The translations under genes and the position numbers were made by a program. Shown piece by piece: positions 1-64,000 of a stretch of DNA of 64,000 bases. The notes under the pieces were generated by a model that saw only the letters and a program-made list of their open reading frames with translations, did not search any database and was not told the origin of the DNA. Positions within the stretch are counted from its first letter, which is position 1. Each line of letters begins with the position of its first letter. The stretch is from Leptolyngbya sp. NIES-3755 (GTDB taxonomy: Bacteria; Cyanobacteriota; Cyanobacteriia; Leptolyngbyales; Leptolyngbyaceae), in contig AP017308.1 in NCBI GenBank assembly GCA_001548435.1, forward strand, positions 1,125,030 through 1,189,029, read 5' to 3'.

Positions 1-70
1 CCTTCAAAGTGAGTAAGTGCATAGCTTTTAGTTGATTGCGGAATCCATCTCTGGATGCGTCTCTTGCCAT
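1..70 (-). CDS. partial hypothetical protein (N-terminus only)
   Basis: The minus strand has an ATG at 68-70 followed by an open frame running off the window edge (23 codons visible, beginning MARDASRDG). A GAGG motif lies about 6 nt upstream of the ATG, a reasonable ribosome binding site. Too little is visible to name a family. It is divergent to the Coq4-like gene at 763. Confidence 0.4.
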   Translation of the reverse strand, partial: MARDASRDGFRNQLKAMHLLTLK

Positions 71-540
71 AAAAACCTCATAAAATTTGATAGTTTGGAC
101 AGGTTAGTGAGATCGCGGTATCATCAACTCATCATCGAACCATTTGCCAAGTTGTATTGCGAAGAGCGAGTTGCTTGATTCGCTCCAACAGTTATTGTTA
201 AGCTCCATAATTGAGTGCTTACACGCCCAATTCGAGATTAAATTTCAGAAAGCTTGCTAGTACTTAATTGGTATTATCAACCCGCCAAGCTCAATATTTT
301 GAGGGCTTCATAGTTTGTAATGAACCTAGAATACAAGCTCCGGAGGCAACCCCGAAGTCAGCCCAAATTCTTTAAATCGATCATCCCGATTTCCTTCGAG
401 ATTAGTGATGGTTGCTCCTATCCTAAAGATTGAACTGAGGAGAGTCATCTGAAAATCGTCTTGACCTCAGTTAAACAAACTAAAGTAGATTCTGTTAACT
501 TTCGTCTTATTGAAACGCGATCGTCACAGGACACATCTCA

Positions 541-670
541 AAAGACTTAAGTAATCATGCTCAGTGAATCAACGAATGTTAACTAGATTGTCTCTACTTC
601 GTTGAGTAAAGGTCGAGACGTTCTTCAGATGTATCGCCTGAGCTAAATCTCTACGATAAAGCTAGTTAAG
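541..670 (+). repeat. 130-bp conserved noncoding block, copy A
   Basis: This block aligns without gaps over 130 positions with the minus strand of 5691-5820 (106 identities by hand count, about 82%). Stops occur in all frames, so it is not protein coding. The ends can pair: AGACTTAA at 543-550 is the exact complement of TTAAGTCT at 666-673, suggesting a closed RNA stem. It lies about 90 nt upstream of the Coq4-like gene. It may be a structured leader, a small-RNA gene or a mobile repeat. In the rest of the 71-762 gap I see only short open frames without support. Confidence 0.5.
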
Positions 671-762
671 TCTGATTGTTTCGATATACAGCAGGAGATT
701 CACAGGCTTAGACAACCTGTACTCAGTAACCAGGATGCTAACATATTGCTCAGAATTCTCTG

Positions 763-1308
763 ATGAATACTCCCTTAAATTTGACCGCTCAATTCAAACC
801 CTTACCAGACGATCATATTGCTCCAGATTTCTATATTGACCCAAATTCTTGTAGCTTGCATGATGCTGTACAACAATTCGCGATCGATCGTCCAGAAGAT
901 GAACCTTGGATTGTCTGGCTCTTTGAAGATGTGAATAGCCTGATCGCGTTACCTGGCAAAATTAGTCTTTATGGTCATGATAGTCTTCACGCCATTCTCA
1001 ACTGCGGACATGCTCCCGCAGATGAAGCCTTTGTCGGTGGTTTCACAATGGGCAACACAACTCAAGCTAATGGAATACATCAATTCCTGTACAAACTGGT
1101 TTCCTCACAGCTATATCCCAAAAAGTACCGTCTCCCTTGGAAAGTCTCCCACTACTTTGATGCAGGCTTCAGCTACGGGCGCTCACTTCCCTTAAGAAAT
1201 TTGCATCAGACAGATTTCAGCACCTATCAACATTACACCATTACACAGGTCAGGCAGCAGCTTGGCATTACACCCATCTCTTTGCCCTATGAATCGACAA
1301 ATTTCTAA
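763..1308 (+). CDS. Coq4-like protein
   Basis: The 181-residue protein contains H72-D73-x2-H76-x11-E88, the metal-binding signature of the COQ4 family (HDxxH-x11-E). COQ4 proteins organise or modify ubiquinone precursors in mitochondria and proteobacteria. Cyanobacteria make plastoquinone, so the substrate of this relative is unknown and a quinone role is only inference. No signal peptide or membrane segment is evident. The ATG at 763 is the first in frame. The stop overlaps the start of the downstream permease by 20 nt, which suggests co-transcription and coupled translation. A conserved noncoding block (541-670) lies just upstream. Confidence 0.6.
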   Translation: MNTPLNLTAQFKPLPDDHIAPDFYIDPNSCSLHDAVQQFAIDRPEDEPWIVWLFEDVNSLIALPGKISLYGHDSLHAILNCGHAPADEAFVGGFTMGNTTQANGIHQFLYKLVSSQLYPKKYRLPWKVSHYFDAGFSYGRSLPLRNLHQTDFSTYQHYTITQVRQQLGITPISLPYESTNF

Positions 1309-2686
1309 ATTTCCATTTTGGTCGGATCGCATCAGTCAGTTCTTCCAGTTTGAACAATTAGGCACGAACTATCGCACCGAATTACTCGCTGGTTTTACTA
1401 TCTTTATGACTACGGCTCCAATTCTCGTCGTGAATGCTCATATCTTAGGAAATGCGATCTTTCTACAGCAGAGCGGTGATTTGTTTGCTCAGATTTTAGT
1501 TGCGATCGCGCTTTGTGCTGCGGTGTCAAGCTTCCTGATTGGACTGCTCACGAACTACCCGTTTGTCTTAGGAGCCGGGACGGGAATTACTGCGCTGTTT
1601 ACTTTCTCGATCGTGCTCGGTATGGGAATGAATTGGCGTTTAGCACTTACCGCTGTTCTAGTTGAAGGAATTCTCTTTACGGCTCTGTCTGTGAGTCCAC
1701 TGCGTCGTCAACTGGATAATGCGATTCCTAATTCGCTCAAACAAGCCATGGTGATTGGCTTAGGTTTGTTCCTTTCGTATATTGCGCTGTCAGGAAAAGT
1801 CACCTCTTCTCAAGTAGGTGCAGGCATCATTGTCTCAAATGCGGCGACACTGACCAGTCTAGGAACACTAAAACAACCGGCGACACTCATTGGCGTTTTT
1901 GGGATTCTATTAACAACATTGCTGATGGTACGATCGGTCAAAGGCGCATTCCTGTTCGTGATTTTCGGTACGGCTGCGATCGGTTGGTTAACTGGAGTCG
2001 CACCGCTTCCTCAGGGTATTCTTGCTCTACCTCAGTTGCCTTATGATTTGATTGGACAAGCGATCGCTGGAATTCAATATCTCAATGGGGCACAACTGGG
2101 AAATTTTGTAGCAGTCGTTTTTGTGCTGTTGTTTGTTTCCTTGTCCGATACGATGAGTTCTTTCAATGTACTAGGGCAACAAATCGATCGCATTAAGCCC
2201 GATGGAGAACTACGCCGCTCTAAACAATCCCTACTATCCAACGCGCTCGGAACTGTCTTTGGTGCGATCGTGGGTAGCGCTCCAGTGATTCCATATTTAG
2301 AAACTGCTTCTGGCATCTTTGAAGGTGGGCGGAGTGGCTTTGTTGCGATCGTGGTTGGAATACTCTTTCTCCTCTCGACCTTGTTCACGCCTCTATTTGC
2401 TGCGATTCCTGCGTTCGCGACTGCTCCTATTTTACTTATGATTGGAGTTTTGATGATGAGCGGTGTACGATCGATCAATTGGAATGACTTAGCAGAAGCG
2501 ATTCCAGCATTTCTCGTGATTTTAATTACACCGCTCACGTTCTCGATCGCGGATGGAATGGCAGCAGGCTTTATTGCTCATGCGGTGGTTACTATAGCTC
2601 AGAAGGATCGACGAAAACTGCTACCAAGCTTAGTTCTAGCAGGTATCGCTGTTGCTTACTTCACACTAATTACGATGCAGGCTTAG
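1289..2686 (+). CDS. NCS2-family (AzgA-type) purine permease
   Basis: A 465-residue hydrophobic protein with about 12 membrane segments. The N-terminal segment FTIFMTTAPILVVNAHIL and the following glycine-rich GAGTGITAL motif match the AzgA branch of the NCS2 nucleobase permeases, which import adenine, guanine or hypoxanthine with protons. The motif AIPNSLKQAMVIGLGLF is also typical. I prefer the ATG at 1289 over the upstream TTG at 1262, because the 1289 start gives the usual short cytoplasmic N-terminus; it overlaps the Coq4-like gene by 20 nt. Purine uptake would complement salvage by apt at 20.7 kb. The exact substrate cannot be read from the sequence. Confidence 0.8.
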   Translation: MNRQISKFPFWSDRISQFFQFEQLGTNYRTELLAGFTIFMTTAPILVVNAHILGNAIFLQQSGDLFAQILVAIALCAAVSSFLIGLLTNYPFVLGAGTGITALFTFSIVLGMGMNWRLALTAVLVEGILFTALSVSPLRRQLDNAIPNSLKQAMVIGLGLFLSYIALSGKVTSSQVGAGIIVSNAATLTSLGTLKQPATLIGVFGILLTTLLMVRSVKGAFLFVIFGTAAIGWLTGVAPLPQGILALPQLPYDLIGQAIAGIQYLNGAQLGNFVAVVFVLLFVSLSDTMSSFNVLGQQIDRIKPDGELRRSKQSLLSNALGTVFGAIVGSAPVIPYLETASGIFEGGRSGFVAIVVGILFLLSTLFTPLFAAIPAFATAPILLMIGVLMMSGVRSINWNDLAEAIPAFLVILITPLTFSIADGMAAGFIAHAVVTIAQKDRRKLLPSLVLAGIAVAYFTLITMQA

Positions 2687-2739
2687 ACAAATTCCCTTAA
2701 ACTTAAAAAGCCCGACCTACCATTCATCACTCTTGTAGC

Positions 2740-4023
2740 ATGACCCGCCAAAAGCACATTGTCTTTGTTTCGCCGCCCTTACTAGGACATACTAGCCAAA
2801 TGCTTGCGATCGCAGCAGAACTGGTCAGTCACGGGCATCGAGTCAGCTTTGTGATCAATGAAATTGGAAAATCCTGGATCGCTCAAACAGGCGCTCAGTT
2901 CATTGCTTGGAATGCCTCGATTGATTCGGATCGAGTGCCTGATTCGACAAATCAATTGTGGAAAGCCGCGTCTGAGGTAGGGAACCGTTGGCGAGGCGAT
3001 CGCTTAATGTTGGAGCGAATGATTGATGTCTATGAACCTGGATACCAAACCATTGCCTCGATTCTACAAGCGGCTTCTCCGGATCTTTTAGTCATCGATC
3101 GTGCTGTTTTTGCGGCAATGGATTTCGCTCAACAACATCAAATCCCTTACATTGTTCAGACTCGGTTCTTAGGGAATTTTGTCAAACTCCCGGCTGATGC
3201 ACCTCAATTCGGCACGGGTTACTCCAAAAATATGAACTTTTGGCAGCGATCGCTGAATCGACTTGCCCCGATCGCGCTAAGGTTCTACCTGCTTCCCACG
3301 CTATTAAAACTGAATCAGGTTCGTAAAGCTTGTGCAGGCGATCGAGAAGTTCATGATCCCTTTGAGAACCAAACGACGATCGTAGGCAGCACGTTTGACC
3401 TAGAAATTCCTCGATCGCTGCCTGATCATGTTCATTTAGTGGGACCGATCTTTGCAAAAACCACGCCGTCTCTACCAGAGCACTTGCAAACCTGGCTTGA
3501 TGCAGCACAATCTGGAGTGATTTATATTGCTTTCGGAACGCTGGCAACGATTCAAGCCTGGCAAGCTCAAGCTCTGATCGAAGGACTGACTCAAACTGGG
3601 TTGCAAGTGCTTTGGTCATTGCCTGATTCTCAACAGTCTCAGTTACCACCCTTGCCTGATTCAGTCCGCATCGAATCGTTTGTACCTCAGTTTGCAGTGC
3701 TTTCACACCCCGCTATACGAGTCTTTGTCAGTCATTGCGGCATGAATAGCATTTTAGAGGCACTGTATTGGAAGACTCCAATTTTGGCGTTACCGTTCTT
3801 CGGAGATCAGCACGACAATGCAACTCGGTTAATGGATGCAGGTGTCGCTCAACGACTCGATAAACGGCGGTTTAGTGCGGCTGAGGTGACAACCAAAGCG
3901 ACAGTGTTGCTGCATGATCTACAGATTCAGGAGTCGATTGACCGGATTTCAAGCAATCTTAGACGAGCGGGCGGATGCGATCGAGCCGCAGAGATTGTTG
4001 AAGCAGTCCTATTAAACGGATAG
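2740..4023 (+). CDS. GT1-type UDP-glycosyltransferase
   Basis: A 427-residue GT-B-fold glycosyltransferase of the MGT/UGT class. The N-terminal half starts with a Rossmann strand (HIVFVSPPLLGHTSQML) and the C-terminal half carries the donor-binding signature SHCGMNSILEAL...P..GDQHDNA near residues 332-365. Enzymes of this class move a sugar from a UDP-sugar to a small lipophilic acceptor. Carotenoid glucosyltransferases (CrtX) in cyanobacteria belong here, so a carotenoid or other lipid acceptor is plausible but not shown. The gene is 53 nt after the permease on the same strand and may share its transcript. Confidence 0.75.
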   Translation: MTRQKHIVFVSPPLLGHTSQMLAIAAELVSHGHRVSFVINEIGKSWIAQTGAQFIAWNASIDSDRVPDSTNQLWKAASEVGNRWRGDRLMLERMIDVYEPGYQTIASILQAASPDLLVIDRAVFAAMDFAQQHQIPYIVQTRFLGNFVKLPADAPQFGTGYSKNMNFWQRSLNRLAPIALRFYLLPTLLKLNQVRKACAGDREVHDPFENQTTIVGSTFDLEIPRSLPDHVHLVGPIFAKTTPSLPEHLQTWLDAAQSGVIYIAFGTLATIQAWQAQALIEGLTQTGLQVLWSLPDSQQSQLPPLPDSVRIESFVPQFAVLSHPAIRVFVSHCGMNSILEALYWKTPILALPFFGDQHDNATRLMDAGVAQRLDKRRFSAAEVTTKATVLLHDLQIQESIDRISSNLRRAGGCDRAAEIVEAVLLNG

Positions 4024-4061
4024 ATACAAATTAGTATGCCAGACTGCGAGAAGTCCTGATT

Positions 4062-4481
4062 TTAAGAGGGATCTGAAGGCGGATGTAGTGGCTGAATTTG
4101 CGATTTAGGAATGTCGATCGACTCATCTTCCCCTGGTTCAGAGTCTTGCTCCAGAATCGGTTTGACTCGACTCAAGGTTTCGGTCGCAGAGACATCGCCC
4201 TGTTCTTCGTCATACAAAGCAAACCAGGGCAGACCATAGTGGGTGTAAGCTTGTGCTGTAATTGGAGTAGGTAAAGGTTCTAAACCTGTTAACTCGCGAT
4301 ATTGCTCACTGTTCACAATATGAACCACGATCGGGCCACAATTCGCTAAATCCCAAGTTTCAACACCATAAGGATCAGGGTAAATCTTTTGCTGCATCTG
4401 TCCTCCTGCGCCTAACCCCATCTCTGCACCCATTGGAAGCGATAAAGCTATCTCAGAGAGATCAAGGCTACGCTCAGGAGG
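4062..4481 (-). pseudogene. 5'-truncated conserved hypothetical gene next to IS
   Basis: The minus-strand frame from the IS edge (4481) to the stop at 4062 encodes about 139 residues ending in a well-formed domain with motifs DPYGVETWD and YTHYGLPWF, followed by an acidic tail. The frame enters straight from the IS without its own start; an internal ATG near 4432 could give about 124 residues. I remember similar DPYG...GLPWF proteins in cyanobacteria but know no function. The other IS flank (5633 on) shows no matching N-terminal coding sequence and there is no target duplication, so the 5' part was probably deleted rather than just separated. Confidence 0.55.
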
Positions 4482-5632
4482 CAGGGCTGATTCATTGAAG
4501 AAAAGAAAAGAGGTGAGAAATGTTGTGAGCCAGATGACGAATGCCTTTCGTGATGGAGGCAAAACCATGCAATCGAAACAAGTTAAGGGCGATTGTGCGG
4601 AGGATTGCAAAATTAGCTGGAGCATAGCCATCACAGAGCGGAGCGATGTCCTCACGCATGACGACATCTTTCGGATAGTGGAGGCGATTCTCAATGTGCC
4701 AATGCTCTCGGACACGACGGCTCAGTTCTTCGGCATCCGTCGCCAAGGAACTAAAGTAGAACATGGTTTCGTGAACTGGCTCAGCGCCACGAATACCCGT
4801 GCGCTCGACGCGAATCAAGCGCTGCACACCTACCCAAGCTGCATCCAATCCAGGCAGGGGTTTCAGAACACTGACCGTGCGCTGCGTGGTGCGGTTTCTC
4901 GTATGTTCAATGTCATCTGCGATGCTATCAGCAGGATGCTGCTCAAACTGGGTTGCAATCCATTCGTAAAGCTTGGGTTGATTCTTCTTGACGGCAATCA
5001 CGTAGTCATTGCCACGGTCGATGATTTGCTCAACGGTTTTTTTGGGTGTGCAAGGCATCCATACTGAAACACACCCCTTGAACTTGCAAGACCTCCAACA
5101 GGGTTTGCACGGTTGTAATCTCGCTTTCACTGCCATTGTGTCTCGCTTGAAGTCCAATCACGACTCCGAGCTGAGTACAAAATGCAGAGACAACTGCGAC
5201 AAAATCTTGGTAGGCACTATCATACTCCTCGACACTGGCTTTGATACTCTTGCCATCTACCGCAATCGCAGTTTGCTCTGGAACGGAAATTGTCTCTTGT
5301 GCCCAAGCGTTAAAGGCATTCGTTAAGGCAACAAAATCGACCCGCACCATTGTTCGCCGAATCGTCGAGTATGAGGGTAAGCGCTTGTGTGGAAGCTTCA
5401 TGACGGCAAGAAGCGCGGCTTGATGTCGCTCCACAAAATCTTCTAATGCGCGGTAGCCCAAACAGCCACTCATCGTGCCCATTAAAATCAAGACCAAAAT
5501 CACCCATAACGGATACTGAGGTTGAGTGCGATAATCTCGGATTTGTTTGAGGTGATCAATCAAGCTCATGGTGGGTTAGAGCAAACGCAACTCCTTAATT
5601 CTCGCTTTTCTACCACCAATGAATCAGCCCTG
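4482..5632 (-). mobile_element. ISAs1-family insertion sequence, copy 1 (1151 bp)
   Basis: Both ends carry the same 16-bp inverted repeat, CAGGGCTGATTCATTG, and the length and internal ORFs equal those of the copy at 44921-46071 (identical protein translations). Flanks are ctcaggagg on the left and gggatttag on the right, so no target site duplication is present. That suggests an adjacent deletion or recombination after insertion. Confidence 0.9.
4492..5569 (-). CDS. ISAs1-family transposase, in two overlapping frames
   Basis: The first frame (5569 down to 5030, 179 aa) holds the N-terminus and the first two catalytic Asp regions (AVDGKSIK, FSMDALHTQ). The second frame (down to 4492) holds the Glu region (HWHIENRLHY...MRED). 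Together they make a normal ISAs1-type DDE transposase of about 360-375 residues. The frames change at a run of seven A on the coding strand (T7 at 5037-5043). The identical arrangement in the 45-kb copy means either a programmed shift or slippage at A7, or a defective element moved in trans. Host genes have no part in its function. Confidence 0.8.
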
Positions 5633-5690
5633 GGGATTTAGGGGGCGAGGATCTGTAGCATTTACAGATTAATTTGGTATAAGCTCTTTG

Positions 5691-5820
5691 CTTAACTGTC
5701 TTTATCGTAGAGATTCGTCTCAAGCAAAACATCTGGAGAACGTCTCGACTCCCATTCCACAAAGGACAGTCGATCGAGTTAACATTCGTTGATTGACTGA
5801 GTATGGTTACTTAAGTCTTT
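5691..5820 (-). repeat. 130-bp conserved noncoding block, copy B
   Basis: Read on the minus strand from 5820 to 5691 this block matches 541-670 without gaps (about 82% identity). The longest identical tracts are AATCAACGAATGTTAACT and AATCTCTACGATAAAG, separated by a diverged centre. It sits between the end of the split membrane-protein gene and the ISAs1 copy, pointing at the truncated gene. The remainder of the 5633-5864 gap shows no gene. Confidence 0.5.
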
Positions 5821-5864
5821 GGTTGATGAATAAGGTCGCTTTGTCGTAGGGAGCGATCGAGAAT

Positions 5865-7490
5865 TTAATCCCAGTCTTCCAGTTCCATGAGCCAATTTTG
5901 CATTAAAGCGGTCATCTGATCGCGCCGAGTTTCAAAGTTTGCAGCAATCCAGATCAGCAGAATGCCAAGACACAAACCGATAATCCATTTGAGTAATGAA
6001 TACAAAGCGACAAAAACAATCAGTTGATTGATCGCATTGAGCAAAAAGACCAGAGTTCCAACATACAAAAAGGCACGAACTCGTAGCCCTAACCCAGCAA
6101 AAATCGCAATCAAACTCACAATCCCAGGCAAGATTCCAGAGTTCTCCTGAGTCAGTAACGCGGTGGCACAAATCAATCCTATTCCACACAGACGAACAGA
6201 GTGTCTCGACGATCGCTGCAAATCTTGTGCAAACGTAGGTTCGATTTGAGCAAAGTACAAAATTGATAATCCGATCGGTAAAACCTGCCAAAACAAGCTT
6301 TCTACATTCAGTTGATGCAGTTGATCGAACACCAGCCAATTCAGCAAACCAACACTAAGATAAGTCCAGCGCACTTCACGCCGAATTGAAGCGACTAAGC
6401 TATAAAAGACGGCAATAACAATCAAACTCACTGGATGAACAATTCCAGCCGTTCCAGCCAGTACCAAAAGTGGAAGCGCTACTGCAACTCGCTGCCAAGG
6501 TTGTCTCACCCATCCCAACCGATCCCAAGGTAGCACAAACAGTACAAATGCTACGATCGCACTTATCGCTCCTGCATACGGTCGCACCACACCGCTAAAG
6601 AATCCACTAAACCAAGGCTTGGTACTGAGATACCACAGCAATCCCGCTGCTTCTAAGAGTCCCGCATACAGCCATGCTTCTGTCGCAACTTGGACTGGGC
6701 GATGCCGCGCTTGCCAGATTGCATAAAGCGATAACACCATTCCAGTCGTGAATCCAACCAGAGCCAAAATTCCAGAAGTGTCAGGCATGAGCAACGTCAG
6801 GATTGCGGCAACACTTAGAAAAAGGCTACTGACTGCCCAGTGCAAGTGTGCGATCGCTCGCATGTTTTCGACATCAAGATTCAAAGCGCGAAGTATTCTC
6901 GATCGAGGAATCCGATAGAGCACCATTAGAACTGCACCCAATGTCGCGATCGACATCAGTTGATCACTCAGAGGCAAGGTTCTGACCTGATACAACACCA
7001 ATTCATAAGCCGCGATCGAGGTTCCAATTACACCTGCATAAGTCAGAGGTTGGAACTCTACTCTGCGTTTTCCAATCGCGATGGCAATCCAAGCAACTCC
7101 CAGCGTCACCAACCCCGTCCATGCAGTAAATAACTGCGATCGCAACATCAGCGCAAAGATTCCATAAGCGATCGGTAAAATGTGCCACTCGATCGATAAG
7201 GGTTCTGAAGAATTGCGTCGTTGTCGAATCTCTCCAACCAGTTGAACAACAATTCCTAAGCTCACATTTGCGACACACAATCGCGCCACAGAAGGTTCAA
7301 ACCATGCCAACCCTTCTGCAACCAACAACTCTAAGCCAACCCCGATTCCAATGAATGTGACGATCGAAGAAGTCTGCCAAGTGCGAAACACTAAAGCACT
7401 CGTCGTCAAACCCGCAGATATCAGGGTGAGCACATTCGGTAAAGCACTCGTTTCATAGATTTGTACAGTCCGCAGACTCAAGCTCAGAAG
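5865..7490 (-). pseudogene. 3' part of IS-split large multi-spanning membrane protein
   Basis: This is the C-terminal 541 or so residues of the protein that starts at 10857. It consists of many hydrophobic segments with short loops and ends in a charged tail (LMQNWLMELEDWD). The reading frame enters from the IS4-family element; removing the element plus one copy of GCTCAGAAG joins it in frame to the upstream half (…LLS|LSLRT…), giving 1236 residues in all. An open frame does extend from inside the IS (TTG or ATG near 7658), so a hybrid truncated protein could be made, but it would lack the N-terminal half. Confidence 0.8.
7482..7490. repeat. 9-bp target site duplication of the IS4-family element
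   Basis: GCTCAGAAG lies directly outside the left IS end and again at 8764-8772 outside the right end. It is the duplicated insertion target within the membrane-protein gene. Confidence 0.85.
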
Positions 7491-7510
7491 TTCAGGGGGT
7501 GACAACGAAG

Positions 7511-8656
7511 CTACAAAGCAGACTGGATCAAGGAAATGGCGTTCAGACCTCGCTGGAAAAAGGTGCGTTTTTGGGGTTTGAGTGCCATGAGTTGATGCGC
7601 CAAGGTTGACCACAAATTGAGACTGCCAATCCATAAACTTCCATACAAGCCGATCCAAAATTGGCTGTGGCGATTTTGAGTGCGTTTGGGTTCTTTGACT
7701 CGACCGACATAGCGCTGCACTTGTTTTTTGCGAATGCGATGTCCCTGGATTGAAGCGAGTGAATAGGCGAGGGTCATGAGTACGAGTAGAGCGGTAAATC
7801 GACGTGGATCAGCATGGCAATCTTCGAGGTGGTAGCCACCGGATTTCAAGTCCTTAAATCCTGGCTCGATGCAGAACCTGAAATCGTAGTGAAACAGCAC
7901 TTGATTGACATCAGTGAGATTGGTGAGCAAGTACCACACCTCAGGCGTTGTGGATCGAGCATAAGCGCGTTTCTGATAAATCACCAGATTATGTCTGCCG
8001 AACCCGCGTTTTTGTGTCACTTGGATTTGCAGATATTGTTCGGCAGCACCGGGAACTTGCGGCAGGTGATCAAGGCGCGAAAAGCTTGCACCTGTCTCTG
8101 GTTGAACAGTCGTACTCTTCGGTAAACGAAACACGAACGAGACTCGGTTCTGCACACACCAAGCAGCGAGTTCGATACTGTGGAATTCTCGGTCTCCTAA
8201 TAAGACAAAGCGACGTTTTTTCAACAATTGAAATACAGGGCGCAACACTTTTTGTTGATCCTTGAGAGAACTCTGTCCTTGTTTATCGAGCCATATCCAA
8301 TACAACGGGATGGCTCGGTTCTGATAAATAAAACTGACCATCATCAGGTTATGTTTATCCCATTGCGTTCGGTCAAGTGCAATCTGTAAGGTTTGTCCAC
8401 GCGGAATGTGTTGCTTAATCCACTGCTTAGCGATGGGAAACCATAACGCTTCCGGTGTCATCTGGGGCAAACTCAGGAATCGTTGCAGATTGCGCCGTCT
8501 ACTCTCAAATAGAATCGGTTGGGGAAATAGCGTTGCAAGTCGTTCAATCGTAATTCTGCGTTCTTGCTGCAACAGTTCGACAAGGATTTCGAGCGTGATG
8601 AATTGAGCAGCCGAGAGTTGCGATTTCAAACAGGATTGATAGAATATAGGCAACAT
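7511..8656 (-). CDS. IS4-family DDE transposase
   Basis: A 381-residue transposase. Catalytic positions can be followed as Asp in ALDRTQWDKHN, Asp in LLGDREFHSIE and Glu in FCIEPGFKDLKSGG, the last being the Y-(2)-R-(3)-E-(6)-K type region that defines IS4-like enzymes. The start is taken at the ATG at 8656; a TTG three codons upstream is possible. The coding region fills most of the element. A hairpin just upstream (8669-8701) may limit read-through transcription from the host gene. No frameshift or internal stop is present, so the element may be active. Confidence 0.85.
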   Translation of the reverse strand: MLPIFYQSCLKSQLSAAQFITLEILVELLQQERRITIERLATLFPQPILFESRRRNLQRFLSLPQMTPEALWFPIAKQWIKQHIPRGQTLQIALDRTQWDKHNLMMVSFIYQNRAIPLYWIWLDKQGQSSLKDQQKVLRPVFQLLKKRRFVLLGDREFHSIELAAWCVQNRVSFVFRLPKSTTVQPETGASFSRLDHLPQVPGAAEQYLQIQVTQKRGFGRHNLVIYQKRAYARSTTPEVWYLLTNLTDVNQVLFHYDFRFCIEPGFKDLKSGGYHLEDCHADPRRFTALLVLMTLAYSLASIQGHRIRKKQVQRYVGRVKEPKRTQNRHSQFWIGLYGSLWIGSLNLWSTLAHQLMALKPQKRTFFQRGLNAISLIQSAL

Positions 8657-8668
8657 TTTTAACAATGT

Positions 8669-8701
8669 AGGAGTGAATCGATTGGTTTCACTCCTTTTTT
8701 T
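8669..8701 (+). terminator. hairpin with T-tract at the transposase 5' side
   Basis: AGGAGTGAA (8669-8677) pairs with TTCACTCCT (8687-8695) and is followed by a run of T on the plus strand. As a plus-strand terminator it would stop antisense transcription leaving the element. On the minus strand the same hairpin hides an AGGAG sequence ahead of the transposase start. Confidence 0.55.
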
Positions 8702-8763
8702 CTGAGCTTATCGCTGCTATCCGGCATCGCTGCTACCTTTCAAGCCCGTTGTCACCCCCTGAA

Positions 8764-10857
8764 GCTCAGAAGAACGATCGCGCTCAATCCAATTGCCCAA
8801 CCATCAGCGGCTTGTGCGAAAAGTGCGATGAAGTTCGATCGATGAGCGTGTCCCCAGCGGTAGAGCTGCCACAAGAGCGTTAAGACGATCGCGCCCACAA
8901 GCAACCACGATTCCACAGTAAATCCTGGAAACCAATGCCAAATCCACCAACCGATCGTACTGAAACCAAATCCAAACGTAAGATAAGCGGGTTCAATTCT
9001 GCCTAAACAGCGTGTGTTCACGAGCATCAAAAGGGTTGCAAGACTTAAGCTCAACACTCCAGTTTCTCGATGCTGTATTGCTAAAGCTTGCACCATGAAA
9101 AGCCCGATCGCACTTGTCCAACTCGCATCCGTTCGTCTTGATTGATCCCGAACAGCAATTCCAGTGAGTAAAGCTGGCACTAATATCCAAACGATCGCGA
9201 ATTTGTAAGATGGCTCAAGAAATAAAATGTACGATAACGTTGCAACTCCAAAGCCGAAATACCAAGCGCTCTGAGTCCAAATTCGATCTCTGAAGAGGCT
9301 AAAGCTCCATTCGGCGATCGCAATTCCCAGAAAAATGACTGCCCAAGTTGACTGTTCCAGATTCGGGAATCGCCAGCCGATCGCAGCTACTAACGTCATC
9401 AATCCGACAAGATGAGTTCCATAAACAAGCTGAATCGGATTGTGTTTCTGCTGAGTGAAGCGTCCTAAAGTAGCCGTCGAAGCTAGAAGATTGAGTGTGC
9501 GTGTTGCAGGAGCAAATGAGCTAATTGCAGTTAATCCGATCCCAAATAAAAGCGCGACCGATTCTGCAAATCTAGCAAGTTCAAATTTCTGATTGCGCTC
9601 TAACCAATTCGCGATCGCAAGAATTCCAATCAGATACGGAAAGAAAACAATTCCAAAGAGCGCAAACGGAACGGTCTGTGTTTGAGTCAGAGTGGTCGTC
9701 ATGTTAACCACTTGAGATTGCAATGAGTCAGGAACTAAGCGCCAAATCAACCAAATCGACTGTAATCCAACGATGAACAGAACAATCACATCGAATCGTC
9801 GCCAATACCGCTGAAGCAATTTCCATCCAAAGAGCAATCCCAAGCCGCTTACAATCAATGCTTGCCAGACGATCGTTCCGACAGAAACAAGCCACCCTAA
9901 CCCGATCAATCCTCCACTCATTGCCCAAAGCAGTGCAAGTGAATGTTGCTGTGCCACTCGTACCACTAGCCATCCCACAATCCCAAAGGCTAAACCAAGC
10001 TGAGCAATATCAATTTCCGCAATGAAAATAGCCCGGAAGAAAAGCAGAACGATCGCAACGATCGGAAAGACTAATCGCACGAAAGCAGTGGTTGGACGAA
10101 CTGTAATGAATGCTGCAATAGTTCCTAAATAGGTTGCTATCAGTGGTACAGTTGCAAAACTCCAACCACATTGCAAGTAGCTCAATCCTAGATAGCTCAC
10201 TAATGCAGAAGTAATCAGTGCAGGACTTGAAAATCGCTGACGAAAGACTGCGATCGCCATTCCACTCAGCACGATCGCAGCAATTAGCGCTGTCACGAAT
10301 GACATTGGTTGAATGGATTGCAACAAAAAGCGATCGATCGCCCAAAAGTTCACGGGCACTAACAATAATGCCAAAGTCTGTAGCGTCGAAGCAGTGAGCC
10401 GTAATCTTACCTGTCGCCCAGTCCAAAACGACACTCCCCAAAAACTCAGCGTATAGCCAAGCAGCACCAAATACTGTCCGATCGGCGAAACGTTCTGCCA
10501 CTGGCTCGCTGCAAGAACGGCAGATGAGATAATAACCAGAAATACGCCTAATGCTAAGAGCCAAACTACACTCAGTTCTTGTTGGAACGATCGTGCAATC
10601 TGTTCCAACATATTCAACGGTCTTGGAGTCGGAGATGGAGCAGGAATGGGTAACGTTGGCTCTACAGGTCTGATAAAGTCTGTCGATCGAGCAACTGCAA
10701 TTTCGGGCAGGACGCTTGCTAAATATTGCTGACTCAGGTTTAGAATTTGTCGATCGCTCAACAGTCCAAGCTGTACCCAAAGCTCTAACCCCGCCAAAAA
10801 GTTGGGATGATTTGCATCTAGCTCTAGTACAACGCGACGATTCTCCGGTCGTGACAT
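8764..10857 (-). pseudogene. 5' part of IS-split large multi-spanning membrane protein
   Basis: The N-terminal 698 residues of a 1236-residue membrane protein. It opens with a soluble segment of about 85 residues (MSRPENRRVVLELDANHPNF…) containing LWVQLGLLSDRQIL, then a proline-rich linker and about 20 hydrophobic segments. The style resembles cyanobacterial DUF2157/DUF2339-like proteins of unknown function; I cannot name it more exactly. The IS adds four codons (FRG then stop at 8752). The start is the ATG at 10857. Since both halves are otherwise intact and the target duplication is exact, the disruption is recent. Confidence 0.8.
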
Positions 10858-10978
10858 AGAAGCGCCTCCGGGCAGAGATGAAGGTGTCCTGAATGGATAA
10901 GCTTTACTCTACAGAAGCTCGATCAATTCAGAACGGTCACTTCGTCCGCTTCATACATTGGCACATCAACTGTCATAC

Positions 10979-11347
10979 CTATTCTTCATCAAGAGGCAGT
11001 CCCCGTTTGACTCGACCTTTGCCAAAAAACCGCCCAAATTGCAGTTCGTACACTTCATCTTCATCCTGCGTTTCAACTTCAATGTCTGATTTTGCATAGC
11101 TCACACACAGAAGCGCATAACCTTGCTGTTTCAATTCTGGAGACAGTCCCACCGCTTCCGGTTGTTCCAAATGTCCCGATAAAACTCTCACCGCACAAGT
11201 TGTACAGGCTCCATTGCGGCAGGAAAACGGGAGTTCGACCCCTTGAGTTTCGCCAGATTGCAGAATATAGCGATCGCTCGGTACTTGAAAGGTATAAAAC
11301 TTGTCTTTTTGACGGTGATAAACGCGAACGGTATGAAACTCAGTCAT
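10979..11347 (-). CDS. plant-type [2Fe-2S] ferredoxin, FdC2-like
   Basis: A 122-residue ferredoxin with the cluster ligands in CRNGACTTC and a fourth Cys in YALLCVSY about 30 residues later. The chain continues beyond the normal ferredoxin end with EVYELQFGRFFGKGRVKRG…LDEE. This C-terminal extension is the mark of the FdC2 group shared by cyanobacteria and plants; in plants FdC2 is needed for normal photosynthetic electron flow and chlorophyll formation. It would act in the cytoplasm as a one-electron carrier, but its partners are not evident from neighbours. Assignment to FdC2 rests on the extension and is my recollection of the family. Confidence 0.8.
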   Translation of the reverse strand: MTEFHTVRVYHRQKDKFYTFQVPSDRYILQSGETQGVELPFSCRNGACTTCAVRVLSGHLEQPEAVGLSPELKQQGYALLCVSYAKSDIEVETQDEDEVYELQFGRFFGKGRVKRGLPLDEE

Positions 11348-11399
11348 GATACTTTTTTGAATCTGCTTTACCCACTGTAGAACTTTTTGCCGTCACATT

Positions 11400-11621
11400 T
11401 CAGGCTGCATAGTTGTAGACAGGGACTTCCGTAAAATGATCAGGTTCTTGTTCAGTTAAGATGATTTGCTGCAAACGCTCCACGGTTGCAGGCGAGAAAA
11501 ATTGTTCTCCTGTCTCTTCATTGATACGAGCAGGAACATTCTGAATTACAAAAACTTGCTCATTCACATGGAGTGTATAAGTTACCTGTTTTTCAACTAG
11601 GATTTCTTGCGGATCAGTCAT
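11400..11621 (-). CDS. YgiT-type antitoxin-like protein
   Basis: A 73-residue protein with VPARINEETGEQFFSPATVERLQQI, a segment seen in antitoxins of the YgiT/MqsA class. The usual N-terminal CxxC zinc-binding pair is absent and replaced by a strand-rich segment (VTYTLHVNEQVFVIQ). I choose the ATG at 11621, which overlaps the toxin stop by 8 nt (GATGACTGA), over the ATG at 11651. The toxin-then-antitoxin order matches MqsR/MqsA pairs. It probably neutralises the neighbouring DUF4258 protein and may repress the pair. Confidence 0.65.
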   Translation of the reverse strand: MTDPQEILVEKQVTYTLHVNEQVFVIQNVPARINEETGEQFFSPATVERLQQIILTEQEPDHFTEVPVYNYAA

Positions 11622-11931
11622 CGGGGGATTTCCTCTGGGTGAAGTCGTCATTCCATCGATCGGAATCAGGCTCGTGTACAGTGATAATTTTAATCAATGC
11701 ACGAGTTGGATAGCTACACTGAACGTGAATTGGGCGACGGCTTTGAGTTAGACCACTAATAAGACAGCTTGGACCATATTTATCATTCGGGTAGTCTTCG
11801 ATCACCTGTCCGTTCGCGATCGCTTCTCTAATTTCTTGCACTTGAATTCGCCGCACGATCGATTGATCGGTGGCATGTTTAGAAAATTCAAATTGTTCAG
11901 CAGCAAACTTTTGCCGAATGGCTTCAATCAT
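11614..11931 (-). CDS. DUF4258-family toxin
   Basis: A 105-residue protein of the DUF4258 type, with FSKHATDQSIVRRI near the start, a middle IEDYPNDKYGPSCLISG and RPIHVQCSY…IKIITVHEPD, the layout of small RelE/MqsR-like RNase toxins. Such toxins cleave mRNA when released from their antitoxin. The start ATG overlaps the stop of the upstream PBP4-type peptidase gene by 4 nt (ATGA), and its own stop overlaps the antitoxin start. The toxin pair is therefore apparently read as the tail of the peptidase transcript. The mode of action here is inferred from the family only. Confidence 0.65.
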   Translation of the reverse strand: MIEAIRQKFAAEQFEFSKHATDQSIVRRIQVQEIREAIANGQVIEDYPNDKYGPSCLISGLTQSRRPIHVQCSYPTRALIKIITVHEPDSDRWNDDFTQRKSPDD

Positions 11932-13250
11932 TGATTTGCTTTCTCAATGACCGATTTGAGATTGGCTCGATCGCGATTTGCTGCCAGTTCAGTTGGAACC
12001 GCTGGAACTTTACCCCACTGATTTGCAAGCTGAGTCACCAACGTCTCCTGCCCTGCTCGAAACCCTTCTAAATTCGCGCCGCCCCCGTTCATGATTACAA
12101 ACCAAACAATGCCTTTCTGAGTGGTTGGTAATGCTCCTGCTAAAGCACTCACTTCATTCAAACTGCCCGATTTTGTGACCAATCCGGTTGGCAACTTCCG
12201 CCCGTCGAGAATGCCCTCGTCTGTTCCTACGATCGCGAAAATATCTCCGATCGTCATATTCGAGGGTTTGAGCAATTGATTCAGTGCTAAGAACATCGAA
12301 CAGACTGCACGGGGAGAAATTCGATTTTCGACTGCTAATCCTGAACCATTCACTAAAATCACTTCGTTCTGCGGGACTCCTGCGGCTTGTGCAGCTTTGA
12401 GAGAAACCACTTTCGCACCTCCGATCGAGCTTGCCACAATCTCTGCCATTGCATTGTTGCTAAAGCGATTCATCTTCTTGAGCAGTTCTGGCAGCGGTAA
12501 GGATTGATGTCGGGCGATCGTTCTAAAGTTTGGAGGATTTGCAGCCACTTTTACGGAACCTGCGATCGCAATTTGCGGCTTCGGAGTGCCAGCAGGTAAA
12601 GTTCCATGTTGTGCGATCGCTTCACTCGACCAAGTTTTCGCATTCAAGCCTTGTTTAAGCAATGTGCCAGACTTGCCTAGATCGGTTTCAAAGTTCATAA
12701 AAAAGCGACCAGTAACAAGTAAATTCCCTGTCACTTGCTTGATGCCTTGTTGAGAGAGTGCATTTCCAAGTGCGATCGCTTCTTCCCACACAAAAAACGG
12801 ATCGTCGCTGCCTTGAACAATCAGATTCCCTTTCACGATTCCGTTTTCGATCGTGCCATCTGTTCCAATCACAGTTTGAAATCGATGATCAACCCCGTAA
12901 GTTTGAAGTGCAGCGAGTGAAGTGGCAACTTTTGTCAGAGATGCCGCAGAAAGAGGAGTCGTGCCTTGATGATTTGCTAAAAGTTGATCGCTCGTTTGAA
13001 TCCAGATGCCTTGTGCGGATTGGGGATAGCCAATTTTTGCAAGATACTGTTGAACGATCGCGGTTGTATTTGGATCTGGATTGGTGGGCGCGATCGCGAG
13101 TGGAGCCGAGGGCAAAGTTGGCGGAGTGACGAGATTACGGGCTGCTTCTGGTTTTGGACTTTCAGCGGTCGGGTTTTGTGCCGCTTCGGGAGTCGAACAG
13201 CCCGTGATTAGCATCAAACTCACAAATAAGGCAGAAGCAGAGTAACGCAT
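11928..13250 (-). CDS. dacB: D-alanyl-D-alanine carboxypeptidase/endopeptidase, PBP4 (S13) family
   Basis: A 440-residue lipoprotein with a lipobox ending at Cys18 (LITGC). Serine-peptidase motifs are in the S13 order: SLTK at 104-107 (catalytic Ser104 and Lys107), SNN in FSNNAMAE, and TKSGSLNE near residue 360 as the KSG/KTG box. The family trims peptidoglycan stem peptides or crosslinks in the periplasm. The upstream gap to the next gene is 600 nt, so it probably has its own promoter. The toxin-antitoxin genes follow with overlapping stops and starts. The gene symbol is by family analogy. Confidence 0.8.
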   Translation of the reverse strand: MRYSASALFVSLMLITGCSTPEAAQNPTAESPKPEAARNLVTPPTLPSAPLAIAPTNPDPNTTAIVQQYLAKIGYPQSAQGIWIQTSDQLLANHQGTTPLSAASLTKVATSLAALQTYGVDHRFQTVIGTDGTIENGIVKGNLIVQGSDDPFFVWEEAIALGNALSQQGIKQVTGNLLVTGRFFMNFETDLGKSGTLLKQGLNAKTWSSEAIAQHGTLPAGTPKPQIAIAGSVKVAANPPNFRTIARHQSLPLPELLKKMNRFSNNAMAEIVASSIGGAKVVSLKAAQAAGVPQNEVILVNGSGLAVENRISPRAVCSMFLALNQLLKPSNMTIGDIFAIVGTDEGILDGRKLPTGLVTKSGSLNEVSALAGALPTTQKGIVWFVIMNGGGANLEGFRAGQETLVTQLANQWGKVPAVPTELAANRDRANLKSVIEKANQ

Positions 13251-13857
13251 AGAACATTTGAACGAAGAATCGGAATTTAGCTTAGCTCATTTTGGAAAAT
13301 TCAGAGTGAGCGATCGACGATTCCAATTTCAGTTTGAATTCAGTGCTAAAACGCGACTTACAATTTCATTTCTTGTAGTATTAATTGATACTTTAATAAC
13401 TTGTGAATATTTTATTTTTCGCTTATCTATAATGATTTAGTTTCCAAAGAGTTTAACCAAGAGTCGCGCTCTAAAGCTTACCTCATTCGATTCTGGTAGA
13501 TCTGTCTACAAGGAAATACGCAGACTTTCAGTAAGTCCTAAAATGCTTCAGAAATAATGCACCAGAGCCTTGTGAACCCTTTGTTTAGTTCTAGAAACAA
13601 GCTTCACACAATCTGCATGATTTCTTTAAGGAAGCTTGTCACATTTTATCAGAATTCTACGTGCGATCACTGAAATATGAATTCGTATCAGTATTGTATT
13701 TTGATTGCGACAAGAGTACTGCGCTGATTGAATCGCTCTATTTCTTCTCTCGAAATTCGTTTTTCCCAGTTCTGCTCTCGGAATCGATATTGAAGAATTT
13801 CACCCAGAGATTGCCCCCAATTTCCCAACTGCCTAACCTTTACTTAGTGTGCAAAAA
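13251..13857. other. intergenic region without recognised features
   Basis: This AT-rich stretch separates dacB from the small secreted-peptide gene. It contains only short, biased open frames (for example a 66-codon plus-strand frame at 13661-13861) with no family resemblance. Promoters for the divergent genes should lie here, but I see none strong enough to mark. Confidence 0.4.
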
Positions 13858-14010
13858 ATGACCCTTATTCAATTCGCTTACGCTACCTGTGGTCTGAGTT
13901 TGTGGTTCGGAATTCATTTCGCCTCGATTTCTCCTGTACAGGCTCAAATTGAGCCACCTCCGGGTTCTGGTGCTCCCAGTGGAACTGTTGGCGGCGGATC
14001 ACGATCGTAA
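13858..14010 (+). CDS. small secreted peptide resembling a DUF928 N-terminus
   Basis: A 50-codon frame that encodes a signal peptide (MTLIQFAYATCGLSLWF…SPVQAQ) and a mature part ending GSGAPSGTVGGGSRS. The same pattern (PPPG-x-G-x-P…GGxSR) forms the start of the complete DUF928 protein at 39181-39885. Here the frame stops right after the GGGSR motif, with no DUF928 remainder downstream. It is followed after 97 nt by a CHASE2 kinase gene, just as the full DUF928 gene precedes a CHASE2 kinase at 39 kb. It is either a decayed DUF928 gene or a real short exported peptide. Confidence 0.5.
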   Translation: MTLIQFAYATCGLSLWFGIHFASISPVQAQIEPPPGSGAPSGTVGGGSRS

Positions 14011-14107
14011 TTCCAATTTTTCTCAGTAGACAATAGAATCACACTGCCCTACAGTTTTTAACAGGTTTGAATCACAACAGTCTTCAAGCTAGGAGTAGTT
14101 AAAATCA

Positions 14108-16138
14108 GTGCGGCAGTGGCTAGGAGTTGGAATCAGCGCGATCGTCGTTGCAACAACCGTGATCGGATTGCAAGTTTCGGGTGCATTCCAGCCGTTGGAA
14201 CTGATGGCACTCGACCAATGGTTTCGGGCACGTCCGCCGGAAACGGTCGATTCTCGAATTGTAATTGTGACGATCGACGAGTCTGATTTTAATGAGATTG
14301 GACGCTATCCGATTCCAGATGCTCAATTGGCATCGTTATTGTCGAAAATTCGACAGCAGAAACCGCGTGTGATTGGAATGGATGTTTACCGCAATCTTCC
14401 GGTAGAACCTGGACATGATGCGCTTCGGACTGTTTATCAGCAAACTCCCAATCTCATTGGGGTCGAGAAAACGTTGAGTAGCGCCAATACGCCCTCGGTT
14501 GATCCGCCACCGATTTTACGGGAGCAGGGTCAGATTGCCGCCAGTGATTTGGTGCTGGATGCGGATGGGAAAGTGCGTCGAAATCTTCTGTCCTTGCGGG
14601 TGAATCCGATTTGGGGCAGGCAAGGTCGCACGATCGAGACTTTGGGAACTCGCTTGGCATTGGAGTATTTGAAGACTCAAGGAATCAAGCCAAAACCGAT
14701 TGGAAATGGAGCGATTCAGCTTGGTAAAGCACGATTAGAACCTTTGCAGCCGAATGCAGGAGGATACGTTCGCGGAGATGTGGGTGGGTTTCAACTGCTG
14801 GCGAATTTCCGCAATTTGCAGGGGCGATTTACGTCTGTGAGCGTTAGCGATGTGTTGAACGATCGGGTGACTGCTCAATTGATGCAGGATCGGATTGTGT
14901 TGATCGGTTCGGTAGCGGAGAGTTTGAACGATCGCTTTTTCACCCCATATACAAATTCAGCAAAGTTGACTTCGGCGGGTGTTAAGGTTCATGCGGATTT
15001 TACCAGCCAGTTGATTAGTGCAGCACTGGATGGCAGACCGCTCTTACGGGGTGTACCTGAGTGGCTTGAAACGATTTGGTGCTGGATGTGGTTAGGGATC
15101 GGAGTCGTCTTGGGAACGCGATTTCGTGCGCCGCATCGGACTTTAGTGTGCATGATCGGAGTCACGATCGCAGGAATTCTAACCGCGTATGGACTGTTTT
15201 TATCCGGCTGGTGGATCACGATCGTGGCTCCACTAATTGGGATGAAGCTGATTGCAGTGACAACACGAGGATACTTGCTCTGGAGATCATTAATACGATC
15301 GCATGAGACGCTACAAGAATATACAAAAACGCTGGAGCAAAAAGTACAAGAGCGAACACAGGCGTTAACAGAGCAAAACATTGAGTTAACCAGAGCAAAG
15401 CAAGAAGCCGAAAGCGCCGATCGAGCGAAAACGACGTTTCTGGCAAATGTGAATCATGAATTGAGAACGCCGCTTTCGATCATTCTCAGTAGCAGTGAAT
15501 TGATGAGCTACGATAAGACACTTTCGCCGAAACAAAAGGATCGTTTATCGGTGATTAATCAAAGTGTGGAACATTTACTAGATTTGATCAATGAAGTCTT
15601 AGAATTAGCCAAACTCGAAGCTAAAGCAGAAACGGTTGAATTGCAGCCAACGTCGCTCAGACAGTTATTGCACAATTTATCAGAGATGTTCGAGCCACAA
15701 GCGATCGAGAAACGCATCCAATTCGATTTAGACTGTGCTTCTGATTTACCAGACTGGATTCAAACTGACGAGCGCAAGATTCGCCGAGTGTTAATCAATC
15801 TATTAACGAATGCGTTGAAGTTTACATATAACGGAAGTATTACGCTACGAGTTTCTTCTCTGAGTGTAGGAACGTTGCGATTTCAGGTGGAAGATACTGG
15901 AATTGGCATTGCAGAACATGAAATCGAATCCTTGTTTAAAGCATTCATGCAAACGGAATCTGGACGACGATCGGGGAAAGGTTCAGGTTTAGGATTATCG
16001 ATCAGTCAGCAATTGCTTCAACTTTTGGGAACGAAGCTTCACGTGAAGAGTGCTCCAAATGTGGGCACGACGTTTTGGTTTGATTTGTCGATCGAACTCG
16101 CAACCGCTCCGACTCCTGAAGCGAATTTGATGTATTAG
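14108..16138 (+). CDS. CHASE2-domain sensor histidine kinase
   Basis: A 676-residue membrane kinase with a GTG start. Order: an N-terminal hydrophobic anchor (about 5-27), an extracytoplasmic CHASE2 domain (about 30-310), three membrane segments (about 322-337, 345-366, 370-390), a coiled coil (400-440), HisKA with the phosphorylated His450 in NVNHELRTPL, and a HATPase domain with N box NLLTNALKF, G1 DTGIGI and G2 GSGLGLS. CHASE2 is an uncharacterised extracellular sensor domain. Unlike the paralogue at 36734-39184, it has no receiver domain, so a separate response regulator is required. It overlaps the convergent Nudix gene by 4 nt. Confidence 0.88.
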   Translation: MRQWLGVGISAIVVATTVIGLQVSGAFQPLELMALDQWFRARPPETVDSRIVIVTIDESDFNEIGRYPIPDAQLASLLSKIRQQKPRVIGMDVYRNLPVEPGHDALRTVYQQTPNLIGVEKTLSSANTPSVDPPPILREQGQIAASDLVLDADGKVRRNLLSLRVNPIWGRQGRTIETLGTRLALEYLKTQGIKPKPIGNGAIQLGKARLEPLQPNAGGYVRGDVGGFQLLANFRNLQGRFTSVSVSDVLNDRVTAQLMQDRIVLIGSVAESLNDRFFTPYTNSAKLTSAGVKVHADFTSQLISAALDGRPLLRGVPEWLETIWCWMWLGIGVVLGTRFRAPHRTLVCMIGVTIAGILTAYGLFLSGWWITIVAPLIGMKLIAVTTRGYLLWRSLIRSHETLQEYTKTLEQKVQERTQALTEQNIELTRAKQEAESADRAKTTFLANVNHELRTPLSIILSSSELMSYDKTLSPKQKDRLSVINQSVEHLLDLINEVLELAKLEAKAETVELQPTSLRQLLHNLSEMFEPQAIEKRIQFDLDCASDLPDWIQTDERKIRRVLINLLTNALKFTYNGSITLRVSSLSVGTLRFQVEDTGIGIAEHEIESLFKAFMQTESGRRSGKGSGLGLSISQQLLQLLGTKLHVKSAPNVGTTFWFDLSIELATAPTPEANLMY

Positions 16139-16683
16139 AGATGTTCGATCGACTTTTGAATCATTCGCTCAATGCCGGGATCAAGGTGCATTGTACGGAG
16201 TTGATCGAGTGAAAACCATTCTGCTCGATCGGCATCGGTGGCGGGATATAAGGGCTGATACTCGGTGAGACACAGATAGCGAAAATCGAAATGCAGATGA
16301 CTCGGATATTTCTTCGTGTCTGGAATGCGATGCACATCTAAATCGAGGAGCGTCGCTTGAGTGGGATCGAGTTTGATTCCCAGTTCTTCTTCGGCTTCTC
16401 TGAGCGAAACAGTCAGCAGATCGGGTTCTTCGGGTTCTGCATGTCCACCCGGTTGCAACCATCGATCGAGCGTTTTGTGATAGATCAAAGCAAATTGCTG
16501 TGTGTTTTTTGACATGACCCAAGCGCTTCCAGTTGCATGTCCTGGCTCAAAGCAAAATGAATCCATTGGATCAGTGCTTTGTTTGAAATGATCGAGAATT
16601 GTCGCTTTGTGAGTGGCTTCGGTATTGTCGATCGGGGAATAAAGTTCAATCGATTGAATGATGGCTTGAGTAGAAGGTTTCAT
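16135..16683 (-). CDS. Nudix hydrolase
   Basis: A 182-residue protein with a Nudix box at about residues 78-101 (GGHAEPEEPD…SLREAEEELGI), matching G-x5-E-x7-REUxEExGU with a short insertion. These enzymes cleave nucleoside diphosphates linked to another group using divalent metal held by the REUxEE glutamates. The substrate cannot be told from sequence. The gene stops 4 nt inside the convergent CHASE2 kinase gene and starts 3 nt after the stop of the RluA-type gene upstream, so these two are probably co-transcribed. Confidence 0.8.
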   Translation of the reverse strand: MKPSTQAIIQSIELYSPIDNTEATHKATILDHFKQSTDPMDSFCFEPGHATGSAWVMSKNTQQFALIYHKTLDRWLQPGGHAEPEEPDLLTVSLREAEEELGIKLDPTQATLLDLDVHRIPDTKKYPSHLHFDFRYLCLTEYQPLYPATDADRAEWFSLDQLRTMHLDPGIERMIQKSIEHL

Positions 16684-16686
16684 CGT

Positions 16687-18183
16687 TTAGAAAGGCGTAA
16701 CAGTTTGGAGCGCGATCGTCGTGCCGCGATGGATAAATTGTAAGTCGCGAGCATGTAAATGTAAGCGTTCAGTCGAGGTTGGATCGCCGTAAAGTTTGTC
16801 TCCTACGATCGAGGTTCCAAGTCCTTGAGCGGCATGAACTCTTAATTGATGCGTTCTTCCTGTGATTGGATAAAACTCAATCCGTGTTGGTTCTAATAAT
16901 CGGAAGTTTGTAATAGAAGCCTTTCCGCGTTGGTAATCGACTTTTTGTTTCGGTCGATCGTTTGGATCACTCCATAAAGGTAAATCGATCGTGCCTTCTG
17001 TTTGTGTAATTTTTTTGAACAATACTGCTTCGTAAATTTTATGTATTTTGCGTTGTTGAAACTGTTCGATTAACTGTTTATAAGTTTCTGTATCACGAGC
17101 AAGAATTAGTAATCCAGATGTCTCTTGATCTAATCGATGAACTGGAATTAGTGACTCAGAAAAGCGATCGAGAATACAATCTTGTCCGTATCGTCCTCGT
17201 GTTGAAAGCAATCCAGCAGGTTTATTCACTACGACGATCGAATCATCTTCGTACACAATGTCGATCGACTGTAATCCTGAGAGCAAAAATCCGAGAATGG
17301 GCTGACATCGATCGACGCAAGCTCCATAAAATTCGCCTTGAATCTTATCTCCAATGGATTCACCCCACCAAAATTCCGCCATTGCTAACGGCTTCAATCC
17401 ACGAGTTGCCGCATGATGTAAGAGCTTTGGGGCGCAGCATTCTCCGGTTCCGGTGGGCATCGACGTGAGTAGACTGGAGAGCGATCGTGTTTCTCCTGCA
17501 AAGTTAGTAATGCGATAACTATCATACATTTCTAACTGAAGCTGCTGAGAGAGTTGTTTGCGTTGTTGCTTCAGTTGTCGAATTTGGTCATCAGCTTGAT
17601 CGATTACTTGCTTTAGAGGTTCGAGAATATTATTGCGATCGCGTTTCAGATTTCGTTTCTCGATTCCATCTCGTTTACTTTGCTCATCGAGTTCAAATTG
17701 ATTAAAATCTTGTCTTTGTTGCTGTCTCTCTAATTTTCGCTGTTTATGTATTTCTGATAATTGTTTAAGCTCTTCTTCGTATCTTTTATGGAGTTTCTGA
17801 TATTGCTCTCGTTCAGGAATCTCATAAAGTTGAATAATCTGTTTTTTCAGAGATTCTAAAAGTGTTAGTGTAATTGATTCACTTAATTGAACTCGATCGC
17901 GTCCTGGAATCGGTGAAACCCAGCCCTCTACAACGCTTTTACCATTCAGCAATCCCGAAAACGCTTTAAGAATTTGTTGCTTTCCTTGATCCGTTTCTAC
18001 CAGTAAAATACCGTACATTTTACCTTCACGAGAATGCTGTTCATCTGCTGCGAGTTCCTGCATTAAATCTTGTGCGATCGCTTCAACAAATTTCGTGCGG
18101 GGTAAGCGTAAAAGGTTCTGCGATCGAGGACAAATTCCCTTATACCAATACGTCGGACTCTGCTCAGCAATATTTCTACACAT
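16687..18183 (-). CDS. RluA-family pseudouridine synthase with long coiled-coil N-terminus
   Basis: A 498-residue protein. The C-terminal 220 residues form the pseudouridine synthase domain, with catalytic Asp in VHRLDQETSGLL and the later FYPITGRTHQLRVH motif. The first 280 residues include a Glu/Gln/Arg-rich coiled coil (about 120-220) and a segment CCAPKLLHHAATRGLKPLAMAEFWWG that recurs in this long subtype of RluA proteins. RluA enzymes isomerise uridine in rRNA or tRNA; the target here is unknown. No S4 domain is apparent. The ATG at 18183 is the first plausible start. Confidence 0.82.
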   Translation of the reverse strand: MCRNIAEQSPTYWYKGICPRSQNLLRLPRTKFVEAIAQDLMQELAADEQHSREGKMYGILLVETDQGKQQILKAFSGLLNGKSVVEGWVSPIPGRDRVQLSESITLTLLESLKKQIIQLYEIPEREQYQKLHKRYEEELKQLSEIHKQRKLERQQQRQDFNQFELDEQSKRDGIEKRNLKRDRNNILEPLKQVIDQADDQIRQLKQQRKQLSQQLQLEMYDSYRITNFAGETRSLSSLLTSMPTGTGECCAPKLLHHAATRGLKPLAMAEFWWGESIGDKIQGEFYGACVDRCQPILGFLLSGLQSIDIVYEDDSIVVVNKPAGLLSTRGRYGQDCILDRFSESLIPVHRLDQETSGLLILARDTETYKQLIEQFQQRKIHKIYEAVLFKKITQTEGTIDLPLWSDPNDRPKQKVDYQRGKASITNFRLLEPTRIEFYPITGRTHQLRVHAAQGLGTSIVGDKLYGDPTSTERLHLHARDLQFIHRGTTIALQTVTPF

Positions 18184-18230
18184 TTATGCGATGATAACAA
18201 AATATTTGTGCCAGAATTGAGGGACGACCT

Positions 18231-18407
18231 ATTTTTCCATCGAACGCTCAAGCCATTCGCTGTCTAATTGTCTGTCAATGGCTATCTAATTGCTACCTAG
18301 ATATCCAGCTTTTTCGCTATAACGATCAGGAAGGATATGTCTATATTATTGCTGGAGATGAGATTGAAATTGTCGTTGAACCTACTGGGGAATGGAGGTT
18401 TGAATGA
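18231..18407 (+). CDS. DUF6888-like small protein lacking a standard start codon
   Basis: A frame ending at the TGA at 18405-18407 encodes SNAQAIRCLIVCQWLSN…EGYVYIIAGDEIEIVV…GEWRFE, which I recognise as the DUF6888 pattern. DUF6888 genes commonly sit directly before DUF6887 genes in cyanobacteria, as here, with an ATGA overlap. There is no ATG, GTG or TTG in frame before the conserved part; ATT codons at 18231, 18216 or 18204 are the only near-start codons, and a TAA closes the frame upstream. It either starts at a rare ATT or has lost its start. The coordinate given uses the ATT at 18231. Confidence 0.5.
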   Translation: MFPSNAQAIRCLIVCQWLSNCYLDIQLFRYNDQEGYVYIIAGDEIEIVVEPTGEWRFE

Positions 18408-18625
18408 AGCCAGATTTTTCGCAGATGTCGCGCAAAGAATTGAAAGATTACGTTCTTTCTCACCGTGATGATTTGGACGCGCTTCATGCGCTATACGAGC
18501 GTCGGTCTCCTGATTCTGAGGCGAAGTGGTACAAGCCACCCACGACACTCGAAGAAATCGAGCAGCAGTTCGAGGAATTTAAGCGCGAAATCGAAAAACG
18601 AGAAGGGAAACGGGACGAACAGTAG
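18404..18625 (+). CDS. DUF6887-family small protein
   Basis: A 73-residue soluble protein that begins MKPDFSQMSRKELKDYVLSH and ends in a charged helix. This opening (MSRKELKxYVLxH) is characteristic of DUF6887, a short cyanobacterial family of unknown function found paired with DUF6888. The start ATG overlaps the stop of the DUF6888-like frame by 4 nt. Paired small genes of this kind often prove to be toxin-antitoxin-like, but nothing here demonstrates that. Confidence 0.7.
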   Translation: MKPDFSQMSRKELKDYVLSHRDDLDALHALYERRSPDSEAKWYKPPTTLEEIEQQFEEFKREIEKREGKRDEQ

Positions 18626-18639
18626 TCCGAATTGATCAC

Positions 18640-18661
18640 AAAAAAGGGGCGCTTCCGCCCC
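18640..18661 (-). terminator. rho-independent terminator
   Basis: GGGGCG (18646-18651) pairs with CGCCCC (18656-18661) around a CTTC loop, and on the minus strand the hairpin is followed by six T. It terminates the exported-protein gene at 18687-19166. An outer GATCAC/GTGATC pairing extends the stem. Confidence 0.75.
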
Positions 18662-18686
18662 TCCCGTGATCGATAGTGAGGATCAA

Positions 18687-19166
18687 TTAGTCATCCATTG
18701 CGCTAGTTGCTTTCTTCGCTTGTTTTGCCGTTTCTTTCGCTAACTTTTTCGCTTGCTTCTCAGCTTGTTTTTGAGCCTTCTTTGCTTCCTTGCTCAGTTT
18801 TTCAGGAGCTTTATCTGCATTTTGCAAACCCTTTTCGATTCTTTCTTCGATCGAGGTTGCGCTCGTGTTCGACGGACGCTTCATCGCATCAAATCCAGCG
18901 GTTCCTTGCACTTCATTCAATCCGCCACCTTTGGTGCGATCGCGAACTTCTTCTAAAGATTGCAAGCCACCTTTATCGATCGTTTCTCTGGCAGCGCCTT
19001 CCCATTCTTTAGCGGCTTTGGTGGTCGAACCGCTGGGTTCATTTGCCATCGGTTTGTCTTTGACCACTGCTTGAGCCGACGCACTCGGAACAAAGGTTGA
19101 GAACAATAACACTGCACACAGGCAGAGCGTCAATACATAGCGCAGTCCAGATAACAGAGATTTCAT
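18687..19166 (-). CDS. exported lysine-rich protein of unknown function
   Basis: A 159-residue protein with an N-terminal signal peptide (MKSLLSGLRYVLTLCLCAVLL…SASAQA). The mature part is hydrophilic and ends in a Lys/Ala-rich helix of repeated AEKQAKK-like units. The ATG at 19166 is preceded by GGAGG about 9 nt upstream, which decides the start over the ATG at 19181. I cannot name a family. It stands alone between a terminator and a 177-nt gap, so it has its own promoter. Confidence 0.65.
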   Translation of the reverse strand: MKSLLSGLRYVLTLCLCAVLLFSTFVPSASAQAVVKDKPMANEPSGSTTKAAKEWEGAARETIDKGGLQSLEEVRDRTKGGGLNEVQGTAGFDAMKRPSNTSATSIEERIEKGLQNADKAPEKLSKEAKKAQKQAEKQAKKLAKETAKQAKKATSAMDD

Positions 19167-19343
19167 ACAAATACCCTCCAAAGGTACAGAAATTTTTCTT
19201 AGGATTCTGCGAAATTGAATTCAACAGGATCGCATTTAATCTGCACCTATCTACTCAAAATTCTGCCTCCACAAACATCTGTAACCAGGGTGACTTTCAG
19301 TTTGGGTGATCCCTATCGGAGGGGGGAAGAGTTTGAGGTTTTT

Positions 19344-19646
19344 TTATGCTTTGGAGAGAAAATCGATCGTGGGAATCAAAGGATCAGTCACCACACCGAA
19401 GCCTTTGTAGCCCCAGCGATCGAGTAAGGGTTTAAGCTGTGATCCAGAGACCAATTCACTGGTAAAGCGATCGCTCATTTCGCCTGCAAATTTGTTCAGA
19501 TATCCCATTGCGTCGTATTGCTCTGAAAATAGAAGAACATAGCCATTTGCAGGCGATCGCGGTTGATCGTCATCGATTTTCGGATAAGCTGCGAGATAGC
19601 TTCCGTCGATTCTCGATCGAATCAAATAGTAGGATTGCGAAAACAT
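19344..19646 (-). CDS. conserved hypothetical protein, coupled to ABC permease
   Basis: A 100-residue soluble protein (MFSQSYYLIRSRIDGSYLAAY…). The start codon shares its A with the stop of the upstream ABC permease (TAATG), a strong sign of translational coupling. No motif I can link to a function is visible. Its neighbours say only that it is made together with a peptide/nickel-type permease. Confidence 0.6.
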   Translation of the reverse strand: MFSQSYYLIRSRIDGSYLAAYPKIDDDQPRSPANGYVLLFSEQYDAMGYLNKFAGEMSDRFTSELVSGSQLKPLLDRWGYKGFGVVTDPLIPTIDFLSKA

Positions 19647-20692
19647 TAATTCAGATCTTCCAGACTAATCCGTGGATCAACTGCTTTTAATAATAGATCA
19701 GCAAGCAGGTTTCCTACGATTAACATCACTGCACCCATCATCAGACTCGCCATGATTAAGTAGAGATCTTGTGCTGTAACCGCTTGAAGAATCAATCGTC
19801 CCAATCCAGGTAAGTTAAAGAAGTTTTCCGTGATGAAGGCTCCACCGAGTAAGCTGGCAAATTCAAAACCTAAAAGAGTGATCAATGGGTTGATTGCATT
19901 TCTCAACGCATGAACATAGATGACGCGATTTTCAGGAAGTCCTTTGGCACGAGCGGTTTGAACATAGTCTTGGCGCAAAACATCAAGTAGCTGTCCACGC
20001 ATAATTCGCTGTAATCCAGCAAAACCTGCGATCGCTAATGCCAATGTCGGTAAAACCAAGTGCCACGCTACATCGAGAACTTTACCCCACGGCGTTAAAT
20101 CAGCAAAATCAATGCTCGTCAAATCTCCCACTGGGAACAATGGCGAAGTATTTTGAGCAAAGATTAACAATAACAATGCGGTAATAAAGCTTGGAAAACC
20201 TTGTCCGGTGTAGCTGAGAACTTGTAGAACGCGATCGACCCATCTCTGTTGTTTAATCGCCGCTAATACACCGAGTGGAATGGCTACACCCCAAGTCACA
20301 ATCAGCGAAGTAGTCGCTAACAATAAGGTTGGAGGGACACGCTCCCAGAGCAATGAAACCACCGATCGGTTATACACAAAGCTCGTTCCAAAGTCGCCGC
20401 GTGTGACGATGTTCCACAACCATAAGAAGAATTGTTCGATCCAAGATTTATCTAAGCCGTACTGCTGTCGAAGTTGATCGATGCGCTCTGGAGAAATTCG
20501 AGGATTTTCGCGCAGAGTATCAAGATAGTCTCCGGGAGCGAGTTGAATGATAAAAAAGCTTAAAGCGGCAGCAAGAAATAGAGTAAATAATGCTTGCAAC
20601 AATCGCTTTAGAACATAGATTGTCGTTTCACTCGTGAGGATTTCGACGAATCGATCCCAGCTTGATCTAAATCTTGGTGTAGAGGTCGTCAT
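19646..20692 (-). CDS. ABC transporter permease, DppB/OppB type
   Basis: A 348-residue inner-membrane permease with six hydrophobic segments. The N-terminal GDYLDTLRENPRISPERIDQLRQQYGL and the EAA loop ARAKGLPENRVIYVHALRNA…LLG are typical of the DppB/OppB subfamily for peptides, nickel or related substrates. The partner permease, ATPases and binding protein are not in this window; in cyanobacteria these subunits are often scattered. It is followed by a coupled 100-residue protein. Confidence 0.85.
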   Translation of the reverse strand: MTTSTPRFRSSWDRFVEILTSETTIYVLKRLLQALFTLFLAAALSFFIIQLAPGDYLDTLRENPRISPERIDQLRQQYGLDKSWIEQFFLWLWNIVTRGDFGTSFVYNRSVVSLLWERVPPTLLLATTSLIVTWGVAIPLGVLAAIKQQRWVDRVLQVLSYTGQGFPSFITALLLLIFAQNTSPLFPVGDLTSIDFADLTPWGKVLDVAWHLVLPTLALAIAGFAGLQRIMRGQLLDVLRQDYVQTARAKGLPENRVIYVHALRNAINPLITLLGFEFASLLGGAFITENFFNLPGLGRLILQAVTAQDLYLIMASLMMGAVMLIVGNLLADLLLKAVDPRISLEDLN

Positions 20693-20729
20693 AGGAAGAT
20701 ATGCGATCGAGGTTTAGTGATTATAGCGC

Positions 20730-21242
20730 TTAGTATTCAACCAGTGTGATGATCGGGACTTGCGGTAATCGATCGCGTCCTTTAAGGTCTTTCAATTCGA
20801 TTACAAACGCGCATCCAACGAGTTCACACCCAATTTTTTGTACGAGTTGTGCGGTCGCGCCTGCGGTTCCCCCAGTGGCAATTAAATCATCGACAATCAG
20901 AATTCGACTGCCAGGTTGGACGGCATCTTGGTGCATTTCTAAACAGTCTGTGCCGTACTCTAATTCATATTCGATCGAATGGACCGCAGCAGGCAATTTT
21001 CCAGGTTTGCGAACTGGGATAAAGCCAATTTCCATTCTGTAAGCTAGAGGCGCACCAATAATAAAGCCGCGTGATTCCATACCGACGATAAAATCCGGTT
21101 TGAGATCCGAACATTTCTCATCAAGCAGATCGATCATGCCTTTTAATCCAATTGGATTCTGTAACAGAGTTGTGATGTCTTTGAATTGAATTCCGGGCTT
21201 GGGAAAATCTGGAATTTCGCGAATAAAGGGTCTGAGATCCAT
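20730..21242 (-). CDS. apt: adenine phosphoribosyltransferase
   Basis: A 170-residue enzyme, normal length for Apt. It has the N-terminal [21 protein letters not shown], the MESRGFI segment and the PRPP-binding loop [14 protein letters not shown] near residues 115-128. It converts adenine and PRPP to AMP in the cytoplasm. The AzgA-type permease at 1.3 kb could feed the same salvage path, though the genes are far apart. The ATG at 21242 gives the expected N-terminus. Confidence 0.93.
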
Positions 21243-21353
21243 AAGGTTTCAAAGGCAAACAGTACTGAAATGGGTTATCGCACAAGTTCGATCCGTTGTC
21301 ACTTAGAATGTTCAAGTTGAGATACGCTTAGAAGCAATCGATCGCGCAATTTC

Positions 21354-21707
21354 ATGACTCTCCAGGAACAAGTTCAACAACAGCGAATTAGACACATTAT
21401 CGATAGCTATCAGTTAGATGGCGAGGATTATGAGCTTTGTGCTGCGTGTTTGACCGCGATGTTGCAACTGTATCCGACTGGATTGATCGAGTTAGCATTA
21501 GTTGAAACAATTGTGCAAAATTGGGCGCGAGTGCCGATGCTCAAAGGAGTCGAGTTTTTCCGGCAGGTGGAAGCACTTCTGACTCAATGGCAAACGGATG
21601 CAATTGCGGTTTCATTTGATCCAACCGAATTTCAACTGGTGACAGGATTAGATGCGACTCCGATCTTTGGGTCATCGAATTCTACGAGCACGATCGCACA
21701 ACGCTAA
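21354..21707 (+). CDS. hypothetical protein
   Basis: A 117-residue, mainly helical soluble protein (MTLQEQVQQQRIRHIIDSYQLDG…) with a serine/threonine-rich end. The first 85 residues look like a compact helical domain. It has the codon use and position of a real gene, 40 nt before the HAD phosphatase on the same strand. I do not recognise the family. Confidence 0.6.
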   Translation: MTLQEQVQQQRIRHIIDSYQLDGEDYELCAACLTAMLQLYPTGLIELALVETIVQNWARVPMLKGVEFFRQVEALLTQWQTDAIAVSFDPTEFQLVTGLDATPIFGSSNSTSTIAQR

Positions 21708-21747
21708 TCTACGTTACTCTGAGGTGAAGTTTTGTGAAGGTAGACCT

Positions 21748-22392
21748 GTGCTTGCTGCCATTCTTTACGATTTAGACGGAACGATCGCGGATACTGATCC
21801 GGTGCATATCATTACTTGGCATGAGATCTTTGGCGAGTTTGGGATCGAGATTGATGAAACGATTTACAAACAGCGAATTAGTGGAAAAACGAATCCGCCA
21901 ATCATTGCCGAATTTTTGCCGCAGTTGACTCCAGAAGAAGGAGCGGTTTTGAGCGATCGCAAAGAAGCCCGATTTCGAGAACTGGCTGGACAACTTCAAC
22001 CGACCGCAGGGTTACGAGACTTGATCGAGTGGGGAAAACACCAGTCGCTCAAACAAGCGGTCGTCACGAATGCACCCCGCGAAAACGTTGACTTTATGTT
22101 GAGGGTTCTAAAGCTCGATCGAGTGTTCGATCGCGTAATCATTGCAGGTGATATCGGCATTGGCAAGCCCGATCCGGCTCCCTATCTTCATGCGCTCAAA
22201 GAATTCGAGATCGAACCGCAGCAAGCGATCGCGTTTGAGGACTCGCTGACCGGAGTTCGATCGGCAGTCGCAGCGAAAATTCCGACGATCGGGATCACGT
22301 CTACCCAAACGTCAGAAGCGCTTTGTGAATTGGGAGTGAAATTTGCGATCGCGGACTTTACGGCTCCAGAACTGTGGGCGTTGTTGAAATAG
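21748..22392 (+). CDS. HAD-superfamily phosphatase/phosphomutase-like hydrolase
   Basis: A 214-residue HAD protein. Motif I is YDLDGTIADTDP near residue 10 (nucleophile first Asp), motif II is VVTNAP, and motif III/IV is GIGKPDPAPY…FEDSLTGVRSAVAAKI. A helical cap lies between motifs I and II, as in beta-phosphoglucomutase and phosphoglycolate phosphatase relatives. The frame is open from 21652, but the conserved region starts right after the GTG at 21748 (VLAAILYDLDGT), with an AAGG-like ribosome site upstream. Substrate is unknown. Confidence 0.8.
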   Translation: MLAAILYDLDGTIADTDPVHIITWHEIFGEFGIEIDETIYKQRISGKTNPPIIAEFLPQLTPEEGAVLSDRKEARFRELAGQLQPTAGLRDLIEWGKHQSLKQAVVTNAPRENVDFMLRVLKLDRVFDRVIIAGDIGIGKPDPAPYLHALKEFEIEPQQAIAFEDSLTGVRSAVAAKIPTIGITSTQTSEALCELGVKFAIADFTAPELWALLK

Positions 22393-22525
22393 CCGTGTAG
22401 AAAATTCCCCAACTGTCTGCTACGACTTCCAGCCAGTCCAAATCGGGCGAGATTTCTTCCAAATTGACAAACCCATCAAATAGTCCACCAATTTCGATTC
22501 CAGCTTCTAAGTTTGAAGATTGCAT
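22358..22525 (-). CDS. possible small protein (55 aa)
   Basis: An uninterrupted 55-codon minus-strand frame with a balanced, acidic composition (MQSSNLEAGIEIGGL…) and several hydrophobic or Trp/Leu positions. It begins with ATG at 22525 and overlaps the end of the HAD gene by 35 nt. No clear Shine-Dalgarno site is present. It fills most of the 342-nt gap between the HAD gene and the DUF6464 gene. I recognise no family. Confidence 0.35.
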   Translation of the reverse strand: MQSSNLEAGIEIGGLFDGFVNLEEISPDLDWLEVVADSWGIFYTAISTTPTVLEP

Positions 22526-22734
22526 AAATTTAAGTCTCAGTAAGAACTCGGAAATCTTTACAACGTCTTTTTGCGGTAGAAGCTCTTTCTGTAAGAATAC
22601 TGAGGAAAATCGGGTTGCGTCAATGTTTGCAGTCTGAAAAATTTACGATCGGAAACATTGGATCTTCTCAACTGCTCCTGGAATCATCGAAGAAATCGAT
22701 GCCAAATTTTTAAACGATCGCTCAAAATAGGATT

Positions 22735-24085
<1,351 letters not shown>

Positions 24086-24151
24086 AGTGCGATCGCGCTA
24101 AAACATTTCCTGCCTGATTCCGAATCAGATTGCTATAATTCCGGTAGCTCT

Positions 24152-24230
<79 letters not shown>

Positions 24231-24363
24231 ACCAATACCAGATAAACAGTCCTGAAACCTAAGCAAATCAAGGGTTTCAGGATTTGTTTTTGCGTCTCCT
24301 AGTCCAGACTCCAGTACTCATGCACTTTTCCGAAATAATTAAATTCTAAAATTCAATTATTTT

Positions 24364-24426
24364 TTGAGTACGGTTTGAGTACGATTCTTGGAAAAGCATG
24401 ACAGAATTACCGCTAGACGTACTCAA
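24364..24426. repeat. left arm-type repeats (TTGAGTACG)
   Basis: TTGAGTACG occurs at 24364-24372 and 24375-24383 (11 bp start to start) and inverted at 24418-24426, directly before the integrase ATG. An AT-rich imperfect palindrome lies at about 24337-24364. Similar sets near the right end suggest integrase or excisionase binding sites; autoregulation of the integrase is also possible. Confidence 0.55.
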
Positions 24427-24431
24427 ATTAG

Positions 24432-25712
24432 ATGGTGAGCACTATGCAAGCAGGATCACGAGGTCAAAAGGGCAAAGTCGGTATCGAAGCCAGAGGCAAT
24501 GACATCCGTTTCAACCTCCCTCGATCGTGGTTTCCTGAGAGGAAGGATCAGATTAGATTCGCTCTCGGTCTTCCCAATACTGAGGAAAATTGGAAAGAGG
24601 CTGAATCGATCGCGTCTCAGATGGAACGTGACTTCTTACTGAAAGCCTTGCCAGAATCGATCGAGGGTATCAAGGCTAAGTATCTGCCTAAGTCTCATCT
24701 CACTGTGGTAGAGACGATCGCTCCGAAGATGGAACCAAGCTTAGATGAGGTGTGGAACGCATTCTTAGATCATCTAAGGGTGCTAGAAGAGAAAGGAAAA
24801 ATGTCTCCTAACACGCTTGCAAATCAATACAGGACATTTACCAACTACATCAAAGGAACGACTAGCAAGAAAGGGGATGAGATCAAACTCCCTACACTTG
24901 ACCTTTCTAAAGCAGGAGAAATCAGGGATTACTGTGAAAGAGTTATTCCCGCTGATTCCTGTAAACGCTTCATCTACAGACTTGGTAAAGCTTGTAGATG
25001 GGCACAAGAGAACGGAATGATTAGTAGCAATCCGTTCGATGGTATGGCTCCAAAGATTACTGTCCCCAAGAAATCAAACGAAGACACTGATATCAATCCA
25101 TTCACTAAGGAAGAGAGAGAAGCGATTCTAGAAGCTTTGAAGACCGATCGCTTCTGTTCCAAGTACGCAAGGGTAAAGCATTCTCACTACTACAACTGGG
25201 TGTTTTTCTTATTCAAAACCGGATGCCGATCGGGGGAATCAGTTGTTTTACGCTGGAAAGACATGTCTGATGATTTTCGGTACATCACATTCAGTAGAAA
25301 CATTGCTTTAAGTGAGAAAAAAGGACGTGTAGAGAAGAGTGGCTTAAAGACTCAGAAGAAAAGAAGGTTTGGTGTTTGTAGTCAGGAACTTCAATCATTT
25401 CTACGATCGATTAAGCCTGAGGACTGCGATCCTGATTCTCTTGTGTTCCCTCCGCCACTGGGAGGTAAGTGGATCAATTACAACAATTTCTCTAATCGAG
25501 TTTGGCTGGGAGAGAAAGGGGAAAAAGGATTACTAGAATGCTTGGAAATTCCCTATCGAAAGTTCTATCAAACACGGCACACATTCATCACTCTGATGCT
25601 ACACAATGGGGCATCCATAAACGATGTTGCCAGATTGGTAGGGAATACTCCAGAAGTCATTTACAAGCATTACGCAAGTAACAAGCACGAAATTCACATG
25701 GAAGATATTTAA
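24432..25712 (+). CDS. tyrosine recombinase (site-specific integrase)
   Basis: A 426-residue integrase. The N-terminal 210 residues contain a SAM-like core-binding domain (SLDEVWNAFLDHLRVLEEKGKM…). The catalytic domain has Arg266 in FKTGCRSGE, a Lys-rich beta hairpin near 307-311, YQTRHTF with Arg382 and His383, and nucleophile Tyr411 in EVIYKHYA. Two positions differ from the common pattern: the His of HxxR is Tyr379 and the later His/Trp is Asn405. Some cyanobacterial integrases vary in the same places, so activity is still plausible. It sits 206 nt from the tRNA-Arg target and is followed by a terminator. Confidence 0.88.
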   Translation: MVSTMQAGSRGQKGKVGIEARGNDIRFNLPRSWFPERKDQIRFALGLPNTEENWKEAESIASQMERDFLLKALPESIEGIKAKYLPKSHLTVVETIAPKMEPSLDEVWNAFLDHLRVLEEKGKMSPNTLANQYRTFTNYIKGTTSKKGDEIKLPTLDLSKAGEIRDYCERVIPADSCKRFIYRLGKACRWAQENGMISSNPFDGMAPKITVPKKSNEDTDINPFTKEEREAILEALKTDRFCSKYARVKHSHYYNWVFFLFKTGCRSGESVVLRWKDMSDDFRYITFSRNIALSEKKGRVEKSGLKTQKKRRFGVCSQELQSFLRSIKPEDCDPDSLVFPPPLGGKWINYNNFSNRVWLGEKGEKGLLECLEIPYRKFYQTRHTFITLMLHNGASINDVARLVGNTPEVIYKHYASNKHEIHMEDI

Positions 25713-25736
25713 TCACTGCAACTCATCACAACGGTA

Positions 25737-25770
25737 AGACCTCTGAACTAACCGATCAGGGGTCTTTTTT
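25737..25770 (+). terminator. integrase terminator
   Basis: AGACCTCTGA pairs with TCAGGGGTCT (10 bp, one G-T) and is followed by six T, 25 nt after the integrase stop. Confidence 0.8.
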
Positions 25771-26041
25771 AATCTGGGCAAGATAACCCAAGTTGTCCAG
25801 AATGCTTGCTGCGTATGCCTTACGGTGATTAGTTAGCGTTTTATTTCTTGTTTATGTCTTATAACCACTTTGTTTCTATCCTTTGCTCTGTTTAATTCAA
25901 TTATCTAATTCAAATATTTCTCTGAAGGGGTTGTTAGCGATCGCATTCACTTTGGTGTTTAATGTAGTCACTTATGAGCAAATCTATACTGTGCTTCTAT
26001 TAGCGGTCACTGATGTATCTCTCAGGGAGTAGCAACAACAT

Positions 26042-26073
26042 AACCCTCTCTAGCAGTGAGTTTAGAGAGGGTT
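26042..26073 (+). terminator. hairpin between integrase and SprT-like gene
   Basis: AACCCTCTCTA pairs with TAGAGAGGGTT, followed by TTTATTT on the plus strand. It lies 18 nt beyond the SprT-like stop and may act in both directions. The remaining 25771-26041 sequence shows no gene. Confidence 0.55.
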
Positions 26074-26090
26074 TTATTTGGCTCTACTCT

Positions 26091-26756
26091 CTAGCGCATT
26101 ACCGCTTCTGTTGCGTACTTGTTGTCACACTTGCCACACTTGATATCTAGCTCTTTCGCGTCTGTCTCAAATTCTCTATTGCTGCATTGTGGGCAATAGT
26201 GCCTGTATTTAGGACTTTTCGGCATATTAGCACTTGGCTCTAGGTAAGTTGCCGAATCACGCGGCTTGTCTGAAATATCTAGCTGATCCTCTGCAATTTT
26301 CATCATCCTTTCAAACTCCCCTTCTGGTTCGATTGTGTGTTCTACCTTATCCCCCGTTTCACTGCCCTTTGATCGTCCTGATCCACTAGCGGTCACAGGT
26401 AATCCAAGCTCTTTCATTTTGTCTGCAAACTCTCGATTATGGGTATGTCTAGCGTGTGGCGGAATTTTCTTACCATGTTCAAATTGCCAGAGATGAACCA
26501 TCTGATGAACCAAGACAGCGATCCAATGCTTTTTCTCTAGATTCAGCAAGTATTGATCAATCACAATCTCGTGACACAAGCGACCATTTTTATCACTCCA
26601 CTTCTGTGGAACAAATAACCCACCGTCTCTATTGCGCGTTAATCGGTTTAGGGTTAATCGAATATTTTTAGGAAGTCTGCCACCAAACAGTAGGCGATTA
26701 AGCAAATCATATACAGCCTGCAATTCTTTAGACTGTCTTTCGGTGATCGTGTTCAT
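26091..26756 (-). CDS. SprT-like protein with altered metalloprotease motif
   Basis: A 221-residue protein with the SprT-like layout: helix ELQAVYDLLNRLLFGGRLP, a strand region, then a zinc-binding motif and a third ligand His106 in THNREFADKMKELGL. The usual HExxH reads H84-Q85-M-V-H88, so the catalytic Glu is replaced by Gln. A C-terminal zinc ribbon (about 190-216, CPQC…CGKC) is present. SprT/Spartan proteins cut DNA-protein crosslinks. With Gln it may bind without cutting, or the family on mobile elements may use this variant. It is the main cargo of the tRNA-Arg island. Confidence 0.75.
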   Translation of the reverse strand: MNTITERQSKELQAVYDLLNRLLFGGRLPKNIRLTLNRLTRNRDGGLFVPQKWSDKNGRLCHEIVIDQYLLNLEKKHWIAVLVHQMVHLWQFEHGKKIPPHARHTHNREFADKMKELGLPVTASGSGRSKGSETGDKVEHTIEPEGEFERMMKIAEDQLDISDKPRDSATYLEPSANMPKSPKYRHYCPQCSNREFETDAKELDIKCGKCDNKYATEAVMR

Positions 26757-27380
26757 ATTGCACTCTACATCAAAGTTTCAAGGAATGTGTAGCAGATTAC
26801 ACACGGATTAATTCTAGCTCCGATACGTCTGATAGACCGCTAGATTGATACGAAAAAAGAAGCGATCGCAAATACTTCCGCCTCTTTTCCTTTGAAAAAT
26901 TGATGTATAGATAGGATAACATCAAAATATATAACAAGACAGTTTATCGTCAATTTATTTACAGTACTAGAGTGAACGCTAAGAGGATTACAGAAACGAG
27001 TACGATCGCCCTAAAATCCTTTCCAGTAATTACATAACCTGAATCGTCTGAACACGCTCTGAGAGCCACTGAGATCCACGTTACTACAGTGTAGAAGGTA
27101 AGGGGTTCTACGTTCTCTGAGTATTGCTGTATACTCTCTCACTCAAAATAGAAAAGGTTCCGTTAAGAACATATTTGACGTTCTGATAAGTTTTTGATAG
27201 CGATCACAGTTCAGTGACTTGGAGAGTAGACAGCTTATGACCGCATACGCTGATAGCTTCTCTAATCAAGCGAGAATGGCTTGTAGGCAGTTTTAGAAAT
27301 ATTGAGAATATGAATCGGTGTATCTGAAGGTGAGAAGCCGTTAGAGGGCAAATTTGGGGGAGTGAGGGAAGACGATCGAC
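26757..27380. other. 624-bp gap inside the integrative element
   Basis: No convincing open frame, tRNA-like fold or long repeat is visible. AT content is higher than in neighbouring genes. It may contain promoters for the SprT-like gene or an origin or transfer site, but I see no sequence that supports either. Confidence 0.3.
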
Positions 27381-27413
27381 AAAAAAGTAAGGCTAGAGAT
27401 TGACCCTAGCCTT
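27381..27413 (-). terminator. terminator of the small cargo operon
   Basis: AAGGCTAG (27389-27396) pairs with CTAGCCTT (27406-27413). On the minus strand the hairpin is followed by ACTTTTTTG, 27 nt after the stop of the 97-residue protein. Confidence 0.75.
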
Positions 27414-27439
27414 TATGGTTCTATGGAATGCGATCGCGC

Positions 27440-27733
27440 TTAACTGGCAATAGGAACACCGATTGATACAGGTTCATAGAACAGAATCACAACCGCGTCA
27501 AACTGGCTTTCTCCCGTTGGTTTATGAATTTCGTGTCCTACCAGTTTCCAATGATGGATCTCTTGTTCGTTGTCTTCATCATCGTAGAGAAAGCCTTTCT
27601 CCTCTAAAACAGGTTCAAGATGCTCACTATCAGCGATGAAGCTTTCAACCGATGAATAATTGCCAGCGTAGAGTCTTCCGAGTTCAACGTTACACCGATC
27701 GTTACTTGGCTCTCGATTGCATAGGATTCTCAT
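27440..27733 (-). CDS. hypothetical island protein (97 aa)
   Basis: The ATG at 27733 (MRILCNREPSNDRC…) is 4 nt after the preceding stop and has AAGGG upstream, so it is preferred to the longer frame from 27946. The protein is soluble and acidic in the middle (YDDEDNEQEIHHW) with strand-like segments at its end. It forms a two-gene unit with the exported protein at 27738-28097 and ends at a good terminator. No family is recognised. Confidence 0.6.
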   Translation of the reverse strand: MRILCNREPSNDRCNVELGRLYAGNYSSVESFIADSEHLEPVLEEKGFLYDDEDNEQEIHHWKLVGHEIHKPTGESQFDAVVILFYEPVSIGVPIAS

Positions 27734-27737
27734 AGTG

Positions 27738-28097
27738 TTAACCCTTGATATAGCAGCGTTTTGTACGTGAATCATAGCGATGAGGTCTTCCCGCTGCAAG
27801 CTGACGGCATCGCCAAGCGTTCTTAGCGTAAAAGATTCCCCATTGTTCATGTTCTTCCGGTTCTTCAATGTGCTGATAGAATCGATCGCCTGTACGCTGA
27901 TTCTGCCACACGTAGTAGACAATTCCGCCAATTGTGGCAACGCCACCGAAAATACAACCGACTCCAGTGGAACACAATGCAGGTGCTAAGACTTGAACCT
28001 GAGCGTTAGCCCTCTGAGTAGAAACGAAAGGAGTACTGACAGTGAGAAATGCGATCGACAAAGTGAGAAGCCGATCGATATTCGGAGATTGCTTCAT
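27738..28097 (-). CDS. exported hypothetical island protein
   Basis: A 119-residue protein with a signal peptide (about residues 1-32, ending QRANAQ), then a short glycine-rich hydrophobic segment (GCIFGGVATIGGIVYYVW) and a Cys/Arg-containing C-terminus (NAWRCRQLAAGRP…TKRCYIKG). The mature protein has four Cys that could form disulfides. It is the first gene of a two-gene unit. Function is unknown; a small secreted protein on a mobile island could be a surface or competition factor, but that is speculation. Confidence 0.6.
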   Translation of the reverse strand: MKQSPNIDRLLTLSIAFLTVSTPFVSTQRANAQVQVLAPALCSTGVGCIFGGVATIGGIVYYVWQNQRTGDRFYQHIEEPEEHEQWGIFYAKNAWRCRQLAAGRPHRYDSRTKRCYIKG

Positions 28098-28270
28098 AAT
28101 GACTTAGCTCTGTAACTGTTAGGTAGTTAACAGGGTCAGGACTGAGGGAGTATTAGCCGTACTCTCTTAGTCCGCTTCTGTATTGAGAGGATTTTAGCAG
28201 AGGAGGATCAAGCGTTCTAGAAGGTGAGGGGAAATCTTTAGAATAAGTACTCAGTTTTAGCTCTGACAGT

Positions 28271-28382
28271 CTGAGTACGAACTGAGTACGGATAGAAAAA
28301 ACCTAAGTACGGAGGGCTATGAAGATCACAATTAAATTTTGAAATTAAATTATGATTGTCGCTTGAGTATGCTTTGAGTACG
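28271..28382. repeat. right arm-type repeats (YTGAGTACG)
   Basis: CTGAGTACG occurs at 28271-28279 and 28282-28290, CTAAGTACG at 28303-28311, TTGAGTATG at 28363-28371 and TTGAGTACG at 28374-28382. Two pairs have the same 11-bp start-to-start spacing as the pair at the left end. An AT-rich imperfect palindrome precedes the last pair at about 28326-28360, again as on the left. The rest of the 28098-28519 gap shows no gene. Confidence 0.6.
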
Positions 28383-28453
28383 AAACCCTTTTGAGCGAGT
28401 TTGTGAATTACTGAAATTCTTATGTGAAAAGGACTGTATAGTTTTTGACTTTA

Positions 28454-28503
28454 CGCCTCCTAAGCGATAGATCATGGGTTCAAATCCCATCAGTCCCGTT
28501 TTA
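28454..28503 (+). repeat. attR: duplicated tRNA-Arg 3' half
   Basis: The 50 bases repeat 24181-24230 with one mismatch. There is no 5' tRNA half before it, so it is not a second tRNA gene but the far boundary of the element. Confidence 0.9.
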
Positions 28504-28519
28504 GACTCATTATGATAAT

Positions 28520-29539
28520 TCAGTTAGTTGGAAGTGGCTGACCGAATTGGATGGTTCTCGATCGTGCTGGAACTGGAGTATTGTCGATCGGTTGTGCAGT
28601 CGTGCGAGGGGCTTGCGGAATCGATCGCGGTTCTTGGGGAATCGATCGCGGTTCAGTCGGTCTTGCTTCTGGAGAAGAGCGATCGAGCGGTGGAACCGAT
28701 ACGGTTGGCTGAGCCGTTGGCGCATTGATCGGCGGAAACGAATTCGGAATTGCAAGACTCGGATTCACATCAGGCAATTGCAGCGGATTCGATGTATTCG
28801 TGGGTCGAACTGCATCAGGAAACAATAAGCTACTACCGGGAGAATTGCCTGAGCCAGCCGCAGGTAAGGGCGCATTCTGGAGGGGTGGCATTACGGATGG
28901 AGCGGTCGGCAAAGGACGAGATTCGGTCGGGGCGGGAACGGTTACGGGTGTGGAGGGAGTCACATCGATCGCGGGTGGCGCAGGCGGTAAACCAAAGTCA
29001 CTCGCAGAAGTCGGAGTTTGCGCGACGGTTGGAGTTTGAGGCGTTGAAGTTTGAGGCGCGGTTTGAATTGGACGAAGCTGATTGAATACCGCTTGAGTCG
29101 TGGGAGAAGGTGCACTGGCAGCAAGAACCGGGCGGAGTGTCCAACGATCGACAGTCTGATCGGTATCCTGAACTTGCTGAAGTTGCGCTTGCTGATTGTC
29201 TAAAACGACATTTGGAGCTAATTCCACTACAATTCTCGCGACATTCGGCTGAAATTGGGACACTCGAATTTCTCGCACTGCGCCTGAAAACGTGCCTCTA
29301 GGTGCGACCGCTCCAACTTGTGTCTCTGGCAAATCGAGAACAATGCGGGTCGGTTGTGCCAAAAGCGAATAGCGAGGTTTGACTCCTGCGGGAACGGTGA
29401 CTTCGAGTTGATTGGTGTTGGGGTCAAAGCGCCAGTTTTCTAGCGGGGCAGCGGTGGCAGGAGCAGCAAGGAAGAGCGCGAACACTACGTGCAGCGGAGC
29501 TACCGCAAGAGTCAATTCGAGTTTGTGTGAGTTCAGCAT
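28520..29539 (-). CDS. AMIN-domain exported protein with proline-rich tail
   Basis: A 339-residue protein with a signal peptide (cleavage after about residue 30, ATAA). An AMIN domain covers about 33-130 (WRFDPNTNQLEVTVPAGVKP…VLDLP…VREIRVSQFQPNVARIVVEL). The rest is low-complexity Pro/Thr/Ser sequence with repeated RSIPQ units. AMIN domains bind peptidoglycan and target amidases or pilus secretins to the cell wall. No amidase domain follows, so it is probably a periplasmic wall-binding protein. The start has an upstream gap of 107 nt to the chemoreceptor gene. Confidence 0.8.
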   Translation of the reverse strand: MLNSHKLELTLAVAPLHVVFALFLAAPATAAPLENWRFDPNTNQLEVTVPAGVKPRYSLLAQPTRIVLDLPETQVGAVAPRGTFSGAVREIRVSQFQPNVARIVVELAPNVVLDNQQAQLQQVQDTDQTVDRWTLRPVLAASAPSPTTQAVFNQLRPIQTAPQTSTPQTPTVAQTPTSASDFGLPPAPPAIDVTPSTPVTVPAPTESRPLPTAPSVMPPLQNAPLPAAGSGNSPGSSLLFPDAVRPTNTSNPLQLPDVNPSLAIPNSFPPINAPTAQPTVSVPPLDRSSPEARPTEPRSIPQEPRSIPQAPRTTAQPIDNTPVPARSRTIQFGQPLPTN

Positions 29540-29646
29540 AGCGAGGTGACTATAAGCAGCAACAGAATTGGCTGGATTATAGGCGAGAATTGAGCGATCG
29601 GATACACGATCGAGGTAAAAAAGCGATCGAATCCCTCCAATCGTTT

Positions 29647-32364
29647 CTACGCAGACACTTTGAAAGTTTCAACGGATTCTGCCAGAGCTTTTGCGATCGT
29701 CACCGTTTCTCTAAGTGAACTAGAGACCTCAAGCGATGAACTAGAGGTATGTTCCGCAACTTCAGCGATCGTATTCATTAAATGAGTCACGGTGTTTGAG
29801 GTGCTGACTTGTGAAACGGTTGCTTCAGAAATCGAATGGACAATTTGATCGATCTGATGCGACACCTGCAAAATCTGTTCTAAGCTTTGTTTTGCAGATT
29901 CTACAGACTGAGTGCCTGTCACGACTTGAACTGTACTTTTCTCCATTGCTTCTACGACTTCGATTGTTTCTTGCTGAATGGTGCTCACGAGTTGAGAAAT
30001 TTCATGAGTTGCCGCAGAAGCCCGACTTGCTAATGCACTCACTTCCTCTGCAATCATTGCAAATCCTTGGTGTCCATCGGTTCGAGTGGCTTCGATTCCA
30101 GCATTGATCGCTAACACATTGGTTTGCATTTCAATTTGATTGATCAGTAACACTGCTTTTGAGATTTGTTGAGCCGATTCACCTAATCGTTTTACTTTTT
30201 TCGTCGCTTCACTAATCGACTGACGGAGTTCGGCAATGCTCTCAGCCGTTTCACTCATCGCAAATTCACCCGCTTCCGCAGTTAAAGCTGCTGTTTGACT
30301 GACTTTTGCGGCTTGTTGGGCGTAATTGGCGATCGTATCAATCGAGCGCACCATCTGAGCAATACAATTCAGCGTCAGATGCGTTTCTTCGGCTTGTTTG
30401 AGCGCATCTTGTGACAGCGATCGGACTGAGGTTTCATGCTGATTTAGAGAAGAATTGACTTCCAGAACACTCTGTTTCACTTGCTGGACGACTTGCTGTA
30501 AGTTTTCAACGATCGCATTAAAGAAATCAGCAACGGTTCCAATATCTTCACCACTGACAACAGCCCGAACAGTTAAATCACCACTGGCAGCCTTTTCAGC
30601 TTGTTTCATCAGTTCTTGAAGCTGCAATCGCAGGACTTCTTTTTGCTGTTGGCGTTCTTGAGCAAGCGTCGCCTGAGCAAGAGCCGTTTGACGTTCATTT
30701 GTGAGATTAAATTGGGCGATCGCATCTCCTAGATGTAATGCGATTTGCACCAGTAGGCTCGTTTCCGACTCTTCCCATTGACGCGGAGCACTACATTGAT
30801 GAGCTACTAACAATCCGAGCAACTGTCCCTCAACAACCATTGGAGCGACTAGATTCGCTTTAATGTTAAATGCTTCTAATTGTTCGCGGTAACACGGATC
30901 GATTCTGGCATCTTCTAGGTTACAAATCGCATGAGTTCGACCTGTTCGATACTTCTCGATATACCGTTCCGCAAAACAAGGATCAGCAATTCTCGCACCG
31001 AGCGCCGCAGGAAACCCGATCGCGACTGATTCTGCCACGATCGTCCCTTGCCAGTTCTCGTCAAAGAGATACACAATGGCACGATCGACATTCAGCAGAT
31101 GCCGAACTTCTCGAACTCCGGTTTGAATGATCTCATCAAAGTTAATCGATCGACGAATACTATACGCAGCTTGATTCAGTTGTTGAAGCTGTTGAACTGA
31201 TTTAGCCTGATCCTGCATTGATTTAGCGATCGTATCTGCCATTTGATCAATCACTTTGCTAAATGCTGCAATTTCATCATTACCAGTAATGTTTAGACGA
31301 GTGGTGAGATCGCCGTCTGAAAGCTTTTTAACGCGCTCGGTCATCATCGTGAATCTGCGAGTTAAGAGATGAGCCAGCAAGATTGCTAACAGTCCAGACG
31401 CGACCGCAGCCCCAGAACCGAACAATAAAATCCAAAGACGCGAAGGTTGTGAGATGCGCTCAGCGGGAGTACTTAGCAGAATTCGCCAGTTTAGATCAGG
31501 TAATTGATCTATTTTTGCGATCGGGGTTTGAGTGAGGAATAAGCGCTGTTGAGTTTGTGCATCTGTCCAAAACTTACTATCGGGTAGAGTCGCATCGGCG
31601 AAAGCGGTGAGTGCAGTACGACTCTGTTCTGATGCAACAACAAGACGATTTGCATTATCAAGAATGCTGTAGCTATTTTGAACACTAGGAAGTAGGTTTG
31701 CTAAGTTACGAGTCGGTAAGGTCGATCGGAGAATCGCGATCGTTCTTCCGGTAGCAATCTCCCGAATTGGAGCAGTGAAGTAGAGCACAGATTGATCTTC
31801 AGTTTCGATCACATCGCTGAGCGTAACGCGATCGCTTTTAAGTGCAGATTGGAAATAGTACTGTTTTGATTGATTGGGGGTGGATTGCGACTTCGTTTGA
31901 AGCAATAAATTTCCGTTCGGATCGAAGATTGCAATGTTACTATATGCAGCGTAGGATTGTGTTGCTCGATCGAGTGCTGCAAACTTGTCTTCTTGAGATA
32001 GACTATTCCAAATTCGAGCATCATTTAATAAAGGTAATGCTGCGATCGCGCTAATTTCGGTTTGTCTTTGTTGCATGTAGCTTTCGATCGAATCACCCGC
32101 CATTTTTGCAAGGGTTTGCTGAGTTTCCATTGCCTGTGTGACCGAGCGATCGTTCAATTTATAGCTCACGGCTCCCACAGTCAGCGATGGAATGACGCTG
32201 AGTAAAAGTGCGATCGCGCTCACTTGATTCTTAAAGCTCAGTGTTTTGAAGCGGGATAAAAGGCGACTGTGAAAAGGCGAAATGCGGCGAGGTAGAGAAT
32301 GATTAACTTCAGCTAAAAGAGAATCTGGGGGAATCCGACGCTGAGCGGATTGAATCTTCATCAC
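29647..32364 (-). CDS. methyl-accepting chemoreceptor with cyanobacteriochrome-like GAF
   Basis: A 905-residue receptor: TM1 (about 47-67), a periplasmic dCache-like region (70-305), TM2 (about 310-334), HAMP (335-385), GAF (405-550), a second HAMP-like segment (580-630) and an MCP signalling domain (640-885). The GAF contains D461-P-C463-F464 and C491-Y492, 28 residues apart. The DXCF motif and this spacing match the two bilin-linked cysteines of TePixJ-type blue/green cyanobacteriochromes; the usual Cys-His is Cys-Tyr here. It may be a phototaxis receptor. No CheA/CheW-like genes are adjacent. Start could be either of the first two Met codons. Confidence 0.85.
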   Translation of the reverse strand: MMKIQSAQRRIPPDSLLAEVNHSLPRRISPFHSRLLSRFKTLSFKNQVSAIALLLSVIPSLTVGAVSYKLNDRSVTQAMETQQTLAKMAGDSIESYMQQRQTEISAIAALPLLNDARIWNSLSQEDKFAALDRATQSYAAYSNIAIFDPNGNLLLQTKSQSTPNQSKQYYFQSALKSDRVTLSDVIETEDQSVLYFTAPIREIATGRTIAILRSTLPTRNLANLLPSVQNSYSILDNANRLVVASEQSRTALTAFADATLPDSKFWTDAQTQQRLFLTQTPIAKIDQLPDLNWRILLSTPAERISQPSRLWILLFGSGAAVASGLLAILLAHLLTRRFTMMTERVKKLSDGDLTTRLNITGNDEIAAFSKVIDQMADTIAKSMQDQAKSVQQLQQLNQAAYSIRRSINFDEIIQTGVREVRHLLNVDRAIVYLFDENWQGTIVAESVAIGFPAALGARIADPCFAERYIEKYRTGRTHAICNLEDARIDPCYREQLEAFNIKANLVAPMVVEGQLLGLLVAHQCSAPRQWEESETSLLVQIALHLGDAIAQFNLTNERQTALAQATLAQERQQQKEVLRLQLQELMKQAEKAASGDLTVRAVVSGEDIGTVADFFNAIVENLQQVVQQVKQSVLEVNSSLNQHETSVRSLSQDALKQAEETHLTLNCIAQMVRSIDTIANYAQQAAKVSQTAALTAEAGEFAMSETAESIAELRQSISEATKKVKRLGESAQQISKAVLLINQIEMQTNVLAINAGIEATRTDGHQGFAMIAEEVSALASRASAATHEISQLVSTIQQETIEVVEAMEKSTVQVVTGTQSVESAKQSLEQILQVSHQIDQIVHSISEATVSQVSTSNTVTHLMNTIAEVAEHTSSSSLEVSSSLRETVTIAKALAESVETFKVSA

Positions 32365-32539
32365 GAGGGGAAAAGCTCCTGAGCAACAGACAGTTAAAAC
32401 AATAGATGAGTTATTCTCTGAAGGATAACTACTGGGAGCATTGTGACGGAATTTAGCTTGTGATGTCGAGTGCTTTCTCCAAACACCATTCTTTTCCCAC
32501 TTTTAGATTTGATTGTCGTAGAAAAACCCACTTTTTCAG

Positions 32540-33832
32540 CTAGAAATTAATTCGTTTTTGCATCTTACAAGGATCATCTTTTGGGAGTTTTCCCTCTCGT
32601 CGCAATTTCTCGAAAATGGCTTGTTTCAACCATTCTGAGCGTTCATAGCCTGGATCAATTAGTGCCTCAATTTCTGCGGGTAAAGCGATCGTAAATGAGC
32701 AAACTGATTGAAGTGAGTTTAACTGTTGAGTTAACCAAGTTTGATTAAAAACCTCTCGATAAATTGAGTTTTTAACTTGAAGTTTTCCATCTAAAGTTGT
32801 AACTAACCCCGATAAAATTAGCGCCGTTGCATCGGTTGAATTTGTGCAAGCAACATTTTTTTGATTCAGAATCGACTGATACAGAAACAGTAATTGATTT
32901 GCTCCAGAGTGATGCACAATCCGATCGCGAATTGTTCTTAAATGTTCTGGATTGTCCTGTGCTTCCCAGTTCTCAATCATCTGTTGCTGAATCAACTGAG
33001 CGACCCAAAATGACTCGGTTCCTGGAGGTAAAATAATCTTGCCTTTTGGTGTTTCCCAACTGAGTTGTACGACCTTCTGACAGAGCTTTTGAGTGAGAAA
33101 TGGCTGTCCCCCAGTCCATTCCAGAATTGCTCTAAGAATTGCAGCAGGTTGGCTGACTTTTCCGACTAAACCTTGAGTCAGCGTTAATGCTTCGTGAAAT
33201 TGAAAGCCTTCAAGCTCGATCGCACGACCAATGTTAAACGGGGTGCGAGTGCGATCGCGAATTAGTTCTGAAGGAGTCGTCACTCCAAATAGCGCCCAAG
33301 TTAACCGACGAAAATTAGAATTCGTAGACCGTCGATCGTAACAGTAGCGAATCAATGCAAAGAAGTCATGCACTGGAAACGGTAAGCTCAATGTACTATC
33401 AATCTCATCGACAAAGATTAACACTTGTTGATCAGGGAATTGAGCGAGTAGAACCTCTTCGAGAAATAGACAGAGCCGTTGAGCGATCGCAATGTCTTCA
33501 TGCTCACGCCACCAGGATTTGAAATCGATCGTATGCCAGAGATTCAGCGATCGTAATAGTTCAACTGCAATTCCTCGATACCATTGCATGGGAGTGACTT
33601 GCTCATTGCCAAGACAGGTCATATCCAAATAAGCACAGCGAAAATTTGATTGTTCAAGCTGTTGTCCGACTTGCACTCTCAAGCTGGACTTACCCATCTG
33701 GCGAGAATTAAACACATAACAAAGCTCACCTGTTTTGAGTGCCGAGTAAAGCTCAAAATCTGCTTTTCGTGCGATATAGCTCGGCGCATCTTGCCGTAAG
33801 CTTCCTCCTACTTGATACTCGTACTCACTCAT
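32540..33832 (-). CDS. AAA_35 (AAA-like) ATPase without effector repeats
   Basis: A 430-residue protein. The AAA_35 domain starts [20 protein letters not shown] and has Walker [11 protein letters not shown], Walker [10 protein letters not shown] and the family segment [12 protein letters not shown]. In many cyanobacterial proteins this module is followed by WD40 or TPR repeats or CHASE2; here it ends with about 60 extra residues ([20 protein letters not shown]). It probably binds nucleotide in a STAND-like signalling role. It follows a 69-residue frame by 14 nt. Confidence 0.75.
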
Positions 33833-33846
33833 TGCAGTTTATCTGA

Positions 33847-34056
33847 TCAAAATACTCGCAGTGCCCGAAATTCTACAACATGAGAAATTTGCTCTAACAT
33901 CATATCAATCTGAGAACAATCGGGCAGATCCGCCAAATCGCGCACTTTATAAAAAATCTGCCTCCACGAAGAAAGCAGATCCATCAACTGCCTGAAACTG
34001 AACAAGTGCAACCCTTCTTCAATGAGTCTCGCAGGAGAACTCGAATTCGGAGTCAC
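33847..34056 (-). CDS. small helical protein upstream of AAA_35 gene
   Basis: A 69-residue frame starting at GTG (34054-34056) with a protein-like composition (LIEEGLHLFSFRQLMDLL…). Its stop is 14 nt before the AAA_35 gene on the same strand, consistent with one transcript. No family is recognised. The GTG start and short length keep confidence low. Confidence 0.4.
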   Translation of the reverse strand: MTPNSSSPARLIEEGLHLFSFRQLMDLLSSWRQIFYKVRDLADLPDCSQIDMMLEQISHVVEFRALRVF

Positions 34057-34244
34057 ACCGCGTATTATGCCTATTGTTCAGCAAAATAAGAGGCGGGATT
34101 TGTAGGGTAAAAAGTAGGAAGTTCGCGCCCTAAATTGTGCAATTGAGAGGAAAAGCAGGGATTTGACTGGAAATACTAGACAACCTACAAGGCGTGAGCA
34201 ACAATCTATCCTAGTGAAAGCGCTCTATGTAACTGTTTTAACTC

Positions 34245-35546
34245 ATGTCTCAATCGGTTCTCGCGATCGTTAACGAACTTCTAGCGCCCAATCCTCTGAC
34301 TTATATTCAGGAGATTGTATTTTTGCGATCGCTAGAAGGGAAGCGATACCGCGAGATTGCAGCCGAGTCTGGATACGACTATGACTACGTCAAGGAGGTG
34401 GGATTTCAGCTTTGGCAAAATCTTTCTCATGCACTGGGACGCAAGGTGACAAAAAAGAATGTTCGATTGATTCTCGCTGAGTTGGATTCGCCTGCAAATT
34501 CGTTGTCGAACTTTCCTCTGATAGCTCGATCGCCTACTTTAGAGTTTCCGGGTGGTCCATTGCCCGCTGATTCAAAGTTCTATGTTGAGCGATCGACGAT
34601 TGAATCGTTAGCGTATCGTGAGATTCTAAAACCGGGTGGACTGGTGCGAATTAAAGCGCCGCAGCAGAGTGGAAAAACCTCTCTAGTCTTGCGATTGATG
34701 GCTTATGCTGAGTCCAATGGATTCGTTCCAGTTGTGCTGAATTTACAGAGTGCCGATCGACGATTGTTTGGCAATCTAAATGATTTTTTGCGCTGGTTGT
34801 GTGTTCTAATTAGTCGTCAGTTGAGTTTGGAACCCCAATTAGATGTGTATTGGGATGAAGAAAGTGGAAGTAAGCTCAGTTGTAATGCTTATTTTCAGAT
34901 GTATTTGTTGAACAAGATTGAGGCTGGAGTTGTCCTGATTTTTGATGAAGTCACACCGCTGTTTGAATATCCTGAACTGGCTCAAGATGTTTTACCGTTG
35001 TTTCGCATTTGGCATGAGTCCGCAGCACAAAATAAAATTTGGCAAAAGTTGAGATTGATTGTGGTGCATAATACTGAGCTTTATGTGCCATTGAAGTTAA
35101 ATCAATCGCCGTTTAATGTGGGTTTACCGATCGAGCTTTCTGAACTCGATTTCGATCAAGTCCGGTTGCTGGCTCAACAGTATGAATTAGATCTTCGCTG
35201 TGATGAGTTGAATCAGCTTCATCGATTAGTCGGAGGACATCCTTATTTACTCCAGGTTGCGTTCTATTGGCTTCAGCAGGATTTGTCGATCGAACAATTG
35301 CTCCAAGAAGCTCATACTACAGTCGGCATCTATCACGCTGATCTAGAGCGTTTGTGGAATCGCGTTCAACAGCACCCGAATCTACTAGATGCGTTTCGGT
35401 CAATTCTTGCCAATGATTACTCTACGTCGTTTGGAACGATTACCGTTTACAAGCTAGAGAGTTTAGGACTGATCAAGCGTCAGGGAAATCAGTTGATGGT
35501 TCGCTGTCCGCTTTATCAGAAGTATTTCGCAGCTTATCTAGGCTAG
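34245..35546 (+). CDS. vMAP-type HTH plus AAA_35 ATPase
   Basis: A 433-residue protein. Residues 1-85 match the helix-turn-helix found at the start of vWA-MoxR-associated proteins (LTYIQEIVFLRSLEGKRYREIAAESGYDYDYVK). An AAA_35 domain follows, with Walker A APQQSGKTS near 138-146 and Walker B GVVLIFDEV near 225-233. The C-terminus reads as a winged helix (KLESLGLIKRQGNQLMV). Such proteins are built as conflict or signalling regulators. No effector domain is fused. It overlaps the convergent response-regulator gene by 9 nt. Confidence 0.8.
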   Translation: MSQSVLAIVNELLAPNPLTYIQEIVFLRSLEGKRYREIAAESGYDYDYVKEVGFQLWQNLSHALGRKVTKKNVRLILAELDSPANSLSNFPLIARSPTLEFPGGPLPADSKFYVERSTIESLAYREILKPGGLVRIKAPQQSGKTSLVLRLMAYAESNGFVPVVLNLQSADRRLFGNLNDFLRWLCVLISRQLSLEPQLDVYWDEESGSKLSCNAYFQMYLLNKIEAGVVLIFDEVTPLFEYPELAQDVLPLFRIWHESAAQNKIWQKLRLIVVHNTELYVPLKLNQSPFNVGLPIELSELDFDQVRLLAQQYELDLRCDELNQLHRLVGGHPYLLQVAFYWLQQDLSIEQLLQEAHTTVGIYHADLERLWNRVQQHPNLLDAFRSILANDYSTSFGTITVYKLESLGLIKRQGNQLMVRCPLYQKYFAAYLG

Positions 35547-36644
35547 TTGATCTTTTGCGTCTTCTAGCTGTTTTTGAGTCGTAATATCTTGCACCGTTCC
35601 TTCGTAGAATTGCAGATTTCCTTCCGCATCTCGAATCGCTCGTGCTTTCTCTCGAACCCAAATACGATCGCCATTTTTCCGAAACACTTCTGCTTCAAAT
35701 TCTTCGGTTTCGCCGTATTGTTCGAGGTACAGTACAAACTGCGATCGACGTTGTGGAATGGTATAGAGTTGCCGAGCAATGTCTTGAATCGAATCCATCA
35801 GTTCTTGAGGCGAATTATAACCGAGTAAAGTTGCCAGTGCTTGATTTGCCTGTGTAAATCGACCATTGAGCGTGGTTTGAAAGATCGCCGTATTTGATCT
35901 CGTCTCTTGAGTCCGACGATGTAACTTGAGTTGATATTCGATTCGCGCTAAGACTTCCTCAAGCTGAAAGGGCTTCGTGACATAATCTACGCCACCGACA
36001 TCGAATGCTTTGACTTTATTAAGAGCATCATTGACCGCACTCAGAAATAGAATCGGAATCTGGCAAGTTTGCGGATCAAACTTTAATCGTTCACACACCT
36101 CGTAACCATCCATTCCTGGCATCATCACATCCAGCAGAATGAGATCAGGTTGTCGATCGCGGACAGAGTTCAAGGCTGCGGTTCCATTCGAGAGTTGTTC
36201 GACCGCGTATCCTTGCTCAGTCAAAGTCGAAGTTAACAATCGCAAAGTTTCTGGTGTGTCATCAATGATCAGAATTCTTGCTTGAGCAACTGTCTGGAGT
36301 CTTTTGAGGGCAAAGCATTTGAAAATCTGTTCTTCAACTTGTCGAAGGCTTGGCTGATATTTTCCACCTTGAGCACGTAGGGTTTGATGCTGTAACACTA
36401 ACGCATCGAGAGTTTGCGCGATCGTACTCACTTCGGAATGAATCGACTTTAACCGATTGAATAATGCGATCGAACTTCGACTTAAATCGGCTGAAACGCC
36501 CTGATCTACTTTTGTCGAAACTAACTGAGAAATATTTTTCTGTATCAGCTTGCGAATATAGTAGTCTGTCACAGGCGACAAACAGTGAGATTCAAAGTGC
36601 GGCACTGAGAAGGGAACTCGACAAGAGGCTGGGATTGGGGGCAT
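35538..36644 (-). CDS. response regulator with PAS domain, no output domain
   Basis: A 368-residue protein. A helical N-terminal region (1-120) is followed by a receiver domain (about 123-240) with acidic pocket LIIDDTPE, phospho-acceptor Asp in ILLDVMMPGMDGYEVC and Lys in VTKPF. A PAS/PAC domain (about 253-365) ends the chain at a helix that would normally lead into a kinase or cyclase, which is absent. It may pass on signals by protein contact. It lies 89 nt after the CHASE2 hybrid kinase on the same strand and is a likely partner. Confidence 0.8.
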   Translation of the reverse strand: MPPIPASCRVPFSVPHFESHCLSPVTDYYIRKLIQKNISQLVSTKVDQGVSADLSRSSIALFNRLKSIHSEVSTIAQTLDALVLQHQTLRAQGGKYQPSLRQVEEQIFKCFALKRLQTVAQARILIIDDTPETLRLLTSTLTEQGYAVEQLSNGTAALNSVRDRQPDLILLDVMMPGMDGYEVCERLKFDPQTCQIPILFLSAVNDALNKVKAFDVGGVDYVTKPFQLEEVLARIEYQLKLHRRTQETRSNTAIFQTTLNGRFTQANQALATLLGYNSPQELMDSIQDIARQLYTIPQRRSQFVLYLEQYGETEEFEAEVFRKNGDRIWVREKARAIRDAEGNLQFYEGTVQDITTQKQLEDAKDQLA

Positions 36645-36733
36645 AACAGTACAGCGATCGAAAACAGGAAACTCTGAGTCAAATTCTTAACCGAGTCACA
36701 TTCTACCGGAGAAAGTTAAACCAGAGGCGATGT

Positions 36734-39184
36734 TTAATCTTTCTCTTGGTAGGAAATTTCTAGGTGCTCAGCCATTTTCGTGAGCAGCGTCGCTTCTTGG
36801 AATGGCTTCCAAACGAGATCATCGAATCCAGCGGCAAAAATGACGGTCGGATCAGTCTGAAACACGTTTGCTGTGAGAGCAATCAGAATCGGATCATTTA
36901 GATCTGAATACTCGATCTGCTGCTGTTGGCTCATCGCTCGAATTTGCTGCGCGATCATATATCCATCAATGTCAGGTAACTGTAGGTCAATCAGGAGTAT
37001 ATCAGGTTGGCACGATTTCCAATGCGCGATCGCATCTGTTCCGGTGTTCGTGGTTTGTACTTGAAAGCCGACTCGATCAAGCATTTGTTCTAAGAATCGG
37101 CAAATTTCAGCATTATCTTCAACAATTAATACGCGAATTGGCGGTTGATTCGATAGTAGCTTCCAAGAAGTTTGAGATCGAGGAGTTGAAGCTTCGATCG
37201 TGGATTCAAACGGCAAGGTTACTGTAAAAATACTTCCTTGCTCGATCGTGCTTTGAACCGAGATTTCGCCGCCCATTAATTGCACGAATCGCTGACTGAT
37301 TGAGAGTCCTAGCCCTGTCCCTTTTTGCAAATTTCGTCCTGCTTCGGCTTGAAAGAACGGCTGAAATAAATGGTTGAGTTCATCTGTGGCAATTCCAACT
37401 CCTGTGTCTATCACCCGAAAAACTAGCTGATTTTGTATGGCAGTGACTTGCAATTTCACCATGCCTTGATCAGTGAATTTCACCGCATTACTGAGTAGAT
37501 TAATCAAGATTTGGCGCAGCTTGCGGGAATCAGTGTTGATGAAATGTGGCAAATCTGGAGCATAGTCTGAAATGAAGGATAATTGTTTCGCGATCGCAGT
37601 TCCTCGAATCACAGTTTCCACAGTTCTGAGCAATTCAAATAGACTTGTGGGTTGAAGTTCGATCGATGTCGCTCCCGCTTCAATTTTCGCCAGTTCCAAA
37701 ACATCATTAATCAGATCTAATAAATGCTGTCCACTTCGATTGATAATTCCAATGTTTGTTTGTTCGTCAACATCCAATCGAGGCGAATATCTCAACAATT
37801 CACTAAATCCGAGAATCGCAGTTAAAGGCGTTCGGAGTTCATGACTCATCGAGGCTAGAAACATACTTTTCGCTTGATTAGCAGCATCAGCAGAAAGTTT
37901 TGCTTGTTCAAGTGCAATATTCTGGGTTTGAAGTGCTGCGGTACGCTCTAACACTTTTAGTTCTAACGCTTGATTGGCATCTTTTAACTGTCGCCAAACC
38001 CAGTAGGCTCGACTCACCGAAGCAGCACTAATCAATCCCACTAAAGGCGAAACCACGATCGCCCACCCACCGAGCAAGAACAATCCATAAGCACTAAATC
38101 CAAGCAGCAAAAACGCGATCGGAATCATTAACACCATACGACGAGACTGAAGCCGCCATCCGATCGCAGTTCCCACACTGCACCAAAATAAAATCCAGCC
38201 CCATTCCAAAGCTTCTGGCAGTCCAGACAGTGAAGTTCGTCCAGAGAGTGCTCCACTGATCAACTGTGCAGTCAAATTCGCGTGAATTTCCATGCCAAAC
38301 CAAGCTTCTTTCGGCTGCATCGAGTACGGCACATAAAAGCGATCGCCACTTACACTTTCAGCCGTAGAACCAATCAACACAATACGATCGCGCATTAGAT
38401 TGGCTGGAATTCGATTTGCCAACACATCCCGAATCGCAACTCTGGGAATGTTATTTTGAACTCTCAGATAGTTCGAGAGAATTTGAAATCCTCCCACATC
38501 AGCTCGAACATACCCACCACTATTTGATGGAATCGATCGATATGTTACCTTTCCGAGTCGAACCTCTCCGTTTGTCGATCGCTCTGGTTCAATCCCTTTG
38601 GTTTTGAGGTAGAACAGCGCTAACTTTGTTCCAAGTGCTAATCGAGTTTTGCCATTACGTTGAATTGAAATCAATGCGCGGCGAATTTTTCCATCCGCAT
38701 CCAGCACTAAATCACTGTTTCCCACCTGATCGCGATCGCGCAAAATTGGCGGCGGTTCAACCGAATCTCCCGTTGCATCTCCGATCGCTTTTGCCACTCC
38801 AATCAAATTCGGAGTCGAAGCATAGGTCTGCAATAGTTTCTGATGTCCAGGTTCGACCGGAAGATCGCGATAGAGATCTAAGCCAATTACAGTCGGACGC
38901 TGGCGTTTGATTGTTTCGATTGCGATCGACAAAGTTTGATCGCTCACTGGAAAGCGTTGTAGCTCAGACAAATCCGCCTCAGAAACAGTAACAAAGACAA
39001 TTGGAAGTTCGATCGCTTCAGGTGGGCGCAGTCGGAACCATTGATCGAGCATTGCCCACTCTAGTAACTGGAAAGCTCCCGTCCACTGTAAAGCGATCGT
39101 TGCGCTCGATAGACTGACTGCAATTGCTCCTAGTTTGGAGAATTGTCGCAAGCTTGGGATTCGCCTCGATCGCTTAAATATCAT
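36734..39184 (-). CDS. CHASE2 hybrid histidine kinase with receiver domain
   Basis: An 816-residue paralogue of the kinase at 14108: N-terminal anchor, CHASE2, three membrane segments, coiled coil, HisKA (phospho-His in SMSHELRTPL), HATPase (NLLSNAVKF, DTGVGI, GTGLGLS) and an added C-terminal receiver (VLIVEDNAE, Asp in LLIDLQLPDIDGY, Lys in VWKPF). The start at 39184 overlaps the DUF928 stop as ATGA, so I prefer it to the upstream frame start at 39256. Its CHASE2 domain would face the periplasm, where DUF928 and the haemagglutinin are exported. Downstream is a receiver-PAS protein. Confidence 0.88.
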   Translation of the reverse strand: MIFKRSRRIPSLRQFSKLGAIAVSLSSATIALQWTGAFQLLEWAMLDQWFRLRPPEAIELPIVFVTVSEADLSELQRFPVSDQTLSIAIETIKRQRPTVIGLDLYRDLPVEPGHQKLLQTYASTPNLIGVAKAIGDATGDSVEPPPILRDRDQVGNSDLVLDADGKIRRALISIQRNGKTRLALGTKLALFYLKTKGIEPERSTNGEVRLGKVTYRSIPSNSGGYVRADVGGFQILSNYLRVQNNIPRVAIRDVLANRIPANLMRDRIVLIGSTAESVSGDRFYVPYSMQPKEAWFGMEIHANLTAQLISGALSGRTSLSGLPEALEWGWILFWCSVGTAIGWRLQSRRMVLMIPIAFLLLGFSAYGLFLLGGWAIVVSPLVGLISAASVSRAYWVWRQLKDANQALELKVLERTAALQTQNIALEQAKLSADAANQAKSMFLASMSHELRTPLTAILGFSELLRYSPRLDVDEQTNIGIINRSGQHLLDLINDVLELAKIEAGATSIELQPTSLFELLRTVETVIRGTAIAKQLSFISDYAPDLPHFINTDSRKLRQILINLLSNAVKFTDQGMVKLQVTAIQNQLVFRVIDTGVGIATDELNHLFQPFFQAEAGRNLQKGTGLGLSISQRFVQLMGGEISVQSTIEQGSIFTVTLPFESTIEASTPRSQTSWKLLSNQPPIRVLIVEDNAEICRFLEQMLDRVGFQVQTTNTGTDAIAHWKSCQPDILLIDLQLPDIDGYMIAQQIRAMSQQQQIEYSDLNDPILIALTANVFQTDPTVIFAAGFDDLVWKPFQEATLLTKMAEHLEISYQEKD

Positions 39185-39885
39185 CGATTCACAATCGTTT
39201 GAGTGTGTGGAGCATTCATCTTTTCTAGTCCAGCAGTTTTGATTGTTTCTGACCAAAAGTTAGTAAACGGCTCAGAACTGGAAGGATTTGAATTGATTAG
39301 AACTGAAATTGCATCGTACCAGAATTGCGATCGAGCATAGAGCTTTGCCCGATCGAGATCTGTGCTTGCAAGATTCAGGTTTTGTTGAAATTGAACAGTC
39401 GGGGTTTGTCGCTGTATCCAACCTCCAACAACCCAATCTTCGGTTCGACGCTGAGGATTACACACTAGAGCAACAGTCCAATTGTAGGCTTGATTGAGGT
39501 TTAGAGCAGGAGCCGTTTCGGGGAGTGTAATTTTGACCAATCCGCTTTTGTTCTCGATCGCGATTTGAGTTTGGTAGACCCCTTTGCGTTGTCGATCGAA
39601 CAAACTAAATTCGAGTGTTTTTGCACGAGTCGAAGGCAGATAAACCCAAAATGTCGGATGCGCTTGTGTGGTTAAGCCGAGATAAGTTCTGGGAGCTAGA
39701 GCAGTGGGGATGTCACGATTGGAAGCGGCACAGGTCGGTTGTGAAGGACGAGAAGCCCCTCCTGCTGTGCTTCCAGGTGTTCCTTGTCCAGGCGGTGGAT
39801 CGAATGCACTTGCCAGCGTTATTTGGGCTTGACCCAAGAAGAAAACAATCAGAGCCGTAGTGAATGTAATTGAAAAGTTCATCAT
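39181..39885 (-). CDS. DUF928-family exported protein
   Basis: A 234-residue protein with a signal peptide (MMNFSITFTTALIVFFLGQAQITLASA). The mature start FDPPPGQGTPGSTAGGASR and the domain with YLGLTTQAHPTFWVYLP…FSLFD identify DUF928, a cyanobacterial periplasmic or surface family of unknown function. GGAGA lies 8-10 nt before the start. The gene is 17 nt after the CHAT gene and overlaps the CHASE2 hybrid kinase by 4 nt, so it is translated with both. It may be the ligand or partner of the CHASE2 sensor; that is inference. Confidence 0.8.
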   Translation of the reverse strand: MMNFSITFTTALIVFFLGQAQITLASAFDPPPGQGTPGSTAGGASRPSQPTCAASNRDIPTALAPRTYLGLTTQAHPTFWVYLPSTRAKTLEFSLFDRQRKGVYQTQIAIENKSGLVKITLPETAPALNLNQAYNWTVALVCNPQRRTEDWVVGGWIQRQTPTVQFQQNLNLASTDLDRAKLYARSQFWYDAISVLINSNPSSSEPFTNFWSETIKTAGLEKMNAPHTQTIVNR

Positions 39886-39902
39886 TGTTCAGTCTCCAAA
39901 CT

Positions 39903-42116
39903 TTATAACCAATTTCCAATCAAAGTAAACGCTGCCCAATAGTAGGGATGACCAAACTCTGAGGTTTTGAGCAAAGATAATTGAGCTTGGCGAACCGCTT
40001 CCGCTCTAGGTAATCGATCGCGAATTAAGCTCTGATAAAACTGAGTCACAAAGCTGGCAGTCGATCGATCATTCACCATCCAAAGCGAAGCTAAGATACT
40101 CCGCGCTCCCGATCGAATCGCAACTCCAGCAATTCCCAATGCTGCTCGATCGTCGCCTTCTGCGGTTTGACACGCACTTAAGACTAAAAGTTCGATCGGG
40201 AAAACATCAGAAACATCTCGCTGAGTGAGGAGCGATCGCAGATTTTCGACCGTCAATCGCCCATCCCAAGTTTGGATGAATGTACTGTCAGAACTAGAGC
40301 TAAATTGTCCATGAGTCGCAAGATGCACGATCGAGAAAGGTTTGGATTGAAGTTGTTTCTGCAAGGCTTTGTTCGTAAAAGCTTCATTTTTTAGCACAGT
40401 TGCATTGATAGTTTTTGCAATTTGAATCACCTCCTGTTGTACTCCCGGTAGTGCGACTGCTCCCTGATTGGCTTCGCTCAGTCCTGCGACTAATGCAGTT
40501 AGATTCTGTCTAGGTAACGGTCGAGGACTGAACAGTTCTAAACTGGGTGTGACTGCGATCGCATATTGCTCGATCAAGTACTGCTGTCCGGTGTGCAATG
40601 CAGCGATCGGAATATTTCTCAACGAACCATCCAGCACAAACACCAATGTTTTAATCGATTTAAGCTCGGTTGCGACGGGTTGAATCAACCAGCGATAGAG
40701 TTCTTGAGCAATCGACAATCGTTCAGATTCAAAAGAAGTCGATCGCATCGATTGAATCATTCGATCGATCCCTGCTTCAATGTCGGCACGGGGTAGAACA
40801 GTGGAATACCGTTTTAGAGGCTGATTTGGTAGAGAGACAATCACCTCTAATCGATCGCTCAAAATAATCGGATAAAAGATCGCAGCAGTTCGATCGATTT
40901 GATCAATCTGACGCGCCACAGCCGTTAAACAAGCCTCGCGAAAGAAATTGTTCAGTTCTTCGAGTTGTAGTGATTCGATCACTTGTCGCGCTTGAACTAA
41001 ATTCGGCTCAGAACCTTGCTGAATCAATAAATCAACAAATTCACGGTACACAGGTTCAACTTGCTCTTTGAAGGAGAATTGAACATCAGAAGCGATCGAG
41101 ACTAAATCATTTCGCAAGCTCTCTAAAGTTTTGACTGCATTGGAATATGCGATCGTGGCTTCTGATTGATTTCCTAATTTTCTCCAGAGTCTTCCGGTTT
41201 GCCATTGCCATTGATAGAGAATGTCCGGTGCATTGATTTGTTCTGCGATCGACAATGCTTTTTCAGTTAATTGCTGCGCTTCTTTCCACTGTTGCGATCG
41301 TTCATACAGAGAAGCTAAACGTCCGATCGCGTAAGATTCTGCTCTTGGATTTTTCAGAGTTTGAGATTGTTGAATTGCGATCGCAAATTGTTCCGCTGCG
41401 GATTTTTTAGAAGAAAGTTTTGATAAACAATCGGCAAATTCAATGCGAGCATAGATTGTTCTAGAGTTAAGCGGAAGCGTTTCGAGCGTTGATCGTAGTT
41501 CAGATAGTAATTTCTCCGCTTCAGACCGACGCTCTAATCGCATTAACAACTTAAACTGTTGTAGCTGGGCTGGAAACTGTATCTCACTCGAAAGTTTTGC
41601 TGCTTGTTGAAATCGAGCGAGAGCAGGCTCTAATTGTTGCTGTGCAAGCAGCGTGTTCCCTAGCTGAAATTGTGCCGCCTGAATCCCAAATGGATCAGTA
41701 CTGATTGAAAGACTTTGTTCAAGTACCGCCTGAGATTGCTTGAATTCTCCCACTAATCTCAAAACACTACCGAAAGTGAGTAATCCATTCGCTTTCAGAC
41801 TAGAATTCGATTGTTGTGAAAGTGGAGGCTGGATCTCAGTCAGTAATGCTTTTGCGCGACGAAATGCACCCAGAGATTGAAGTGCTTTCGCTTGATTCAG
41901 TTGAGTGCCCAAAGCTTCAGTTTGTCGATCGCTTTGTCGATACAGTTTTTCTGCTTGCTCCCACGATCGAAGGGCGCTTTCTGCATTGCCCTGTTCGAGG
42001 AATTGTTGAGCTTGATTATCAAGGATCTGCGCTTCAGACAAAGAAGCAAATGTCGATCGACTAATTCCCAAAACGATCAAACATCCCAAGAGAAAACACA
42101 GCAAAAATCGCTTCAT
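39903..42116 (-). CDS. exported TPR-CHAT protease-like protein
   Basis: A 737-residue protein with a signal peptide (MKRFLLCFLLGCLIVLG…), about eight TPR-like helical repeats (25-340) and a C-terminal CHAT domain (about 430-737). The caspase-type dyad is visible as His602 in HLATHGQF and Cys649 in VLSACQTAEGD. CHAT proteins are cysteine peptidases or peptidase-like switches. The start at 42116 overlaps the haemagglutinin stop by ATGA. Its substrate could be the surface haemagglutinin or a periplasmic partner. The longer frame from 42134 is less likely. Confidence 0.85.
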   Translation of the reverse strand: MKRFLLCFLLGCLIVLGISRSTFASLSEAQILDNQAQQFLEQGNAESALRSWEQAEKLYRQSDRQTEALGTQLNQAKALQSLGAFRRAKALLTEIQPPLSQQSNSSLKANGLLTFGSVLRLVGEFKQSQAVLEQSLSISTDPFGIQAAQFQLGNTLLAQQQLEPALARFQQAAKLSSEIQFPAQLQQFKLLMRLERRSEAEKLLSELRSTLETLPLNSRTIYARIEFADCLSKLSSKKSAAEQFAIAIQQSQTLKNPRAESYAIGRLASLYERSQQWKEAQQLTEKALSIAEQINAPDILYQWQWQTGRLWRKLGNQSEATIAYSNAVKTLESLRNDLVSIASDVQFSFKEQVEPVYREFVDLLIQQGSEPNLVQARQVIESLQLEELNNFFREACLTAVARQIDQIDRTAAIFYPIILSDRLEVIVSLPNQPLKRYSTVLPRADIEAGIDRMIQSMRSTSFESERLSIAQELYRWLIQPVATELKSIKTLVFVLDGSLRNIPIAALHTGQQYLIEQYAIAVTPSLELFSPRPLPRQNLTALVAGLSEANQGAVALPGVQQEVIQIAKTINATVLKNEAFTNKALQKQLQSKPFSIVHLATHGQFSSSSDSTFIQTWDGRLTVENLRSLLTQRDVSDVFPIELLVLSACQTAEGDDRAALGIAGVAIRSGARSILASLWMVNDRSTASFVTQFYQSLIRDRLPRAEAVRQAQLSLLKTSEFGHPYYWAAFTLIGNWL

Positions 42117-44920
42117 GGTCTTTCTCCTGCACAAGTTGGAACCGTGGGCTGCACAACCGTTCCTGCAACGAGCGCAACCGTTCCATCTGCATTCCTAATC
42201 CAGTGAGTGGCTTCAACAAGACTGTTTGATTCCGTTGGAGTAGAAGCGATCTCATTTCCCGAATTTCTCCAAACGGGTGTAGCATTCAAAGCTTCAGTCG
42301 GATCAGGTGGAAGTCCGCCTTTCCCAGTCACAACAAAGCTATTTGCTCTCGATCGAGGTGAACAAGTCTGAGCAATCTGATTCGAGCTATCAACAAGCTG
42401 CGGAACTTCTTGCACTTTCTGATCTGGCTCAGTGTTCAATGTATTCAGCCTAACTGTTCCATCTAAGCCAAACTCAGAACTCGCAGTGATATCACTCAAT
42501 CCAGTCGGTTGTTCAGAGAGTGAAAATCCAAGCAGCGATCGAGTCGTAATTTGAATGTTTCCGCCCCGTCCTCGAACTGCATTCGCAGTAATGTCACTGT
42601 TCTCATTCGGAACTGCCAAAATAAATCCGCTCGTTGTGATGTCGATGTTACCGCCGTTTCCACTTCCATTTGCAGTTGCAGAAATTTGACTGTTTCGACG
42701 CAATCTGAGAAAGTCCTGTGAAGTTAGTGAAATGTTGCCCCCTTCGCCGCTGTCTGTTTTAGCCAAAATATTTCCTCGATCGAGCAACACATTTCCCGCA
42801 TCAATCCGAATCCGTCCACCATCCCCCGTTCCTTGACTATCAACCGAGATTCGTCCATGGTTAGAGACTGTTAGATCGCGAGTATCGATCGCAATATTTC
42901 CCCCGATTCCACTCGATTGGGGTGAAGTGCTGGCAAAAATCCCGCTAACTGACTGGCTTCCGCGTCTAAATTTGCCATAAAAATCAATTTCTCCTTCACG
43001 AAACTGATTCAAACGAGCACTGTAAAAGGGATCATCTCCAGCAATTTGAATCTGATTTGCAGTCACTTGGATTGTTCCTGCTGCTCCCTGTGATGAAGTC
43101 GAAACACTTAATTTGCCGCCGTTTAGTAGATTGAGTTGATCCGCATTAATAGTAATCACACCGCCTCGCCCCCGGCTTGAAATTGAGATCGGATCAGCCG
43201 TAATCGCATCAATCTCTGCACCTTGCTGAATTGTGAGCGATCGCGCATTGATTGTAATGTTTCCGCCGCTGCTATTCTGAGTCGTGCTGCTAAAAATGCC
43301 GCTCTGAGTTCCGCCCACAAACGAGGGAGCAGTCGTCGAAAGGACAGTGCTGAAATCTGGAGAATACCTGAACAATGAAAACGGATATCCAGTCAAATTT
43401 ACGCCTTCAATCAGAACCGTATCTGCGTTGACGAAGACATTTCCCGCATTGCCATCTCCCGATGTGAGCGTACTGATTTGAGCACCATTCGCTAAACGAA
43501 TCAACCGAGCCGTCAAGATAATGTCTTGTCCACGCCCGATCGATTCAGGTTGCAGCGCGGAAGTAATATCTGAGGCTTCTAAGTTGATCGAATCTTGTGC
43601 GGTGATGCGAATCGTATTTGCAGTTCCTTGTCCTCCTTCCAAACCGGACGCGATCGTAGAAAGTCGCAGAAACAGCGATCGAGCATCAATATCAATTCTG
43701 CCTGCATTGCCGCTTCCATTTCCAAAGATTTGGCTACTAATCGAACTGGTATCTAGCGTGATGTTGCCTCGAACATTCAAGTCGATATTCCCACCATTGC
43801 CTGTTGCTAATCGACTGGGAGAACGCTGCCCAAAATTCGCCTCTCCAACACCCGACGAGATTTCACCCCGGTTCCGCATCGTGATCGAGCCTGCATTGAT
43901 TGTAATGTTACCCTTCGTACCAAGTGCTTCGGTTGGAAAGCCTGAAGGTTTAATCTGTGTTGTGATCGGTGCAAACCAATCGGCTCCACCGTCTAGCACT
44001 AGATCGTCTCGGAGATTGATGGTAATGTTGCCCGATTCTCCGATCGCTTGAAAGGATAACCCCGTTTCAATCCCAGCACCGAGTAGATCGAGAGAATTAG
44101 CCTCGATCGTGACATCGCCCGCATTGCCCTGTCCTCGACTAAACGCATAAAGTCCTGGATAACCAAAGCGTTCGGGGCTTCTTTGCCAGATGATGTCATT
44201 GCCCGCAGTCACTTCTAAGTTTCCTGCATTGCCCACACTGTTATCGGTAACGGTGCTGTAGGCTGCACTATCTCTCGCAATAATATCTCGTCCTGCATTC
44301 AGTCGAATGTTGCCAGCATCGCCAAATCCTGGATAGAAATTACTGCTACCAAAGCTAAGTTGTCGTATTCCATAGCTGTGACTAATCATCAAATCGCTCA
44401 GTCCGGTCGAGCTTGATAGCGCAGTTTGATTGAGCAAAATCGAGTTTCCAGCCTCGATCGTCATGTCTCCTGCCCTACCCCTAGAGCCAAAGATCTTGCT
44501 AGAAATAATGTCGCCTTGATTGATCTCTACATTCTGTCCAGCATTGAGGCGAATCGCTCCCGAATTCCCTGATCCAAACTTCAAGCTAAACAATGTTCCA
44601 TCATTCAGAAAGATGCTGCCGTTCTGACTGGTAAGCTGAATATCGCCGCTACGATTTCCAAGAAACCCTCCAGAACTGCTAATATTCTGAACTCTGATGT
44701 CTCCTGCTGCATTCAGCGTCACAAAGTTACCGTTTCTACCCGATACATCTGCAAACGCTGAAATATTTCTATTGCTTGCATCGATCGCGCCTCTGCGACT
44801 GGTAATCTGAACACTGCCTGCGTTTCCAAACCCGCTCACTGTCTGAATGTTACCGAGTTGAATATCTCCTGTTGCGCTCAGTTGAACATTTCCACTGTCT
44901 TGCTGACCACGGGTAAGGAG
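42113..44920 (-). pseudogene. 3' part of TpsA/filamentous haemagglutinin-type gene split by ISAs1
   Basis: This part encodes about 935 residues of repeated beta-helix units rich in Gly, Asn and Ser (GGNIDITTSG, GNITINAGS-like turns), ending with a short Cys-containing tail (CSPRSRANSF…CAGERP). It joins in frame to the upstream half at 46072-47441 when the IS and one 11-bp repeat are removed. The stop overlaps the CHAT gene start. Left as it is, the downstream half lacks the secretion signal and would be expressed, if at all, from inside the IS. Confidence 0.85.
44910..44920. repeat. target site duplication of ISAs1 copy 2
   Basis: CGGGTAAGGAG occurs directly before the IS (44910-44920) and directly after it (46072-46082). 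If the IS end includes one more base, the duplication is 9 bp; the sum removed is the same. Confidence 0.85.
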
Positions 44921-46071
44921 CAGGGCTGATTCATTGGTGGTAGAAAAGCGAGAATTAAGGAGTTGCGTTTGCTCTAACCCACCATGAGCTTGATTGATCA
45001 CCTCAAACAAATCCGAGATTATCGCACTCAACCTCAGTATCCGTTATGGGTGATTTTGGTCTTGATTTTAATGGGCACGATGAGTGGCTGTTTGGGCTAC
45101 CGCGCATTAGAAGATTTTGTGGAGCGACATCAAGCCGCGCTTCTTGCCGTCATGAAGCTTCCACACAAGCGCTTACCCTCATACTCGACGATTCGGCGAA
45201 CAATGGTGCGGGTCGATTTTGTTGCCTTAACGAATGCCTTTAACGCTTGGGCACAAGAGACAATTTCCGTTCCAGAGCAAACTGCGATTGCGGTAGATGG
45301 CAAGAGTATCAAAGCCAGTGTCGAGGAGTATGATAGTGCCTACCAAGATTTTGTCGCAGTTGTCTCTGCATTTTGTACTCAGCTCGGAGTCGTGATTGGA
45401 CTTCAAGCGAGACACAATGGCAGTGAAAGCGAGATTACAACCGTGCAAACCCTGTTGGAGGTCTTGCAAGTTCAAGGGGTGTGTTTCAGTATGGATGCCT
45501 TGCACACCCAAAAAAACCGTTGAGCAAATCATCGACCGTGGCAATGACTACGTGATTGCCGTCAAGAAGAATCAACCCAAGCTTTACGAATGGATTGCAA
45601 CCCAGTTTGAGCAGCATCCTGCTGATAGCATCGCAGATGACATTGAACATACGAGAAACCGCACCACGCAGCGCACGGTCAGTGTTCTGAAACCCCTGCC
45701 TGGATTGGATGCAGCTTGGGTAGGTGTGCAGCGCTTGATTCGCGTCGAGCGCACGGGTATTCGTGGCGCTGAGCCAGTTCACGAAACCATGTTCTACTTT
45801 AGTTCCTTGGCGACGGATGCCGAAGAACTGAGCCGTCGTGTCCGAGAGCATTGGCACATTGAGAATCGCCTCCACTATCCGAAAGATGTCGTCATGCGTG
45901 AGGACATCGCTCCGCTCTGTGATGGCTATGCTCCAGCTAATTTTGCAATCCTCCGCACAATCGCCCTTAACTTGTTTCGATTGCATGGTTTTGCCTCCAT
46001 CACGAAAGGCATTCGTCATCTGGCTCACAACATTTCTCACCTCTTTTCTTTTCTTCAATGAATCAGCCCTG
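44921..46071 (+). mobile_element. ISAs1-family insertion sequence, copy 2 (1151 bp)
   Basis: It has the same length, 16-bp inverted ends and identical ORF products as the copy at 4482-5632, in the opposite orientation. It is inserted in the haemagglutinin-type gene with an 11-bp duplication, so unlike copy 1 it is a clean insertion. Confidence 0.92.
44984..46061 (+). CDS. ISAs1-family transposase, in two overlapping frames
   Basis: The first frame (44984-45523) and second frame (within 45396-46061) give the two halves of a DDE transposase, with the change of frame at the A7 run 45510-45516. The second frame is +1 relative to the first. The arrangement is the same as in copy 1. Either ribosomal or polymerase slippage on A7 makes a full protein, or the element is non-autonomous. 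Confidence 0.8.
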
Positions 46072-47441
46072 CGGGTAAGGAGTCCTTCAAGTAGATTGAG
46101 CGTTCCACCTGCATCGATCGTAATGTTTCCGCCATTCTTAAAGCTACTTGCAGTGTTGATATAAGGAACATCAACATTACCTTGAGCCAAAATCTTTGTG
46201 TCTCCTCCATTTTCATAGATTGAGAAACCAAGAAGAACATTATTGATATTCACATTGCTACGACTGTCGATCGCAAGATTTAGCCCTCTTGTAAAGATAG
46301 CAACCGCATTGATTCCAGCATTTAGATTGATATTGCCAGGTAACGCCAAATTCGGCTCAAATTGGTTCGTAATCAGCGTGTTTCCAATTCGGGAATTTCC
46401 GAAAATATCAGCAAACGAAATTCCACCAATCTGAATGTCTGAGCGTGTTGGTGTCGCGTTCCCGTTCAGATTTAGAATTTCTGGTCTGACTCCTGCTCGA
46501 ATGTCGATCGTCAGTTCCGTTTGAGAATTGATCGCAAAGTTCGTTCCATCCGATAATGTCACCCTATCAACCGTTCCATTGCCTACACTATCAATCCGAA
46601 TGCCATTAGGAATGTTGATCGATCCTCCTGCCAAAATTTGCAGAGAAGCACCTTGATAACGCCCAAAATTAACATCCCCAAGCGATCGAATCCTAGTACC
46701 ACCAGAACTAATCAAGCTTCCTAAGCTACTGTTGAAATCCTCAATCCAAAAGCTTCCGCCTGTATTAAACTGAGCATTGCTAGTAATAGGATTTGTCGAT
46801 CGTAGAATCAAATCCTGTCCGGCATTGATCTGTCCCTCTAGCTGCAACTGATCAGACTGTAAGGTAAATGTTTGAGGAACTGTGAGAATTCCCTGATTGA
46901 CGATCGTGCTTCCCGACAGTGGAATTCCCAATCCAATCGGAACACTAATTGTTAACAGTGGCGGCGCTTGCGGATTGGTCGCACTATAGTCACCTTGACT
47001 TCCAAACGTCAATCGATCTCCAGTACTCGCTGCAAACGATCCACCAATGTTCAATCTGGCATTTGCTCCAAATAGGATTCCATTCGGATTCAGCAGAAAG
47101 AAATTTGCCGCACCATTAGTTTGGATCAGACCATCGATCGTAGAAAGATTTCCACCTGTAACACGGGTAAAAATATTCTGAATGCTCAGATCATTGTTAA
47201 AAATCGCAGAACCGCCTGTTGGGACTGAGAATTCGCTGAAACTGTGGAATAAATTATCTTGAACTCTCGTTCCTCCCGTAATCAGCGATCGAGGATTTTG
47301 AGTTTCAACGATCGAGGAATTCGGAAGCGTTGTATCAGGTGTAATTTGAGCAACTGCGGGAGAACTTAGAGCGATCAAGGCGATCCCACAGTTCGTTAGA
47401 AAATATTGTTTTAAATTCAAGCCATTCATCATCCTGGACAC
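46072..47441 (-). pseudogene. 5' part of TpsA/filamentous haemagglutinin-type gene split by ISAs1
   Basis: About 450 residues: signal peptide (FLTNCGIALIALSSPAVAQ), then the two-partner-secretion domain with DNLFHSFSEFSV, IFNNDLSIQNIFTRVTGG and LLNPNGILFG, the NPNG(I/L) type motif of TpsA proteins. TpsA proteins leave the cell through a dedicated TpsB outer-membrane pore and act as adhesins or toxins. No TpsB is in this window. The intact protein would have 1388 residues from the GTG at 47441; ATG codons at 47432 and 47429 are alternatives. The IS cuts it after GLLTR. Confidence 0.85.
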
Positions 47442-47587
47442 GCACTTTTACGTGTCAAACAGAGCACACAAACACCTCCTACATCCTTTATCTGATGGAA
47501 CCCGGAAAGACTACAAGGTGGGAAAAGTAACAAAAGTCATCTCTTCAGCGGATATCACTGATTGTGCTGAATTGAGGTAAGACAAAC

Positions 47588-47676
47588 GACTGAACGTTCC
47601 GGTTGAGCGGCAGCAGGGCGACCACAACGATAGACGAAAAGACTCTCATCTGTCCGCTCCAACCGGATTGTTAGAC
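47588..47676 (-). other. attC-like hairpin after toxin-antitoxin genes
   Basis: On the minus strand, GTCTAAC (an R''-type RYYYAAC box holding the toxin stop codon) is followed by CCGGTTGGAGCGG and, after a 43-nt loop, CCGCTCAACCGG. The arms pair with one extra unpaired G, like the extrahelical base of integron attC sites. The far core box reads GTTCAGT where GTTRRRY is expected, so the site is degenerate or only attC-like. Confidence 0.5.
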
Positions 47677-48045
47677 ATCTGACACCAACGGTAAACGGCG
47701 AACACGAATACGGCTTGGCTCCACTGTAATCGCTGATCCTTGCTCTAAATCTTCCGCACATTCAGCAATGATTGTCAATAAAAGGTCTGTGAGTGCTTGG
47801 GCGCGTAGCCTTTCAATCCGAATCCGAATGACTGAAGGAGTAGTTGCTACATCAAGCGCGAGTACTGCATGAAAATCTGCATCAAGAGTAACAACAATAC
47901 GCTCCTCGTCTCTGGCTCTCTGGATGATGTCTGCATCTTCAACCTCAGACATCCCGATTTCACCCACATGAATCGTATCGATGTCTGCATCTCGTAATAA
48001 CGCTGCCGCCGAGAGTGGCAATCCCTGATCAAGCAACAGTTTCAT
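47671..48045 (-). CDS. DUF5615 PIN-like toxin
   Basis: A 124-residue protein beginning MKLLLDQGLPLSAA with the acidic residues of the PIN/Mut7-like fold: Asp in LLLDQGLP, Glu/Asp in SEVEDADIIQ and Asp in VTLDADFHAVLA. DUF5615 proteins are the toxin halves of DUF433 pairs and are predicted RNases. The ATG at 48045 is chosen over 48093 because the shorter start fits the family and overlaps the antitoxin by 17 nt. Its stop lies inside the attC-like site. Confidence 0.8.
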   Translation of the reverse strand: MKLLLDQGLPLSAAALLRDADIDTIHVGEIGMSEVEDADIIQRARDEERIVVTLDADFHAVLALDVATTPSVIRIRIERLRAQALTDLLLTIIAECAEDLEQGSAITVEPSRIRVRRLPLVSDV

Positions 48046-48271
48046 ACCGATTCGGAAGCTCAATGATGCGATCGTCCAAGTAAGAAGAGGCAAAAATTAG
48101 AGCTTGCCGGATATCTTCGTCCTCCAGTTCTGGAAACTCTTGATATAATTCTGCTCGATCAGGATAAGTTGCAAGTAGCTCAATCACCCGACGAACCGTA
48201 AGGCGAAGGTTACGGATGCAAGGTTGCCCATTCATCCGGTTTGGATTGCTCGTAATACGATCGAGTTTCAT
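48029..48271 (-). CDS. DUF433 antitoxin
   Basis: An 80-residue DUF433 protein (DRITSNPNRMNGQPCIRNLRLTVRRVIELLA…YPELEDEDIRQAL-like core) with a helix-turn-helix region. DUF433 proteins neutralise DUF5615 toxins and probably bind their own promoter. The gene precedes and overlaps the toxin gene. Confidence 0.8.
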   Translation of the reverse strand: MKLDRITSNPNRMNGQPCIRNLRLTVRRVIELLATYPDRAELYQEFPELEDEDIRQALIFASSYLDDRIIELPNRYETVA

Positions 48272-48307
48272 CTGAGTAATTCCAACACTTCGTTATCATT
48301 TTAACCT

Positions 48308-48574
48308 TCAATGAGGATAAGCCATACCTGCAATACAGCCTCCACATATCCATTCTCCATCGTCATACAACCCGTCCCCCATGCTGTCTTTGCACCCACA
48401 TCTAGAACAAGTCAGTAACCTCGGTTGAGGAGCTTTTTTCTCCTGGTCAAGGTAAGAAATGGGAGGATGACGCAATGTGGGAGGCACTGCAAACTTGCCA
48501 CAAATTGAACACCACTGACCGCCATTGTGTTCAATTGTCTGCGTGGTTTTACATTTGGGACATAGGTTGGACAT
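48308..48574 (-). CDS. small double zinc-ribbon protein
   Basis: An 88-residue protein with two zinc-ribbon halves: CPKC…CSIC near residues 5-24 and CSRCGC…CGGC near 56-79. It contains no other domain. Such small ribbons bind nucleic acid or protein. It lies 36 nt upstream of the DUF433 start on the same strand and may be co-transcribed. Family is not recognised. Confidence 0.6.
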   Translation of the reverse strand: MSNLCPKCKTTQTIEHNGGQWCSICGKFAVPPTLRHPPISYLDQEKKAPQPRLLTCSRCGCKDSMGDGLYDDGEWICGGCIAGMAYPH

Positions 48575-48702
48575 AGTGGCTCACTTATCCCTGTACAGCT
48601 ACTTAACAGAGTTACCATTTCTGCAAGATGTCTAGCATAGAATTATGCGGTTAGCGCGATCGAGCCACTAAGATCAAACATAGTGAAGCTCAAAGAACAA
48701 TC

Positions 48703-50130
48703 ATGGTAACTGCAACGCGCCCTTACTCCTGGAATCAATCCGTTTTACACACAGCAAAAGGATTCGCACCAACTCAACTCTCCATTCTTTCTGGAACAAT
48801 TCCTGAAGGACTACGAGGCTCCCTCTATCGCAATGGTCCAGGTCGATTGGAACGGGGTGGAATCCGAGTCGGACACTGGTTCGATGGAGATGGCGCAATC
48901 TTAGGGGTGCATTTCAGCCCTACAGGTGCAACAGGTGTGTATCGCTATGTTGAAACACCTGAATTTTTGAATGAAGAACAATCTGGAAAGCTTCTGTATA
49001 GCGGTTATGGGATGTTACCGCCTGGAGGATTGCTCGATCGATTCACGAAAGGCTTAAAGAATGCCGCAAATACTTCAGTCTTGGCGTTTAGCGATCGCTT
49101 ACTCGCACTCTGGGAAGGTGGACATCCGTATGCACTCGATCTAGAAACGCTCGAAACTCAACAACAAGATGATTTAGGAAATCTGCCCGATTCGCTCCCG
49201 TTCTCGGCGCATCCAAAGCGCGATCCAATCACCGGAGATCTCTACAATTTCGGAGTGAGTTTCGGCAAAGATACAGTCCTCAATCTCTACTGTGTGGATT
49301 CGGCTGGCAAGCTCAAACAACGGAACAGTCATAAGCTTGATGGATTTCCACTGATTCATGATTTTGTCATGGCAGGACCGTATCTTTTGTTTTTCATTTC
49401 GCCTGTGCGATTGAATCCTCTGCCATTGTTAGCAAAGTTCAAAAGTTTTAGTGAATCTTTCGACTGGAAGCCAGAGAAAGGCACTCAAGTGCTGGTGTTC
49501 GATCGACAAACGCTAAATCTGATCAGTCAAAGTGAAACTGATCCTTGGTATCAATGGCACTTTGGAAATGCTTGTGTGGATCAACATGGAAATGCCGTCG
49601 TTGATGTGGTTCGATACGCGGATTTCAATACAAATGAATATCTTAGACAAGTTGCAACTGGAACGCCTTCGACATCAGCAAAATCAACACTTTGGCAAAT
49701 TCGAGTCGATCCGCTGACGGGGAAAGTTTTGGAACAGCAAGAATTACTCGATCAACATTGCGAATTCCCGACCGTTCAACCCGATCAAGTTGGGCAACCT
49801 TGGCAGCACACTTATGTCTCGTTACATCGACGCGACGCTGATCCGGTGACAGAGATTTTTGGTGCGATCGCTCGATTTGATCGATCGACAGGAGAATTAA
49901 TTGAAGCCGACTGCGGTGAGAACCGATATCCGATGGAGCCAATCTACGCGCCAGATGCGATCGATCCCAGTCAAGGTTGGATCGTCACAGTTGTCTATGA
50001 TGGCAACACTGATTCTAGTGAAGTTTGGATTTTTGATAGCGATCGCTTAAACGATTCGCCTGTGTGCCGATTAGGATTGCCCGAAGTAATTCCGCTCGGA
50101 TTTCATGGCACTTGGAAGCCTGCACGTTAG
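48703..50130 (+). CDS. carotenoid oxygenase (RPE65/CCD family)
   Basis: A 475-residue seven-bladed-propeller dioxygenase. The four iron ligands are visible as His170 (SAHPKRDPITG), His219 (LIHDFVMAG), His286 (WHFGNACVD) and His468 (GFHGTWKP). The N-terminal RGSLYRNGPGRLERGG is typical. These enzymes cleave carotenoids or apocarotenoids to aldehydes such as retinal; the cleavage site cannot be told from sequence. The ATG at 48703 is followed at once by conserved sequence. It is convergent with a Crp-type gene across a shared terminator. Confidence 0.9.
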   Translation: MVTATRPYSWNQSVLHTAKGFAPTQLSILSGTIPEGLRGSLYRNGPGRLERGGIRVGHWFDGDGAILGVHFSPTGATGVYRYVETPEFLNEEQSGKLLYSGYGMLPPGGLLDRFTKGLKNAANTSVLAFSDRLLALWEGGHPYALDLETLETQQQDDLGNLPDSLPFSAHPKRDPITGDLYNFGVSFGKDTVLNLYCVDSAGKLKQRNSHKLDGFPLIHDFVMAGPYLLFFISPVRLNPLPLLAKFKSFSESFDWKPEKGTQVLVFDRQTLNLISQSETDPWYQWHFGNACVDQHGNAVVDVVRYADFNTNEYLRQVATGTPSTSAKSTLWQIRVDPLTGKVLEQQELLDQHCEFPTVQPDQVGQPWQHTYVSLHRRDADPVTEIFGAIARFDRSTGELIEADCGENRYPMEPIYAPDAIDPSQGWIVTVVYDGNTDSSEVWIFDSDRLNDSPVCRLGLPEVIPLGFHGTWKPAR

Positions 50131-50183
50131 AAAACTTGAACGATATTCGAGTTCTTTTTCAACTGGCAAATTGCCTTTAAAAC

Positions 50184-50221
50184 AATTCGGGAATCCCAGT
50201 CAATGTTGAGATTCCCGAATT
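50184..50221. terminator. bidirectional terminator between CCD and Crp genes
   Basis: AATTCGGGAATC (50184-50195) pairs perfectly with GATTCCCGAATT (50210-50221), a 12-bp stem lying between convergent genes. T-rich sequence is short on both sides. Confidence 0.6.
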
Positions 50222-50246
50222 AATCTTTCACAGCGACCCGCCCGAT

Positions 50247-50963
50247 CTAATTTCCGTTCAGTTTTCCTTCCGTTCGATTCAACACCGAATCCGTCGGCAA
50301 ACAGAGCAAGTTATCCCCCTGTGTCCGGATCATTCCTTTCTGACGCAGTTTGCCCATCAAGCGCGTGACCGTCACACGAGTCGAACCGATCGCGCTCCCA
50401 ATCTGAGCATGAGTCAGCGGAAAAGGCAGGCAATATCCTTCATCTGTCGGCTCACCGTACTCTTCAATTAATAAAGTTAAAAATCCGAGAAGCCGATCGA
50501 TGGTCCGACGCTGCCCCAAAGTACTCAGCCACAACAGTTTGCGCTGATGCTGATAACGGAACGCATCCAACACCTCCCGACGGAAATGAGGCCAATTATC
50601 CAAGTCGTGCCAATACATCCACACCACGGAGGTTTGATCCACGTGAGCATACGCTTGGAGCGTGAACGGTGATTGCGCCACAATTTCAAACGGTTGACCC
50701 GTACCCACAAATCCTAGAAACGCTTCCTCTGGACTAATCCGCGCCAAGCGAGTCGCATTCCCACCCGTTGCATTGACTTGAGCCGTACCCACTAAACGAA
50801 CTGCACCCTTTTGTACGAGATAAAGTAGACCCGGACGAGTCGGAACTCGTTCATCTTTACTAAAGTTGCGAACGCGATAGTGCTCCTGCGCCCAATCAAT
50901 GATTCGCTGCCAGGTCAGGAACGGACGAGCCGCATCGGAGTTTTGAGGTGTGACTGAGTACAT
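50247..50963 (-). CDS. Crp/Fnr-family transcriptional regulator
   Basis: A 238-residue protein with an N-terminal cyclic-nucleotide-binding-like barrel (about 30-130) and a C-terminal winged helix (about 150-225) with the recognition region LTHAQIGSAIGSTRVTVTRLMGKLRQKGMI. No cAMP-binding Arg-Ser motif or FNR cysteines are seen, so the effector is unknown. Related cyanobacterial regulators respond to redox, nitrogen or light. The gene is divergent to the DALR-domain gene and ends near the shared terminator. Confidence 0.82.
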   Translation of the reverse strand: MYSVTPQNSDAARPFLTWQRIIDWAQEHYRVRNFSKDERVPTRPGLLYLVQKGAVRLVGTAQVNATGGNATRLARISPEEAFLGFVGTGQPFEIVAQSPFTLQAYAHVDQTSVVWMYWHDLDNWPHFRREVLDAFRYQHQRKLLWLSTLGQRRTIDRLLGFLTLLIEEYGEPTDEGYCLPFPLTHAQIGSAIGSTRVTVTRLMGKLRQKGMIRTQGDNLLCLPTDSVLNRTEGKLNGN

Positions 50964-51178
50964 AAGCTGTTAATAGGCTGTTGGGGAACAGTGGGACTTT
51001 GACAAGCGCTGAGTAATTCAGCAAGGTTGCAAAGAATCCAGACGAACCAGGAGATTGCTCAATTGGTGTGGTAGGTTTCTTACAATCCAGTATCTTACGA
51101 GATCATACGGAGAAATTAACCCTTTGCCAGTGAGATCACGGTGATCTTTACAGAATTAAGCATAAATCGCTGGTATTT

Positions 51179-52108
51179 TTGAACTTTTCGAGCCGAAAAC
51201 GATCGCATTTCAGAGCTTCAACCGTAATTACAGTGAATTGTAACCTACCGCAGATTACTTATCCTAGACTTCGCACATTGTTACTGGTGGGAATTTGCGA
51301 GGCAATCACCCCTAAGACGGATGTTGAAGTCGAGAGTTTTTCGATCGACGATCGTGTTTTCAAGCAGAAATTCCGTAAGTTCCAGCATTTTGATCAAAAA
51401 TCTGCGCTAAAAAAGGTCAAAAATCAGACTTCTCTTGCGCTTTACCGCTCATCGATCGCGCTCCAGTTAGGGGCTGAATCCGCGCAAAATCGAGCAGAAA
51501 TTACTTCCCAAGTCGTTCACTTCTTCCAGTCGCTTCCGTCTAATCTCGCAGCAGTAGATATCGAAAATATACTTCTCCGTGATCTTACGATCAGTACGGA
51601 CAGCACTGGATTGATCGAATTTGAGTTTGGGGAGTGGGCGATCGCGCACTGGTTACAAACTGTTTTACAAGGGTGTCTCGTTGAAATCGATTCTAATTCA
51701 GGTTTTTTGACGAGCCGAACCCCTTCAGAACATCCTCAAATTTTCTACTGCCAGTATTCTTATGTACGCTGCTCGGCAATTTTGCGCTTAACAAATCCAT
51801 CTATTCTCATAGGTCAAACGGTAGAGACTTGGCTAATTGATAAAAAACTTTTATTAAGACAGGAGCGATCGCTGGTGACACAAATCATTGAAACGCTCGA
51901 TGAATGGGAGGATAAAACGCCCTTAAAATCTGCGATCGCACTGAGTGAGGCATTCCAGCTTTTTTATCAATCCTGCCAAATTGTAAAGTACGACACCATC
52001 GATCCTCAAATTGCTCAATGTCGATTAGCTTTAGTAATGATTACTCATTGGCTTTTGAAACAGCTTTTGGAGCAAGGATTGGGCGTTTTCGCACCGGAAA
52101 CCCTTTGA
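51179..52108 (+). CDS. stand-alone DALR anticodon-binding-domain protein
   Basis: A 309-residue protein whose last 120 residues match the DALR domain of arginyl-tRNA synthetase: YCQYSYVRCSAILR and the end RLALVMITHWLLKQLLEQGLGVFAPETL. The catalytic Rossmann domain with HIGH and KMSK is absent. The N-terminal half is unrecognised. Cyanobacteria carry such proteins, with unknown role; binding of tRNA or a tRNA-like RNA is an inference. The TTG at 51179 begins the open frame; a GTG at 51233 is the main alternative. Confidence 0.7.
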   Translation: MNFSSRKRSHFRASTVITVNCNLPQITYPRLRTLLLVGICEAITPKTDVEVESFSIDDRVFKQKFRKFQHFDQKSALKKVKNQTSLALYRSSIALQLGAESAQNRAEITSQVVHFFQSLPSNLAAVDIENILLRDLTISTDSTGLIEFEFGEWAIAHWLQTVLQGCLVEIDSNSGFLTSRTPSEHPQIFYCQYSYVRCSAILRLTNPSILIGQTVETWLIDKKLLLRQERSLVTQIIETLDEWEDKTPLKSAIALSEAFQLFYQSCQIVKYDTIDPQIAQCRLALVMITHWLLKQLLEQGLGVFAPETL

Positions 52109-52124
52109 GAATCAGGAGCATAAG

Positions 52125-52152
52125 ATGTCACTGGATGTCACAGCAATGTCAC
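52125..52152 (+). promoter_or_regulatory. three phased ATGTCAC operator-like repeats
   Basis: ATGTCAC occurs at 52125-52131, 52135-52141 and 52146-52152, spaced 10 and 11 bp start to start (one helical turn). They lie 35-62 bp upstream of a good promoter whose -35 box (GTGACA) is the inverted half-site. OmpR/PhoB-type regulators commonly bind such phased direct repeats. Confidence 0.5.
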
Positions 52153-52186
52153 GAGATTGCCATAACGAATTTTTATCAACCAAAGC

Positions 52187-52215
52187 GTGACAAACCGATA
52201 GAAGCCGCCTATAGT
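52187..52215 (+). promoter_or_regulatory. sigma-70-type promoter
   Basis: GTGACA at 52187-52192 and TATAGT at 52210-52215, each one base from consensus, are separated by 17 bp. The predicted start is near 52222. Confidence 0.6.
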
Positions 52216-52221
52216 ATTGGA

Positions 52222-52291
52222 GTGTGAGGAGCGAACCAGCTAAGGACACCGAGACGAAACACGGCCAGTCGTCGGTGTCCTTTCTGATTTT
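52222..52291 (+). ncRNA. candidate small RNA (~70 nt)
   Basis: The RNA would run from the predicted start near 52222 to the T-rich end of a terminator hairpin (AAGGACACCGA 52242-52252 with TCGGTGTCCTT 52272-52282, then TCTGATTTT). It holds no gene, and the only downstream gene is convergent, so it is a free-standing transcript. Its first 11 bases, GTGTGAGGAGC, are complementary at 10 positions to the conserved ACUCCUCACAC core of the cyanobacterial Yfr1 RNA. Confidence 0.45.
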
Positions 52292-52370
52292 AAAGAGAAT
52301 TTTTAGAGCCACCAAGCGAAGAGCCTTTAGGCAGTTCAGTAAAGCGATTCGTTCTGGTGAATTTAGACAT

Positions 52371-52401
52371 AAAAAATGCGCTGAGAATTTCACCCAGCGC
52401 A
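52371..52401 (-). terminator. terminator of mechanosensitive-channel-like gene
   Basis: TGCGCTG (52377-52383) pairs with CAGCGCA (52395-52401). On the minus strand it is followed by TTTTTT, 24 nt after the stop at 52425. Confidence 0.75.
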
Positions 52402-52424
52402 CTTTATTTAAGATTAGCCTTGCC

Positions 52425-54194
52425 TTAACGCTTAAAGTCTTTCAACCATTCGCGTAACTGCTCACTCGCCACGTCGCGACCGCCCAGACCAAACGCGATC
52501 GCAATCGCCACCGCGATCGCACCGAGCAATAGACCAAACGCCAGATTCACAATATTCGGAGCAATGCCAATCTGTTGAAGTGCCAACGCTGCCGAAAACC
52601 CAAGAATCGCCACTCGTGCGGTTTGACCGAGCAATCTCGACTGCCGACTGCCTGAACTCGTGATTAAGCTGAATGCCAGATTTGCCAGATACAAGCCGAT
52701 CGCAAACACAACTAGCCCAGACAAGATCCGCCCAGAAATCACCAGCAATCCAGCGATCAGTGCCGTTAATGCCTGAATCCCTAAGACATCCACCGCTGCC
52801 ACCGTCGCGAACAGCATGATGCCAACGAGAATAATCACGCCCACGATTTCAGACGGAGTGCGAATTCCAGATTTTCCTTCCGGTTGCAGCATCGTTTCGC
52901 CCGTTTGAAACTCAGTGCTGTACTGCTCAGGCGAAACCGTTGGGGTTGGAGGTGAAGATTGCAGACCTAGCCAATAAAAGAGATTATCAAATCCAACACT
53001 GGCAAGAATGCTGGAAACTAGATCCGCCACAAATTTACCGACTGCATAAGCGATCGCTAAAATTGCCACGGCAGTAAAGATCAATGGCAACGAATTCAAC
53101 ACCTGATTCAGCATTGCTGTTGCAGGTCCCGAAATCGCTGGAATTCTCAGCGCGTCCAATGCTGCGGTCGCGGCTGGAATCAAGATCAGCACATACACGA
53201 TCGTGCCGAGAATCCAAGAAAGCGATTGTCCACCTCTAGCACGATTCAAGCCGATTCGCGATCCCACCTGATCGGTTCCGATCGCTGCTAACAGATTTGT
53301 CACAATGCCCCGAACGGTTCGCGCCACAAACCAACCAATTGCTGCAATCGCGATCGCTTTAATAATGTTGGGAAGCGCACTGAGAATATCATTCAGTAAG
53401 TTTTGAACAGGCTGGAGTGGACCTTGCAGATTCAAAACCCCTAGAATTAGCGGTAAGAAAAATAGGAAAACAAACCAATAAACGGCATTCCCTAACGTAT
53501 CGCTGAGACTGAATGCAGGCGCACCCAGGGGATCATTGCTGGGATCAGAAACTTTCTCATCCAAACCAAACGATTGGGAAGTCCGAGTGACGATCGTTTT
53601 AGCGATCGTCGCAACGACCCAAGCCAGTCCTGTTAAGAGTGCTGCTGCACCCAACTGAGGCAGGAAGGCAAAAATTTGGTTCAAAAAGTTATTGAGCGGT
53701 TGCGAAACCGTGTTCAGTCCAAGGACATTCAAAGCCGCAACCACAGACAGGATCAAAATGACCCAGAACACGATCGACCCGATCAATCCTTCGACATTAA
53801 AATCGGTCTGTCCGCCTGCAACCCAACCTGCCAACCGATTATCGATCGTGGTTTTCCGCAACAGTCCGCGCACGATACTCGATACGAATGCGGCAATCAG
53901 CGCTCCAATCAATAGAATGAGCAGCGCACCGCCTAACTGAATTAATAAATTTGCGACATTGACTCCTTGAATGAAGCCAAAGGGTGCTTCTCCGGGTGGA
54001 AGCTGCGCTAACTCTACGTTTCCCGTAAGTAGCTGCATTCCTTTCAAAGGTTCAATATGATGCCAGAACTCGTTCATGGTGTTTTGATAAACCCCTATCG
54101 CTTTCAAAAAAAGCGCGACTCGATCGCTTTTGTAGATGTATGACAACCGCGATTCGGTAGGAAATTGCTTTGCCGAGTCTTCATCCAAGTTCAC
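52425..54194 (-). CDS. mechanosensitive-channel-related membrane protein with conserved TM-helix repeats
   Basis: A 589-residue membrane protein. Repeated units of the form LNNFLNQIFAFLPQLGAAALLTGLAWVVA…, LLNDILSALPNIIKAIAIAAIGW… and MLNQVLNSLPLIFTAVAILAIAY… are the 'conserved TM helix' found in bacterial MscS-related proteins. The beta domain of true MscS is not obvious at the C-terminus, so channel activity is uncertain. A GTG at 54194 opens the frame, but an ATG at 54077 (MNEFWHHIEP) is the more usual start. It ends at a strong terminator. Confidence 0.75.
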   Translation of the reverse strand: MNLDEDSAKQFPTESRLSYIYKSDRVALFLKAIGVYQNTMNEFWHHIEPLKGMQLLTGNVELAQLPPGEAPFGFIQGVNVANLLIQLGGALLILLIGALIAAFVSSIVRGLLRKTTIDNRLAGWVAGGQTDFNVEGLIGSIVFWVILILSVVAALNVLGLNTVSQPLNNFLNQIFAFLPQLGAAALLTGLAWVVATIAKTIVTRTSQSFGLDEKVSDPSNDPLGAPAFSLSDTLGNAVYWFVFLFFLPLILGVLNLQGPLQPVQNLLNDILSALPNIIKAIAIAAIGWFVARTVRGIVTNLLAAIGTDQVGSRIGLNRARGGQSLSWILGTIVYVLILIPAATAALDALRIPAISGPATAMLNQVLNSLPLIFTAVAILAIAYAVGKFVADLVSSILASVGFDNLFYWLGLQSSPPTPTVSPEQYSTEFQTGETMLQPEGKSGIRTPSEIVGVIILVGIMLFATVAAVDVLGIQALTALIAGLLVISGRILSGLVVFAIGLYLANLAFSLITSSGSRQSRLLGQTARVAILGFSAALALQQIGIAPNIVNLAFGLLLGAIAVAIAIAFGLGGRDVASEQLREWLKDFKR

Positions 54195-54524
54195 TGTAAA
54201 AGTACGGAACCCAATGAATTAGCGGGGCAAACCTCACTAGAATTACGGTTGCACCATAAGAGTACTCGTATCTCTCATTAGAGAAAAGCTCTTAGTAACA
54301 CTTTTTTGAACTTTCTATGAAGTGTTTAGAGAGGCGATCGAGCCTAGAATTGCGCTGAACTCGTGCATTACTCGGCTTATTTGCTGACTCGCATGAGTTT
54401 GAGCCGAGTATCCCATCTCCTAAATTGTTTTATCTTCATTCCAGAGAGAGATGTCTGATGATCTCGACTGCGATCGTGCGCTATACAGAAAAATTAAGTG
54501 GTGGGCTTTAGCGAGGTGAAACAG
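54195..54524. other. 330-bp divergent promoter region
   Basis: This gap separates the divergent channel-like gene and the SRPBCC gene. No repeats, hairpins or small ORFs stand out, apart from a 9-codon in-frame extension (from 54498) of the SRPBCC gene. Promoters for both genes should lie here. Confidence 0.35.
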
Positions 54525-54962
54525 ATGGCGGTTTTTGAGCAAACGATTCTAATTCAAGCGAGTGCAACCGATGTGGAGCGCTGTTTTACGGACTTAAATT
54601 TGATGCACCGCTGGCTGAATCCTGCACTGAGATGTGAGCCGATCGAGCAGTGGTCAACCGCAATCGGCAGTAAGAGCCGCTTTGTGATTCAAGTTCCAGT
54701 TCTGCAACCGACGCTAAACAATGTGGTCGCAGAACGGCAACCGGGCTTAATCGTTTGGCAGTTTGAGGGATTTTTTAAAGGACTCGATCGCTGGGAGTGC
54801 CAGCCCGAAGAGAAAGGAACACTCCTTCTAAATCGGTTTGAATTCGAGATCCCGAATCCGATCATCCGTTTCGGCTTCAATCAGTTCGCGGCAAAGTGGA
54901 CTCAAGAAGATATGCAGGCACAATTACGCCGATTGAAACGAGTTGCGGAAACGTTGCGTTAA
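54525..54962 (+). CDS. SRPBCC-family protein
   Basis: A 145-residue protein with the START/Bet v1-like layout: strand VFEQTILIQAS, helix ATDVERCFTDLNLMHRWLNP, several strands (SRFVIQVPVLQPTLNNVV…) and a long C-terminal helix (TQEDMQAQLRRLKRVAETL). The ATG at 54525 has GAGG upstream and begins one residue before the first strand. This fold binds a hydrophobic ligand. Its stop overlaps the convergent SirB1-like gene by 4 nt. Confidence 0.7.
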   Translation: MAVFEQTILIQASATDVERCFTDLNLMHRWLNPALRCEPIEQWSTAIGSKSRFVIQVPVLQPTLNNVVAERQPGLIVWQFEGFFKGLDRWECQPEEKGTLLLNRFEFEIPNPIIRFGFNQFAAKWTQEDMQAQLRRLKRVAETLR

Positions 54963-55783
54963 CTGCCTTCAATCCGATCGAGTAATTGTTGAATCACATC
55001 TCGATCGTTCGCTTTTGGAACACTATCGAGATACCCTTCTAAATCTTGACGAGCTTCGATCCAGCGATTGGTTTGGAAATAAATAATTCCGCGATCGCGC
55101 AATTCATAAGGCGCTTCAGGAAACAGGATCAGAATTCGCTCGATCGTCGTCAAACATTTTCCAATCTTGCCTTGATTCAGATAAATCGCTTTCAGATTAG
55201 TGAGCATTCTGGCAAGGAATTGTTTCGGTGTGACCGCTTCTAAAAATTGGGGACGCATTTCAACAGGCTGACCTGCTAATTGATTCAGCCGCTCTTGACA
55301 ATCTTGAGGGAAAAGAATTTCTCCGTCGTGATACGCATCGACAAAGATATCCATTTCATCATTCACAGCCGGGCGAATCAGAAAATGCCCCGGCATTCCG
55401 ATCCCAACCATTGGAAAATCGATTCGTTTTGCGATCGCTAAATACAACAGTGCCAAAGAAATTGGGATTCCAGTTTTACGATCGATGACATCATTCAAAA
55501 AACTATTTTGAGGATCGTAATAATCTTCAGAATTTCCATAAAATCCCTGTTCTTTGTACAAATATTGATTAATCGTTTGCACAATTCGGAGTGGATAAGC
55601 TTCTTCAGGAAGTCTCATTTGAATCTCCGCTGCCATTTTGTCGATCGTATTCAAATATTGCTCAATGTCTAAGTTTGGATATTCTTCTTGTGCAATATAA
55701 AGTGCTGCTTTTTCTAGGTCAATATTCTCGTCATCTTGACGAACTTCTTGATAAAAACGTTGTCGAGCCAGCGAGAATTCCAT
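54959..55783 (-). CDS. SirB1-family (transglutaminase-like plus TPR) protein
   Basis: A 274-residue protein matching the SirB1 family: NSFLNDVIDRKTGIPISLALLYLAIAKR and GIGMPGHFLIR in the transglutaminase-like core, followed by TPR-like helices (GKCLTTIERILILFPEAPYELRDRGIIYFQTNRW). The catalytic Cys of true transglutaminases is replaced by Ser in the GIPISLA segment. The function is unknown in cyanobacteria. It begins 3 nt after the cruP stop and is evidently the last gene of that run. Confidence 0.8.
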   Translation of the reverse strand: MEFSLARQRFYQEVRQDDENIDLEKAALYIAQEEYPNLDIEQYLNTIDKMAAEIQMRLPEEAYPLRIVQTINQYLYKEQGFYGNSEDYYDPQNSFLNDVIDRKTGIPISLALLYLAIAKRIDFPMVGIGMPGHFLIRPAVNDEMDIFVDAYHDGEILFPQDCQERLNQLAGQPVEMRPQFLEAVTPKQFLARMLTNLKAIYLNQGKIGKCLTTIERILILFPEAPYELRDRGIIYFQTNRWIEARQDLEGYLDSVPKANDRDVIQQLLDRIEGS

Positions 55784-55786
55784 TCG

Positions 55787-57322
55787 TTAATGTCCTGCGT
55801 AATCGTTTCCTGAACCGTATTGCCAAGCGTCTACCCATCGATTCCAAACATATTGCTGCGGGGGCGAAAGAGTAGGCTTGAATTCTTGTGCGATCGAATA
55901 AAGCGCGGTGTAGCTTGCCAGATTGAAATAGTGCAGCATCCAATCTAGCAAAGCAAAGATCCCAACGTGGGGGATAATTCTCAAAACAAGTGCTGGATGT
56001 AGAACGCCTGTCTTGAGAAGCGTTTGAGAAAGTGGAATAAACTGAACGACATCTTGTAAAAACGGTTTTAAAACTTGTTCGCCTAATCCTTGCATTTCTG
56101 CAAACACCGCGACTAACAATTGATTGATTTGCTCAGGATCAGCTTTTTGATTGACACCAACACTCATCGATCGCTGAAATAACCAAGTGACTGATAAATT
56201 CGGCTGATACGGTTGCAGTAAAGCCAGAGAAGAACGATCGAGCAGTTCTAATTTTAATGCTTCATCAATCCCATTTGTTAACCGTTTCAAATGTCGAACC
56301 ATTGCACCAAATCCACCAAAACTCAGCGGTGATTGACTACCACTACTATCACCAACAGGTAGAATTCGATCCCACTCTAATTTTAGTGGACTTTGCCGAT
56401 AACAAGGGAAAATTCCGAATAATGCACGAACGAATTCGAGTTGATCTAAGTCAGCGTCTTGATACTCAGGAAGTAGTTTAAAGTAATCATCGAAAAGCGT
56501 TTCTAGAGAGAAGCGATCGCGATCTGCATCCAAATAAGTAAACAGATAAGTCGTTCTTCCATCTCGTGCCGGGAATGCCTCCCAAAAATACTGGCACTGT
56601 TTCTGAATGGGCGTAAATGAAGCAATCAAATCACCCGATTCATTTTGATTAAATCCTTTCGCACAAGTGCCAACAACAAGACAGACTCCATCGGGTTTCT
56701 TTCCCTGTCTTGCTTGTCGAACGATCGGTGAAAAGTGCCCCATTGCATCAAGCATTAAACGGGCATTAATCGATCGATTCACACTCACACCATTCTGATA
56801 AACTTCGATCGTTTCAAATGGCGTATTTTCAAGCAGATTTCCACCATTTTTAAGAAAGAATTGCTTCAGTGTTTCTAATAGATAAACAGGCTCAACACCA
56901 ATATTTAGGACATCTTTGACAAAGATTTCAGAATCTTCAGAAAAACTGACTCGAACCGGATTGAATTGAGTTGCGATCGCAGTCTCCAATTCTTCTTCAC
57001 TCAACAATCCCAATTCAATAAATGTCTCCAATTCCTGACGTGAAATATTCCATTCTTGCTCACGCCCTTTCAAAATGCCGCGTTCGATCAGCGTCACCCG
57101 CCAACCTTTCTGAACCAACGCTGCCCCAATCAAAATTCCTAAAGTGCCACCGCAAATTACGATATCCCAATCAACGGAATCTAAATTTCTATCGCAAACT
57201 TGCACCACATTCGGAACAGGCATTGCATCTTCTCGTAGCGCCTTCCACAAGGCATCAACTCGACGCAACCCCTCCAGTGGACTCCCCGGAATCTTGGCTA
57301 GAACTTCTTCAGTGATTGACAT
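55787..57322 (-). CDS. cruP: CruP-type lycopene-cyclase-like flavoprotein
   Basis: A 511-residue FAD-binding protein with dinucleotide-binding motif VICGGTLGILIGAALVQKGWRVTLIE near 54-79 and the CruA/CruP-type segment GREQEWNISRQELETFIELGLLSEEEL. A later PVGDSSGSQSPLSFGGFGAM carries the second flavin contact. CruP occurs in all cyanobacteria and in plants, where it limits carotenoid epoxide build-up under stress; it resembles the cyclase CruA but activity as a cyclase is doubtful. It sits between the ketoacyl synthase and SirB1 genes, separated by 14 and 3 nt. Confidence 0.8.
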   Translation of the reverse strand: MSITEEVLAKIPGSPLEGLRRVDALWKALREDAMPVPNVVQVCDRNLDSVDWDIVICGGTLGILIGAALVQKGWRVTLIERGILKGREQEWNISRQELETFIELGLLSEEELETAIATQFNPVRVSFSEDSEIFVKDVLNIGVEPVYLLETLKQFFLKNGGNLLENTPFETIEVYQNGVSVNRSINARLMLDAMGHFSPIVRQARQGKKPDGVCLVVGTCAKGFNQNESGDLIASFTPIQKQCQYFWEAFPARDGRTTYLFTYLDADRDRFSLETLFDDYFKLLPEYQDADLDQLEFVRALFGIFPCYRQSPLKLEWDRILPVGDSSGSQSPLSFGGFGAMVRHLKRLTNGIDEALKLELLDRSSLALLQPYQPNLSVTWLFQRSMSVGVNQKADPEQINQLLVAVFAEMQGLGEQVLKPFLQDVVQFIPLSQTLLKTGVLHPALVLRIIPHVGIFALLDWMLHYFNLASYTALYSIAQEFKPTLSPPQQYVWNRWVDAWQYGSGNDYAGH

Positions 57323-57336
57323 TCATCCATCATAAT

Positions 57337-58449
57337 TTATTGGCTGAATGCCACGATCGCATTTTGCCCCCCAAATCCAAAACTAAAGCAGAGAACATTT
57401 TCTAGTTTTGCTGATTGAGCCGATCGAGCGATCGCAATTCCAAATTCATTATTCCTAATTCCCACATTCGGCGGCACGATCTGATTCTTCAATGCCATCA
57501 AACAAAATGCCGCTCCCAACGCTCCCGATCCGCCCAACGTATGGCCAGTTGCGCCTTTCGTCGAACTCACCCAAACCGAATCCGCAAAACACTGTTGAAT
57601 CAAATGCGCCTCATTTCGATCGTTCAACTGGGTTGCCGTTCCATGGGCGTGAATGTAATCGATCTTGTTCGCTGTTAAACCAATCCGATCGAGGCACTGA
57701 TTCACAGCCGCGATCGCTGCTCGACTCCCTGGTTCTGGTGCGCTCACATGATAGCCATCCGCCGTCAACCCAAATCCCAAAACTCGCCCATAAATTTCTG
57801 CCTTTCGTTGCTGCGCTAATTCTTCTGATTCAAGAACAAAAACCGCGCCACCTTCACCCAAAACCAAACCTTGTCGATCGACATCAAACGGAAACGCGCC
57901 ATCTTTCGCCAATGCTCCCATCCGTTCAAATCCAATCAGCGTCAACGGCGTAATCGGAGCTTCGATCGCTCCACAAATCACGCGCTGACATTGCCCACTC
58001 CAAATTAATTCCGCCCCTCGTGCGATCGCCCAAAGTCCTGTCGCACACGCCGCCATCGGAGCCAAAACAATTCCTTGAGACTGAATCAATTGAGCCGTTG
58101 CGATCGCGCTTCCATTCGGCAAAGTCCTCAACCAATTGGAAAACTCACTCTGTCCCGTCGTGAATCGTTCCCACTGCGCCTGATTTCCCCGACTCGATCC
58201 AACCACAACCCCACAATCCAACAGCGGAAATTCTAAACCCGCATCCTTTACCGCATCGGAAACGACTTGTCGAGTTAGGCTCAAAATTTCTGCTGGATGC
58301 TTGCCAATTAATGCGATCGGTCTCGGTTCCAACGACGAAAAAGGCTGGTAGAACTGAATGCCTGAGCGACCTTCTACCAACCTTTCCCAAGTTCGCGCCA
58401 GATTTCCCAACGCTGAAATCAATCCAATGCCAGTAACAGCAACGTTCAT
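57337..58449 (-). CDS. beta-ketoacyl-ACP synthase (KAS I/II-like)
   Basis: A 370-residue condensing enzyme. The active-site triad is visible: Cys135 in APMAACATGLW, His269 in IHAHGTATQLND and His303 in KGATGHTLGGSG. It is shorter than FabF (about 415 residues) and its N-terminus starts directly with MNVAVTGIGLISALG. It elongates acyl chains from malonyl-ACP, but a main FabF is probably elsewhere and this may be a divergent paralogue. Its ATG follows the cyclophilin stop directly (TGAATG), and cruP follows after 14 nt. Confidence 0.82.
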   Translation of the reverse strand: MNVAVTGIGLISALGNLARTWERLVEGRSGIQFYQPFSSLEPRPIALIGKHPAEILSLTRQVVSDAVKDAGLEFPLLDCGVVVGSSRGNQAQWERFTTGQSEFSNWLRTLPNGSAIATAQLIQSQGIVLAPMAACATGLWAIARGAELIWSGQCQRVICGAIEAPITPLTLIGFERMGALAKDGAFPFDVDRQGLVLGEGGAVFVLESEELAQQRKAEIYGRVLGFGLTADGYHVSAPEPGSRAAIAAVNQCLDRIGLTANKIDYIHAHGTATQLNDRNEAHLIQQCFADSVWVSSTKGATGHTLGGSGALGAAFCLMALKNQIVPPNVGIRNNEFGIAIARSAQSAKLENVLCFSFGFGGQNAIVAFSQ

Positions 58450-59271
58450 TCAAGGCGAAGTTGTCGGACTAGGAGATGGACTTGCAGTAGAACTTGTCGC
58501 TCCACCCGTTTTCAAATTCTCAATTCCTTTCGTCACCGTTGCAGAATCAATACGATCGCCCTGCTGAATCTTATCTACGGTTTCCATGCCCTGAGTTACA
58601 TACCCAAAGACCGCATAGTTTCCGTCCAAGAACTGCAAATCTGACAGCGCCACATAGAACTGCGAAGAAGCAGAATCCGGATTCATCGATCGAGCCATCG
58701 CCAGCGCTCCACGCGTATGCTTCAGTTTCGGAGGCACATTTACCCCAGCTTCCGCAAACGTCCGACTATAAATCGGCTCTTTCGCATTCTGAGGCGTAAT
58801 TTCTAGCGGAATATCACGCGGCTGTTTCGTCGCTGGATCAATAAATCCGCCTGTTCCCAAACGGTCGATCGGCACATTTGGATCTTTACTCTGAGGATCG
58901 CCCCCTTGCACCACAAACGGCTGCGGCTCTCTCACCACACGATGAAACACTAAGCCGTCATACACTTTCCGATTCACCAAATCGACAAAATTTCCTGCGG
59001 TGATCGGCGCGTTCGTGCCATCGATTTCCATGGTGATTGGCGAACCCTTAACCGTCATCACCACAGTCGCTTTTCCCTGCAATCTCGGCAGTCCACCCAC
59101 TTGAGGAGAAGGAGAAGTCGTGGCAGGCACAGTTGCGGTCGGAGCAGGACTACTTGCAGTAGGCGTTCCAGTGGGTGTAGCCGATGTTCCTTGCTCTCCG
59201 TTACATCCAACCAGAGCAAACATCGTAATGATTACTAGGGATACCAGCCAATTCTGGAGTTTTGTCTGCAT
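58450..59271 (-). CDS. cyclophilin-type peptidyl-prolyl isomerase, lipoprotein
   Basis: A 273-residue lipoprotein with a lipobox at LVGC (about residue 23), a Thr/Pro/Ala-rich linker and a cyclophilin domain (about 75-245) with ITAGNFVDLVNRKVYDGLVFHRVV and SQFYVALSDLQFLDGNYAVFGYV. It catalyses proline isomerisation of exported proteins in the periplasm or thylakoid lumen. The ATG at 59271 (MQTKLQNWLVS) gives a proper signal peptide, unlike 59298. It heads the run to the ketoacyl synthase, cruP and SirB1 genes. Confidence 0.85.
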   Translation of the reverse strand: MQTKLQNWLVSLVIITMFALVGCNGEQGTSATPTGTPTASSPAPTATVPATTSPSPQVGGLPRLQGKATVVMTVKGSPITMEIDGTNAPITAGNFVDLVNRKVYDGLVFHRVVREPQPFVVQGGDPQSKDPNVPIDRLGTGGFIDPATKQPRDIPLEITPQNAKEPIYSRTFAEAGVNVPPKLKHTRGALAMARSMNPDSASSQFYVALSDLQFLDGNYAVFGYVTQGMETVDKIQQGDRIDSATVTKGIENLKTGGATSSTASPSPSPTTSP

Positions 59272-59334
59272 TTCTAGATACCTATTCCAACAAACCATCT
59301 AACATCTTACGCACTTTTGCCGAGATGAATCAGA

Positions 59335-59373
59335 CAAAAAAGAAGCTTGTAGAATTTCGCTCCACAAGCCTTT
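59335..59373 (-). terminator. ycf4 terminator
   Basis: AGCTTGTAGA (59344-59353) pairs with TCCACAAGCC (59361-59370), with an AT/G mismatch or two at the ends. On the minus strand it is followed by TTTTTT, 22 nt after the ycf4 stop. Confidence 0.65.
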
Positions 59374-59394
59374 ATACGTTTTGGAGATCAAACT

Positions 59395-59961
59395 TTAGAG
59401 TCCTTCAAGCGGCACACTCAAAAATCGAGCCAGTCCTGCCGCTTCATTTTCCAATTCTGCCAAGGTCATGGGCTGTCCCACTCGCGTCAAGGGAAGATCA
59501 CGCATCCCTTTCACTTTGAGATACAGCGATCGACGGGGATTGACTCCTTCTCTCAAAGTCACCTTAATCGCTTGCACATCTGCGGTTTTGAGGTCCACTT
59601 CCACCCGTCGATTCTTTCCTGGAAATCCCCAACGAAAGAGTTTCACTGCCCCAGTTTCTTTATTAAATTCGTTGTATCCGCCCCCCAAATCGAGCGCGAT
59701 CGACAACCAAAGATAGGTCGCCAACAGCAATCCAGCCGTACCATAAAAGCCCATCACAATCCCTTGCGGAATAAATAAAAGCTGAGTCGGATCAGAAAAC
59801 GGCAGCAAATTCACCTTTGTATAGCTAGAAATTGCAGCGAGAAAGAATCCGGTTGCCCCAATCGAAACAATCGTCGCCCAAAAATAATTACTAAACCGCC
59901 GCGCCCCCAACACCGACTGCCGCAACACAAGATTTTCTGAAGACGTGGTTTCTGTCGCCAT
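59395..59961 (-). CDS. ycf4: photosystem I assembly protein Ycf4
   Basis: A 188-residue membrane protein with two transmembrane segments near the N-terminus (YFWATIVSIGATGFFLAAISSY and MGFYGTAGLLLATYLWLSIAL) and the conserved GGGYNEFNKETGAVKLFRWGFPGKNRR. Ycf4 helps to assemble photosystem I in the thylakoid. The ATG at 59961 (MATETTSSEN) fits the family; the frame extends to 59982. It is divergent to psbD, sharing a 359-bp upstream region. Confidence 0.9.
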   Translation of the reverse strand: MATETTSSENLVLRQSVLGARRFSNYFWATIVSIGATGFFLAAISSYTKVNLLPFSDPTQLLFIPQGIVMGFYGTAGLLLATYLWLSIALDLGGGYNEFNKETGAVKLFRWGFPGKNRRVEVDLKTADVQAIKVTLREGVNPRRSLYLKVKGMRDLPLTRVGQPMTLAELENEAAGLARFLSVPLEGL

Positions 59962-60224
59962 GACGTTTCCCAAAAATTTCAAAATTTTCTAGTTTGTTGA
60001 TCGCTCTCGATCGTGTCCCTGAGCGTTCTACAATCTTAAAAACAACTCTAATCAGTATACTCCCTACAACGCTTCGTTACGTGAACGCAAACATAAGTAT
60101 AGATGCTTATTGACAAATGAACTCTCTCAGAAAGAGATCCTTTAATGAAAACGCCGAAACAGTTGATAAGAGCAGCGATCGCAGAAAAATTCAAAAAAAG
60201 TTAGCTGAGATTTCACGTATCGGT

Positions 60225-60252
60225 TTGTAAATTTCTTAATTTCTCCTATTAT
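60225..60252 (+). promoter_or_regulatory. possible psbD promoter
   Basis: TTGTAA (60225-60230) and TATTAT (60247-60252) with a 16-bp spacer give a start about 60 nt before the psbD ATG. AGAGG at 60306-60310 is the ribosome site. I see no clear tandem HLR1 box nearby. Confidence 0.35.
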
Positions 60253-60320
60253 TAATAGACATATAAACTCGTTCACTCTAGACAGCTCGCAATTTTAGTA
60301 AAGCTAGAGGATTTTGATTC

Positions 60321-61379
60321 ATGACCATCGCAGTAGGTCGCGCCCCAGCGCAGAGAGGCGTATTCGATGCCCTCGACGACTGGCTCAAACGCGATAGATT
60401 CGTCTTCGTCGGCTGGTCAGGTATCCTGCTTTTCCCCTGTGCCTTCCTGGCACTCGGCGGCTGGATGACCGGCACCACCTTCGTGTCCTCCTGGTACACC
60501 CACGGACTCGCCTCCTCGTACCTCGAAGGCTGTAACTTCCTCACCGTTGCCGTTTCCACTCCCGCAGACAGCTTGGGACACTCCTTGCTGCTGCTCTGGG
60601 GACCGGAAGCACAAGGTGACTTCACCCGCTGGTGTCAACTCGGCGGACTCTGGACCTTCGTTGCCCTCCACGGCGCGTTCGGTCTGATCGGCTTCTGTCT
60701 ACGTCAGCTCGAAATCGCACGACTCGTCGGCATTCGTCCGTACAACGCGATCGCGTTCACCGGACCGATCGCGGTATTCGTCTCGGTGTTCTTGATGTAC
60801 CCGTTGGGACAATCGAGCTGGTTCTTCGCACCCTCGTTTGGTGTCGCTGCAATCTTCCGTTTCATCTTGTTCATCCAAGGGTTCCACAACTTCACCCTGA
60901 ACCCGTTCCACATGATGGGCGTGGCTGGGATTCTCGGTGGCGCACTGCTGTGTGCGATTCATGGAGCGACGGTTGAGAACACCTTGTTTGAAGACGGCGA
61001 CGGGTCGAGCACCTTCCGGGCGTTTAACCCGACCCAAGCCGAAGAAACCTATTCGATGGTGACCGCGAACCGCTTCTGGTCACAGATCTTCGGAATTGCC
61101 TTCAGCAACAAACGGTGGTTGCACTTCTTCATGCTGTTCGTCCCTGTGACGGGACTGTGGATGGCATCGGTGGGCATCATCGGGATTGCGCTCAACCTGC
61201 GCGCCTACGACTTCGTCTCTCAGGAACTTCGAGCTGCTGAAGACCCGGAATTTGAAACGTTCTACACGAAGAACATTTTGCTGAACGAGGGCATCCGGGC
61301 GTGGATGGCATCTCAGGATCAGCCGCATGAACACTTTGTATTCCCTGAAGAGGTTCTCCCACGTGGTAACGCTCTCTAA
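60321..61379 (+). CDS. psbD: photosystem II reaction centre protein D2
   Basis: The 352 residues are the normal D2 length. N-terminal [25 protein letters not shown], five membrane helices and the chlorophyll, quinone and iron ligands (for example [12 protein letters not shown] and the HFFMLF helix) are all intact. D2 forms the photosystem II core with D1 and carries the QA site. Codon use here is visibly biased to C in the third position compared with neighbours, as in strongly expressed genes. The end overlaps psbC by 17 nt. Confidence 0.97.
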
Positions 61380-62745
61380 TCCTTCATTTGCAGGCAACCG
61401 CGACCAAGAATCATCCGGATTCGCATGGTGGGCTGGTAATGCTCGTTTAATCAATCTCTCTGGTAAATTATTGGGTGCTCACGTCGCCCACGCTGGTCTG
61501 ATCGTGTTCTGGGCAGGTGCAATGACCTTGTTTGAGGTCGCTCACTTTATCCCTGAAAAACCGATGTATGAGCAAGGCTTGATCTTGCTGCCTCACTTGG
61601 CTTCCCAAGGTTGGGGTGTTGGACCGGGTGGCGAAGTGATTGACACCTTCCCATATTTCGTTGTTGGCGTTCTGCACTTGATCTCCTCGGCTGTTCTCGG
61701 CTTGGGCGGTATCTATCACGCAGTTCGGGGACCGGAAACGCTTGAAGAGTACTCGTCTTTCTTCGGTTACGACTGGAAAGACAAGAACCAGATGACTAAT
61801 ATCATCGGCTATCACTTGATCCTCTTAGGTGCAGGTGCGCTGTTGTTGGTTGTAAAAGCAATGTTCTTCGGTGGTTTGTATGACACTTGGGCACCCGGTG
61901 GTGGTGATGTCCGTTTGGTCACAAACCCGACTTTGAACCCTGCTAAAATCTTCGGCTATTTGCTGAAAGCGCCTTTCGGTGGTGAAGGCTGGCTGATCAG
62001 TGTTGACAACCTCGAAGATATCGTCGGTGGTCACATCTGGGTTGGATTCATCTGTATTGCAGGCGGTATCTGGCACATTCTGACTAAGCCGTTTGGCTGG
62101 GCGCGTCGTGCGCTCGTTTGGTCGGGTGAAGCTTACCTGTCCTACAGCTTGGGTGCGTTGTCCCTGATGGGCTTCATTGCTTCGATCTTCGTTTGGTACA
62201 ACAACACTGCTTACCCCAGCGAATTCTACGGTCCGACAGGTCCTGAAGCGTCTCAAGCGCAAGCAATGACCTTCTTGATTCGTGACCAAAAGTTGGGTGC
62301 GAACGTGGGTTCTGCTCAAGGTCCGACAGGTCTTGGTAAATACCTGATGCGATCGCCTACAGGTGAAATCATCTTCGGTGGTGAAACCATGCGCTTCTGG
62401 GACTTCCGTGGTCCTTGGTTGGAACCGCTGCGTGGACCGAACGGTCTTGATTTGAACAAGATCAAGAACGATATTCAGCCTTGGCAAGTTCGCCGTGCGG
62501 CTGAGTACATGACCCACGCTCCGTTGGGTTCGATCAACTCGGTGGGTGGTGTTGCAACGGAAATCAACTCGTTCAACTATGTGAACCCCCGTGCTTGGTT
62601 AGCAAGCTTCCACTTCATCATGGGCTTCTTCTTCTTGGTTGGTCACTTGTGGCATGCAGGTCGCGCACGTGCGGCAGTTGCAGGCTTCGAGAAAGGAATC
62701 GATCGTGAAACTGAACCCGTGTTGTCGATGCCGAACCTTGACTAA
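61363..62745 (+). CDS. psbC: photosystem II CP43 antenna protein
   Basis: A 460-residue chlorophyll-binding protein starting at the GTG at 61363 (VVTLSNPSF…). This GTG lies inside the psbD end and gives the accepted CP43 N-terminus; the ATG at 61327 would add 12 residues. An AGAGG site lies 12 nt upstream within psbD. Six membrane helices, [13 protein letters not shown] and the large lumenal loop with [20 protein letters not shown] (Arg ligand near the Mn cluster) are present. It is translated by coupling with psbD. Confidence 0.96.
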
Positions 62746-62765
62746 TTTCTAGTCAGATTCTCTTT

Positions 62766-62794
62766 AAGCCCCTGCCTTGTGTGGGGGCTTTTTG
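62766..62794 (+). terminator. psbDC terminator
   Basis: AAGCCCC pairs with GGGGCTT across a short loop and is followed by TTTTTG, 20 nt after the psbC stop. Confidence 0.85.
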
Positions 62795-62876
62795 TATGGA
62801 AAGTCTTCATCAAGTCAGATGTCTCACTCGGATCAATTGCTGTGCAATAGAAGCATTGAATTAGATGTAAAGAAGA

Positions 62877-63542
62877 ATGACTATTGCCCTATTTCTGACA
62901 GTAATTGCTGCGATCGCAGGTGCGATTAGTGCGGCTGCCCGTACCTACACGAAATTAAAACCTCAAGCTGTACCGCAATCTTTCAACACCGTACAAGAAG
63001 CAAAATCTCAAGAGGCAGAACAGCCAAGATTGCAGCCTGATTTGGATTCTGAGCGTCCTGAACCTGTTGAAGTTCCATCGGAAGTTTTTGAAGTCTCAGC
63101 AGTTTCTCCAAGTTCTGAATCGATCGAGGTTTCTGGTCAACAAAAATCCGCTGAAAGTTCGACGATCGCAATTCCTCCGATGATGCCGATCGCTGAAGTA
63201 GATATTCCGTTGGCGACTTCTTTGAAAATCTCTGATGTGGTTGACTCAGATTTGTCGATCGAGTCCAAATCTGAAGAGCATCATGCTCAGTCTGTCTTTG
63301 AAGAGATTGAACAGCTAGAGCATATTGATGAAAAACTGAATCGACTACAGCATCAGGTAACAGAGTCGGATCACTTGGTGCGATTAGCGGCTGCGGTTGA
63401 ATTGGGAGAACTTGCGAAACAGGGACAATCCCACGATCGAGTGATCACTTTACTCAATCAGTTGACGCAAGATGCCGATTTAGAAGTTCGGGTTCAAGCA
63501 GGGGCATCACTCGCAATGATTCCGGTTGAGACAGCAGAATAA
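62877..63542 (+). CDS. membrane-anchored HEAT-repeat protein
   Basis: A 221-residue protein with one N-terminal membrane helix (IALFLTVIAAIAGAISAAA), an acidic Ser/Glu/Pro-rich linker (about 30-130), and two HEAT-like repeats at the end (DHLVRLAAAVELGELAKQG and DLEVRVQAGASLAMIP). HEAT repeats bind proteins; in cyanobacteria such domains also occur in phycobilin lyases, but the catalytic features of those are absent. The ATG at 62877 follows an AGAAG-type ribosome site. Function is unknown. Confidence 0.65.
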   Translation: MTIALFLTVIAAIAGAISAAARTYTKLKPQAVPQSFNTVQEAKSQEAEQPRLQPDLDSERPEPVEVPSEVFEVSAVSPSSESIEVSGQQKSAESSTIAIPPMMPIAEVDIPLATSLKISDVVDSDLSIESKSEEHHAQSVFEEIEQLEHIDEKLNRLQHQVTESDHLVRLAAAVELGELAKQGQSHDRVITLLNQLTQDADLEVRVQAGASLAMIPVETAE

Positions 63543-63600
63543 TTTCAGTCATGCGATCGCGTTCGTGTTCTACGGCGCGATCGAGAAAACACATACACTG

Positions 63601-63921
63601 TCATTGCAGTCGTTCAAGTTGTTTAATTTTGTCCATGAGGAGTTGGACTTGTTTTGGTTTATTCCGAAACCATTCGGTTGACCAAATCCGGTGAATTCGC
63701 CAACCCAATTTTTCGAGAACTGCTTGTCTTAGTCGATCGCGATCTCTTGCGGTTGGAGAACTATGATAAGACGCGCCATCGCATTCAATTCCCAATATGA
63801 ATTCGCCTGGGCGATCATTGTTAGCGATCGCCAGATCAATTCGGTAGCCTGAACATCCAACCTGAGTCCGAATAGTATATTTTTCTAGGAATGACGGTTG
63901 CCGAGTCAAGGTGTAATAAAC
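63601..63921 (-). pseudogene. C-terminal PD-(D/E)XK nuclease domain (MTES_1575-like), gene broken by IS4
   Basis: About 106 residues remain: QVGCSGYRIDLAI, LGIECDGASYH, ARDRDRLRQAVLEKLGWRIHRIWST. These are the Asp and Glu-x-Asp catalytic elements of the DUF559/REase_MTES_1575 endonuclease type, which usually forms the C-terminus of large SF1 helicase proteins with DUF4011-type N-termini, some linked to phage defence. Here the frame is cut by the second IS4-family copy at 63922. The rest of the gene, if present, lies beyond the window. Confidence 0.75.
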
Positions 63922-64000
63922 TTCAGGGGGTGACAACGAAGCTACAAAGCAGACTGGATCAAGGAAATGGCGTTCAGACCTCGCTGGAAAAAGGTGCGTT
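63922..64000 (-). mobile_element. IS4-family insertion sequence, copy 2 (left end only)
   Basis: The 79 bases are identical to the first 79 bases of the element at 7491-8763, including the 17-bp terminal repeat. The copy continues past the window edge. Confidence 0.9.

Follow-up and report, generated by a model that had tools for sequence, protein, structure and literature searches.

The gene on the minus strand at 29647–32364 of the 64-kb stretch of DNA analysed here (the window) most probably encodes a PixJ paralogue that stands as an orphan: a chemoreceptor of the membrane with a GAF domain in the cytoplasm that is, to judge from its sequence, a DXCF cyanobacteriochrome with a blue/green switch. 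The open reading frame and Pfam matches give a product of 905 aa with the order dCache-HAMP-GAF-HAMP-MCP. The families matched at E values up to 0.1 are dCache_1, HAMP, GAF and MCPsignal; the PHY domain of phytochromes was not found in the receptor at this threshold, and the GAF stands alone. A first transmembrane helix (approximately residues 44–66, 32167–32235) is followed by the periplasmic dCache_1 domain (Pfam residues 74–247, 31624–32145, E = 3e-15), whose predicted fold reaches approximately residue 305, and by a second helix (approximately residues 308–333, 31366–31443); both helices were recognized by eye as hydrophobic stretches and appear as helices in the domain model. HAMP is matched in two stretches, best at residues 329–379 (31228–31380, E = 3.6e-11), the GAF domain occupies residues 409–549 (30718–31140, Pfam E = 4.8e-22) and the MCP signalling domain residues 695–869 (29758–30282, E = 9.4e-29), all on the minus strand. 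Residues are counted from a GTG codon; the second codon is ATG, and all numbers fall by one if translation starts there. The full-length AlphaFold model (9 sequences) was poor (mean pLDDT 48.3) and was set aside. The gene immediately downstream, likewise on the minus strand, encodes an AMIN-domain protein (28520–29539).

The sequence-only reading had recognized the cysteine pair of a DXCF cyanobacteriochrome, and this was confirmed by alignment with TePixJ. The motif D461-P-C463-F464 (30973–30984, minus strand) and the pair C491-Y492 (30889–30894, minus strand) place the two cysteines 28 residues apart, the spacing of TePixJ C494 and C522, with which C463 and C491 respectively align; both codons are TGT (30978–30976 and 30894–30892) and both lie within 30860–31020. 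C491 is the canonical cysteine and the expected ligand of bilin C3(1), C463 the second cysteine and expected ligand of C10, and a Tyr follows C491, as had been stated, in place of His. In a phmmer search against solved structures, the top four distinct sequences were all the TePixJ GAF (E = 2.7e-36 for 3vv4 to 5.4e-35 for the group with 6pru), and residues 407–542 aligned to the TePixJ crystal sequence gaplessly with 65 of 136 positions identical, which argues against a chance motif. The residues described around the bilin of TePixJ (entry 6PRU) are C494, C522, H498, W499, H523, D492, Q526 and N535 (PMC6955287). The alignment shows D492, C494, R507, C522, Q526 and N535 kept in the window GAF, while H498 is replaced by R467, W499 by Y468 and H523 by Y492. 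In TePixJ, H498 and W499 hold the B-ring propionate of the bilin, and the three replacements count against the preferred explanation.

Close copies of the receptor (E up to 1e-50) were found in seven of the eight genomes of the genus, nine in all, five of the eight being drafts of 40 to 1060 contigs, in which absences weigh less. All nine have D-P-C-F and C-Y, with both cysteines and Y492 invariant. They form two groups: group A consists of the window gene and copies in G258, G170 and G115, and group B of a paralogue in the window's own genome and copies in G197, G282, G115 and G265. For a wider comparison, GAF sequences were taken from loci chosen by likeness to the window GAF or dCache, the class searches covering 388 genomes drawn evenly from a larger group and the loci being gathered among the matches listed. 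Removal of rows that had over 35 gaps or were wholly included in another left 238 distinct GAFs, to which sample the following counts apply. DXCF is present in 147, and every one of these has the canonical cysteine too. A further observation is that 35 of the 238 have a Cys at the DXCF position (mostly D-x-C-I in the rows inspected) and lack the canonical cysteine; many receptors with several GAFs, such as L094, L100 and L108, have a domain of this kind as their first GAF.

A maximum-likelihood tree was built from 143 GAFs after thinning at 80% identity (quick search, with SH-aLRT as the only support measure). Groups A and B fall together (support 100) inside a 34-row DXCF clade with an SH-aLRT of 96, and TePixJ is placed in a neighbouring DXCF clade. 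The phylogeny that had been proposed as a check thus puts the window GAF among DXCF cyanobacteriochromes, and homology, conservation of the two cysteines and tree all bear out the earlier assignment of such a domain within a chemoreceptor. When the two motif regions were removed (133 rows; 10 further rows, mostly long-branch, were left out), the genus clade still had a support of 100 and the five nearest rows listed were still DXCF; the larger DXCF clade was then without strong support.

It is highly improbable that the GAF domain has ceased to bind bilin and that input comes from the dCache domain only. There is precedent for such a change in the single-GAF dCache-GAF-MCP receptors L071, L073, L074, L077 and L086, related proteins from one cyanobacterial family in which both bilin cysteines are lost. 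However, the window receptor keeps both cysteines, as do all its genus copies, together with several pocket residues, and in all 147 DXCF GAFs of the sample the canonical cysteine accompanies that of the motif. Whether the two cysteines tend to be lost together was tested on two independent pairs, with no significant result. Two relatives of the cysteine-less receptors, from Plectonema (L125) and Hassallia (L128), keep DPCF and CY.

The suggestion that Tyr492 might shift the photocycle was not borne out. The residue after the canonical cysteine is His in 89 and Tyr in 58 of the 147 DXCF GAFs, and the two have interchanged at least 15 times on the tree built without the motif regions (75 DXCF rows). 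Tyr is also found in Tlr0924: a CBS-PAS-GAF-GGDEF protein in genome G030 has GTG as its fifth codon; numbering from this codon makes its DXCF cysteine residue 499, in agreement with the Tlr0924 numbering of PMC4067208, and its canonical cysteine is followed by Tyr. Tlr0924 is characterized there as a blue/green DXCF receptor with incomplete conversion of phycocyanobilin to phycoviolobilin (PMC4067208). Cys-Tyr was accordingly rejected as an unusual feature. Because Tlr0924 has it and His and Tyr change places so often, Tyr492 is a common variant, from which alone a new photocycle is not predicted; a lesser influence, such as one on the phycoviolobilin yield, is possible.

A variant of the preferred explanation, which overlaps it, is that the domain binds bilin and responds to other colours (blue/teal, or with mixed phycocyanobilin and phycoviolobilin as in Tlr0924) through Tyr492, Arg467 and Tyr468. 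The incomplete conversion in a Cys-Tyr protein is in keeping with this, as is L155, a GAF-GGDEF-EAL protein with DSCF and Cys-Tyr in the window's genome; L155 is probably SesB, the activity of which is described as increased by teal light (PMC5871770). However, two proteins cannot tie the colour to the Tyr, Tlr0924 is itself described as blue/green, and the His/Tyr position is labile. We regard this variant as possible, if somewhat doubtful.

Typical DXCF domains are described as carrying phycoviolobilin and as blue-absorbing in the dark and green-absorbing when lit, with the DXCF cysteine bonded to C10 (PMC11284453). Following that pattern, phycocyanobilin from the cell would attach to C491 and be isomerized at least partly to phycoviolobilin; the genome has one match to the ferredoxin-bilin reductase family PF05996 (E = 4.6e-79). 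In the dark, a bond between C463 and C10 of the bilin would make the domain absorb blue; under blue light the D ring would flip and the C463–C10 bond would break, leaving a green-absorbing state, and green light would reverse the change. From the comparisons above, the window gene product very probably senses blue/green light in this way, via a bilin held by the two cysteines.

A periplasmic Cache-like domain had also been proposed, as a feature unlike PixJ. The domain is genuine, both by its Pfam match and by its fold; the contrast with PixJ is not. A 941-codon frame in genome G030 encodes a GAF that equals the TePixJ crystal sequence at 136 of 136 positions. If residues are numbered from the second codon of the frame, a GTG, the cysteines take their published numbers, 494 and 522 (491 and 519 if counted from an ATG three codons later). 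This TePixJ product has Pfam dCache_1 at 87–320 (E = 1.2e-14), HAMP, one GAF and MCP, so that the Cache domain is no difference from PixJ, and its novelty relative to PixJ was rejected on reading the TePixJ gene itself. The Cache domain is thus part of TePixJ, which corrects a likely misreading, and this well-studied blue/green receptor may also be built for a periplasmic signal.

With a dCache profile made for this analysis, receptors combining dCache and DXCF were also found in named cyanobacteria, among them Plectonema radiosum (L125), Hassallia byssoidea (L128), Moorena (L105) and Symplocastrum (L117); L128 scores 246 bits with this profile and has no Pfam dCache_1 match. Ten multi-GAF relatives have N-termini unmatched by the profile, and in Pfam these gave two dCache_1 matches below the cut-off, two dCache_3 matches (one over the cut-off), one weak PDC match and HAMP only in five. 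In view of these ten N-termini and of L128, a dCache domain is not claimed for all PixJ-like receptors. In the open literature, with most subscription papers outside it, no paper was found that contains both 'PixJ' and 'Cache' as whole words, a query that does not catch 'TePixJ' or 'PixJ1'; one paper, a review on c-di-GMP, combines cyanobacteriochrome, 'Cache domain' and 'methyl-accepting chemotaxis'.

The AlphaFold model of the dCache domain (48 sequences) has a mean pLDDT of 84.7, and its Foldseek matches include Tlp3 and PctA. It superposes on PctA with a VIA-align Z of 18.3 (rmsd 2.9, 225 residues), and the sequence profile matches PctA with E = 3.9e-12. The published amino-acid motif was found in none of 48 aligned dCache domains (the window's and 47 relatives), and amino-acid sensing by the window domain, tried through this motif, was set aside. 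Lying upstream of the first HAMP, the domain could add a second, chemical input to the signalling hairpin on which the light signal would act.

The window gene is an orphan. Its genome has 10 MCPsignal and 20 CheW-domain matches; the nearest CheW-domain match lies 80.7 kb from the window MCP, compared with 0.8–3.4 kb for the other nine MCPs. A profile from 11 of the genome's own CheW proteins had no match in the 64-kb window, in the 3.6-kb contig of G282 or in 18 kb surrounding each group A gene of G258, G170 and G115, and it matched a single CheW in every one of five control stretches with the operon. Comparison with three CheAs of the genome likewise found none in these stretches outside the window, and one in each control operon. 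The group B paralogue of the window's genome, by comparison, belongs to a row of genes for a PATAN response regulator, a second response regulator, CheW, MCP and CheA, arranged as in the TePixJ operon of G030; the same gene set is reviewed as the tax1/pix cluster (PMC5812497). Since the gene is not encoded together with two response regulators, CheW and CheA, as PixJ (pixGHIJL) is, it is filed as a PixJ paralogue and not as PixJ.

The CheA of the group B operon is present at 78–100% identity in the five group B genomes (G000, the window's own, G115, G265, G197 and G282, in the last as a contig-end fragment), whereas the best match in G258, G170 and G244 is only 61–62% identical. G258 and G170 thus have the orphan and no detected copy of this CheA, which makes the orphan seemingly independent of the group B operon. 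The orphan probably feeds another CheA. A CheA of cluster C type (61–62% identical to the query, 963–968 codons) is found in all eight genus genomes.

Several observations concern the surroundings of the gene and the other che clusters. Two AAA_35 genes lie upstream of the receptor; they remain adjacent in G115 and, in G282, lie next to a fragment at a contig end, and were not found beside the group A gene in G258 or G170. Between 32540 and 42134 of the window, the AAA_35 pair and genes for a response regulator-PAS protein, a CHASE2 histidine kinase, a DUF928 protein and a CHAT-TPR protein adjoin the receptor, and these neighbours are syntenic in G115, save the CHAT gene, since the stretch read ends before it. 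A second che cluster (G000:C1:1065378-1074536) includes the dCache-GAF-MCP receptor L009, which has the canonical Cys (CHCEIL) and lacks the DXCF cysteine; CheA of this cluster type is found in all eight genus genomes. Another che cluster (G000:C1:5664750-5668911; L003-L005, L010, L196) has a PixJ-like receptor that is seemingly split: a 980-aa frame has dCache and three GAFs (D-P-F type, with canonical Cys) and no MCP domain, and a neighbouring 470-aa frame holds the MCP domain, with a TGA inside the GAF match.

The own-genome paralogue of group B (G000:C1:1927411-1928835; L002/L211) is 51% identical to the window protein. It has the same architecture with DPCF and CY, and its GAF is 60% identical; it differs in belonging to a pixGHIJL-type operon, in a signalling-tip loop of the usual length and in its dCache, which is only 37% identical. 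The orphan and operon copies thus offer a natural comparison within one genome, related light sensors having different tips and settings. In five of the six group A pairs, MCP is the best conserved of five regions (80–91% identity); in the sixth (L031-L032), MCP is 92% and GAF 96% identical. Among the group A pairs, the three distant ones have an omega of 0.046–0.060 in MCP and 0.096–0.147 in GAF, and no value in the dCache region, where dS is saturated. In MCP omega spans 0.046–0.156 over four group A pairs (0.156 being the close pair L031-L032) against 0.012–0.029 in four group B pairs. On these values the group A receptor is under purifying selection, with a constraint that is clear yet weaker than in the operon copy.

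The loop at the tip of the MCP hairpin (30067–30081, minus strand) lacks one residue relative to the remaining receptors of the comparison: it has five residues in all four distinct group A tips and six in the 24 other distinct tips among the 28 caught by the search pattern, which caught 5 of the 10 MCPs of the window's genome, so that clade specificity holds for the tips caught. With that scope, the orphan position and the shortened tip together mark the group A clade. The shorter tip could mean poor or changed control of the kinase. A working but specialized contact with CheA/CheW is the likeliest reading, and its main rival is a modulating, non-switching receptor: the GAF would bind bilin and photoconvert, and the orphan alone would switch no kinase but act as a modulator or decoy in the arrays of other receptors. 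Besides the shorter tip, the weaker constraint on MCP and the lack of a CheW nearby, this rival can draw on the MCPsignal score of the window receptor, at 100.4 bits the lowest of the ten in the genome, and on Phormidium lacuna, the PixJ of which is described as lowering photophobotactic sensitivity and as a negative regulator of photophobotaxis (PMC13383048). However, a shorter loop need not abolish signalling, and the conservation of MCP above the other regions suggests an active contact surface. We consider the rival improbable.

With a working contact, the light signal would reach the MCP hairpin via the coiled coil and the second HAMP and so change a CheA/CheW complex, which probably has type IV pili under its control. 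The genome has six CheR matches and five secretion-ATPase matches over the cut-off; the latter family had matches in all 14 control genomes as well, so that it is weak evidence for pili. The direction of any motility output is not predictable, given the effect described for the PixJ of Phormidium lacuna. We further speculate, as a scenario that we think rather unlikely, that PixJ-type receptors are two-input by origin and that in this clade one copy left the pix operon, had its tip shortened by one residue and now feeds light and chemical input jointly into another chemosensory array or tunes that array without direct kinase switching.

Among known systems, Synechocystis PixJ1 (TaxD1) is described as a membrane MCP with a blue/green cyanobacteriochrome, the colours predicted for the window receptor, its gene being clustered with those for two response regulators, CheW and CheA (PMC5812497). 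Its two GAFs and its place in a cluster set it apart from the window receptor. Tlr0924 (SesA) shares DPCF and Cys-Tyr with the window GAF, but its CBS-PAS-GAF-GGDEF architecture is not that of a chemoreceptor. The PctA-type dCache chemoreceptors for amino acids share the fold of the periplasmic domain and differ by their amino-acid motif. Another close counterpart is TePixJ, in which, apart from the equal cysteine spacing and the 65 shared GAF residues, dCache_1, HAMP, one DXCF GAF, HAMP and MCP follow in the same order. The TePixJ gene, in contrast, lies in an operon with two response regulators, CheW and CheA, and its GAF has Cys-His where the window GAF has Cys-Tyr. The window receptor is thus of a known kind, distinguished by its orphan position and its shortened tip loop.
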